Source: Tomocerus qinae (taxonomy: Eukaryota > Arthropoda > Collembola > Entomobryomorpha > Tomoceridae). From it: 64,000 nt of DNA. A program made the translations under genes and the position numbers. The DNA is taken from positions 10,634,513-10,698,512 of the forward strand of contig CM034547.1 in the NCBI GenBank assembly GCA_020055645.1. The letters are read 5' to 3'. Below are positions 1 to 64,000 of this stretch, one piece after another; within the stretch, counting starts at the first letter, position 1; every line of letters starts with the position of its first letter. The notes under the pieces are model-generated. The model worked only from the letters and a program-made list of their open reading frames with translations. It was not told where the DNA came from and ran no database searches.

Positions 1-328
1 CTCGTGGAACTATTCCTTCATTTTTTGAAAATTTTCGTAAAAGGTTTTCCCTATCAAAAGAGCTAACTAAGGATATTGTGCTTTCAGTGATTAGGAGCTC
101 TTCGATGATTCTCCATAATCATTTATTCTCTCCGTATTGAAAAATTTTAATTTGTTGTATTCTATTATTCTTTAATTTAATCAAATCATTGTTCTGATAC
201 ATATTGAAATCTTATTACTGTGTCTCGTGGCAAGCCTTACATATTAAGGTCAGTAGCAAATAAATGCTCTCTCTCTTATTGAGATTATAGTTTGCTGTTA
301 TAAAGGTCACAATGGTCATGTTCCTATT
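1..328. other. 3' flank of the RING gene
   Basis: AT-rich sequence with no supportable ORF. A minus-strand AATAAA lies near 121-126 and could end the RING-gene transcript. Confidence 0.4.
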
Positions 329-1279
329 TTAATTTTCATTGGAGTTCATCGAAGAAGTGCGCATTCGTTTTTCAGCAGGTCCATCATCAGGCTCGTCTTC
401 TGGTGCCCGTCTTTTATTGCTTCCGGATATTCCTAATGTCACTTTTGACTGATCTATTCGTTGATTTAACTCGGCTAACGAGGCTTCTAAGCTCTGATTT
501 TGGACAATGAGAAGGTTCACTTCATCAACTTTTTCGGCGTATTTTGTTTGGAGGTCGTCAAAATCAGATCTGATGAAAGAAACAAAAAGTATAATATATT
601 TGGTTTCTAGTTTCTAGTACTATTTTTATATCTCATCATCATCATATACATGAAATGTACAGATCGAAACAATCCAAAGTCCCCTCTCCACTTACATTAG
701 AGTTTTGTGAATGGTTAGCAGATCCATGCATTCATCATTATTACAACTTATCACCGGAATTCCTTCCTCATTAAGTTTTAACTCTGGAGAACGACCAGCT
801 GCAGTACTGTTGCCCTTAGTACTGCCCTCATCGGAAGAGCGGGGAGGATGCATACGAACTACACGATTCTGATTTACTATCGTTTTGCAGACTGGACATC
901 TACGTTTTCTGTAAAAATATGTAACTATTTGTGACCAATCTTACTATAAATTATCGTGGATGATCCCTGGTCGGGAAGATGGCTGGCTATATACCAGATA
1001 ATTATTCAATTATTGCGTAAATACTTTCTTTTTCATCAAAATATAACACAAATGCTTACAAAACCAATAGAATAGACTTGAAAAATAAACTTATATTTAC
1101 CCTGTCTCCTTAAACCATCTTTCGAGACAAACTCTGTGGAACATATGGCCACAGAGCGTGACGCAAACTTCCGATAAATTTTCATTGTTGCCCCGCTGCT
1201 TTTTACTAGACAATGTCGGCGATTGTGCTGGAGCATCTAAGTCCATGTCGATCATACAAAATATGCATTCATATCCCAT
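329..1279 (-). CDS. RING-H2 finger protein, probable E3 ubiquitin ligase (TRAIP-like)
   Basis: Three exons (1279-1101, 908-696, 569-329) join in phase to 210 residues. The N-terminus carries a RING-H2 finger: CIFC, then about 30 loop residues, then CGHMFH, RVC and CPVC, giving the C3H2C3 zinc-ligand order. A short helical, probably coiled-coil stretch follows, with a basic/acidic C-terminus containing KRRAPEDE and EKRMRTSS, which looks nuclear. RING proteins of this class recruit E2 enzymes for ubiquitin transfer. RING position, the spacing after CGH and the following coiled coil resemble TRAIP (Drosophila nopo), but this chain is much shorter than vertebrate TRAIP, so the family call is tentative. 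The start is the first Met before the RING. The frame stays open upstream to a possible splice acceptor near 1291, so an extra 5' exon is possible. The first zinc-ligand loop is unusually long. Confidence 0.7.
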
Positions 1280-3043
1280 TATGAAAAACTGCCTACAAAC
1301 ATAAAACATATTTAATGCCTTTTGTGTCAAACTGTATGTCAATGGCCACTATACTATACAACATTGCGTTAAGATTTAATTAACTGGGTGAACATTCAAT
1401 CAACAAATTCATTATAACTTAGCAAATGAGGTAAATAACTCAGAATATACGAGCTGAAAGCTTCACAAACTCTCCTTGAATGTATATATAACCTGTGGAA
1501 GGTTGGCTGTCGTGGGTCGTGGCTGGAACTGGAACCTAGAAATCAAAATCAAGGGACTATAACCAACAAACCAAGAATCTACGAAATGTACGAAGATTCT
1601 TGTATCTTGTTCTTATGAAATGACCTCCAGAGTCAAAACAATCTTGACCTCATTGATCGATTGGACTGTTTTTACTCACTTTTGATATAATATCTTAGCA
1701 ACTAAAAAATTATCTTCAGTGGCACTTGTAATGGGAGGATGAGGATCGCAATAGGAAGATCCAATAGAAGGAAATTGTACAGAAGGGATTTTTAGATCAT
1801 TTCAATTCCTAAGGGACAATGTGAGAAAGGTCCCATAACATTCATTACACCGCATCCCTACTTCTTTTCTCACTCTTCTGCTGTACTAATGTGCTACAAC
1901 TTTACAACATTGATGATTGATTGATGATCTCACTTTTGTAAAGTTAAATTTATTTTTTTATGTTCATTTCATAGTCCAAATATAATGTACATGCCGCAAA
2001 TACGTAAACGGATTAATAGATTATCCGTGTCTGTTAATTATTTTGGCTTACGTTAATCAACATTTCTCAATTACTATCCTATCTAATCATTCCATTCTGC
2101 ACTCTGCCCGGTCTGCCCTCTGTACTGTCTCCACTGTCACAAAGTTCACTTATTTAATTCAAGCAACGATTGAACCAACGTAAAATTGACGCATGGGTCG
2201 CATTTTTAATTAATTTTAGGATTATCTCATAGCTTAGGATTAACTGTGGAATTAGGTACATAGGTTGATATCGGGACAGGATGAGCTGGCCAGGAATATT
2301 TTATGCTTAGTGTAGTAATAGTAAAAGATGTTGCGCATTACCCCAAACCCAAGCTATAACAAAATAAAAGTTTTTTAATTACACACAAAAGTTATATTCA
2401 TAGACAGTGATCGCGGAAGTAATAAAGCTAACTTATATTAATACACTTTAATTTTAGTGAGTATTTTTTAGTAAATCAGGCTAAATGATTCACATACACG
2501 TAATGTACTAAGAAGTGAACTACCAAATTATACTTAGCTGAGGGAGTCGATTGAGTCGATAACTGTCGATATGCAACTTGCAAACCAATACTATTTTGTA
2601 ATAAAATTGCACTAGATACCGAGAACGCATATAAATGGTCACACGTTTATTGTATTTGTAATTGCAAATAAATGTATAATTGCGGCAGAATGATTTATGA
2701 ATTTATGGCAGGAGGATGACAACATTATGTACAGAGGATCTGGGGTGATCTGATGCGGAGCTTAGCCAGCGTTAATCAGTCACTTTTACAAAATATGTTT
2801 CCACATTGCTTCAAGAACTGTAATCTGCATGTGCAAATCTGGATTTGCGATCAAAAAATGAGTGGATGTATCTTAAATGATTGGTCATAAAAATGGATTA
2901 AAGACTTACACTCGGAAGATCAAAGGTGTTGGCCAAAAATATATAAATCAAAGTATTTTGTAAAAGCATCTACAGTTGGGAATCGAGAGAGGCTGTATAG
3001 TCATTCAAAGTTGGAAGTCTGAATATTCAAATAATAAGGAAAC
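1280..3043. other. Intergenic, promoters of divergent RING and lipase genes
   Basis: No coding exon could be supported on either strand. The region separates a minus-strand gene from a plus-strand gene, so both promoters should lie here. Only the TATA box of the lipase gene is recognisable. Confidence 0.5.
2939..2947 (+). promoter_or_regulatory. TATA box of lipase gene 1
   Basis: ATATATAAA lies about 100 bases before the lipase ATG. A possible initiator, ACAGTTGG, lies about 30 bases downstream. The paralogous gene also has a clear TATA box, so the duplication carried its promoter along. Confidence 0.5.
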
Positions 3044-4504
3044 ATGAATTCTCTTGTTTATTTGCTTGTCGTTCTCGGTGTGGCATTCACCAGCGCCCAG
3101 ATTTCGAACAATGTTGACGATTTAAGTTTCGTCTATTATTCGTAAGTACACAGTATTTCTAATTTCTTCTCATTAAACGATTTTGAATCATTTTTACAAA
3201 AGATTTTTAATTAATTTTGCAGTGGTCCGTCTAGCCGATATGGAATTGTTCACAACAATCCAGCTTCTTTGGCTAATTCTCCATTCAAACAAGGATCCAA
3301 AACCATTCTTATCATTGATGGATACCTCTCCAATGAAACTAGTCCAATGTCTCAAGCTACCAAAAATAGTATGCAAATTTATACTTACCGATTGTCAAAA
3401 TTGTGACATTGTTTTAAAATTACATTTTTTTCTAGTGTTTTTGGCTAGAAGCAACAGCAACAATGTTATTGTCATTGATTGGGGTCTGCTTTCGGGTTCC
3501 AAAACTCTTCCCCATTCAAGCTCTCTCCAAACATCTCTTACCTACACACAAGTCTTGAATAACGTTGGACCAGTTGGTCAAAGACTCGCCGATTTCATCA
3601 ACTTCCTCAGACAAAACCGAGGTGTCGAATTCAGCAATGTGCACATCGTCGGAATGAGCTTGGTATATAAAATATATAAAAATAAAATTCTAAAATATAC
3701 AGGGAGCAATAAAATATATTATATATTGAATATATATTTTAAAATATATAGGGAGCACATATTGCTGGAGCCGCTGGAAATTTCGTCCAGAGAAATCATA
3801 ATGGTCTTCTTGGTCGTATTACTGGTAAGAATATTTTTTTTTCGAGAAGATCATTAATTATTAATGGATTTATTTATAAATAATTTGTGGAATTAAGGTT
3901 TGGATCCAGCCGGCCCAATGTTCAGCTCTCAAACAGATCCCAACAAACGATTGGACAAGACTGATGCTGCCTTCGTAGATATTTACCATACAAACCGAGG
4001 AACTCTTGGAGATTCTGCCCACCAAACTGCCGATATCAATGTTTACGTTAATGGAGGAGACAATCAACCTGGATGCGAAGAAGCCGATCAATCTGAATTC
4101 GCTGGTACGAATTTAAATGTTAAATTAAATACAAAGGATTATATTGTGATTGTGAATTTCTATCATCACCGGCTTATCTTTTATCTTTATGCAGGATTAT
4201 GCTCTCACTCGTATGCTTACCGGCTATTCGTTGCTGCATCTACAGCATCCTACAAAGCTTGTCCATGCAGTGGAACTCAATGTCAATGCAAAGATTGCCA
4301 GCTCACCTGTGCCAGTCCTTTGACTTTGGGCCCTGACACTCCAACTACGTAAGTATCATAATAATATTTTACTTTACAAACGAGATAACAAACAATGCGG
4401 CTCGTTAATAGAGATAAATATATGGTTTAGGCTACTAAAAATAACTTTGTATGTTTGTTTATTGCAGTGCAACTGGAGCCTATCACATTCGTGCTGTTTT
4501 GTAA
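3044..4504 (+). CDS. Secreted pancreatic-type lipase/phospholipase A1-like, copy 1
   Basis: Seven exons (3044-3141, 3223-3368, 3436-3662, 3752-3824, 3898-4104, 4195-4348, 4468-4504) give 942 coding bases, 313 residues. Residues 1-18 are a signal peptide (MNSLVYLLVVLGVAFTS). The alpha/beta-hydrolase core follows with VIVIDWG, the nucleophile elbow GMSLGAH, the acid in GLDPAGP and a CSH motif before YAYRLF, the expected Ser-Asp-His triad of the pancreatic lipase superfamily. The C-terminus is cysteine-rich (CPCSGTQCQCKDC). Role: hydrolysis of glycerolipids or phospholipids in gut or body fluid, inferred from family. Oddities: the usual His of GHSLG is Met, and the intron at this spot lies 11 nt further 3' than in the paralogue at 6107-7671. 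Some family members, such as fly yolk proteins, have lost catalysis; here the serine remains. Confidence 0.88.
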
Positions 4505-4619
4505 TTTACCCTTCAAATAGAAAATTTTGTAAAAATGAATTCATATCTCTTGTTAAACTTCAATATTTTAAGTATTGTTCACAAATTGTAATTCAACTCA
4601 CTACTGTCGCTCTTTCTGC

Positions 4620-4625
4620 AATAAA
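4620..4625 (+). terminator. Poly(A) signal of lipase 1
   Basis: AATAAA about 115 bases after the stop codon. Confidence 0.55.
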
Positions 4626-6000
4626 ACTTGGGAAACTCAAGTCAAACCCATTTCGCATATCTTTGTTGTAAACCATCTTGCACTCTATACTTATTTAATA
4701 CAAACTTTTTTGTATTGAGTTTGTCTCCATTTTTCCATCTCATGCTATTTAAATGTACCACTAACTAAAAATGCCATCATTTCATTCATTTACTTCCTAT
4801 AATATAATGATATCTTAGATTTGCATTTTCTTAAGAATACGCGTATATATAGTAGAGTACTGAGTACTCAGAAATAGATGAACATAATCCATGCAAGGAC
4901 TTACCTTGAAGAAAAGGTGTAAACTTTGATCAGCATAATCGCTGGAAACGTAAATATAATATTGACTTGGAACGAGATCGATTAGTACACAGAGAGATTG
5001 TAATTGTAGCTGTACTGACTAAGAAGCAATTTGCACCTTTAGGAGTCGTAAAATTGTTCTCAAGAACTCATCCTTGGAGTTCAGTTGACATTCTAACAGG
5101 CTCGCTCCGAGATGTAACACGTAAATGTAATCATTTACTGCATGCAAGGGACAATTTAATTACAAGAAAGATCTAAAATCTAGTCTTATGATACCCCATT
5201 GTGTTCATTTTCAATCCATACTATTTTTAGATTAGCTTCAATTTCTGCACGTTGTGTTTCAAATAATAACTAAACATTGGTCACCCACTGCTGTCCATAT
5301 TTTATGCATTTATGCCGTTTCTAATTTATGCCTTTTATGTAACCCTTGTGCCCCTATAATAGCCAAACTCTGCCAATTTTAATAGTTCTATTAGATATAC
5401 GTCACTAGATAATTCGTTATCCATTTTGAAATTTTGAAGTTGGTAAGAGTATAAAAACTTTAGCTAAGACTAATAAGAAATTGTGAAGTTGTAATAAATC
5501 GTGATAATAATGTTTAGAAGGTATTTGTTCTGCCATTAGAGTCATTACGCTAAATGATTCTTTATCAGGCCACGAATGACTGTGAATGACTTCTGTGGTT
5601 GTAATCCCACAATTTACAATGCCCAATATTGATGAGGTAATGAATTAATTGGAGCTGGAGGTAATTACATTCTGATTCTGATGACTTTGTTTATTTTTGG
5701 CTAACAGAAGGTGTGGCAGACATGATTTATTATCCTACTGATATTCGTTAGTATCAGTGTAATTATTATGTTGACATTCTATGTAATTCTGACTCCCGAT
5801 TGCACGCAAACGTTATGTAAAAGTGTCATTTGTTTATTCAAAATTTTATTACCTATTTCAAAGCTTGACTTTCATAATCATATATTTCACAGGTATATGT
5901 AGCTTTAGTAAACCAAAGTAATCTGTAAATCCTCTGTTGAGAGTCGCACATGTAAGATGCAAAAGTAATAAAATCGCCTTAAAATGTCAAAGCGAGATAG
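4626..6000. other. Intergenic between the lipase copies
   Basis: AT-rich. Short open frames here have no family features and no splice context. No repeat was recognised. Confidence 0.5.
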
Positions 6001-6010
6001 CTATAAAAAG
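6001..6010 (+). promoter_or_regulatory. TATA box of lipase gene 2
   Basis: CTATAAAAAG about 100 bases before the ATG, followed by a short 5' leader. Confidence 0.6.
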
Positions 6011-6106
6011 AGGTAACGTTGATGTGCAAGATTACATTTATTTTCGAGTTGCTTCCATCGAAAATTGCTGTCTCTTCGCAGCAGTGCGTTTTCAATCATA
6101 AGAAAC

Positions 6107-7671
6107 ATGATTTCCTTTGTTACGTTTCTAATTGCAGGCTGCGTTGTGGCTGCCAGCGGTCAAATCTCAAAAAACGTAGATGACCTGAGTTTTGTCTATT
6201 ATTCGTAAGTTATTTGCCAATTTAATTTTTTGTGAGGTTTTTATTGTAATTACCTGTTAACTTTAATTTGAATATCCAGTGGGCCGACCACCAGGTACCC
6301 AATTATCCACAACAATCCAACTTCATTGGCTTCAGCTCCTTTCAAGCAAGGATCTAACCTTATTCTGATCATCGATGGATACCTTTCCAATGAAACGAGT
6401 CCAATGTCTGTGATGACAAAAAATAGTATGTTTTCTAAAACTTGTTCTTCCTATGCAACCATAGATGGCAAAAATAATACTACATAATGGTTTTTCAATA
6501 TTTCAGCATATTTGGCAAGAAGCAGTACCAACAATGTCATTGTTGTCAACTGGGGATTGCTTTCTGGTTCCAAAACTCTGCCTCATGCCAATGCTATTGT
6601 GACTGCAACACATTACGCTACAGTTATAAACAACGTGGGGCCAGTTGGTCAACGTTTGGCAGAATTCATCAATTTCATTAGACTGAATCGTGGAGTACAG
6701 TTTAGCAATGTCCACATTATAGGTACAATAAAAATTTAAAAACTGGAGAAAATTAAGATGGATTTATAAGGAACGCTGTATAAAAATATTACGTGTGAAT
6801 CAGATTGATCTTTAAACACTTTGGGTGCCTGCAAGGGAAGAGAAGGCTTGTTGTGATATAGATTTTTAATTTGGCATTTGAAATAAATTGAACAGGACAC
6901 AGTCTGGGAGCTCATATAGCTGGATATGCTGGAGTTTGCGTTAAGAGGGACTACAATGGACTTATTGGACGCATCACCGGTAAGCTATATACTGTTGTAT
7001 TTTAGCTCTTTGTTGGGTTCAAAAAATTCTCAACTTTTTCCAACAGTTTAATTTTAGTTTGAATATTTTTTATAGGATTGGACCCAGCTGGTCCCATGTT
7101 CAGCTCCCAATTAGACCCTAACAAGCGTCTGTACAAGAGTGATGCAGCTTTTGTTGATATTTACCACACTAATAGAGGAACTCTTGGAGATTCTGCTCAT
7201 CAAACCGGACATGTCAACGTCTACGTAAATGGAGGAGATAACCAACCAGGATGTGAAGAAGCAGACCAATCTGAATTTGCTGGTATGGAAAATTGTTGTC
7301 GAAAATCTTATCTATCTAGTGCACGTAAAAATGCGGGAGTTTTTTGAAGACAAGCAGTTAAACTGCGTGTACTTAATTTTCAGGCTACTGCAGTCATTCT
7401 TATTCTTATCTTTTATTCAACGGTGCGTCTACAAGATCCTATAAGGCTTGTCCATGCAGTGGTTTCCAATGCCAATGCTCAGACTGCCAAATAACCTGCT
7501 CAAATCCATTGGTATTAGGACCTAATACTCCAACCAGGTAGCTAAATCATTCGTTTTTATATTACTTAGTGTTTAGTAAATTAATACCACTGGGGCATGA
7601 CTTGACTAAATTTTCTACCATTCTTTCTTTACAGTTCTACTGGTGCTTACCACATTCGCGTTGTATTGTAA
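6107..7671 (+). CDS. Secreted pancreatic-type lipase/phospholipase A1-like, copy 2
   Basis: Seven exons (6107-6204, 6280-6425, 6507-6722, 6896-6979, 7076-7282, 7384-7537, 7635-7671) total 942 bases, 313 residues, the same length as copy 1. It has a signal peptide (MISFVTFLIAGCVVAASG), the intact elbow GHSLGAH with the serine nucleophile, GLDPAGP with the acid, and CSHSYSY with the histidine. The same cysteine-rich tail (CPCSGFQCQCSDC) ends in the conserved GAYHIR. The two proteins are colinear and highly similar throughout, so this is a tandem duplication. The intron inside the elbow falls after the first G of GHSLG, in codon phase 1. The canonical motif suggests this copy keeps ordinary lipase activity. 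Substrate cannot be told from sequence. Confidence 0.9.
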
Positions 7672-7816
7672 AAACTTCATTTGGGGCATTTTGAATACCT
7701 CACAACCTTACGTATTTCGGTATCTGTTTGTATTTTAAGAATGTTTGTCATTGTCCATTCCATTGTATTTTGTAATGTATTGTGTACTCTGATCCATTCT
7801 TCCAATCTGGTATAAA

Positions 7817-7822
7817 AATAAA
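7817..7822 (+). terminator. Poly(A) signal of lipase 2
   Basis: AATAAA about 145 bases after the stop codon, in AAAATAAATTTTGC. Confidence 0.6.
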
Positions 7823-8398
7823 TTTTGCATTTATTAATTTACTGTTGTTATTTATTTAAATTAATGGCCTCCTTAAAATCGGTAATTTTACATACTTAGA
7901 CAAGCGTAATAATATTATATACGTAGAAATATATCAAAAAGCATTAAATACGCATAGAAAATTGCTTCAAAGAGCTACACATTGTTACATGCATATAGTT
8001 TATATTTTTAATATCTTGGAAGATGAAATCGATCTTGGACTACATATATGTGTAGGAGGGTGAAGTTGAATGATAGACGTGTAGCAGCATACCTAATTAC
8101 CTAAACCGTTTGTTCCATTTTATGCAAGAATGCATTCATTCAGTCGGGAGAATTGCATAGGACCAATAGACCAATGTTCCATGCACGAATTACCGTCCAT
8201 GTACCCCCTTTTTCACCCTTTGTAATGACTCCGCAAGGAAACGGGTGTTAACGGTTGCTTTTAGCAACCCATGAAACAACACAACTGAAAAGCGGTCGAT
8301 ACTTCTCCAGCGGAAAACACAAGTTCCAGTCAAATGAATCCAAACTGAGATGTAAATAACTTTTGGTAAGTTCTTGAGAACCAGATAACCGTTCAAAA
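7823..8398. other. Intergenic, 5' flank of AHI1
   Basis: No coding exon seen. Contains the presumed promoter and leader of the jouberin gene. Confidence 0.45.
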
Positions 8399-11300
8399 AT
8401 GAGCTTGCATAATCTCCTGGAACTGGATGATTTCGACAAGCGACATCAGAATCAGGAAATCCCAGAAAGAGATACAACAGGTAGAAATATTCCTTTAAAA
8501 TACACATTTATGTATGTAGGTATATTCATCATTACAGCAATTTCAAGTCATCTATATCCTTAATGTTATATGATTTACGTAGATTCTGATCGGCCAAAAC
8601 CAAGGCCAAGACGAAAAGGAAATGCCTCAAAAAATGAGAAAAAGATCTTCGCCAATAGTCCAAAGAATTACACACGAAAAGGGACAGAAAGAGATATAGA
8701 CGAAGTCCTGTCGTTTTCTTCGGAAAACAATGATCCATTCGCAATAGACAACTCTGCATTCATTCACGATGAAGAAGAGCAAAAGACACCGATTAAAAAC
8801 AAGCAATTTCTTGGAGGAGATCATGCAAAGTCCCAGAGGAGGGGTAAAATGTTTCGAAAGCAATATTTCTCATCAGACTCAGAAGCAGAGGTAGCAGGCG
8901 CAGGCGGAGGGAAAACGGAAGTGTTGGTTGCTGATGTACATTACCAAGAAACTGAAACTATAAACAAAAAGCGAAGATCTACTCATCGAGATGATGTCTC
9001 TTCCACTGCTTGGGTGACGATTTGTTTGTCAATTCGCCTTAATCTACTCTTAACAAAAAAAATCATAATTTTTGAATTTTAATGCTTAGGATAATGAAGA
9101 AGACGAAACAATGGTCCGAATAGAGAATGAATTAAAATCGAAATCTAAGAAACCTGTTCCAAAACCAAGGCCTAGAAGTAGAACTACTGTAAGCTCTCAC
9201 AGTTCTATAGATTCCGTACATAGCAGTGCTAAAAATTCAGTCGTAAATCGAGACCTGTCTCAAAATGGCACAAGTGACAAAGAAGATTATTTAGCAATCA
9301 CTATTCCACCAGAAAAGGATACACAAGATGAACTAAAAAACGAAATATCCACCGAAAGTCGTAGTAATATCAAAGAAAAATTGATGGAGAGATGGAGGAA
9401 AACAACTCAAAACTTTTTGAAGCCATCGTCATCTTCTGGGGTCCAGTCACAACTTCATTCCGGTGAGGTATCTGAGGAACCCATATCTGAAAGATTAAAA
9501 CCAAAATTTCTCCGCAGTAAATTCAAAGAAGTAAAGAAAGATATAGAAACTGGGGATGACAATAGCTCAGAATTAAAAATATTAAGTAAACCTAAACGTA
9601 AGGGAGATGTGACTTCAGAAACTTTTTTCGAAGAAGAAACAGAGCCAGTAAAATTGCCCAAATCCCCTGAAAAAGGAAGGCTTCTTCGAAAAGAAAAGAA
9701 GAAAACGGAGACAGCTTCAGTTAATGAAGAGGATGATGATGATAAAGTAGAAGCAACACCTAAAAGAGAATCAGAAAAGAAAAAGAAACCGAAGGACAGG
9801 ATTTTTTCGGAAGAAGAGCAGAAAATGCTCTTAGGGATAACAATACACAGCTCCGATTTGCTTCCTTTGAATCCAAATGTTTTACATCCTGTAGTAAAAG
9901 TAACAATTATGGATGAAAACGGAAAATTTATAGTGAAAAATGAATATATCAAGCGAGGATTACAAAAAGCACTTGCTAAACACAAACACAAAGGTAAAAG
10001 TAAACATCGCCGGAAAAAGAAAGATTCTGAAGACGATGACGCTGATGATAGTCATGAAGAAGACAGCGCAGCTGACAAAAAGAATGAGAATGTAACATCA
10101 AAGTTAAGTACAGAATCAATTCTTCCAATTATGACTCAGGCTTGTCAAGTAAATCAACGGATGCCCACATTTGCTCCAACTTGGAATGAACTATTGCTCT
10201 TTGAAGAACCATTTTGCAGATTTTTGCAAAGTCGATTGAAAGTGATATTTTTCTTTGAAATAATGGATTTTCTTCCAGTAGAAGGACCTTACCCTGTGCC
10301 CTCCTTCAAGTACCACGGTATCCCAATCTTTTCTATTTCGTCTTTATGAGTTAAATAAGTGTTATCATTTTATCATTTTCCATCGGTTCTTACCATTTAT
10401 AGGTTCTGAAGCTGGATGGTATAAAGTAGCATGGGCTTTCTTGAAACCAGTTGGGGCTAACGGGACAGAAAACATCGATAGAAAGTTGAGACTTCAGTTG
10501 TATCAACCCGAAGAATTACGCACTAAAGATTTAGTCCATGGACCAGAGGTAAACAGCACGTAAACAATAAATTCTGCTAGCAGGAAGTAATTATGTATTG
10601 AATGTTATTTCTGCAGGTGTTTTGTTGGTGGAAATTAAATAAGAGGCAAAAATTGAATGCTACTTTGTACGTGACAGTAAAGGGTATTCGACCTCCTCAA
10701 GCTACAGCCGCCAGTCTGAGAACGCTACTTTCTATGAGACAAGAGCATTTAACACAAGCCATTTTAGAAAGTCAAATGGCAGCTACAAAAAAGTCAAAGA
10801 AAAGAAGAAAAAAGGCAAGTAGGGTTGATCAATTGTTGAATGAAATGTTTTGCAAATTCTATAGAGGTCCTTTTCGAGTAGAGTTTTTGACTATTTTTTG
10901 TGTGAACAATTATTATTATAGGCCAGTAGAAGCATGGGTACAACAGATGTAAGGAAATACCCTCAATGGACTCGTTTGGAAGGACAAAGTTGTAAAGTTC
11001 CTAATCGAGTTGCAGCGTCTCTACCGTCGTCTCAGGTGGCTACGTTAAATCTAACGGTCTCAGGAAACGCTTATTGTGTTAGTTTCAGCCCTTGCGGTTT
11101 GAAATTAGCTGCAGGATTAGACACCGAAGAGCTTCACGTTATTCTTATTTTTGAGGTATACTGAGTGACAAATATTTTATGGGCTACCATTCGTTTTACA
11201 ATGATTTAATATGCCTGATTTATTATGATGAATAATAATTTCTCAGGTTCCATCAGGAAATTTATTGCGAAGTCTGAAAGGGCACCATGGTCTCATTTAT

Positions 11301-13277
11301 GACCTCACCTGGAAAATATTAGAAGTTGGTGACAATTCAACTGAACATTATCTGGCATCAGCTTCTGCTGATTCTACTGCAATCATTTGGGAAATGGAAA
11401 GTGGAGATGATAGCACCTTAAAAGAAGTCAAGGTACTAGTACTAACTAGTAAATCTAATTAACGAATTTCATAATCTAGGTAGATAGATTGGATTTAGGA
11501 ATAAAAAACCTGTCCAAAGGACGGTCTAATCACTAGTTTTATAAATTCTCTTACAAAATGCTTTTTTTCTTTAGAAATTGTTGCATCCATCGTTCGTTTA
11601 TTGTGTAAAGTTTCATCCTTCACATCCATCTTTGGTAGCAACAGGATGTTTTGATTATATCATCAGAGTATGGGACATTCGAAAGCAAAGTGAAAGTAAA
11701 AGAAAAGGTTCACCCAATCACGACAGTGTACCCATTTTTCTGGTAAATAAAAATGTGTGTTCGGAAAATAAAGTTTTGCCTGTCTCTATTTTCCGCTTCT
11801 AATCACGTGTCAAATTGTTAACAGTTAGATCGTCACAGCAGTTTCGTCAATTGCCTTGTATTCAATAACCAAGGGCTGCAACTTTTTAGTGGTGATGGAG
11901 AAAGCTGTGTGTATAAATGGAGTCTAAAATCCCCTAGTCGTCGAAAGTCGTGGAAAATTGACAAGTATGTCTCTCCCGTTTGTAATACGGTCCTTTAATG
12001 TATTTCATAATTTGTTTTACTAATTGCAGAGATATAAAACTAAGTGACACTGGTAAACGCGCAGTAAACAGTTTAAGTCTTCATCCGGGAGGAAATCGAC
12101 TTTTAGTCCACATTAGAGACAGCTGTATAAAAATCTTGGATGTGGAAACATTAGTAATTTTGCAGTCTTTCAGTGGATTATCAAATGATAGGTATTTATT
12201 TTTTGTCTTCATATTTCATCACTCGCTCTACTATTGTTTCATTTACATCTCATGTTACATTTTCGTAGATTACAGGTCAAAAGTTGTTTCAGCCCATGCG
12301 GAAATCTCGTTTTAAGTGGGAGTGAAGATTCGACGTTATGCATTTGGGACTCAGACACAGGAGCCATTTTACAATTCATAACTCCAGAAAACCATCCCAA
12401 TTGTGTTGTCACAAGTGTGGATTATCATCCTTACGATCATTATGTAGCAATCGGTCTTGCCTCTACAATAAGTGAACCGAATCCGATTTTAGTCTATACC
12501 TACGAGCCTACTAAAATTCCTAAGATATCAATGGTAGGTGTAACTACACTGAAATCGAATCTAAGGAGGCAACGAAGCAAAAGTAAAATTCAGAGTCCAG
12601 TGCGAAGTAAACCGAGCATGAAGAAAACTGTTTCATTTGCAAGTCAAGCCCGTTCTTTGTTAGCGCACAGAGGTGACAGTTCGGAGAAATTTTTAACCAT
12701 AATCAAAAAATTAGACTCGGCACTCATAAAGGGCGGTGCAGGTCCAGCTCATAGTCAACTTCTAAATCAGACTATTGATATTCCACCACCTGGTACGGAA
12801 ACACAAGTGGAAACAGAAGAAAATGCAAATATACCAGAAATTCCTGTCAAGCCTGATTTCTCTAGTCATGCGGCTTTAGTCGAAGAACGCCTCAAGAAGT
12901 TGATTTCACAAGATGACGAAGTTGAAAAGCCTTACGAAGAAGATGAAAATCAACATGGTGATGTCGAAGCACCGAAGCCAAGAGTACCGCGTCCGAAAAC
13001 TTCGAAAATTCCTATCAGACTCAAAAGAAATAAAGATAACGTAGATAATGAAAAACCAAACACATACACTTTAAATTCTCCAGAAAGAAATACATTCAGC
13101 GTGAACTCTCCAGAGAGGCACACGTTTTGTGTTAATTCTCCGGCTAAAAATACCTATAATGTCAACTCTCCAGCAAACACTTACACCTTAAACTCACCTG
13201 CTGGAGAAAGAAATCATACTGAAGGAATTCACTTGGATTCCCATGAAGTGCTGAAGGTTAATGATGGTAAGGAATAA
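8399..13277 (+). CDS. AHI1: Jouberin (AHI1), ciliary transition-zone WD40 protein
   Basis: Eleven exons (8399-8480, 8583-9013, 9090-10317, 10403-10548, 10617-10814, 10922-11155, 11247-11432, 11575-11742, 11825-11964, 12030-12191, 12269-13277) join in phase to 1327 residues. A charged, low-complexity N-terminal third is followed by the AHI1-specific block: [54 protein letters not shown] and [15 protein letters not shown]. At least six WD repeats follow ([43 protein letters not shown]). Human AHI1 acts at the ciliary transition zone and is mutated in Joubert syndrome. Oddities: the exon ending at 10814 appears to use a GC donor (AAG|GCAAGT). The C-terminus has five imperfect repeats around NSPERN, and no SH3 domain, unlike vertebrate AHI1. 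An arthropod with sensory cilia or flagellated sperm would have use for it. Confidence 0.9.
13061..13213 (+). repeat. Coding tandem repeat in the AHI1 C-terminus
   Basis: Five consecutive units of about 11 residues, each with T(Y/F) then L/V-NSP(E/A). Each SP pair is a candidate proline-directed phosphosite. Confidence 0.7.
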
Positions 13278-13967
13278 CCCGGGAAAAGTATTATATAGTA
13301 GAAATGTAAAACAATTTTGTAGCTGATCACATGTTCAATCCATCGATAGATAATAAGTTAGTTTATATGATAACATATTTTAATTTCTTGTTCCGTTGTT
13401 TATTAAACAGAAAATATGCAAACATTTAAACAACTAAAGACCCCTTATTAAATTACAAACCATTTTCTTCCCTATTACCATGCACATAAACGCTATTTTT
13501 CTTAGCCGGCTTAGTCCAATATTGTCGTCCTCAGTCCTCGTGTTCATGAATACTAGCTAAATGTCAAATCAGAGACAATTTTCTAGTTAAAAATTAAAAG
13601 ATTATATTAAATTATATATAATAAGCCATCAGGCGATTTCTATGCCATACCTATGCTGTCCCCACTTTCTGCGTAGATAAACGCATTATCTCGTCGCATT
13701 TGAACAATTAAACATTTTCCTGCAGAATAGTAAATAAAATCACGACGATTGTTGTTTAGTCGCCTCTCTGGATAAAATATGCGAAAAAATAGATATAATT
13801 TTCCAATGAATTAAATTAATCAAGCCTTAGAACAATAGAAACTAACCCAAATGAGCTACATGGTCCATTTTCCGTTTTCTGTATTGATGTTCACTGTCAA
13901 AATGATGAATTCCGAATTCCTCGTCTTAAATTGAAGAAAATATACTTAATTACATAAAATAATATTC
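13278..13967. other. Convergent 3' flanks of AHI1 and the SLC6 gene
   Basis: No coding exon. Plus-strand AATAAA at 13733-13738 could serve AHI1, and TTTATT near 13398 could serve the minus-strand gene, so the two 3' UTRs may overlap. Confidence 0.4.
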
Positions 13968-16900
13968 CTAGTAATTGTAACATATAACATATGCACTAGT
14001 TATAAAATCGTAAGTACGTTTTGTCAAATGTTTCACAGTTTTGACATTAGTTTCAGCATTCACAGACCATTCTGCCTTTTGTGAAAACAAGCTACGTATC
14101 TCCGTTTCCTGCTCTTGACCATGACCATGACCATGACTAGGTCCTAAACTTGCATTTATTGATATGGGACCTTCGTCGAAAAATTCGATGAAATTGTATT
14201 TACTGGTGATAGAACCTTGTAGAGCACCATCCGAAGACACGGGTTGCAATTCGTCCATGTATGTGAGAGAAGGATTGGACAACTTCGAAGATTCTTCACT
14301 TAGGTCATCATCCTCTGAGTCATCGTTTTCATACAAATCTCCCTGCTGACTTTCTTTTATGTCTTCTTTGTTTTGTAGATACATACTAGGCTGGAATTTG
14401 GCATAGCGTCTTGCGTCCCTCAAGGCGTTAATATTTCCAGGAGGAACTCTGTCACTCCAAAATATAAGTCGCGGTAGTTCTCTAGTATCTTCTTCATTGA
14501 CACAAGAAAATGACATCTCGTTTTCCGAACAAATTTTCATTTCAAAATCACCTGCTTCACTAGAACTGGAACTAGACTCTTCTCTCTGACCAAGCCTTGG
14601 CAGGACAAAACCTCGAGACATTGTTCTAGCATTGAGAGTGTTTCTTCTTATCATCTGTGCTAAAGTCATTTCAACATTTTCGGGAATCACAGCCTGTTTA
14701 ATTCCTTTGTTATCGGATCTCCTTAGAATCCAGTCATCTCTGTTTTCCCAATTCTTGACCTCTTCTTCTAAAACAATTATGCACGTACATCGCGGGTCCA
14801 GAAAATCGTACACTTGTTTATGCAAGTTGTCCATGATTTTTGGATTCGGTGGTAGGGGGTTTACTTCTTTTAACACAGTTGATGCCATGTATCGTGAAGC
14901 AAGAGAGATTAAATGCTGATGAACCTGGGGCAAAGTTTTATCACTTAATTCTGCAAATGGAATTTTCAAAACTAGCGGTCTCGGCACTGGAAGTTTCTGA
15001 AGAAGCGAATGTGTTTTCCCTTTCACGATTATCACATTTAAAATCTGTGGAACTGTTGTATGAGGAGCGATTGTTACTTTCAATGGAACAGTTATCTCAA
15101 GTGGAGTGTCTTCGTTATCCATTATGATTTTCTGCTCTGTCACAAAGCGACTCTTCCTTATCGTACGCAGGATAGCAGTATCTTTAACTCCTGCAAAAAA
15201 TTCACATTTTCAAAACCAAATAAAATCAAAATTCTATTGGTGGAACTTTTGCAATGTTTACCTAATTTTAGTTTGATACGTGAGATCAAAGCTTCGTATT
15301 GCTCTTCATCGCTGGGTGGGATTCTTCCCATGAGCTTATTATAAATCTCTCCGTAGTCATTTTGCTGGGGGAGTACAGTTACGAATTTTGTTTCTGGAAG
15401 AGGAGTAGAACGGAGGAGATGGTCCAATAAAATATCCTCTTCATGATCTTTATCCATTATGTCAAAATGACCAATCATATTTTCCACACTAATTTTTTGC
15501 ACTAGTTTCGTTAAATAATCTATTTCGACCATATCTCGTTGTCGTTCCTTTTCCCGTACATACAGTTTGGCTATTTGAAACACGCTTTTAACAGCTTTCT
15601 TATTTTTGTTCAAGTATGATAACTATATTAGGGGTACACAATGAAACAAACCATTAATTTCAATTAATGAAATACTGTTTCTGCCAATCTACATAATTTG
15701 ATGTACATGTACAATACGTTTGAAACGAGGAAACTACACTTACAATTGCTATGTTGGTTGCTTTCTCCCAACGATATTTGGCTCTCGTGTACTTCAGTAA
15801 TGCAATCAATTTTTCTTTGATCTTTTGATGAAATCTTAACCATTTGTGGGCTTCCCATTCTTGTTTTGGCATTGCCCCAATTCTAGCCAGGCTTCTGGGA
15901 AAATATTTTATTTTTAATTTCCTCGTACAATGGAACATTTACTACCACAACGATGGGATATCATCGTTGTTTTTGTAAAATTGGAGTTTTCTTACAGATC
16001 ATTACAGATGTTTGTTTTGCTATCGTTAAATATCAACTTACGGTGCATTTAAATGCAAACAGTCCCGGGAAAGGCTGTGTAATCTCTCAGTAACTGGTTT
16101 CGGCCCAACATTATGGGCATGTTGATGTCTAATTAAGTGAGATAGTAAATCTTCTTCCACTGTATCATCCAGATGTCCCACCTTATCATGGATTATTAAT
16201 GTCAATTAGGGATGGGCTGCACGAAGGGGAGGGAATCGATAAAAGTATTAAACGAGTACATATTTTTTCACTTTGAACGTTTTGCGGACAGTATGCAGAG
16301 CACACACAATCATCACAACGACAGGAACCAAATTCATGCAGATACCAAAAATGTACAGCCATGCACTCTTGGATTCGACGGTTTGGTGATTGTGGTACAT
16401 TACAGGCGTTTGAAACCAATGTATTGTCATCAATACCAATGTTACCTATAAACATGTTACCTATATAAACATTTTATCCAAATTAAATGTCAATTAACAA
16501 TTTGTATAAGTTGACATACACAAAGTGCAGGACCCATGAAATACTTCATTTGCAATTGGAATAAAGACGGTAATGGGTAATCAATCATAATCTCTATGTC
16601 TGCAATGAAAACATGGTATCCATAAAGAAGAAAGGCAGTAAACATTTCAGTGAGAAGAATCACAACTGCTGCCCAAGCTCCACCAAACAAATGACCCGAA
16701 TCCAACATTACGTGACCTGCCTGCACGAGATTAAAATGTAATTTTGAAAACACATTTTCCAAACAATATTATTGTATAGGTACCTCTGTTCCAAATAGAG
16801 ATGCAAATCCAAGTTGTATAATAATTACTCCAACTAATGCGGTGTAGCGAGATAGTCGTTGGCTATTGGTATACCTTTTTTGTAAAAACTGAGAAACAAA

Positions 16901-19900
16901 TCTGGAACACATGTCAGTAGAAACAATCTGCAAAAACCAGAGTAATATTAAAATTTTCCTTTGCCAAATTCAATAAATGTTGCAAGAGAAAATGTACCTG
17001 CCCCCAGATTCCAAATATGTTCATACAGATAAAAAATATAAAACTAGCTGGAAGAAAATACAACTTATAAAGACTCCCGGACAAACATATGAAGCTAATT
17101 CCGCTTCCTAAGGAATGATAAAAAAAATCCATGAATTAGGAATTCTCTACAGTCCAATTGGTGAAAGTTTTCTTTGTTGGTGAAAGCATCGTAGAAAGTG
17201 TTTGGAAAATTAAACATCTTTTCAATACGAGTGAGACAATTTTATATCGAACGAAAAAGGCTATCTGTTGATTCAGAATTCTGCACAATGTTATCATATG
17301 TTTTAATCATTTGTTAAATAAAGAATTGATCGACATACGTTCTGAGAATATTTCGTAATAACTGCTGGAGTTCATTATATCCCCTAAAATCCCCAATTCT
17401 GTAAAAACGACGAGAGCTGCTAATGAACTGAATGCCATAAGACATCCGCATACTAACCAGCTGGTTGAATGTAGTTGATCGAAATAGAAATTATGACGAC
17501 TGGCGACATGTGTATAAAGGCCAAAACCAACACCTGATGTAGTAAAAGCCATACGGATTGCTTCGGACCATAGCTAAATCATTAAACCAAATAAATACTA
17601 CTCAAAAACAATGCTAGGATGATCTACTGATGTAGTGTAACTAAACATACATCCAAGTTACGAAGTTTCTCCCAGCGGACATAAGAAAAATATTTTCTCC
17701 CAGTATTCGCTCCTTGTAGAAAATACTGATGGAAATACAAGGCAGCAACCAAAATGGGTACAACCAAAGAAGCACAAACTAAAACCTAAAATCACCATAC
17801 AGAAACTTGTGAATGAAATTAATCAGTTGTAAATAAATTACATACCTTTGATACGGTTGAAGTGAATCTGCCTCTAACTACAACGGCGGCCAAAATGAAG
17901 ACCAGAACTAAGCCACTTAGAAACTTCCATGTAAAATCCCCTTTTAATTTTGCTCCAGTCCAATCCAAATCTAAAACGTATTCACTGTCACCAACAATAT
18001 GAAATATTATTAGCAATCTGTGAATGTTCAGAGCTTGAAATGGGCAGCCTTTTGTCTTTTCGCCCAATTTGTTTTCGGCTTTATCTTTTTGCCCAGCATT
18101 TCTACATGCTCTGGAGTATAGTATTTCTATTTACAGTTGAAATGAAGTATCAAAAGATAAGGAAAAGTACGGACCGGAAAAAGAGTTCAGTCGACAGACG
18201 AGATGTTGTTATTGAGGGATTAGTCAGACGAAGAGATTCATTAAAGTTGTTTGTCTCCATCAACTTTTTATAAGCAACACATCCTTTCAATGTATTCCAT
18301 AGGGGATCACATTGAGCCGGATTGGTGTAAAATGAGCTCCAAGCATAAATTCCATTGTAACCAACTACTGCGTTGTTGTACGTTGAGAAAATTAAGCATA
18401 TAAACACAAGTGCATAAGGTAAACCTGTACATAAAATATAGTAGCTATAAATTTCCCTATAATTCTAAGCGCAAGGAGAAAGTAAATACAATAAAATGGG
18501 AGAAAGCGACGAAGAAAGGTTACTAAAACGCATAAATACATGTAGAAAAAAAATTTTAAGCGAAGATAGTTCAAGCAGAAGAAATAGTCGCAATTAAACG
18601 ATAAAAAATTTTTCAATGACACTTGTCGCTGTCAATGTCAATGCATTAATATTTATGGATATCAATTGTAAGGAAGTGTTACTTAAAAGGATGAATGAAA
18701 TGGCATACCATGGGCATACTTATCAAGTTTGGAGAATCCTTTGATGCCGTCTGTAGAGAATTGGCCAATTAACAACTCGAAGAATATCAATGGCTGAATC
18801 ATGAGAAGCACAATGAAGCAATACACCAGGAAAAAGACAACTGAAATACGTGAATAAATTGTTCTTAATTCAACTAAAGATTTATTGTTAGGAAAAGCGA
18901 GGACACTTACTGCCTCCATGAAGATAGCAAGAAAACGGAAAACGGATCAAATTGCTGGTACTGAATACCAAAGCGATTGACGCCATCTTAGCTTGAAAAG
19001 TGGTACTCCAGTGAGTTTTTAATATCTCTTCTTCGTCGTCCTCATCTTCATCTCCGATGTCAGCATGCTGAAATAATAAAAAATTTCCTACGTACAAAGA
19101 ATTCTGTCATATTAGTAGAAAGCAAAATATTCGTCCGACTCACTTCGTCCATAACCCATTTAGACTGATCTCTACGATTCCCGAATTTGAACCTTCTTCG
19201 TCTAGCCTGCTTCTTGCGCTCATTGTCATAACTTGTGGCATATATAGGTATATCTCTTAGGCACAATCGAAGTTTTTTGACGAAGGGAGTATCTAATGGA
19301 TAATAATAATGACTGAATTTAGGCAGCGGTACTTCGTTGCCGCTGTTGCCATTGGGAGGTTAGCGGCAACAGCATTATAGTGACGGCAGCTGTAACAGTG
19401 GCGACACAGCTACAACCACTAGTTGCAACAGAGGCAACACGGACCAGCGGCAACAGAGACACCCCATTATATGCTATGTTGTTGCGGTTGCCGCTAAACC
19501 TAAAGTGATCTGAGCTCAATGCTAAGAGCAACATAGCGACATGGATAATCTCGAATGTAGTCGAATTTATTCGCATTATTTGGAATTTATTCGAATTATT
19601 TGGAATTTATTCGAATTATTTCGAATTTATTCGAATTATTTCGAATTTATTCGAATTATTTCGAATTTATTCGAATTATTTCGAATTTATTCGAATTATT
19701 TCGAATTTATTCGAATTATTTCGAATTTATTCGAATTATTTCGAATTTATTCGAATTATTTCGAATTTATTCGAATTATTCGAATTTATTCAAATTATTT
19801 CGAATTATTTCGAATTTATTCAAATTATTTCCAACTACCTTTAGGTGTTTAGCAGTGCCTTAACCTTTGGGTTTAGCGGAAACATCAGCAACACAGAAAA

Positions 19901-20195
19901 TCAGATTAGGGTGTCTCTGTTGCCGTTGTTGCCGCTAGTGGTTGTAACTGTCATCTGTGTCACCACTGTTGCAGCTGTTGTGCTGTTGCCGCTAACCCCC
20001 TATACCTCCCAAAGGCAACGAAGTACCGCTGCCCAAAATTTAGCCATGTAATAATACTAATAATGATAATAAATCCATAAAAATTCAATCCCAGGAGAGG
20101 AATTATAGCTCATAGTGCATCTTACATCGAATACGAAACTTCTCTTCGTCCATATCTTCTAAGAGGATATCCATTTCCATTTTGTTGTTCGTCAT
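13968..20195 (-). CDS. SLC6-family sodium-coupled transporter with a very long C-terminal tail
   Basis: Exon 1 (20195-20126) starts MTNNKMEMD; exon 2 is 19292-19144. Membrane exons between about 19080 and 16250 give the SLC6 fold. TM1 contains SNLIRFP at the sodium-site loop, TM2 is PLIFFELLIGQF, then come a large extracellular loop and the TM6 region (SGVGFGLYTHVASRHN), with TM12 ending VRKTFKVKKY. Four more exons (16181-16042, 15894-15744, 15622-15262, 15190-13968) continue in perfect phase for 624 residues to the stop. This tail is hydrophilic, has an acidic serine run near 14570, and matches no domain I recognise. SLC6 proteins cotransport amino acids or neurotransmitters with sodium; the substrate here is unknown. 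TM1 lacks the usual VGLGN-W signature (it reads VFSTSN-I), so it belongs to a divergent arthropod branch. The tail could instead be a separate downstream gene whose start I cannot see. Confidence 0.78.
19311..20045. mobile_element. Foldback MITE, copy 1 (TIR GGCTGAATTTAGGCAGCGG)
   Basis: Arms of about 200 bases are inverted copies of each other: left GAATTTAGGCAGCGGTACTT then TTAGCGGCAACAGC, right GCTGTTGCCGCTAA then AAGTACCGCTGCCCAAAATTT. The arms are GC-rich in an AT-rich intron. The loop holds a 20-bp microsatellite. It lies inside intron 1 of the SLC6 gene. Related copies are at 36589-37526 and 55672-56016. No clear target duplication was found, and no transposase is encoded. Confidence 0.8.
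19559..19841. repeat. Microsatellite with 20-bp unit inside the MITE
   Basis: About 14 tandem units of TCGAATTTATTCGAATTATT, themselves built of two related 10-mers. The first and last units drift. All three forward frames stay largely open only because the unit has no stop in some frames; this is not a gene. Confidence 0.95.
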
Positions 20196-21285
20196 GATGT
20201 AGCATATAAATTCCAGCAGTTGGCTATGACTAAGGTGTTATTAAAATGCAAGGTTTCCGTTCTTCATTTCATAATAAGTGCAAAAATCTTGACTACCTAG
20301 CTTTGGTTGATTAAATATCGATACAAAATGCAGAAGACGCAATTGTAATCAATCTGAGTCTGTGTTCTTTTTTCTGCCCATGAATTATAATGAAAGTACA
20401 AAGATCTTGGTCCCTTGACTAGCGTTTGTCTATTTAGGCATGGTATGAATGTGGGGATCAAGGTCAAGGCAAAAGGAATGGTAACATCCAGATTCCAATA
20501 ACATCATTGTATTCAAAGCTTTGGTCCAAAGCGTCTAAAGATTGATATTATGGCAGATCATGACAATAAAAATCCATTTCAGAGTTCAATGATCATATTA
20601 TAGGAAAATCACTATGGCTATGGAGAAAAAGTGTTCTTATAGCCTCTACATCTATGCACAAAGCATAGCAAGTACAAAATCACCTACAACAGAATCCTAC
20701 TATATTGTGAAGACTGATGTAATTGTATAAAAGAGATCTATATACATTAGAGGTGCGTGGCAGCGATGATTTGTGTGGATGTGAGATGAGATGACTGACC
20801 CGTGATATTATTTTAGCACGCGACATCATTAATGATAATTATAACACGTAATTATTTTCCTCCTAGTCGTAATTACTCAGACAAGATTATTTCGGTACGT
20901 TCAGTTCTCGATGGGTACTAAGTTCTTAAGGATATTAAGCAACCTATAAGTACGTGTTATTCATTGAAGTATCAGATCAGCTTACCCCAGACGTCAAACA
21001 CAACCACCTTTGATCTCTAGGATATGTACAATTCCAAGACCCAATTACTTATACTTATTGTAACCTGCTAATGCATTAGAAGTAATTAGTTAATCTACTT
21101 CTTACTCTATCTTCTTAATATTCATATATGCTTTACCAATGGTAATAGTAGAAGAACATTTTCTGAGCGAGCAGCTTATAGCAAGTAGTAGGTTCAAAAA
21201 CCAATTTTTGTGGATATATAATATTTCCACCTTTATCGATGAAAAGTCTCAAAGCAGATCCATAAAAAATCGCGAAAAGCTTACC
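20196..21285. other. Head-to-head promoter interval between the SLC6 and protease genes
   Basis: No coding exon seen. The two genes diverge from here. Confidence 0.45.
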
Positions 21286-23472
21286 ATGCTGATATTTCCA
21301 GCATGCCTTGTAGTTTTAATAGTTTTCGTAGATACTTCTGAACCAGGTCAATATTTTTCATTTTTAATAATTGTACATAATGAGATGAGCCTAGTTGTTT
21401 TGAGGGTAAAAATTAGAGCTAAATGTGTTCTATTTATACTTTGGGGGTATTTTTGCACAGGTGAGTGGAATTGTGAGACCCCCTTGGGGAAAAAAGGTTT
21501 TTGTGTTCCTCTTCCGAAATGCAGTTCAATGGCTGCAGGCCTGAGGCAGCAGCCAACTTCCGATGCTAATTTATTTTTTCTCCAGAAGTCACTTTGTGGG
21601 GTGGATCCTGGAACTTTACAGTCTATGGTATGCTGTGCTTCCACAGGAGGGGGTGGATCCAATAATGATTCTTCTGGCAGTGCAACTACTAGTAGTCCTA
21701 ACACTGTTGCTGAAGAACACAGTACTGTTGTGGGGAAAACCGATGGAGGCGGAAATTATGAGCCAGATGAAACAACGACAACTGAATCTCCTTATGTTGT
21801 GTTAGATTCCGTGAAATATCATAGGAATATTCATCTTCTTCCAAATATACGGCTATGTGGTTATAATGTAGCAAGTAGTAGAATAGTTGGGGGTGCTGCT
21901 GCCGGACTTGGAACATATCCTTGGATGGCCCTAATTGGGTATAAAGGTAGGCAGAAGTCACTGCAAATACAATTATGGCATTTTTACATTCGACATTATT
22001 CTGAATTTGGTTGCTACATTTTTTTCCAAAATAGTTTCTAGAGGTCCTGTTCAATATGGCTGCGCTGGAACATTAATAGCTTCAGGTTGGATTTTATCAG
22101 CAGGTTGGAAAATTTTGATTTGCTTAATATACTATCGCATCGGTTAAGATTTAAGACATTTTTTCGTGTCTTTTGAAATTGCTATTTTATTATACAGCCC
22201 ATTGTTTTGTAAACCTTCCAAAGGATCCCGTGTTCACTCCGTATGAATAATTTCGCTTTCTTAACATATAAGATATTCTTACATCATCAATCATACACAG
22301 ATAAAAAATATAATTTCATCCAAACATTTTTTAGTATCGTAAAGAAATGCATTTAAGACTTGTTAATTAACATATTTCGATTTTCAGAGACAACGTTGTA
22401 TTAGGAGAGTATGACAAAAGCAAGGCGATAGATTGTGACGATATGGGGGTTTGTGCTCCTCCCCCACAAACTATTCCTATTCAAGAAATTGTGATTCATG
22501 AAAACTTCAATAAGTTTAAGCGCGTAGAAAACGACATTGCCCTCATTCGCTTAGCTAAAAACGCAGTTCTGGGTCGTAAGTAAATCCTTTTAAAACATCT
22601 ATTCTTAGTTTCTTATCATAAACATGCAAATTGATGTAATTCATTAGAGAACTTATTAATCCCCAATAAATAAATGACCAAATATTTCATTTTTAAGCAT
22701 TTGTTGCTCCAATCTGTCTTCCCACTGATGAAGATATACTAATGTCGATGAAATTCAGCACACAGATGTACGTAGCAGGATGGGGACGAACTACTTGGGG
22801 TACAGAATATATTATATTTCACATAAACTATAAAATTGAGGGATGCGAACCACGATTTTGATTTGCATGCACCTATTACATCTGTTATGCCAATAATATT
22901 TTGTAAGTACGAGTACATAATAATGCAGTACGTTATTCTTTCTTAAAGAAAATGAAGACAATTCAAATGTACTTCAAGATGTTCTAGTTCCTCTAGTTCC
23001 AGATGAAAAATGTAAACAAGTATACCGACAGGGATTAGGATTTCAATCTCTTGGTCCTGGACGGGTTAGGCTCTTTAAACGACATTATTATATTTATACA
23101 TTTCCTAAAATACGATCTTCTCAGGCAAATGTCTATAATAACTATAACTTATTTAGTTTTGTGCTGGAGGAGTAAAAGATGAAGACTCGTGCCACGGCGA
23201 TTCAGGTAAATAGGATAACTGATATTGTATCTTTATAGCGATGTGAGTGGACTCCTAAATGTTATGATAAAAATGTATGAACAGGTGGGCCTATAATGAC
23301 AACATTGAATGTACCTGCCATTAGGAACCAAACAAGAATATTTCAATTTGGAATTGTTTCAATGGGCCCAGGAGGAAAATGTGGTGAAGAAAATAAGCCG
23401 AGTCTGTATACACGAGTCACCTATTACATGAAATGGATTTTGGATCATTTAAAGGAAGATAATGAAAGTTAA
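21286..23472 (+). CDS. Clip-domain trypsin-like serine protease
   Basis: Nine exons (21286-21346, 21461-21946, 22035-22103, 22198-22240, 22388-22575, 22698-22799, 22949-23064, 23157-23205, 23285-23472) join in phase. Order: signal peptide (MLIFPACLVVLIVFV); one clip domain with all six cysteines (NC, GFC, KC, LC, VCC); a Ser/Thr/Gly-rich linker; activation site SSR|IVGG; S1 peptidase with His in SAAHC, Asp in NDIALI and Ser in GDSGGP. The residue six before the serine is Asp (DSCHGDSGG), giving trypsin specificity. Such zymogens work in haemolymph cascades for melanisation (prophenoloxidase activation), Toll signalling or clotting. Which one cannot be decided here. The CDDMGVC pair in the loop after strand YD is typical of the catalytic clip proteases. 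The splice donor at 23065 (CGG|GTTAGG) is weak. Confidence 0.9.
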
Positions 23473-26400
23473 TAGCTAATTTTTTGTTGGGTCAAGTTAA
23501 TCAATGGAAAAGTAGATGAATGTAATTCGATTTAATTATAGAATTTTATTAGTTTCTATCAGCATTAATGTAACATTTTACTTTTCGATCGCAGTGCACG
23601 AGAATTTATTAACTAAATATTATGTACACGAATAAAAACGCAAAGGTAACGACATTTTCAAATAGTAACATACTTTACAATTTCACAGTTTAGATTAGAA
23701 ATTGGTATTTCAACATAATAGCATAGCGTGTATTAAGTAACAATACTGGCTTATTTTTTATAGTACTCACAGTGCAAAAGCATTTATAAGAAAGGTACTC
23801 TTCACCTAGTTTACGTCTATGTCAGTGTCAGTGCAATGAAGATAGGTTTAAGCATAGTCAATTAAACTTTATGTTAGTGACTTTTCCGTGCCATGAAAAC
23901 TAGTAGATGGTGGAGGCAGATGGTAAGAACTAGTAATACAGCGTCAATCGTCATAGACTACAAGCAATTATCACCCAACGTCAAATGTAATGACAATGAC
24001 ATCTTTTTTTAAACTTCTATATAATTTACACTAATTTACATTAGATCCAGAAACTTGTATAATTGTCTATAATATAGAGGACATGCATTAATAGGCCATG
24101 CTATTATATTTCACTGTTTATATACATTATCAAATGCACAATGATTACAGTAAAATCTAGACATTCATGTCTTCAACAACGTCCTCACACCGGAAACCTC
24201 CACATTTTATTTTTTGACTAACTTGAACAAGTCTAACAATAGTATACAGCTAAGACCTTTCAGAAACTATTTACTCATCACGTAACGACTTCACCAAAGA
24301 ATTAAATTTTTATTTATTGGAAAAGATGAAAGAAATAGATAATTCAAAGTTTATCCCTACTAAATCAATTATTCCTCCCAAAATTACATCTCAATTAAAA
24401 ATGTCATCCGCTATAACATTTTTTTAATTGTTCTGCTTCGCCAACAACAAAACACGTTGTTTGCCTACACGTCTGCGGAAGATTTTCTTGATACAATTGA
24501 TTTTATGACAGCTATTAAATTAAAATAATTAGTGTTCGCCGCACTAATTTATAACATATAATTAATAGATGTAAACTTTGTATACAGTACGATTCATAAG
24601 GTACTTTCACCTTATTGACTCGACTCCATACATCTTTTACCACAGCAAATTAACTAAAATTTCGGTGAAAGTGAGTGAAAGGTCGGTGAAAGTTTTATAT
24701 GGAGTTAGCACTAATAAAGTGAAAGTACTAAGTCAACTGCTTAGTAGGTCGTAAGACAGTTATAATAATATTATTAGCCTAGTTAATGTAAGTAAACACA
24801 ATAAAGTATTTGTACAATAGTTGTATCGATGTTGAAGAATACAGGATTTACGAGAATTCCACAAGATTTTAGAAAGGCTGATGAATGTATTACCAATGTC
24901 GCTGTTGTATGGTAATAAACATAAATATAAACATTAAAATATTCCTACCTTAAGGAAACTTAGCTTCACTATGATTAAAATAGGTAAATTATTCCTCTCG
25001 ACCCTCTCTTATTCATACATATTTGTTCGTTAAAATAAGCCATCTCGTTACAATGAATACTTTTAAATATGAATTTCGATTAGAGTATGAAACAAAATAA
25101 AAAAATCTAATACTTTTAGACTCAATACTAAATATCAAATCTCTACTAATAATAATAATTTCTTATTTCTTATGTGTAGTTGTAATTAGTTACGTTTACG
25201 TACCATCACAAAGTGAGATCGTAAGCGGTTGAAAATTGAAGCATGTACATCAGTATAAATAATTTGTTCTGCACATATTTGATTTAAGACATTACAAAGT
25301 GCTTGTGATTTGTTCAAGAAAGTTGAGTAACTTCATACCATTATAAAGTATTTTTGGGAGAGGAAAGTTGCCTGCTTAGATTTTAATATGTAAATATAAG
25401 AATAAAGTTAATATTATGTTCAGAATACAAAGTTCATCCAAATTTCCTAGTTTCAGAGAGGTACTAAGTCAGTCATTACAATGTAACTATTTCAGCTTGT
25501 ATTTAGGTACAGACAGCTATTACTACCAATGAAATAAGATAATTAATTACACTTTTAGGCTACGTGTGCAAAAAGCATACATTCATCAGGAATCAAAGGT
25601 CAGCAAAAAAACTTTCATCGGAGTACCAAAGTAAAAGTGTTACATCAAACGAACTAAATTAATCACTGTTATCTGCAACGATTCAATTGGATTGGAACAC
25701 TGCTTTGACTGAGAATTAATAACGTACATTAAATCATCTTAAGATGTCGAATGTACTGAAGGTTTGGCAAGGTTTTGTACAGAAAGGGTGTGTATGAGGT
25801 CAGGAAGAGAATAATAGGCATAAGTGTAGAAAAGGTTATCATTTTGGCAATGAAGTCAACTTTCATTTGCAGCTACTTCACTATATTATAATTAACTTGT
25901 AATTGTAAGACCGAACTGAGACGCAATTCCGGTATAAATTACACATTTACAGCAGTATTAAGTAAAGTTAATATACGAGCGTTAATTACCGACTACTAAT
26001 AATGGAGGCGAACATCCTTAAGGACTTTGTTCTTAGCGTTACGTTTTGTTACAAAATTATGTGCCTTATTAAATACTGTAAAATACAACATAAATAACTT
26101 CAAAATAGTAAACATTATTAGTACGCCATGTATTCTACATATAAACTTTAATCTATGACTTAACTGCTATTAGACTATAATTTGTTGAGTATGTTTTGTT
26201 CTATATAGGTAGAGTCTACGCAAATATTAACTGCCCAGCTACACAAATGAATAACAAGTTGGATAGAAACTGGATTCCTTCCACCACGTCCTACACACTA
26301 ACCCACGTAATACACAACAGGACAGTCGATAATATAACATTGTTCAATCAAAGTACTCTTTAGTCTTTGCAGTCAGCAAAGTATTCTTAAAAGCCCATAA

Positions 26401-27188
26401 AAATTGGATCAATATTACTTACAACTACAATCATCAGTAACCAGATAGACACCTGTTACTCATACTGATATGCTCGAAATTGGGAGGAAATGAGGGGAAA
26501 TTTGACATGTTAGGAATTGTAAATGACGATTATAATATTATTACAATTATAAACATACTTTAAGCACAACCCCTCCAATTAAGATGGATTTGTTAGTAAC
26601 AAAAAATTAAAAACCTCAGAATTTTCTGTACTGAATAGTGCGATGCTAAATAGAAAGCGAGAAGATTATATTTAAGGATTAAAATAATTAACCAGCACTA
26701 CTTTTCATTCCTTTCCATCTATTTTCATAAAGCATTCCGCACCGATCTACGGTCTACTTACTATTTTCTTCATTTTTATATTAATTTCCTATGTATATTA
26801 CTCTACTTTTCATAAACAAACACATGACCAACTTGCTGATCGCCTTAACCTTTCTAAAGCGAAATCAGACTTTTCTTTTCAAATGGGTTTCATGTAGGAT
26901 CAGTAAGAGACACTTCCTATGCCTGGCCTGGATACAGGTTAATATTCCCTATTGATAGTTTTCAAACTCCTACTCGTGTCAATTATTGAAAAATAATTCA
27001 CTGAGACTTCCAGTTTAATATTTACATATAATTTGTTTGCCACATTCACACAATTAATGACTACATTGTGTACATCGTACGGCTGTTGCGCAATTCACGT
27101 ATTGATGATGTCATTTACTTACGTACGAAATGCCTGATTTGGTGAAGATAATTTTGATATTTTCGTATTTGGAATAAGTATACACATT
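23473..27188. other. Gene-free 3.7 kb between convergent genes
   Basis: Very AT-rich; no open frame of note on either strand and no repeat family recognised. Part may be the 3' UTR of the minus-strand acyltransferase, whose stop is at 27189. Confidence 0.5.
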
Positions 27189-30100
27189 TTAGTCCACTTT
27201 CAATTTATGGTTCCTCAGCTCTGCCCTAGAATCAGCAGGTGGATAATTGTCACCAATATCTGAAGTTTCTTCCAGTGCATAAAGTTTGACGAACTCGATT
27301 CTCTTTAATAGCTTTGTTTTAAATGAATCTAAAGGAAACGTTCCGATTACTTTACAATCCAATGTAAATAAGTGGGAAAAGTTTAAGGCATTATTCCATA
27401 TTGTAATTTTGTAACGTACTATGTACTTACCCAGATTTATTGTGCTAGCGTCTTTTTGTCCAGATTCAAATAATGCTATTGCGTCCTTCTCTCTCGTTTC
27501 GAAAATTTTACCCATCAATGATATAAATGTTTCTTTTGGCATAGAACTTTTATCTTGGCAGTACATCTGTTAACATTATATAAAATATTAGTTAAACACA
27601 AAGTACGATTTTAAAACTGGTAACATTTATCTTGTACATATTTACATTACAGAATAGTGCAATTTAGTACATATAACATATCAAGCATTTCTGACCATTG
27701 TTTTTTGTAACTCAGAGAACGTTATAGCAAAAGTATGGACTCCATAAAAACGTTATTGTGAGTCAATAAAGTTGTTCATCTTACCCAAAATAAAATGGAG
27801 ATCAATCTGGCCTCAGCAATACCCGTTTGGAAAAACAGCGCAAAAAAGATGTATTCTCGAAGATCAATCTTTTTTACTTCCTCGTCACTTTCCTGCAAAT
27901 AGACAAAATGACAAATGCAACTACAATACGAAAACCTATTTTATAATAAAATGGAGCATTGGCAGAGGACATACAGTATTTAGAAGAGTAAACAATTCTT
28001 GAAGTTCTTCACTTCTGATAGCATCTTCTTTTTTGACTTGCATATGTTCCAAGAAACGTTCCGTTGTAACTTTCCATTCCACATTATTACGCGTATTATT
28101 TTCGGTAATAAAGTCTAGTTCCCTACCTTCCTTGATTCTACAATTTTGCAAACATTTTAAAATTCATTTTTAATATAATCCAACCAGTATTATTTCATGA
28201 ATTTTGTTGAAGTTTTTTCTTGGCAAGGCAAATAATATAGTTTTGATTTACCCAAGACATTTTCTGTTATTTCTGATAACTTTTAGTCTTTTCGGAAGTG
28301 AGCTTTTGCGCAGTCTAGCCATAACGCAGCCATCTTCGTACGTAAAATCTTTTGTAGGGACACCCAACGAACTATTTGCACATAGTAATAAAATGAATAA
28401 AATAATTTGTAAAACACTATTATTCACATTTTTTATCAATAAATTATTACTCAGCCATAATACGACGTATGTTTTGGCCATAAAGTTTAGCATCTTTCAT
28501 CTCTTCTTCAGTTGGATTATGAACAGGAAGGAATTCGATTTCAAGGTGATTTGCAAACTGAAGCAGTGCCAAAAGAGCAGAGTATAAACTAGAAACATGG
28601 ACAACTTTAAGTTAACTAAAATCCGATAAGACGTTTTAAGGTTAAATGGTATTCGCGGATAGAAAATTACATATAGCAATGACTATATATAAGAGCTTAC
28701 GCATGTGGGCTATCAAAGGTCCAGGGCATGCAATCGAATTTGTTTGGATATCGGACAATAACTGGTTGCACAGGAACTCCAGGAATAAATGCTCCTGGTT
28801 TAAAAGAAATGAGACAAGATCGATTTGTGCAAGTTCCTTCGGGAAATATGAATATCTAAAAACCAAAATAACATACATTATTCCAGCATCTTTAATGAAA
28901 TGACAATGATCTAACCCTGGATATAAGCCATTGTTATTACCTGAGGCCATCTTTGGCCATTTTGAATCTGTTTGGCTCTTTCAACAATCAATTGTGCTGA
29001 TCTTTTCCTCGAAGCTTCATTCTCACGTTCGACATACACAGGTTGTGTGAAATTTATTAAATCTATAATAAAATAGTCAATTATTTTGTTGTAATGTTTT
29101 TATGAGCAAGTCGCAGTAAAACATCAATTCATGCATTAAATTTCTTTTAATTTGCTATTTCGATACTGACTACTGAGAGTACTGACTAGTTCAGGCAAAA
29201 GTATTCCATTAACATGCTTATTTGTCTACAAATATAAAAGCGTATATAATCGTAAAATTGTACATAAAAAATTCCTCAAGCAAGCTCATCATTATATATC
29301 TGTATCGTTCGATACTAGCACAAACATCGAGACTGTTTTTGAGTCATCATTTCTCTTTACATATAAGACTCACAAGCATAATACGTGATCTACTTTTACA
29401 GCATGCATTGACATTAAAATACGGCGCAGTAAAGCTAATAACAAGCAACATTTAACAGCAGTAAGCTAAACAAGCATATTATTTTCAACTGGTATTTCCC
29501 ATTCCTATTTGTCTTAATGTAGCTTGTAACTTATACCGTCCACCCTTCAAAAGAAAACATGCCAACAATCAAGTGAATATGAAAATAGTTATCCTATCCA
29601 TATAACTTCACAGGGTATTCACTGACGCAACACTAGATTTAATGTAATGTGTTAACTATCAATAGTAGAGTAGCAAACAAAACGTTATACACTTTTTAGT
29701 GTGTACTATAAGTAGTATAGCTCTGCTTTTGATACGTGTACAACTCAGAATGAATAAACACATGCCTATTATACATTATGTGATTTTTGATATAAATATT
29801 ATATTATACATATCCTAAACTAAACGTCTCAATACATCGGATGCACAGATACTACAGCACAACATAATTTATCATTTACGGGTTGCAAAAGTAATCTTTT
29901 ATAATTAAATTATAAGCATTATCATCATTATTCATCATCAATGATTAAGTGATTACTGAAACTGAGTACACAATTCAATCATTAAGCAAAGACACTTATA
30001 CATTTCCAACTTTTCAACTAATCCGAGATCATTTAATTAAAGCACAAAAAATAAGTCACTATTTGTCCCTGCTTTAGGTTTTATGATAAGTAAACGATAA

Positions 30101-33100
30101 GATACCATTTATCAAACCCATTTAAGACTCCAAACATATAAATAATAAATACTTAAAACCCAATCGTTTAGAATTATTTCAACCATGCATGATCTCTTCT
30201 CTGCTACTTATTACCATTAAATCAAAATAGGATAACTTATATATCAGAGACAGATGCCGATACTATATCTGTGATATAAATCTAATACGGAAATCGTCAT
30301 AATTTACTTTTAGTTCTAATATAATAAAATGTATATGTAATCTTCATTCAATTTCGTTAAAGCAAAGCGTATTGTAACAAAAACTAAACAAACATTGCAT
30401 GTTGCATACGACCATAAGCATAAACAAGAAAACAAGAGTCCCTTTCGTTCATTTGACTTAAACTATAACGCAATACACTTATGCCAATTGAAATCGAGTG
30501 ATCGAATTAGTCTTACTTCCGAAAAACCAAATGTCCTTTGCTTCTAACTTGGCGACGACTGAGGGTGAGCCCAACATTGTTAACACGAAAGCATCCCAAA
30601 AGCTTGAATGTGGAGCAACAACCAAAATCGGAGCTTCTTGTGGAGACGCTTGTTTTCCTTTCACGTTCACCCACCAAAACCCTGCCCCCATGAAAAAGGA
30701 TCGCATGAGGAAGTTGGAAATAAACCATCGTACGCCTCTGAAAATACAAATAGTAACATTAAGATTTGGGGATTTCATGTACTACTTACTGTTACTACTA
30801 TTACTCGAACCAATTCATCTATATTGTGCTACGCTTGAATGTTAGACATTATAAACTAAGTGAGACAAAATCCTTGAACTTGAACCTTGAGTTATTTTAG
30901 TCTATAGCCTAACATTCACTGTCACTGTCTTTCTAGTTCCTGCTCTTTTCTTCTAGCCACAACGAGACTCCCTCGCCTCGCAAAGCAATTCTACAGAAAA
31001 CTATGACCAAGACTAGGATGACTAGGATGACTAAGGACGCTTTCTTCACATAATAATGATCATGACTACGTGTGACACTTACAATAAGTAATAGTACCAT
31101 TACCACGAAAATTCTAATGAAAAATGTTGTGTTCGTTTTCAAAAAATGTCTTTTTTACAATATAATGGCGAAAATGTTTTCAAAAAACCGTCAGTTATCC
31201 ATGGAAAGAAATTATAAGTTTAACTACATTTTTAATTAGGCTTACTACAATATAATATTTGTCAACTTACCGCCTCCAAGCAGATAATGGCTTTTGGGAA
31301 TCTTCATCTGACAATCCAATAGTTCCAATACCGGCAAAAAACCAAGCTAAAACAATGGAAACAAGCATCCATATAGCTCGGATAATTGCAAAAGGTGTCA
31401 TGATGGTCATCTGCAAATCAAAGTTTTATGTTTTTTAAATAAAATGTATTCAAAATGCTGTAATAGATTAATTATTAATAAATATTATTATTTTTAAAAA
31501 AGGATAGAAAAGCCTGCAAGATCATTATAATATATTTAATTTGTACATTGTAATTGGGTCTTGACCGCTACGTGGGGAGGTATGTTATTATTTTTTTAGC
31601 AATGAGTCTTAAAACTAAGTTGAATGAAGCTAGTTTTGTGCTGCTTTCGTTTTCATAAGCGGTGATATGAATTGATATGATTATGACAAAGTCAAAATTG
31701 GATGTCAAAATTTTCATTTCATCTTTTACAGGTAGGATGTAGGATTTATACATAGAGATAATAATATTATTAATTAAAGGATTTTAACGTTCAATGTTTT
31801 AACATTGTGCTTATTTGTTGTGCTGTGCGGTAAAGTGTATAATATAGTAAATGCGCTCAACGGAAACTGTATAATGTGTATGTGTAAGTGTATAACATTC
31901 TACTACCGGTTCAAAATTGCATACACTAGATTTCGAATGACTCATTGTCTTAAGTACTATTAATACGTGTACCATTCAAGTACACGTCATGTTACATAGG
32001 TAAGGTAGCATTTTATCAGTCATTCATTACATGCGTGATATTGATGGCACAGTGTCTGATGGATTAATGGGAAAAGTCAGATAAACTATAACAAAACATA
32101 GAGAAGCGACCTATATCGTAACCCATCAACAAGATATAACCATAACACATCAGCCCAGTCCAGTAGTTTAGTCAAAATAAACATATTGAGAAAAGTATAT
32201 GAGGTACACTTAATTACATAATAGATGGATACATACTACAAAATAATATATAAGGTAAATTGGCCCATGATTTCTCAGGAAAAGTAGCCTTGGGTCTTGG
32301 TAAAATTAAGGTAAAATAGAATTTTAATGAAGTATCATTTGGCATTTGTTGGGAATTTGGTATACTTGTTTGGTAGTTTGATATTTACTGCCTTATTATT
32401 ATTATAGTATTGCAGAGTAAAAGTATTTTATGCAACAGAAACGATTCCTGTATAATTTTTTACACGCGAGACGTGCAAACTATATGAGGTACAGTAAGCA
32501 GAGACAAAAGTCTAAGCAAAGATAATTTCAATTACTTTTGATCACTTAAAAACTTTCAGCGTTTCTATTTAGATATCTCTAGAATATTTTACCATATGGT
32601 CATGCATCATGCATGACATCTGCTAAGTAAGTAACATGTCTATAAAAATATTTTTAAGTACCCACCTACTTCAATACTTTACAGGGATAAGGAATAAAAG
32701 GTAAAGTATACAGCTAGCTATTTATAATGGTAGAGTCCGCAGCTGACGCGAAATGATGTATATTTAGGTTAAGTTCGGTAAAATCTGGTTGGTAAATGGT
32801 TAGATTATTATTATTTTCGCTTTGGCTAGACTTGTCCGCCATAATTTGACAATTGACAATACGCAATTCATCAATTAAAACAAAGACAAAAGAATACAAT
32901 ACAATTACTCGGACGAAGTGTCTCAATTTAGCACAAATGTTGTAAAAGTAGTATAGTACATACTACAGTGGTCAGTGATGTCTGCTTTGTCAGTACAATA
33001 TAATAATATATAAATCTATATAATCTACGCATATAAAGCATGCATATTGTAGTTTTACTACCATAGTGTTGTATGATGTTCTCTGTACCTTACCATTTTA

Positions 33101-35480
33101 TTTTTTTCTTTCAGGATAGATAGGTACCTAATAAGAGTATACCAGGTACCTTATAATAATATTGTGGTATTTAGGTGAGTAAGTAGGAAAGAAATCTACT
33201 TGATGATATTTATTGCGTATGACCACTATACATATACAAGCACAAAAGATATAGGGGTGTAGTATTTAGGTACACTTGCTTGCTCCCAACTGTGTGAGCT
33301 ATTATTCTGATAGTACAGTACACCGAAAGGGTATAGGTACTACGGCACTAGCTACTATCTAGGGACATATAACTGGCAGTAGCTGCTGTAGCCATTTAGT
33401 TAATAAAACAATAATCAAGTTGTAGAACTACTTGTTCAATGATGCAGCGTAAGCTATGAGTACCGTAGTACTTACGTAGATATATTATTTATTATTGATG
33501 TGTCGAAGGTTTGACTTTGATGAGATTGTTCTGCGTAACAGATCTAGAAAATCTACACGAATTGTGAAGTAAATATTCCAAATTATTGCATGGTAGTTTC
33601 CACAATTTGAATACAATTACAAAATATAATTGTTATATTGCAATGTAACTGGCATTAGGAAAGTACTTGAGTTGAATATAATATAGCAACTAAACTAAAC
33701 TATTTAATTGAATAGCTTTGCACATAAAACCTGAAGGTTACTTGCATCACCCATGAATAGGAAGGCTAAGTGTACTAGTTGTAACCAGTAACAGTAAGAG
33801 TAACACAGCTTTATGAAAATCAACTGACATGGTTCTTTAGGATAATAGGCTTTTAAATACAATTAAAGTATAAAAACGCTTTTTGAGCACTGAAAACTCC
33901 TAAGGTAATTATGCAGTTGGTTTTCATAATATTTAATTTTTTGTACTATACTTTTGCTTTCTGCAGATAACATATTGAACGAGCACACGAAGTAAAAATA
34001 ATTATTATTACATAATAACCATAACAAATACGGTAAAAAATCTAAGTAGTAGTAAATTAGAATATCATACCTTAATGTAGTCGTACAAGCAGGTTAACGA
34101 CACACGGCTGTAGAATGCATTTAGCGGTGGTCGCGGGCTCTCAGATGAATGAGATGTATTTGCCACAGGATTTGCTGCTTCTGTGATAGAATTAATGCCT
34201 TTAAAACCGAAAAATGACGACCAAAACTCGTCGTTTGTGTCCGAATCAGCATTCCCTTCAGAAGAATCCAGGTTTTCAATTGCCGCCTTTGCAGCAGTCT
34301 TTTCTAAACGCTGAGTGCTTTTTGTATCTTTACTGTCCGTGTTTTGCAATTGTTGCCTCAATAGATTTGTTGATTTCTCTAGTTGACGTTTAAAATTTGA
34401 TATTGTGAAGGAACTTCTTGTATCCACATCAGGAATAGAATCTGGAGGGGAAATTTCATCCAGGTCTAAACAATCCTGTCTTCCACCCAGACGATTTATA
34501 AATACTCCTGGCTTTGGAAAATTGTTTTCATAGATTTTCCACAATGATGTATTTCTTAGATTAAGATTCAGGTTTAAATTCAGGTTCAGATTGTTAAAGT
34601 AATTTAAACCAAGAGAAGGAAGTGGAAAGTAGCCCTGATTATCTTCATCGTGGTGTTCATCTGCATCTGGTAATATTTCTTCAAGATATGATAGGTCTTC
34701 AGATTCAACACACTTTTCATTTAAATCCACCTTAGGAATTTCTCGGGGTTTGTCGACTAGAATCTTTAAAAAAATCACAAACAAGGTTAATTTTCTCTTT
34801 CCAACAAGGTAATTACAACAAAAATGTACACATGTCACTTGTCACATGTATTTTAAATATTTTAATTTGTAATCACTCTATTCACACTACATTCAAACCA
34901 TTGTTTTACTATACGCTTTTGTTTCATAACCTTATCTAATGTGTGTTCACATTCCTATATAAATTAAATAATTAAAAAAAATAAGCTAAAAGAAAAAATA
35001 TGAAGTAAAAAATCACAAGGCATATCTAATCCAAATCAAACTGTATGCAGTAAAATATCATGCTTGCTTAGCAAAATGTCTATAACATCAAATCTAAAAC
35101 AAATTAGAAAAATACTCATATTCTTAACACAATAAGCCCTTTTCAGTGCCAGTTGTTTGGGCGGAGAATAGGCTTATATAGAACCAAGTTTCGGGGTGGG
35201 CTAAGATTTTAAGTAGGCATATATGTTACACCTATATTCGGGCAAAACTTTTTCGAGATTTTAGGGGGAAAATCTCCTTTCCTTGGATTTGGGAGGGGGG
35301 ATTACAGCCCCGATATAATAGTTAATAAATTACCATTTGATAGATTGCATTTTTGGCATCGTAGTCAGCACAGTACAAAAAAGTGTACAGTATTCAGTCA
35401 GCCATTCAGTAGTACTGACTATATTCGCTATGAATGAACGAACAAAAGTATAGTAAGTAAAAAAGCAACAAACTCACCAT
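27189..35480 (-). CDS. LPCAT: Lysophosphatidylcholine acyltransferase (LPCAT1/2 type)
   Basis: At least nine exons. A single ATG codon (35480-35478, then GTGAGT) appears to be spliced to 34763-34071; 31410-31271 follows, then further exons to 27189. The roughly 230-residue N-terminal extension is acidic and Ser-rich with an (NL)n run near 34560. A membrane helix is encoded at about 31390-31310 (WMLVSIVLAWFFAGIG). The PlsC-type domain follows: APHSSFWD holds the HX4D catalytic motif, FGNLINFTQPVYV block II, FPEGTCTNRS block III and GVPVQPV block IV. LGVPTKDFTYED and a degenerate EF-hand region come next, as in LPCAT1/2. The enzyme re-acylates lysophospholipids (Lands cycle) at ER or lipid-droplet membranes. 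EF-hand ligands are poorly kept, so calcium control is doubtful. The long N-terminal extension is unusual for the family. Exon edges in the EF-hand region are approximate. Confidence 0.85.
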
Positions 35481-36588
35481 TTTTGCGAAACGTATTTTCG
35501 AAAATTGGAGAAATCAGCGATTTAAATCATGAAGCTACCACAACAACCGAAACAAGTGTTAAGCCACGACTGCCAGCACTGTCACTGTTTATGTAAACTG
35601 TTGTACCTGTTGTTTGTAAAGTATATTATTTGCTTTGTATCTTACTGATGACTGTCCGAACTGTTTGTCTTGTTTTTGTAGTTTTAGAGTTGTATTATTC
35701 TAGCATGTAAACAAATAGAACAATAGAATGTATTTAATGGTATTGGTACATTCAACATTAGTAGTACCGACACACAGTACAGTAACAGATGACAGAGTAC
35801 AGTACAATATTGACAATACAATAAGATTTTTCGTATTCTTGTTCATTAATTTTGCATTATATATTTAAAAGTGAAAAGGGTTGTCTCTTTTCACTTTTGC
35901 ACTGACTGTCTTCTTATGTCCGCCACTTGGCACTTGGTTAGTTGGGGTTAGGAAAATGCACTATGTAAAATACAATTTAAATAGTTTGCTCCCTTGCCTA
36001 TAAACTTTGAAAACTTTCAGCAAAGTACTAGTAGATGGTAGATGTGGATAGCTGTGAAAATAAACCAAAATCTTTCATAAAATAATAAAATCCCGTAGGG
36101 AGGATTAATATAATTATATTTCACAGTACAATTTTGACAATTAAAAATACCCAGTAACTCAAGTGTGAGTAAAAAATATGAGGTTCAATAAATCGAAATT
36201 CTGTCACAATAATTTTGAATATAGTCACTGCAGGAGTCACTTACACTACATTATAATATTATTGATATTCACAACAATCATGAATGAATCATAATAATCA
36301 CAAAATCACAAACAACATAAACAAGAAATAGCTCATCTGCTCATGTTGACTGTTTATAAGTTCTCCATCGCAGTCGCAGTTAGTTTGAGCTTACTTTTCT
36401 AGTGGTATAGTTCTATCAAAAGTAAATACACAACTGCCTGCAAGGCAAGCTGCAAAGCGAGAGCGAGGCTGCTCGACGCTCAACTTAACTAAGATATCTT
36501 AAGCTGAATCCGCACTGAAACAATAACAAAATTGGCAAAACATTTTTGTTCAGCAAACAAACACGAAATGGTTGAACAAAATTATTAG
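35481..36588. other. 5' flank of LPCAT
   Basis: No coding exon seen. The LPCAT promoter and leader should lie at its left edge. Confidence 0.4.
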
Positions 36589-37526
36589 GTTGAATTTAGG
36601 CAGCGGTAGATTGTTGCTCCATCCAATCCCGTTTCCTCCAAGTTGAAACATAGCTAACCTGTGCACACTGCAGGGATAGTAGGGACGGGTCAGTTATACT
36701 ACAGCTGAGCGTAGTACTTTTCCATTGCTTAACCACCCAGTCCTCTACTTAAATATTTCCAATCGGTTTTTGACGTTCCCTGGTTCAACCTGGAGCTATT
36801 CTATTATATAATCGTAGACTTAGATAAAATTAGCTACCTATATATCTATGTATGTCTGGTAGGGTAAATTTGAATTTTAGCGCGTTGTGATTTCGTTTGA
36901 TCCACAAGGAGGCATTATTACTACAAAATTATTATACCTTTCGAAATCGAGTCGCGCATGCTGGTGGCTACTATTGATATATACATCAGTAGAATTGTCT
37001 TGTTCTAATTTCTAATTAAGAATATATGTAAGTTACAAGGATCGACTACCAGAGATGCTCCCGTTATAGCAATTTGAAATTGGCATATTTAACATAAGTA
37101 GGTTAGGTAATTTAAAAGTTAATTGGTCAATTTCCATTTAAGTTTACAAAGATCTGTTTTTTACAGCCCTAGGAAACAGCCTGGAGATCATATCCAAAAT
37201 GACTTTTCCAAACCAATTTTAACACATACCAAACAGGCAAAAAATTCTAACCTCGTGTTATTTCAGTTACTATGGAAGGGATATGTACGTACGAAAACGT
37301 ACGAAAAAGTTAGCTTGATGGGACAATACATAACCTGTGTAATATTATAGCCTCCTCCGTTTTCTCCGGCTCCGGTCGTTATTTTTGCCTCTTTTCTCCT
37401 GATAAAAAATAAACTATTTGTTGTTAAAGCTAGCGACTGGAGGAAATGGAGGCAATATACATAATATTAGGGTATTAGGTTATGTAGCAGATTGGAGGAA
37501 ACGAGCGTTCGCTGCCTAAATTCAGC
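36589..37526. mobile_element. MITE, copy 2 of the GAATTTAGGCAGCG family
   Basis: Begins GGTTGAATTTAGGCAGCGG and ends CGCTGCCTAAATTCAGCC. Similarity of the arms beyond the first 20 bases is weak (TTTCCTCCA stretches on both sides). No transposase. It contains a 60-bp motif also seen near 38595 and 44000 (TAGACTT then a run ending CTGGTAGGG). Confidence 0.65.
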
Positions 37527-37810
37527 CCAAAATATTGCTGCTGTTTGCGCCAAGTATGATAATGAAATCTTTCAAAATGAAAATAATGCTATTGAGCATT
37601 ACTTTTTAACCACACTATTTTTATTGCAAACGAGTTTTTTCACCGTTGTTACAAAAATCGAGTTCCTTCATTCAACCTGGGACAAAAACTACTTTTACAT
37701 ATATGAGCATTTATGCATTGGTGCGAATGAGCCTGTAATATATAATATTTTAAAAAGTCTATGTTCTATGTCTGGTATATGCATGGTGCTATGACCAAGT
37801 GCTGACTATT

Positions 37811-37900
37811 AATGGTTTCAATAAAGTACTCCAACTCATACTTTCATGTGTTATATTTAGTACATGGAGGTATGCTTTGGGGTACATTATTGAAAACATT
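37811..37900. mobile_element. Palindromic element P, copy 1
   Basis: About 90 bases that fold on themselves: TTTCAATAAAGTACTCCAA on the left and TTGGGGTACATTATTGAAAA on the right. It is the most diverged of three copies (see 38819 and 41331). Confidence 0.65.
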
Positions 37901-38589
37901 AATAAGCTCTAGGCTTTATAGTGCTGCTATGCTTTTGCTGTGCTGAAGTGCTGATACTGAGTTTCTACTGTTCTAGACTGTTTGAACGCCTTAATAAATA
38001 ATTATTATAATACCTCTAATTCAATACAATGAGTGGTATGAATAAGGCCTAACTTATGCTTTTACTTAAAGTTTTTTAAGTAAAAGGTTTCTTTGGTATG
38101 AATAAAAATATTAGCAATTACTTTTGCTTATGCTTAATCTAGGACTAAAAGTATTTGCTAATTTGCATAAAGCATTTACTACCGTTAGAAGTAAATACCA
38201 CATTTTGGTATGAATAACATCTTGAATTTACTTCTACTTTAAGTATTTGCTTCAAAAATTTGAAGCTTCTCCGATAGCAACTTCACCTTTTACTATTTAC
38301 TTCCCCACGCAAAATTAGTAGGATTGGTAGAATTAACGATTAATTTTCTAAAGTAACTCATAAGTAGATAAATCTGACCGGTTACGTATAACCACGGAAT
38401 TAGACTATTATTAATAGTTTAACCTGGAAGAATAATGTTATAGGAATTAAAGCGACAGAATGGAGCAGAGCCCTCTAACTGTAAGGAATTTAACTACCGA
38501 GTTAAAGTAATTCGATGGACCTGGAACAGTATCGTCTTCTGTAGATAAGGAAAATCAACTACGTCAAACTACATGGACAAATTGCTGTT

Positions 38590-39580
38590 CTATCTCTATA
38601 TATAATCCTAGACTTGATAAAGCAATAAATTTACCTGTCTATGTCTGTGCGTGTGGTAGGGAGAACCAAGGAAACCTACATAAATTACGTAACGCCAAAC
38701 CCACTCCCCCATGTGTAGCACAAGTGCTGACTGCAACACTTTTGAGTACCTCCTCCTCCCATCAACTGCACACGTAATATATGTAGGCTCCTTAAAAGCA
38801 AAATGCGCAAGCCCAATTCATGTTTTCAATAATGTACCCCAACGCATACCTCCATGTACTAAATTTAGCACACGAAGGTATGCGTTGGGGTACATTGTTG
38901 AAAACATTAATTCCTCTAAACCATCAAAAATGAGTCGTTTCATATTGTTATTATTATAAAATAGAAATTTATATCAGAAAGCTGAATGGTGATTGAATAG
39001 AAATGATTGGCGAAAGGGGAAATTTCGTAATGTGCATATTAAATAGCGTTTCAAAACTTTTAATCCAAATTGGTTCTGCTATATGTACAAACTTATTCAA
39101 CATTTTTTAGTAGAGCTGGGTTTACTTTTTACTACCCGCTTGATTCCTTTGTTCCATTTGGGACATCTTTTTGTAGAAATAAATATCTGTACTGGGAGCC
39201 TTTAAAATATTTATTTGTAAGTTGTACTCATGGGATTTGTACGTTTTTCCAAAATCCCACGGGGAATCTTATTTTTCTGATTTAAAAAGGGAGCTTTTTG
39301 GTGACTTTGTGGGCTTTTTTTCAAAAATGGAGTCTTTCATTGTTCCCTGTATTTGATGCTACGATGCACAGTTAATATGTTGGTTTAAGAAATTCTTTTT
39401 AGCAGGAAGTTGAGGCTGCAGCTAATTTTGTAACCGAAAGTATATTAATTTAAATATACTTTGTATTTACAAAGTTTACATAATAACCTAAGGGCTCTTT
39501 TCGAAATTGTTTTTATTACTGTGTTGGGTGGCTTGCTGAATTCCTCGTGAGTGCTAGGTTTGTCCCTTAGCTGGGTTTTC
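38590..39580 (+). repeat. Repeat B, copy 1 (inside element E)
   Basis: Matches 41815-44060 in opposite orientation over most of its length, e.g. GGTTCTGCTATATG, CCACTCCCCCATG and AATGCGCAAGCCCAATT. It carries the palindromic element P2 where the other copy is empty. Confidence 0.75.
38819..38908. mobile_element. Palindromic element P, copy 2, with AATT duplication
   Basis: 90 bases: CATGTTTTCAATAATGTACC at the left, GGTACATTGTTGAAAACATT at the right, with ACGCATACCT and AGGTATGCGT within; the stem is almost perfect with a short loop. Flanked by AATT at 38815-38818 and 38909-38912. The inverted copy of the surrounding repeat has a single AATT at 43555-43558 and no insert. Confidence 0.8.
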
Positions 39581-39639
39581 TAGTTAGTTCATAAGATTTA
39601 ACTATACTTTCCAGTGGGTTGCGTATAACCATGACCACG

Positions 39640-40189
39640 CACTAGTGAAGCCTCCCAAGGTTGCACAACCTTCAGTGGCTTCACAACCTCCTAAGGCCTC
39701 ACAACCTTAAACACGCAGAAACGGCAGTCTTACAGATTGGCACAATACAATATTGTGTCGACACATAGACTGCCACAGGCTCCTCGGCCTAAAAACGGGG
39801 GGCCACAAGACCGTCGGCCGGAAGTGGGAATCAATATGATTAACCACTTCCCATAGCAGCAGGTACGCTGCCAAACTGGCAGCAAGAACTGCCATAACCG
39901 GAGAATAGGGGGCTAAAATGAACCCTATAATCCTAATCCCCCTGGACTGCAAGATGAGGTAGGTGGGGCGGGGTGCCCAACTTCGTTTCTTTTCTCTTAT
40001 TTTATTTTGTGGTGGCAGGTGCTGCTGCTAAAACACCATATCTAAGCACTGATATGGTGTGGCAGAGCCTGCCGAGAATCAAAGTTGTCGCCAGGGGAGT
40101 TGGCAATGGGCCCGTACAGGTGGCCTGCGCCCTTGTCGTCAGCTCTACTCAATAGGCTGTTGACAACCCCTTATAATACATACATACAT
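39640..40189 (+). mobile_element. 5'-truncated non-LTR retroelement or SINE tail
   Basis: A 550-bp block of much higher GC than its surroundings ends in a CATA-type simple tail (ATAATACATACATACATA). It is flanked by 12-bp direct repeats ACCATGACCACG at 39628-39639 and 40190-40201. The tail and target duplication indicate insertion by target-primed reverse transcription. No reverse transcriptase is left, and no tRNA-like head was found. Confidence 0.75.
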
Positions 40190-40451
40190 ACCATGACCAC
40201 GAAATTGCATTTGTGAATTGAAGAGTATAGGTGTGATTAATTCGTTGCTGGTTTCTGATTGGCTGAGTCATAGTAACCAATTTTTGTTGTGTACAAGATT
40301 GAGAAGTAAATACTACAATTGCAAAGTATTTGCTTGACAGTAAAAGTTTTCTTTTATTCATATTCGATTTAAAGCAAATGCTTTTGCTTCTACCTTTTAC
40401 TTCAAGTCTAAACCTTTTACTTATACTTTTTACTTTGTAGTCCTAGATTAA

Positions 40452-41212
40452 GGTTGAGTATCAGTAATGTTAATTTCCTATCTCAGGAAAGTGAAAATAT
40501 CTGAAGTAATATTGCACGTACAAGATTTTGGTGACTATTGTTGGAAAGATTAAACATTTCCCTGGAACTTGTGGCCCTCCGAATTTTCAAAAACAAACCA
40601 AGTGGGTCATAATTAGCGTTTCAAAACAAAAAATTTATAGAAAAAGGGCGCGGAAATTTTCTACGACAATATTGTGATGTATTTTTATTACAATCAAATA
40701 ATTTAAAAATCTGAGAGCCACATGTTCCAGACAAATCCTGGAGGATCAACACAAAATTTACCGAAATGAAATCGGTTGATTATTTTTTGATTTATGTCCA
40801 CTATTATAAAGGTCTGTAATTTGAAAAAATGTATAAGCAAAACCATCAGAGAACGACCCACAAATCTAGAGTGGCAGAGTACACAAAACAAGTATGGAAC
40901 TAGAGTTACAGGTTACAGTGCACACTCAAAACAAACTAGATATTTTGTTTTCTGTCCTAGTTCCGTCTTTCTTACAGATTTTTGATCCGTTTGAAAATAT
41001 ATCCGGATTCTATAAAAGTTTGAATTGTCATCTATCTAATCTGTTGTTTGTGTGCGAGGGTAAATGTAATTTTGTGTTGGCGGAATTTGGAGTGCCAAAG
41101 GGACTACTTTATACCAGGGAAGGATTTAATTTTTAGTGCAGAGCAGTTAGCTTTGCTTTTGCTAGCATTGATGTACTTGTGGGAGGAGCTAAACCTCCAC
41201 TATTAGCCACCC
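40452..41212. mobile_element. TTAA-flanked 761-bp insertion in element E
   Basis: The right arm of E is interrupted exactly at TTAA (40448-40451 and 41213-41216). The left arm has the uninterrupted site CTTAATCTAGG near 38145. The ends are GGTTGAG and (reverse) GGGTGGC. A duplicated TTAA target is typical of piggyBac-type elements; no transposase is present. Confidence 0.65.
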
Positions 41213-41330
41213 TTAAGCATAAGCAAAAATAATTGCTAATAATATTTTTATTCATACCAAAGGAACCTTTTACTTCAAAAACTTTAAGTAAAAGCATAAG
41301 ATAGACTGATAGACCTTATTCATACCACTC

Positions 41331-41414
41331 AATGTACCCCAACAACGCATACCTCTATATACTTTTAGCACATGAAGGTATGCGTTGGGGTTGGGGTACA
41401 TTATCGAAAACATT
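41331..41414. mobile_element. Palindromic element P, copy 3 (right part, split by E)
   Basis: AATGTACCCCAACAACGCAT through GAAAACATT. Its first bases lie across element E at about 38018-38030 (TTCAATACAAT). A small GGGGTT duplication lies in the right stem. Confidence 0.65.
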
Positions 41415-41991
41415 AATTCTTATTCATACCAATCAATACCTACTCATATAGTAGTGTAGTGTGCATGTGTATGGTATAAATTTGAATAATTTTGTGGGAT
41501 GCTTTGTGTGCGCGCGCGGATATGATGGCAGTCGGTAGCCTGTCATTCTATAATTTTATTATCAGTCTATATTCTATATTATAAGATTTAATGCGTCTTC
41601 AACTCCAACAGATTTTGGAATACTATCAAATGGAATATCGTCAAAAAAATACTTCACTATTTAAATGACAATTATGAGGAACATTTTTTGTCTCTTTATT
41701 ATTTTTCAATTAAGCTATTAGTTTAAAAGCCTTTGCCACTTGAAATATTAAAAGTCCCCGGGGTTGGGTTGCTGCAAAAGGAGACGCAGTAACCGAAAAT
41801 ATTTTAAGTTAAGGGGCAAAACTAGCACTCAAGAGAAATTCAGCAGGCCACACATCACAGTAATAAAAATAATTTCGAAAAGATCCTTTTAGTAGGTTAT
41901 TATGTTATCTTTGCAAATACAAAGTATATTTAAATTAATATACTTTTATTTTCTACAGTAGTTGCAAAAAAAAAAATTACGTGCAGCCCAA

Positions 41992-42372
41992 GGTGTCGAG
42001 TGTGCCGTAAATGCCGCAAATTGAATTTACGGTATTTGGCGGCATACCGTAAATTATTTTTGACGTTTTTAGCTGTTTTTATACATAAATGATGTGGGAA
42101 GTGGGAAATAACAAGCTAAAAGTGCTTTTATACATCAATATTGTGTATTGACATTAGTATATCGGTATATGCCACTTATAGTGGCTGCATGAAAAGCCTT
42201 AAAAAGTGAAAACCCATTTTATAATTTATAAGAATTGTCATTTATTATAAATTGATCGAAATTATATTTTTTGTACTAAACTGTCTCTACCGTGTATTGT
42301 ATTCTACGGCTTTTACGGCATCTGAAAATAATATCTGTCGTGCGTCGTGCCAATATCCACTACGTCTTTATA
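41992..42372. mobile_element. MITE insertion with TGCCGTAAA ends
   Basis: Absent from repeat B copy 1. Near its ends are TGCCGTAAATGCCG and the inverted CGGCTTTTACGGCA. Exact borders and target duplication are not clear. Confidence 0.5.
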
Positions 42373-42729
42373 GTTTATACCCAACTTCCTGATAAAAAGG
42401 AATTTCCAAAACCAAAATAATAACTGTAGATCGTAGCATCAAATACAGGGCCCATTTTTGAAAAAAATCCCACAGTCACCAAAAAGCTCCCTTTTAAAAT
42501 CAGAAAAATAAGATTCCCCCTGAGATTTTGGAAAAGCGTACAAATCCCATTAGTACAACTTACGAATAAATATTTTTAAAGAAAAAAAATATTGGCCCCC
42601 AGTCACCAGTACAGTTATTTAATTTTACAAAAAGGTGTGCCAACTGGCACAAAAGGAATCAAGAGGGTTGTAAAAAAGTACTATAAATGTTAAATAAGTT
42701 TGTCCATATAGCAGAACCAATTGGGATTA

Positions 42730-42863
42730 GGCCCATATTTTTAATGACTCGACTCTCACGCACTTTTTACGCACTTTTTCGAGAGAGAAAGGTTCCTCGA
42801 TACGTACCTTACACTCTCAAAGAGTGGAGATTAGAGTGGGAGTGTTTACTTAAAATATGGGCC
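42730..42863. mobile_element. 134-bp TA-flanked MITE
   Basis: Ends GGCCCATATTTTTAA and TTAAAATATGGGCC, flanked by TA on both sides, and absent from the matching site of repeat B copy 1. This fits a Tc1/mariner-type non-autonomous element. Confidence 0.65.
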
Positions 42864-43011
42864 TATGATTATTTTGAAATGCTATTTAATTCGCACATTA
42901 GGATCATTACTTTTACGAAAAAATATCCTCTTTCGCTAATCATTTTTCATTCAATCACCCCTCACCATTCAACCTTCTTATGTAAATTTCTATTACTAGT
43001 GACCCCCAGTA

Positions 43012-43060
43012 CTGTTAGGCCCCCAGTACTGTTAGGCCCCCAGTACTGCTTTTAGATTTT
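43012..43060. repeat. Short tandem repeat, about three units
   Basis: CCCCCAGTACTG, mostly followed by TTAGG, occurs three times in a row. Confidence 0.85.
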
Positions 43061-43113
43061 ATGCAAAAATTGAATCCCACAAAGAAATCTAGTCAATAAT
43101 TTGCATTAATGTT

Positions 43114-43210
43114 CAGGGCCGCAGCGAGGCGGGGTGCCCACCCCACCCCGAAATCGAAGAAAAGGAATTTTCGTTTATTTCAATTATTTTTTGTCGCCCA
43201 TCCGGCCCTG
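43114..43210. mobile_element. 97-bp hAT-type MITE
   Basis: Ends CAGGGCCG and CGGCCCTG. Flanked by TTAATGTT (43106-43113) and TTACTGTT (43211-43218), an 8-bp target duplication with one mismatch. CAGRG-type ends with 8-bp duplications are the hAT signature. Confidence 0.7.
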
Positions 43211-44060
43211 TTACTGTTTAAGATATTGTACCCCAAAGCAGTTTACTCGAAGTTTAACACACGTAATGTGCCTATGTCGGGTGCCTTCCAAAGAATTAGA
43301 ATTTTGTATTTCATTGGCGGTTGCGCATTGCTACAAAATGGCAACATCCATGGCATAGAACATACATAGATAGATAGTTAGATACATACAACATAGGTAC
43401 AATCTTGTTTTATGAAATATGCATTGTATATACGCGCATGTGCATTGCAACAAAAAGCACCATTTCCCATGACATAAATAGATACTTGTGAAATAGGAAT
43501 AAACATTTTTATTTAGATAGATAGATGGAACGACTCATTCCATTGGTTCAGAGGAATTGGGCTTGCGCATTTTTGATTTTAAGTAACATGCATATATTAT
43601 TATTACTTGTGCAGTTGATGGGAGGATAGGAGGAGTTACTCAATAGTTTTGCAGTCGGCATGGGGGAGTGTGGTTTGCGTTACGTCATATATGCAGGTTT
43701 CCTAAGCTCTCCTCAAAGAGCTTCTAATAATACACAGGGAAATAGAGCAAAAGTGGAGAATATTTTTTTTATAACATTGATGAATAGCTCCGTCGTTAAA
43801 CGGCGCGAAAATTTACCGCTACCTACTAATACATCCGACAACTTCCGCCGTAAAACGGCGCGATTACCATACCTACTGATGCATAATCGAAGACAATAGG
43901 GATTGATTTTTGTACCATTGAAAGGCATTACGGTTTTGACTCTACTTTACGCAATCTGCAGGTTGCCAACTCTCTGGCTCTCCTATACCAGACAAATATA
44001 GATAGATATTTATAAGGATTGGTATTTTTTTAGGTCTGCGATTATATTATAGATAGATAA

Positions 44061-46029
44061 TATTTATTTATGTCCAATATTATGTTCCAAATATTTATCC
44101 ATGTTTAATTAATTATTTTTGATGATTATTTTTGATTATTATAAAGCTTTGTAATGTTGAATGTATTGATTTACATTTTAGGGTTAGCATATTTTTGTCA
44201 TGCTTATAATATTTAATAAATAAATAATAAAACCAGTCACACAGCTTTCAATTCTCCATTATATAAATTATTAGTTGTACAATATTTTTACATTTCTAAT
44301 AAATCTTAACATAATATATTCATACTAATGTTGTGATTTAATTATTATTTACTATAAATTACTATTTGTTGGACTAGAGAACGACATAACAAAAATAAGG
44401 TAGTATGGTTATTATTACCAATTAGAGGTGTCTACTCTTACGTACGCTCACTGTCTTACTGGACAATTCTATTGGGATTAATTTATTATCTGCAACCACA
44501 AACAATACTATAAAGCAATACTTCAATAATATATCTTACATAACATAAAAATATATTTTAAGGTGGGCGTCTACCTACTAAAGTAATTAGAGGAATCAGC
44601 TACTAAAAAACCCGATCAAATTATATTGCATTGAGTTCAATAACATTTCGAATTTTCCTTTTTCATTTCCAACCTAACTCAAAAACTGCTCAAATTCGGA
44701 TTTTCACCCAAAGGTTCACCCCACGTCCAGGAAGGATTCAAGTTTCAGGAAACCGGGGCTGTAATTTCTTTGGGCCACCGGAGGGTCGCCTAGGCGACCT
44801 GGGTGCCCAAAGCTTACTTTTTGACTGATCCTTGACTAAAAAAATGTTTTTCGAACGCCTGCGGTGCCCAAATATCGGTTTTCAGGCGCTTTTGGCAACC
44901 AAATACCGGTTTTTCGGGCGATGGTCTAAAGACATCCCGCCAAAAAATAATTTAAAAAAAATTTAATAATGTCTCGTGGCCTTTTGATGTCAAAATTGTA
45001 AAATGTTAAGAAACTTGCGACGTTCCAGGATAGTATACTTAATTTTGAGTCCTCATACGACCAGATTTACACAAAATTAATCGAGTTATCCAGGAAATGA
45101 TAGAGTAGGAAAACACATGGAGAAGCATAATGTGGTAGCCCCCTCACCTTAAGGATTAAGAATACAGTACTATAGTACAAATAACAGCTAAGATGACAAT
45201 CTGCTTTTTGATTTTGAGTTATAGGCATAACTTAAATCAGTTAAATCCTTAAAAATAACATTGCATTTGCACATAATATACTAATTATTCTGACTTAGAC
45301 ATGAATAGTATAAATTAAATATTTACTTAAATTTTACGATTGAACCAGCTTCCTCATTCAATATCCATAATTTTGACAATCATTTCATTTTCATGCATAT
45401 GGCTTTGATATTTCTGACAGGATGATGTAACTAGACAATAATAAATGACTCTTTGAATCTGAAATGTTATGGTTAACGTAACCTACATTCTTTGGGTGAT
45501 TCTCCAATCGTAGTCTACACTCTACACTATGCACGCCGCACACACTTTTCGAACTAAAGTTTCGTATGGCAAAACAAACGACCGTACTAGTAAATCATAT
45601 TTGTCTTCATAATTAATCTAGAAATATTACCCGAGAATTCGTGATACTGTACGTGACATTTTGGCAGTTTCTTAACGTAAACACAAGAGGCAGTTTATTT
45701 TAATCAACACGTTTGTGCTTTTTCGCAAAAAGGTACTTACTTTTAATTCATTCTGATCAAAACATCTACTCCAATCGGTAATAAAATCTCGTCATAAAAA
45801 TATATTCGAATAAAAAACAAAGATCGATACTCTGTCCATACTTCTGCTAATTATCATCATTTGAATCATAGTATTAGTGTAATATTATGGTCGAATTTAA
45901 AATATACTATGACCTATTACATATTTCACAGTAATTCTATATAAACCGGAAGATTCATATATAGAAGATAAGACTATTACCATTAAGACTTAAATAATTA
46001 CAATGCTATTACATCTAAAAACGTAACAA
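44061..46029. other. Gene-free AT-rich stretch
   Basis: No supported exon. A GC-rich patch at 44720-44900 includes the palindrome GGTCGCCTAGGCGACC and repeated GGTGCCCAAA; it is probably old transposon sequence. Confidence 0.4.
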
Positions 46030-49000
46030 TCATTTTTTACCTGACTCTTTTGACATATTTTTTTGTACATGAGTATTTTTACTTTTGCTGAGAGCTCGAA
46101 GTTGTTTAAAGATTTGCTTCTCCTTCATCTTCAGCATCTTTTCTGTTATTTTAACCTGTGATTGATGAGATTTCAGACACTTTCGAAGCCTTTTCAAATT
46201 GTCCGCTGCTTGGCTCAACTTTGTTTTAGAATTTTCGATGCCCATTGAGGACGAAACCAAAATTTCAATATCGTTTTGAGTTCCTAAAAATGTTTAATAA
46301 TTACGAGGTAATTTATTTACTACATGTAGTTCAATAAAATAATTATTTGAAGTGAAAGAATTACTTCGCCAATTATCCATGAGTGGCTTCTTTATTGAAT
46401 CAACTTGGCCATTCTCATCGCCTCCAGGATCAGGATCTATCTTCACTATAGAAGCTCCAATATGGCTGAAAGATTTTAAAATTAATTCATCTGTTTCATC
46501 ACTAGAACTTTGGTCGTCGGTATCGTCAGTGTGAGACGTAAATGACCCTCTCCTATTAACATGTCCTACTAATCCTGGTGTAACAACAGGAACTTTCAGG
46601 ATGTTCCCACATGACACAAGAAGAGGCTGACTGTCCATCGGAAGCGACTCCTTACAGTCTGTATGAGTTGTCTCTTCAGGTTTTGCAACGTTAACTATTG
46701 ACAACGATTGTAAATTGCAACTAGAAATGATGGGCACATTAAGAATACTACACATTTTCCCTTTACATTGATCCTGGTCTTCATCTGATTTCCCTGTGGA
46801 AAAATAATACAATTTAGTAAAAGTATGCCACCATAAAACAATCGGACCAGAAACATTAAATCATAAGACATTATTTATACTATTTTTGACATTACCTGAT
46901 GTGGAAGATTGCGCATAGCTTGGAATGTACTTCGGGTATATTATAGACATTCCATTTTTTATTACGTTTGATGTATTTAAATCTTTTTCAACCTCCCGAT
47001 TATCAACTGTTGTCAGTAGATCTGATGAGCCAGTATGACACCCTGTAGATGTGTTAACCATTAAATCAGGAGGCATAGTTAACGAAAGGCTTTCGAGAAC
47101 AGTAGGGCTGCTTCGAGAAGTTTTATTTGGTGGAATTAAGAGGTGCGAAATATCACTGTAGCTATCCCAAGGGCGTTTTGTACCCCTAAGTCGACCATCC
47201 CTCTTTTCTCGCATAATTCTCTCAGTCAATACTAACCTCCACTCTGATTCACGTCCTAAAATTGTGATAATTAATTATAATAAATAAACTGTTAATTGGA
47301 AATTAGATTAAACTTGTACAGGGTCACCACTTATAAAAATCCCCCCACCACAGCCCAACACAGACTAGTTATCAAAATGGTCTATAAACCATCTTGCAGA
47401 GAATTGTTTTGCGAATCTAACCAATTCTAATGTCATGCAAATTGGTTAGGAAAAACCGGGTAAAAAATTTTTTGAAAATAAAAAGTTAACAAATTCTGCC
47501 CGCTATTTAACTTTTCGAATTTCCCCAGGTCCCCAAGAAATTTATTTAGGAATATTTTTTCAAAAACCATTTTTGGAATTGTATTATTGATTTTTCCACC
47601 AAATTTCATCAAAATCGGGGGTGGTTAATTTTTCAACTTTTCGAGATTTTTGTCAAAGTTGTTGGAAAATCTACCACTTCCGATTTTGATGAAAATTGGT
47701 GAAAAATTCACAAATGCGATTCTAATAATGATTTTGGAAATAATATTCCAAAATAGAATTCTTGGGGACCTGGGGAAATTCAGAAAGTTGGAAAGCGGGC
47801 AGAAATTTTCAACTTTTTATTTTCAAAAATTGTTTTACCCGTTATTTTACCGATTTGTATATTGTTTGGGTCGCTTAGATTCGCAAAAATATTCTGTACA
47901 AGATGGTATAATTGGTATATAGACCATAGACCATTTTGATAACTGGTCTGTGTTGGGCTCTGGTGGAAGAAATTATATAAGTGATGACCCTGTACATATC
48001 CGATAGCCGGCAGAAAATATGAACTTTTAGAATAATTACTATTTTTTTCCGATTTTGACGCTTGCTTCAATCCTAATGTTCCCAGGAACATGGACTTTGA
48101 TGGGTCGTTTATATTCTGTTTTAAGGACGGATCGTCAAAGGCAATCTGCAAAAGTTGTTGTTCAAATTCTTCCCGAAGTTTTAATTTTGGAGGAGATCCA
48201 GCTCGCATCTTCAACGGTGGAAGAGTCTTGTGCTCGCAACGGCTTATCAAAATCTTCAGCTCAATTTCTAGAATTATTACATAATATTATTAATAAAAAC
48301 TACGACATATGTTTGTGATTACCCAAACTTAAAATATCGAAATCAAGAGCTACCTGTTTTTTGCTCTGGAGTAATAAGCCCCAACTCGGCTAAAAAGTCT
48401 GTCTGCTCTTTTTCTTTGGTCGCTGAAATCTTTTTCTCTTCCTTTTTCTTTTGCAAAAATTCTGCAATAGATTCTTGTAAGCATTTTTCTTGGTCTAGTT
48501 TTCTTTCTAAGTAATTTTCTTTTACTCCGTTCCTTTCCAGTATTTCTTTCGAAACGCCTTCGAAAACAATATCTGCTTCTACTTTACAACTACCAGCATT
48601 ATTACTGTCATTAGAAACACCGGGAACATCACTTAAGGAAACAATTGATTTGGAAACTTCCACCGGTTCTGATTGCTGCAGAATTCCAGCAAAATTAACT
48701 TCATCATTCATATCATCCTTAGCCTCATTACCACAGTCAGGATCGGGATTATGCACAGATGTGATCATGAAAGAGTCACACGATCCTTCTGACTTGGCCA
48801 CACTAACAATGACTGAGTTGCGACCACTGGGACTTTCTTTTTCTTTCCTCATGTCAAGGGAAGCTACGTCACCGTACTTGTTTACCTCTTCGTTAGCTTC
48901 CAAAGGAGGACTAATAGTTTCACTTTTACATAAATAAGCTATCATAAATTTATTTGATGATCCTCCATAGCTGCCTGCTAAAATAGTATCAGTATTTGTT

Positions 49001-52000
49001 GAATCTCCGTCCTTAGTTTGAACAGTTTTTGACCCTGCAGATACACTCAAATCTATTGCACCGTCTGTCTCTGGATTAGAACTTCCTTGATTTCCATCTG
49101 AAACTTTCAACGAACAGTCAATCGGTTCGGTTTCTTCAGTTTCTTTCACTGTGTTGCTGGTGCTGTTGCGAATATGTGATTGCCATTGCCATTTTTTACC
49201 CACGTACCCTTCACTTTTATCTTTCATAGTAGCACTAGAAATTATAGTGCGTTCACGTTCTTCTGTCTTACAATATGGAGTTGTTCTGCTAGAACCGTTT
49301 GGTGGACTACTACTTCCACTTGCTTTAATTCCTGATTCGTTACTCGTACTTTTCTTAGCAGTAAAATGCTTTTTAGGGGTCGAACTCGTTTTTAATAAGT
49401 GATCTGAAGTAGATGTTGATGGCAACTTAGACGACGCCCTTGAAGCAATAATTTTTTTGGGAAGGGCCAATTCGGTGGCATTTTGCTGAATTTCTTCGTT
49501 TTGACTATATTCGTTACTGGCTGTCTCAGCGTATGCAAATGATTCATCGTTTTTACTTTCCCCACTGCCTGGAACCATGGCTTGCTGTGTATCGTAGGAT
49601 GCTGACGATTGTGACGATGTACTGACTTTTATATTTGAAACAGATGATTGCATTGAACTACTCGCAACAGAAACGGTATTTGTGTAGTGGGGTGCCGTTG
49701 GGGAAGTTTGGAGTCTATAGGGAGAGAGGTAGGGTGTTGAACTAGGGACTCCAGAACTAGCAGGTAAACTCGGAGGTGGACTGCTGCCATATAACGGCTG
49801 AGATTGGTTCAAGTAAATATCCGCAAACCTAGTGGAATTGGAAAAAGGGTGACATATTGTAGTAAAACACTTAAAATTGTTTTTAAAGGGCTCTACTTCC
49901 CTAGAATTTTGAGCCAGTAACTAAAATATGCTAACACTTTTTACTTACTACCAGATACCTTACTGCAACTGTTTACTTCTACAGTTACAGTTACTAACTT
50001 TATGTATACTAGAGATCGTCTATAGGTCGGGAGAATACACATACTTTTACCCCACGAACATGACAAATCCGAAAAATAATATTTGATTGACATAGACAGA
50101 AACTATAATGTCATTGAAACTATACTGCTGATTACTGATTCAATTATATCAGATTCGATTCGGTCGGATGTTGTGGGTATTTCAGGCGAACGATTTGAAA
50201 CTGACACATTTTGAAAATGGAGAAAATATTATTTTATTAGTCAAGATATATCTCCCAAAATTGCTTTCTGAAAGATAAGGTATCACTGCAATGATGGAAC
50301 CAGTGCACTGGCTGGTTCCATTTTACATTCGCATGCATTATAACATGCGTGGAAATTAAATGCAAGTGTGTACATTGTTAGCCATTCGAAATGTTCACGA
50401 GCTTCGTAGGGAGCCCCACTAGGGAGAGATGGACGGTCTTCCTTTTCCACGAGGCTCGCTCAAGGCTGTCGAAATGGAAGGGAAATTAATAATTTCCATA
50501 TTACTAAAAAAAATTCCCTATTAGCATAAAATTTTTCCCGTCTGTATGTAATATGTAATGGCTATAGGGAAATTATTATGTCTTAAGGACCATGCTCTGG
50601 GACAGGGGAATTGCTAAACTTTCCCTGCGGGTAAGAATTTTTCTGGCTCTGGAGAAGTTTGGAAGATTTCGAATGGCCACGTACATTTACAAAAAGTCAT
50701 TACTACATGAACAATCATTTTTTGTTTAACGTACCCTCGATTTTGAAACGAAGACATATATGACTGGTATCGTAGCAGATCAGGACTGTGTGATGGTAGC
50801 CAAGTCCAAGAGGACGATTGAGGTGTAAGAGATTCAACAGTATTTGGGATTGACGGGTATGGATAAGGTTCTCCAAAAGAGGTTTCCCTTCCAGGCCATG
50901 AAAAATTTGGAAAATTTGGAGATTGAGAAGGAAATAAAGTAGAACGAGGATAAAGTGGAGGAGGTCCCAGAGAAGGCTGAATCCCACACGGTTGAGGTAT
51001 TCCATCATATTTAGGGTAAGCAGATGTCAAATTAGGAGGCACCGACATACTTTCCTATATTAATTGATTTCCATTGAATTTATAAGCGATTTCATGCATA
51101 TATATGCCAATAAGTATCAGTCAGTAAGTAAAATGGGAATTAAAACTATATTTAGCACAGTAAAGTTACATCAATGCCAAAAATAGAACATTGAACATAT
51201 TGTAATATTAATCCATATTTATATCGCGTGTAAGCGTAGTTTAGTGTGTAATGTAATGCAAAGTGTAAAGTACAATTGAACTAAAAAGAATGGGACCCGA
51301 ATGTTATTAGCTTTCATTGCGTAGTGTCTCACTTATTCAAATATAAACAATTATACAGCTCCGTAGAATCTATTTTTAGCCTGATAATGAATATACAAAT
51401 ACATTACTAAATGCTAAACCCAAAAGGTGATAATTGAGCACGAATGAATCTGTTTATTTTGCCATTAAACTATGCTCACTCGACCTCGTCATTATGTCCT
51501 CAAACCTAACGTAAGGTAGGTAAGGTAAAGCAATAACATAAAACATAAGCTTCTTTCTGCTGGTACAATAATTGTATTGTAATATCACGTATTATAGATA
51601 ACTCAATTCCTATATGCTTTTAAGGCTGGCTCTACGGGGTTTCACCTTTTACTAAATATTGCCTACTCTAGCGCCGTAGAGTAACATAAAACATGAACTC
51701 TCCATAATTTCATGTTATAGTAGGTAGTGTATTGTATTATTGTATTATACACCATAATACCTACTCTTTGTTTTGTTCCGTGCCACAAAATGAATCAATT
51801 TTTTATACCACAGTATATTGAAAATTTAAAACCACCCTGTTACAAAAACATTATGATCATTATTTTATTACGAACACATTATGCTAAGCATATTGTAACA
51901 TTATGCTAAGCATATTGTAACATTATGGGTAATATAACTGGCAAACGCAATCACAAATCAGCCGCAAAACTTTTCATTTCAGGTTTTCCTATTTTCTGTT

Positions 52001-53885
52001 GGTAATAGAGTGACATCCTACTCAATGATATCAATCTTCTCATCTAATAACTGAAAATCGTGATTTGACCTTTTGGAGTCACTTTTGGGGATTTTGTAAA
52101 GATACCAAAAAGAAAGAGAAGAAAAATATCTAGTGAACTTAGAGCTTACTTTTCTCAATTACACCATTAGTACCGCCTACCGATGTAATGTATCTGTCTC
52201 ACAGGCTCTTTTGCATGTATTAACTTTTGCAGAAAATGACTCAACTTTTTATTTTCAAAAATCAAAAAAGACTATTTTATTTCCGTTTAAAAAAATTTTA
52301 AGGACTAGGTTCACTAGATGAAAAGTCGAAGAATCTTCAATTTCAAATTTGGGTTCGTACGCCTTGTGGTAATGGAGGTAGGAGGATTTTGCGAAACGTA
52401 ATGAAGATCCGTAGAACCAACCTTAAGTAGTTTTGATTATTTGAATTTTACGGAACTACGTAAGCATGACGTGTGAATGAGAAGTCCAAAAAATATTTTC
52501 ATGCAATCTGCAATACTAAGCTATCAACTTATGGACTTTAAAAAGTTGTTTATTGTTACCTGACCTCAAACAATGGAATTCTAAATTCAAGCTAAGTCCA
52601 CGTCTATAATCAACTCAAAACAATACTAATTTTACTAAATAAAAGTCAGGAAATAGAAATCTATATTATTTAAATTTACAGAAGCGTAATCCTTACATAA
52701 AGCATCATTCATTAGTACGACAGAGTGATTTAGGATAAGAAAAGAACACGAACCTTGCGAATACTGGTAAGTGTGTTGTATGATGACATAGGAGCTACAG
52801 TAACGATAGGAGGTTGAGATGGAGCCGCCGACATTGTATCAATAACAGGCGTGGACACAGCTGTAATCGATGCTTTCCGGCCACTACTGCTGCTTTGTTG
52901 TTCGGACCCAACTGGGGAGCGACCCACATTCCGACTACTGCTGCATATTTGAGGAATATCTGGTTTATTCACTTTTGGTTTCAATTTGACTGGAATAATT
53001 GGCTCCGGTTGACTTGTTGGTTGGGAATATTTTGATGGAATCAAAGGTTCAGTAGGGGGACATCTTGGAAGCTACAAACAATACTTTTATAAATAATAGT
53101 ACCCACAATAGGATTGAGTATAGACTATGGAATACAATATCATGGAATATTGGAAGATAAAGACAAGAAAGAAATATCAAAACATTGAACAAACCTGAGT
53201 TTCTCCAGACGGTAGTCGAGCCACAGTAGCTTCTACACTATCTTCTGGAGGGGGAGGTCTTGCCATCCAATTAAAATGTCGTTTATGTATCGGCAGGCCC
53301 CATCGATCATACTCTGCACTTTGGGCCCACAAGGTTTCAGAACAATCCAAACATACTACAGCCAGGGGATTATTTCCCAAAGTCAAACTTCCTGGTTGTC
53401 TTTTGTTAACCAAAAAAGGGAATTCCTGAAAGAAAAACTTGGAATTAAGGGGGAAGTAACTTACCTAGTAGACACTTAAATAATTAATAGGTAAATAAAA
53501 CGCTAACCTGAAACGGAAGTGCCCGGACCCGTTTTCTGTACGTTTCTACACTACAAACAGCACAGATAAATTTATGCACAAAGTATTTTCGATTGCCTGG
53601 AGGTGATGGGTTGGGTTGTAATTCATGATTATTCCACTGAGATTCAAGAGACGCATGGCAAAAAGCACATAAATAAGTTGAACCCTCCTCAGTAAGTATC
53701 GCCCCATGGGGTGGTATCATTTGTAGAAAGAAGGGAAAATATGGAACTGACGGAGAACTTGGCCTGCTTCGTGTTTTCTGGGCCCATTCTTTGGACGATG
53801 GCATACCACAAGTGAAACATGTTACTGTTAATGTTTCCCCACCAGAACCACCAGAACTGACAATCACTTTTGATGAGAGATTCAT
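46030..53885 (-). CDS. Large zinc-binding, Ser/Pro-rich nuclear-type protein of unknown function
   Basis: About nine exons, including 53885-53508, 53425-53195, 53074-52756, about 51054-50737, about 49826-48353 and four more to 46030, join in phase. The first two exons are cysteine-rich: CFTC, CAFC, CAVC and CLDC with nearby histidines, enough for two zinc sites, and contain the aromatic, basic blocks [11 protein letters not shown] and [14 protein letters not shown]. Most of the chain is disordered, rich in Pro, Ser and acidic residues. [13 protein letters not shown] is a short ordered block. The last exon is a basic coiled coil ([20 protein letters not shown]). I do not recognise the family. 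The layout of an N-terminal zinc module, long disorder and a C-terminal coiled coil suggests a chromatin or transcription cofactor. A comparison with GSE1-type corepressor proteins would be the first test, but I have no firm basis for that name. Confidence 0.7.
47319..47992. mobile_element. Mariner-like foldback MITE in an intron
   Basis: Starts CAGGGTCACCACTTATA and ends TATAAGTGATGACCCTG, with TA on each side (47317-47318, 47993-47994). The arms of about 330 bases are inverted copies (AGCCCAACACAGAC, TTTCCCCAGGTCCCCAAGAA). It lies in an intron of the zinc-binding gene; part of it reads open in several frames by chance. Confidence 0.8.
51910..52729. other. Large intron of the zinc-binding gene
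   Basis: Part of the 1.7-kb intron between exons at 52756 and 51054. No exon seen. A short direct repeat, ATTATGCTAAGCATATTGTA, occurs twice at its left edge (from about 51880). Confidence 0.4.
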
Positions 53886-55671
53886 ATTTCACAGCGTCTA
53901 ATTAACAAAGTCAAAGGAAACGATCTCTTCTTACTCGTAAATGATAATATTTGCGTATTCCGTGTTTGATTTTCACAGCTGACATTTCCAATGAATATTT
54001 TCTCAAAATTACTATGAAATCTGCAATATCCAAACAAACAGCAAATTTAATACAAACTGTGCAGTGTGTGCAGACTGTGTAGTAGGAAACAAATGTTTTC
54101 ATGGACTAATAATTATAATAATAATTTTATTCAGTAACTACATTTACGACAAGAAACTAATTTGAAAAGATAATAATATAATGGTAGTATTTAAGTTTGG
54201 TTTATCATGTATTTGTAAACATTAAATGTAATGTAAATTAAAATATTTTCACCAATTCAATTCTGTTTCACCGCCTTTTCTTCAAATAAAATAGCTTTGC
54301 AGTCAACATTTAAACCCATTTCTTACAAAATTGCAGGAATACTTTAGTACTAAAATATTATTGTTCGCCACTGATTTAGTAAGGCAGTTAAACCACCTTA
54401 TAACAACAACATGTAATTATTGTTATAGTATAAGTTTCAATTTCAGCTCTCTAATCTACATTTTATATAATCATTAAGTCAACTCAGGAGGATAACACCA
54501 GTTTAAATCGGTTCACTATCTACCAAGTTATAAGTATGGAATTTGTTCTTGCTTATATTCGATCATCATCATCGTTATACGTAATACTTGACTCCCTTAA
54601 AAATCTCCGTCATTACAAAGCTACAAAATAAAATACATTTATACAACTCCCTCAACGTTCTATCTAATCATATTACTATACATAATAATAATGAATATTG
54701 ACTGTACTGTGCGCTGAGGTTTCAAGTTTCAATCTCATTCATGTCTTATAAATTATTATATTACTATATTACACACAGTTACGTATCTGGAAGTTGTTTA
54801 TAATATGGAATATGTATTGGCTAGGTCCACTGATCGACTGACTATCATACTGAAACCGAGAAAGACTTTTCCTAGGAAAGTCTGCCAAAGACGGCAAACT
54901 ATTAATTTATTATATAATAATAATAATACGTAAAAATTAAATTTTAGATAACAAGAAATTGACATTTAAATGCCTTACCCACACTTAAAATTATTTTTAT
55001 ATACATTTCTGAATGCATAATTTGCATAATAATTCATACACTTTGACTAATAAGTCTTTTGAAACAGGAAAATTAGTTACACATAGTTCAGATATATAGT
55101 ATAACATTATAGCGAAACACTGAAACATACCATGAAGGAAAATTATTGGTGGAAGGTGATATTTCATACAATAAATTATTATAGGCATTACAAAAAATAG
55201 TGAAAAAAGGGTGAAGAAGATTGATTTGTACAACTGCACAAAGTACATATTGTATTATAATAGCATACATGCCGTAGATTTGGTTTTGGTCATTATCTGT
55301 AATCTATAATATAGTATAGTACTCCTTACACAGCCTTTTCGAGCATTTATAGCGTCATTGGATAAGATTGGAAGTTTATCATCCTAATCCTACTTACTAA
55401 TTAAATATATTCATACACAGGTAGAGAGACATTTTGTATATTGACAAATAGTACATATTGGTGGTATCATTTCCATTTACACTAGACACTAATGTTCCTT
55501 TCCTTCCATTTCCCTTTTCAATTATCTTTCAAATAAAACTTAATAAATAAATAAGTGATAACCCCCAAGACTGCAGCTTACTAACTGCAGTAAGGTAGAG
55601 GTGGAAATGTCATAAAAAGTATATCAATAATAATAATAATATTGTAACTATCAATAAACATTAATTGAGTT
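53886..55671. other. Intergenic, 5' flank of the zinc-binding gene
   Basis: AT-rich; no exon or repeat family recognised. Confidence 0.4.
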
Positions 55672-56016
55672 GCTGAATTTAGGCAACGGTACTTTGTTGC
55701 CACTGTCACCGCTGTTGCCGTTGGGGGGTATCGGGGGTTAGCGGCAACAGCATAACAGCGGAAACCGCATAACAGCGGCAACAGTGGCGACACGCAAAAA
55801 CCACCACTAGCTGCAACAGCGGCGACAGAGGAAATCAGATTAATGTGTCTCTGTTGCCGCTGGTCAGTGTTGTCGCTAGTGGTTCCAGCTGTGTAGCCGC
55901 TAGTGGTTTTTGCGTGTCGCCACTGTTTCCGCACTTATGCTGTTGCCGCTAACCCCCTTACCTCCAGCGGCAACAGCGGTGACAGTGGCAACAAAGTACC
56001 GCTGCCTAAATTCAGC
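55672..56016. mobile_element. Foldback MITE, copy 3 of the GAATTTAGGCAGCG family
   Basis: 345 bases that are almost wholly a palindrome: GCTGAATTTAGGCAACGG at the left, CCGCTGCCTAAATTCAGC at the right, with TTAGCGGCAACAGC and its complement inside. It lacks the microsatellite of copy 1, so it is probably nearer the basic form. Confidence 0.85.
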
Positions 56017-57684
56017 CCAAATATTTTTTACATGACTGACTAAAACTGATGCATGTAATACATTACGCATCGCATAATTTGTACAAACTTGTTATTTTCT
56101 TTTCTTTATGTATAAACACACTTTGTCCACAAATCTATAATAATATAATATAATGTTAATGTCCTTCCGTAGTGTACAAAATGAAAATGCTGCATGAAGA
56201 TACTTTTAGCTTTAGATTATTTAATTTTTAGCTTTTAATTATAGCATAGCTAGTGACTTACCCAAACCCGATTGTTGTTGTTTTTAAAGAGATTTTAAGA
56301 ATAACATTAAACGCAATCCTTCTTTCAACCCAAAGCGTTTATGTGATGGGAAGAAGGAATTCAAGCCGTTTTTCTCAGAACTGAGTAAAATTACTATAGC
56401 CAGTTTCCATTGGAGGAGAGGAAGGAAGCTGAATATTGAATATGCCTAAAAAGTAAAAGCAATAAAGTTCATTTTACTTACATTAAGAAATAGAAATAGA
56501 ACGAGCATTATAATTTTATAACTACTTTTATCAATTCCTCCGTTACCAATATTTATTATACTATAATTTTGCATTTCTGTTACAATTTTTAATTACTTTA
56601 ACAGCCTTTAACACAGCTTGAAGAATAATATATTATTACTATTTTGTATACATTTTAGAGACGTCCATAAAAGTCTAATCTAAATATAATTTTTATTGGT
56701 GACTAACTGTCTAATGTTCTTGTTAGTGGTCTGTTTATGTCTGTCATCTGTAAGATTTAGGGAATTAAATTGCTAATTGTCGGTCGAACAGTTTTTTGGA
56801 GGTTGTTGTACTACTACAATTCAAACCAGGGCCCAGTCACCAGTTACGAGCTATACTACCCGAATACAATTTCGGAAAATTACCCCACTTACCAGTGGTG
56901 CTTACTTATGACTTCAATAGATCATAGCTGGTGTTAGTAGTTAGTGGTTAGGGGAAATTGAAATCTACCAGCGTCTGTCTAATCTATAACAAAAAATTAG
57001 CAATCAACTGACTGTATATTTATTATAAGGATGGCTATGACCTTTAGGTTACATTTATAAGTGCAATATAATATACTTTCTAAAAACAATTTCAAAAACT
57101 CAGATCAGATGTTATAACTAATGACTTAATAAATAAATATCGAACATTAATTTAAATTTCACACTTACCTGCTTGTTTATATTATACCATCCCAAAAGTG
57201 AAATAATATCGAATAAGGCATGAGGAATGAGGACTGAGGAGTCAAATTATGTCAGCTGAAATCTTTTTAGTACTTCATAATATTTATTCAATTCAGAATC
57301 CAATCTACATCACTGCGACTGCGACTGTGAGTCTGTGATAATGTTCTGATGGAGTTAAAAACACTAGAATTTGAACGAATCCAGCATCGAACTCGACTTA
57401 AGCGCAATAAATGAGTGTATAGTACTTACTTACTCAGAGTAGTGCCAGAAAAGTAATAAAAGACTACCACCGAGTTGCGATTGCGATGCTGCGAAAGTTT
57501 CTGCTGCTGGATAGCTGCTTGCTATAGTTTAGTTTGGTACGTCGTGTGGTAAGGTAGTATTTATAACAAAACACCCAGAGGTGAGCACAGAATGGGCCCA
57601 CCGGCCGTAGTAAGTAAAAACGAAACACCCCAACAAAGTATCGGCTGGATTTTCACTTTTCATAGTAGTGCAAAACACCGTATC
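56017..57684. other. Intergenic
   Basis: No coding exon seen. Low-complexity AT-rich DNA. Confidence 0.4.
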
Positions 57685-57699
57685 GACTTTTCCCATAAG

Positions 57700-58236
57700 T
57701 GTGTGTGTTAGGGGGAGAGCACAGCATCTACTATAGTAGTAGAGCTATGCTACCGCTCAAGCCTGGGGTGGCTTACTTGCAGTGACTCCCGGACAACTTT
57801 ACTGAGTGTACAGACTTACACGAAGAGACTTTGGTGAGGGGTACTGAACCATTATGTGGTACAGCCCTACACAGTCCCGTACTCTACCTATGTGTGCTTA
57901 GGTGGCAAGGTTAGGTGAGCTGACCACATTAGGTGTGACAGTCATCGCAACCTCCCGCATCCCTTCGCATGTGCTCCTCAGTCCAGTATATCACTAGGTA
58001 AACTCGTAGTGTACACCTAACCAAGAGAGCAATCTGCACACTGCAGACAGGGTAAGGAAAGATAGTCATATTGTCACCAAGATAGGCAAATCAATGCTAA
58101 TAACGAATATACGGCAAAGATAGCTTCTCCCAATTCCAGACTATCTAACACACAACCTGAGGCGCTCTTAGGATTCGAACCCAAGATTGCAGACAGCCAG
58201 CCAGGTTTTTACACCATTAGACCGTCCTGTACGCCC
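57700..58236 (-). mobile_element. tRNA-derived SINE, about 537 bp, with 15-bp target duplications
   Basis: Read on the minus strand it starts GGGCGTACAGGACGGTCTAA (A-box region) and has a perfect pol III B box, GGGTTCGAATCC, with a pairing T-arm. It then runs through a long unrelated body to a CCCCCTAACACACACAC tail. Direct repeats GACTTTTCCCATAAG at 57685-57699 and 58237-58251 bound it exactly. It is longer than most SINEs, so the body may be composite. Confidence 0.85.
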
Positions 58237-58251
58237 GACTTTTCCCATAAG

Positions 58252-59265
58252 CTTTCTATGGCATAATTTGTTAAGAATTTTTTTAAAAACTATTTTAAGT
58301 GTGAGAAAAATATGGCATTATATTATAAATACAATAAGTTAAAAGACTGCAATTCCATTTTGAAATTGTCATTTATACACCCAGGAAAGTTCTGCCCAAA
58401 AGACGGACGCTGACGCAAAGAAAGGAGATTAGGAAGAAAAATTAAACGTTTATTTCATTTCACAATTCATAGTCAGGGCATTATAGTCTACCTCCGTGAA
58501 CGAAAATCAAACTTAGGTTTTTACCTGTACATTAATATTATTATTTCAATGCCCCTTCCATAAGTGTGCCAGAATTCCTGAACCCAGGTTGGGTTACTCA
58601 ACTACCACAACTTATCTTAACCGACTTTCACCATAAAAACTTTCACTGATCATGCTTCCCATATGATACATTATTATTATTATTTTATTAAGAAAATAAT
58701 TACATTGAACTACAGAAGCGCATTGAATACCTGGGCTGCCTTTCTGGCTCAGCTTTAAAACTAAACAGTGCGCAGTAGTGGAGCCTTATGTTTCAATGGT
58801 AGGAGAGTAGGGAGGACACGGAATTGATAATAGAGATGTCTAAATATATGAGTAACTATATTTATTATGTGATAATAGTATTACCTAATGCTACATGCAT
58901 AACAGGATTATGATTTTTTGTGCTTAAAATTCGTAAACTGCAAACATTTATTGAACAACAATTTACATATAATTAGGCCATTTTCCTAGTAAGTGTTCTA
59001 TTTTTTATGCAGGCAAATGCAGAATAAAGTAATGACATTATTTGATAATAGTTTCGAATTGACAGAAAGTATTCCTAAAAAATACAGAGAAAGAGTCTGG
59101 GCCTTAATCCTCATTAAAACAAATGCACTTAATAAATTAATAATACTAAGAGAAAAGTAACGAATGCTTTGCCTATACAGCGTATAGCAACTATAGCCAT
59201 ATATACAGCGCAGCAGTGCGTAAGGCCTAAAGTACTCAGGGTCAGTGCACACATGCATGATAATA
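58252..59265. other. 3' flank of the channel gene
   Basis: No exon seen; presumably includes the 3' UTR of the minus-strand channel. Confidence 0.4.
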
Positions 59266-62200
59266 TTATCGCATAACACTGTTTGATGACAAGCCAAATG
59301 AGGACATTGACTGTATCTGATCACCAGTTAAATTGATATCTTGAAGACTTGGAGAATTTTTAAGAAATCTATTAATCTGGCCTGGGCCTTTTTCTCCTTC
59401 TTCTGATGGTCCAGCAGGTCCAGGAGAGTTGGAAACCAATGAACCTCTGATATTTTGAAAACGGCGTTTCTCCTCCTCAACTCGAGCCTGTCTTTGTAAG
59501 ATTATGTTTTGAGCAAGAGTCTGTAATTCTTCTTTCAGCATTGGATATTTTTGTAGAACCTCGAATAGATCCTCTCGAGATATAACCCCTATTTCCGTTT
59601 CCAGACGAGCAGTATATGAATAGGCGTACTTAGCATCCGGTAGAAACATTTTAACCTTAAAAAGTTACTTGTATTATACAATGAAAAAATCACAAATGAA
59701 TATAATATAACAAAGAGAAACTGACAATAATTAAATTATTGCTGAAAACGGAAATAGTGATTATTTATAGGGAAAACAATGACACTTACTTCACCAAAAC
59801 AATTTCCTTCGACCAGCTTTGTAACACAAATGTCTGTGTTTTTGTCTTCGTCCAATACTACTACTTCACCTTTGGTAACAATGTACATTGTATTCACCAC
59901 ATTTCCAACACGCATTATACGTGCTCCTGCCATGTACATTTCATGACGAACTTTTACGCAAATTTGTCGAATAACTTCGTCATCCAATTTCCTAAGAATC
60001 CGAGACTAAAACATTTAAAGAATTTGTCTCTTTTTAATTTACTGCCACAAATAATAGGAATGCTGCTGTTATAGTACGTACTTTACATCGAAAATTGTGT
60101 TATACCTTTTTAATCGGTGGTCCATATATTTCAAAGTAAATATCGGCTCGTAGAGGGTAGGGTAATTCTTGCATAATGGTGTGGTACTGCATAGATTTAG
60201 ATGTAGACCACAACTGCTTAAAGTAGTGCACAACCTCGTTAATTTTTTCAGCCTTCAATCCCAGGGTATTTAAATGACTCTATTTTTTGGAATCAAAAGT
60301 AATCCATTTTACACCAAGCTAATAGGTTATAGCTACTTAGTTATGCAACTTTGTTTTAAAACTTCTCAAATTGTAATAAAGACGGAAGATGTAATTCAAA
60401 CCTCTAAAAATGACAGTTTATACTGAAAGTGTATTTTGCTGGATACTTGAGAAGACAGACATTGAGTCATTTCTCCCAGAAGTTGTCCAACTATTAGCAC
60501 AGTGGCAAATATGATCATAATGGTCATTATAAGTTCCATAGTGAGTCTTGCTGTCATATCGCTTAGTCCAGAGTATGTAATGGTATTCGCCACATAATTC
60601 AAGGCTAGGAGATAGCGATTTCCTATTTTCACTTCATCATTGTCCACCAATGCTGAAAATTATAGATTCGTAAAATAATACCTTATGAGAAGATAATTAA
60701 ATATTGTGTTAAAGATAGACATTTATTTGAATAAAAAAGCGAAAACATACCTTGGGCGTCTTTGACATCTTTAGTAAGCACTGATACCCAAGACCGTGGG
60801 TTGCAATCATCTCCGTAACATGAAACAAGGTACCAGGAGCAAGCAGCAAAGTGGAAGACAAAGCAAAGAAGAACGGTAACTTTGAAAATTTTTACATTCG
60901 AAGCTTTCATTCTTAAATCGGTTGCTGATTCATTCAGGTAGCGTACAAATAAAATCTACAGTGTAATCAATGATACACTATTTCAATAATGAACTATGAC
61001 AATTAAAATCTGATGTAGGGCATTTTCATTTTTACCCAAAATTCCTGTAGTATTAGTTAGTAGTTATTGTATTAATTAATAATTTATTGTTATTATTAAC
61101 TACAGTAATTTTGATTTTTACCATTCGTAACAACTGTAAGCATCTAATATTAGAAGCTTGCCTTTCGGTACTAGCCAACATGTAAAATGGCAAAGTTGAT
61201 ATTAGATCGATAAAGAATCCGTCAAATTGACTAATATATCTATAATTAAAAGAAGGATTTAAGTTTGAACAGTTTAGAGTGAAGGGTCAATTATATAGTA
61301 ATTTTAGGATACACTCGGCGATATAAGTACAAAGATTAGAACAATAAGAGTTAGTTAATATATAAACCACAAACTTTATTGATGTTTGTTTGATTGTTTG
61401 CATAAGAACTCCTTTACTATTGTAGTATCCCAAATGGAAATTTCCAATCATCCGAAGACAAAAGAATATCTCCAGAATAATCCTAATAGAGAGGGTGATA
61501 GTGGTCGCACCACCGATACTTCCTTCCGTTTCTTTTCCCACACCGAATGCAATTTCATAAGCAGTTAATCCACAGGAAATAGCCGTTAAGCACAAGTATA
61601 GGCTCACACAATTACAACACACATTCGATGAAGGATGAACAACGAATGTAATTGGATTTAATTTTTTCTTGCTATACAAGCAACACACCCATTAGCAATT
61701 TTTTTAGAACGGTTTTAAAATCCAAGTAATCGAATATTTTATTAAAATAAAGTCTTGGTATATGGAAAGCTGAAAGCTTACTCTTGAATTATGTGGATAA
61801 ATCCCATTTCATCTCTAGGAATTTTTTTCCCGAAAGTTAACAGCCAACTGTACCAGTGATTGTTTGCATTTACTTGATTTGCAACATTATCAGCGGCATT
61901 ATCAACATCTTCCTTCTTAACTGGAATAACCCTTATCGGGTCTTCTATAATGACCATCTTTTCCTCTGTGTCATTTTCTTTTTCTTTGGGTACATGTTCT
62001 TCCAAACAAGCTAAGTCTACTTCAGCATTTACAAATCTGCTTCCTTTCTCGTTGGATGCTGGAATGGTATTTTTCCTTTCAACTAAGGAGGTCTTGGGTT
62101 GAAAGCTACTTTGCTGAATAGCTTCATTGTTAAGAGAGAATCCAAAATTTTCTAAGTCTTCTTGTTTACTATCTTCCCATTCTGCTTCTTCAGCAGTTGT

Positions 62201-64000
62201 TTCTAAAATTGTTTGCTTAAAAATAAATTACAAAAAAATGTTTAAATAATAATCGCAAACTATGAAAAATTCTAGAAATATGAAACAATAGAGATATTTA
62301 ATAGAAATTAATAATTTACTCTATAATGAATTAAGCACGCCTTTTCCAAAGCGAGATGTATTTCGGGATATACACGCAAAAATGCAACAAATTCATCCCT
62401 GCCAAACACAAACAATTCTACGCCAGTTGCCGTTACAGCTGTATAAAGACGTTGAACATCATACAACACGGAGATTTCCCCAATCAAACTGCAAATGCAA
62501 AAAATATGCCACAATATAGGTTTACCTGTTACAACAGTCTTTCCATTTTAATAATTCAGACAAACTTATAGAATTGGTACTACGTGATCGCATTAAGTGT
62601 GTACCTTCCTGTCCCCATGTAACCAATTATTTTTCCTTGAGCGGTATAACCCACAACTACTCCAGAGCATATTAAGAAAACGTCATCATTCAAATCTCCA
62701 TATTTCATGATAAATTCTCCTTCAGGGTAATATACCTCTTTCAGTGATAAACTGAGCATTCGGATACCAGGCTCATCCAAGTTTGCAAAAACAGGAGACT
62801 ATGATTTAAAAATATTATCGACATATTGTGTTAAGAGTGCACGTTATGAAGTTTCCGTGTTAACTGTGTGAATTTTTGCGTTAACTGTAAAACTTTACCT
62901 TTCGGAGAAAAGGTTCGTATAATTCTTTCATGACATCTGTTTTAAGTGTAGGGTGCAAGGCTGCAAAAAGGTCTTCGACTAATATTCCTTTAGTTTTGTC
63001 CCACGCGCTGAAGTAATGCTCTCTTACGCGACTGTAAAGATGAGTAAGTAACGGGGTACTTCAGTAAGTTTCTTCGAGTTATATAATACGCTTAAAAGAT
63101 CGGCTAAGGTTACCTTCGACAAGATCTAGATGTTCGATATTGCTCTAGAAAACTGAAGATAATTTGTGCCTTTTCTCGTATCTCAAGTTTACGAGGATCT
63201 TCTCCTGCCATACATGCAGTAAGTTTTGAAGCTAGGAATCCAGTGGTTATCAGCCCTGTAAAATTGTTTCAAAATATGCCTTCACAATGATATTATGTTA
63301 TATACATATTTATTGATTTAGGTATATAATTTAATATTTAAATGGATTAATGGAGTAGGTTAGGAAAGCAGTAGAGATTCTCTACTAGGGAATAAGAAAA
63401 GTGACACAAAATCTCACCTAATATTATCACCAAGATTGCAATTTTCCTATTAAAATCGTCCAACAGATCCAAATCTCCATATCCAACGGCCAGTATCGAG
63501 TTTGTTACCCAATATACACCAACAATAAAATACTCAGCAGGATAGTTGATAACTAAAAATGAAAGCCCAAAAATTGTAGGACCGGAAGTTTAGGAATAGC
63601 TTAATAGAAGTTTCATTGGTTCTTAAAATAAAACATCATACATTTCTTCAATTCTTGGTATTTATAGAGATTTCCGTGAGTTAGCCACGCGTTATCACTA
63701 CACACCATAGTTTTTCCATCCACCGGAGGATTGCAAACCAAATAAGCAGCCAAACAAGCCGCTCCAATTATAAATATGATTAACATTGGGATAACTTCAA
63801 CAAGACTAAAAAAATTTCACTATTACAAATAATTACCAACATATGAACATTTCTGTAGATTGAAACATAAATATTGCTTACATCAAAAAGGACAAGCTTC
63901 TGAAGATAGCTTTTTCCAGCACCCTCCCAGCAACAACCATGCGATAAACTTGTAAGACTCTGTTCAATCTTAAATAAGCCACGAGATAATATTTTCCCTG
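59266..64000 (-). CDS. Tandem-unit CNG/HCN/CNGK-like channel, 3' part (5' end outside window)
   Basis: About fifteen exons join in phase. Unit A: S4 (YLRLNRVLQVYR, about 63950), S5 (VEVIPMLIIFIIGAACLAAYL), pore ILAVGYGDLD (about 63490), S6, C-linker and a CNBD (62780-62340: EGEFIMKYGD, GEISVLYD). An acidic linker (62211-61785) follows. Unit B: S1 near 61620, S2, S3 (FFIDLISTLPFYM), S4, S5 (VTVLLCFVFHFAACSWYL), pore TITYSGLSDM (about 60590), S6, C-linker and CNBD (VGNVVNTMYIVTKGEVVVLD, FGEV), then a coiled tail ending SSNSVMR. Unit A has the potassium-type filter VGYGD; unit B has YSGLSD instead. In both CNBDs the phosphate-binding Arg before Thr-Ala is Tyr (YTA). Covalently linked units recall CNGK of sea urchin sperm, which has four. 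More units may lie upstream. Role: membrane excitability, details unknown. Confidence 0.85.

Follow-up and report, generated by a model that had tools for sequence, protein, structure and literature searches.

CNGK channels are described as occurring primarily in marine invertebrates, and in sea-urchin sperm CNGK acts first, followed by an exchanger and then by CatSper (both from the accessible text of PMC4749565). According to the same text, one cGMP at the third CNBD gates the sea-urchin channel ApCNGK, whereas in zebrafish the gating signal of CNGK is pH. In the accessible text of PMC4749565, PMC7576140, PMC6259924, PMC2572835, PMC8835908 and PMC6660944 we found no report of an arthropod CNGK. 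Here we describe a gene of the springtail Tomocerus qinae whose predicted product resembles these channels in layout and departs from them in one of its selectivity filters.

The window is a stretch of 64,000 nucleotides (assembly GCA_020055645.1, contig CM034547.1, positions 10,634,513 to 10,698,512), and coordinates called window-like carry its numbering on past 64000 along the same contig. The window gene was built exon by exon from the contig sequence, including the part past 64000, and the resulting predicted splice pattern runs on the minus strand from window-like 71721 to 59266 and has 32 exons, with GT-AG at all 31 introns (70-802 bp, median 108). The exons form a single open frame of 2,419 residues with no stop or frameshift, and AATAAA is present at 58952 and 58866, past the stop codon. 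The predicted protein carries four channel and CNBD repeats (R1-R4), giving one chain with four 6TM + CNBD repeats as in CNGK, rather than the one unit of HCN and CNG or the two repeats of tandem CNBD channels. The Pfam model cNMP_binding lies above its cut-off in every repeat and a transmembrane model in three of them (Ion_trans in R2 and R4, Ion_trans_2 in R3); no transmembrane Pfam model passes the cut-off in R1, where the alignment to the best PDB chain runs from the pore onward and S1-S4 are not significant. The best E-values against solved CNBD channels in the PDB (1.2e-32, 2.4e-25, 6.1e-28 and 1e-29 for R1 to R4), together with the four cNMP_binding matches, indicate that the channel identity of the repeats is not due to chance. 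All four repeats have a phase-0 intron at the C-linker/CNBD junction, and repeats 1-3 have another where the CNBD ends; these equivalent positions point to repeat duplication inside one gene.

Table 1. Positions of the window gene, its parts and the related tandem-repeat loci (window or window-like numbering for the gene, contig numbering for the other loci).
Feature	Position	Strand	Basis
Exons 25-32: R3-R4 linker, repeat 4 (S1-S6, C-linker, CNBD), C-terminus and stop	59266..62215	-	gene model, Pfam Ion_trans and cNMP_binding, PDB matches
Exons 18-24: most of repeat 3, S2 to CNBD3 end	62320..64000	-	gene model, Pfam Ion_trans_2 and cNMP_binding, PDB matches
Exon 18, cut by the window end	64184-63882	-	gene model
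Repeats 1, 2 and start of repeat 3, beyond the window	window-like 64631-71721, G000:C2, loci L009-L010	-	gene model
Exon 25, linker between repeats 3 and 4	61782..62215	-	gene model; uninterrupted counterpart in paralogue B5
Repeat 3 selectivity filter AVGYGD	63473..63490	-	read from sequence
Repeat 4 altered filter TYSGLSD	60558..60578	-	sequence; aligned on GYGD of SthK
Repeat 3 CNBD, split by intron 23	62374..62735	-	Pfam match
Repeat 3 phosphate-binding cassette GEISVLYDVQR, Arg at 62449-62451	62449..62481	-	read from sequence
Repeat 4 CNBD, split by intron 31; binding Arg not kept	59545..59936	-	Pfam match, PDB alignment
B1, tandem repeats	C2:28.574-28.585 Mb		open frames/exon pieces
B5, tandem repeats	C2:42.157-42.167 Mb (joined loci L019+L020)		open frames/exon pieces
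B6, tandem repeats	C5:4.258-4.267 Mb, L021 (C5:4257501-4267500)		open frames/exon pieces
B7, tandem repeats	C4:30.667-30.676 Mb, L022 (C4:30667001-30677000)		open frames/exon pieces

The preliminary description had recognised at least two CNBD-channel units, both with their filters and joined by an in-phase linker, and these are found again in the sequence and in the gene model, where its unit A corresponds to repeat 3, and its unit B to repeat 4, of a four-repeat gene. It had allowed for units missing past 64000, and extension along the contig added two repeats, four in all, a layout that also bears out its pointer to CNGK. The linker exon is in phase on both sides as it had proposed (entry in phase 0, HYR/QTIL, and exit in phase 2, IQ/DKKK, the slash marking the splice junction), with bounds now at 62215-61782 instead of 62211-61785.

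Other elements were seen around the gene and elsewhere in the genome. An LTR retrotransposon with the same short frame at both ends lies upstream of the window gene (window-like ~79300-85200, L010-L011), and we take it to be of the BEL/Pao type. Open frames on the plus strand at window 9090-13274 resemble a Jouberin/AHI1-type ciliary protein. At C1:120.03 Mb (L028, 1450-2487, plus strand) an unbroken frame resembles microbial-type 2-oxoglutarate oxygenases (E 6.6e-146 and 3.8e-134) and, judged by this resemblance, is a possible case of horizontal transfer; the best DIOX_N protein is far closer to other 2-oxoglutarate enzymes than to isopenicillin synthase, whose genes are a springtail marker, and so speaks neither for nor against a springtail host. 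That the host is an arthropod is indicated by 114 Chitin_bind_4 matches and by (TTAGG)n arrays (184 + 216 matches, control 0). An insect host, suggested by a single PF02949 odorant-receptor match, was rejected because a gustatory-type 7tm_7 match overlaps it and because PF01395 (odorant-binding protein) had no match; the controls had none either, and this zero does not prove absence.

Tandem CNBD-channel repeats occur at four other loci of the genome searched (334 Mb, 115 contigs), named B1, B5, B6 and B7, which makes five with the window gene. These paralogues were read as open frames and exon pieces, and repeat 1 of B6 and B7 overruns the fetched stretches. B6 and B7 are related copies on different large contigs, their longest shared piece (4.1 kb) being 75% identical in DNA sequence. 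The repeats of the window gene are about 20-27% identical to the paralogues. With a cut-off of E 0.01, none of three stretches at C4:24.785-24.855 Mb (L016-L018) matched any of the four repeats, and the CNBD loci L026 and L027 stayed outside the comparison. The genome further encodes single units of HCN and CNG type (L023, L025, L024); the HCN-like L023 (C1:90845701-90848200, plus strand) is one open frame of 650 residues, with the filter LVSYGD and not one of GYGD type.

To this set we applied a tree of 19 rows with no CNGK sequence among them, B7 being omitted because it nearly duplicates B6; the rows of B1, B5, B6, L024 and L025 are hand-joined exon pieces with approximate junctions, repeat 1 of B1 consists of C-linker and CNBD only, and repeat 1 of B6 is without S1-S4. 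Same-numbered repeats of the window gene, B1, B5 and B6 cluster together (R3 100/99, R4 99/97, R1 89/91, R2 87/89), the strong-support mark of the tree tool being passed by R3 and R4 only and the support for R1 and R2 being moderate. Of 12 comparisons made from the paralogue side, 11 gave the window-gene repeat of the same number as the top scorer, B1 repeat 2 alone differing. In BLAST from the window gene to the others, the best hit is same-numbered in just one of four cases (R4), and the best scores are with HCN for R1 and with other repeats of the window gene for R2 and R3. Because the same-numbered repeats group and the paralogue-side scores match, it is likely that the window gene and its paralogues share a common four-repeat ancestor, from which the window gene would have diverged further; its repeats have terminal branches of 1.31-2.05, against 0.43-0.93 in B1, B5 and B6. 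No split between tandem repeats and HCN/CNG appears in the tree (a constraint keeping the single-unit trio together gave p-AU 0.489 and was neither preferred nor rejected), and the 1-3/2-4 repeat order given in the accessible text of PMC7576140 was not recovered in it, the deep order being weak.

The earlier proposal that the units belong to one polypeptide is supported by the 2,419-residue frame and by paralogue B5, where R3 and R4 lie in an unbroken frame. This frame (at 9283-10596 in the joined L019+L020) runs from the CNBD3 end through the linker to S1-S5 of repeat 4, so the R3-R4 join is well supported without splicing, and the junction is similar in both genes (LPFLYFARNRVGRCNFVIHPN in B5, GFIHIIQ/DKKKLNPITFVVHPS in the window gene). 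Repeat 1 of B5 also continues unbroken into S1 of repeat 2. The between-repeat introns of the window gene measure 108 bp (intron 7), 172 bp (intron 16) and 104 bp (intron 24), the last containing the variant ATTAAA and no ATG. With an AATAAA in intron 16, about 30 bases before the intron end, and an ATG opening exon 17, the main structural rival is a split at this intron into two neighbouring two-repeat genes (R1+R2 and R3+R4), whose products would dimerise in the manner of protist tandem channels with two repeats; read-through of exon 16 does lead to an early stop, and CNBD channels with two repeats are known in oomycetes and dinoflagellates (accessible text of PMC7576140). However, intron 16 has good splice sites in phase 0 and at just 172 bp leaves hardly any space for a promoter, exon 16 stops at the same CNBD position as exons 7 and 24, the frames of repeats 2 and 3 are about 20-25 bp apart in B6 and B7, and R1-R2 and R3-R4 are joined by open frames in B5. 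We consider two genes very improbable here and continue with a single four-repeat gene.

The filters of this gene read LLLGYGD in R1, TSTGFGD in R2, LAVGYGD in R3 and TYSGLSD in R4, so that the GYG/GFG filter of CNGK is found in R1-R3 and is replaced by GLS in R4. Since GLSD of R4 aligns on the GYGD of SthK, the change lies in the filter itself, and it affects the second filter Gly, which is Ser, as well as the aromatic place, which is Leu. Two residues before the first filter Gly the four repeats have L, S, A and Y, a place held by Thr in most K+ channels. In the four paralogue loci 15 of 16 filters were found, the exception being that of B1 repeat 1, and all 15 are GYG or GFG (for example GFGN in B5 repeat 2, GFGD in B7 repeat 1 and GYGD in B6 repeat 1). 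A phase-2 intron interrupts the first Gly codon of the R1 filter, and the corresponding codon in repeat 1 of B6 and of B7 is likewise interrupted in phase 2, which supports the joining of exons 3 and 4 in the window gene. The pores are thus unequal, as the preliminary description had stated, but its picture of one normal and one broken filter forming a pair is not supported by a gene model of four units, of which three have GYG/GFG and the fourth GLS; a simple two-filter pairing is disfavoured also by the grouping with four CNGK-like tandem-repeat loci in the same genome. A two-unit channel was rejected after the contig beyond 64000 had brought the repeats to four.

From Leu-Ser in place of Phe/Tyr-Gly, and from the L/S/A/Y inner positions, we expect a lower K+ selectivity or a changed conductance. 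A four-repeat channel with normal K+ conduction would be one in which three GYG/GFG quadrants suffice and the fourth can accommodate GLS, and its appeal is that three of four filters are kept and that some K2P channels have Leu at the aromatic position in one of their pore loops; it is unlikely in our estimate, as Ser has also replaced the second filter Gly of R4, and the inner place varies through all four repeats. The altered R4 filter and altered parts of R1, along with the longer end branches noted above, would also fit a non-conducting or regulatory protein, or a gene in early decay. Decay is unlikely because no stop or frameshift occurs in 2,419 codons, and the splice sites are intact, despite the ~20-27% identity to the paralogues; against a non-conducting role is that a pseudotetramer needs no partner subunit, and taken together we give these readings a low probability, below that of normal K+ conduction.

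For the ligand site, Gly-Glu occurs together with the binding Arg in repeat 3 only, and this is the case in all five genes, the sequence of B5 being read across a junction outside a full gene model. Repeats 1 have Gly-Glu and lack the Arg, although B1 has an Arg one place further on, repeats 2 lack the Glu in the cassette, and repeat 4 of the window gene has Gly-Glu with Lys/Tyr near the Arg site. The sequence hallmark of CNBD3 in ApCNGK is therefore present in the window gene; zebrafish CNGK departs from CNBD3 gating, and because that channel responds to pH the mode of gating is not readable from sequence alone.

Genes of the sperm pathway were matched exon by exon. Two adjacent SLC9C1-like loci (C2:28656684-28666784), ~71 kb from B1, have Na_H_Exchanger and Ion_trans, with a CNBD match at one of them, and a further SLC9C1-like locus with Na_H_Exchanger and Ion_trans is found at C1:109270428-109274430. 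CATSPERB_C has two matches, at C5:1365140-1365892 and C5:1643854-1644606 (each E 6.3e-38, 137.4 bits), which apparently represent CatSper-beta in an arthropod, in two copies. The presence of SLC9C1-like and CatSper-beta genes in the same genome suggests a sperm role.

We favour, as rather probable, the reading that the window gene encodes a fast-diverging CNGK-type pseudotetrameric channel with one pore per chain and an asymmetric filter, gated by CNBD3 and working most likely in sperm. For this gene we infer one mRNA, one pore per chain, CNBD3 gating, permeation and the sperm role. The four repeats of S1-S6, C-linker and CNBD in one chain would surround a single pore, as in CNGK/tetraKCNG; cyclic nucleotide would bind CNBD3 alone, and the C-linkers would carry the movement of CNBD3 to the S6 gate. 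Cations would then pass an asymmetric filter of GYG, GFG, GYG and GLS, with K+ selectivity weaker, or conductance altered, relative to the paralogues, and this current, most likely in sperm, would set the membrane potential upstream of an SLC9C1-type exchanger and CatSper. A bolder version, which we put forward tentatively and hold to be doubtful, is that a four-repeat channel has left K+ selectivity through a change in one filter, and that this asymmetric channel with a single ligand site passes Na+ or Ca2+ in arthropod sperm, its current running counter to that of the four K+-type paralogues within one pathway.

These loci place five tandem-repeat genes in one arthropod, one of them with a repeat-specific filter change, which makes a natural experiment on the effect of one altered filter on a pseudotetrameric pore; CNGK-type, SLC9C1-like and CatSper-beta genes also come together in one arthropod genome. 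We call the window gene a CNGK-type paralogue, which, judging from its layout and CNBD pattern, probably works like a CNGK K+ channel. We do not class it as a CNGK K+ channel, because R4 is outside GYG/GFG and the tree is without CNGK sequences.

Compared with known channels, the window gene is closest in layout to CNGK/tetraKCNG of sea urchin, Ciona and zebrafish, for which four 6TM + CNBD repeats on one chain are likewise described (accessible text of PMC4749565 and PMC8835908). It shares their GYG/GFG in R1-R3 and differs by GLSD in R4. Two-repeat tandem CNBD channels also have tandem units on one chain, but they have two repeats and filters of TVGYG or near variants, in contrast to the four repeats found here, and HCN and CNG have the same fold and CNBD but one unit per chain, with filters (CIGYG in HCN, TIGE in CNG) unlike those of the window gene (HCN and CNG filters from the accessible text of PMC7576140). 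Unlike known CNGK, the window gene has an arthropod host and belongs to five such loci, its chain is longer than the zebrafish CNGK protein (~170 kDa in the accessible description), and its repeats are strongly unlike one another, whereas the domains of CNGK are described as near-identical and without obvious specialisation (accessible text of PMC6259924). With CNGK systems its genome has in common the company of SLC9C1-like and CatSper-beta genes, and in having Gly-Glu and Arg in CNBD3 the window gene is like ApCNGK, whose working CNBD is CNBD3 (accessible text of PMC4749565).
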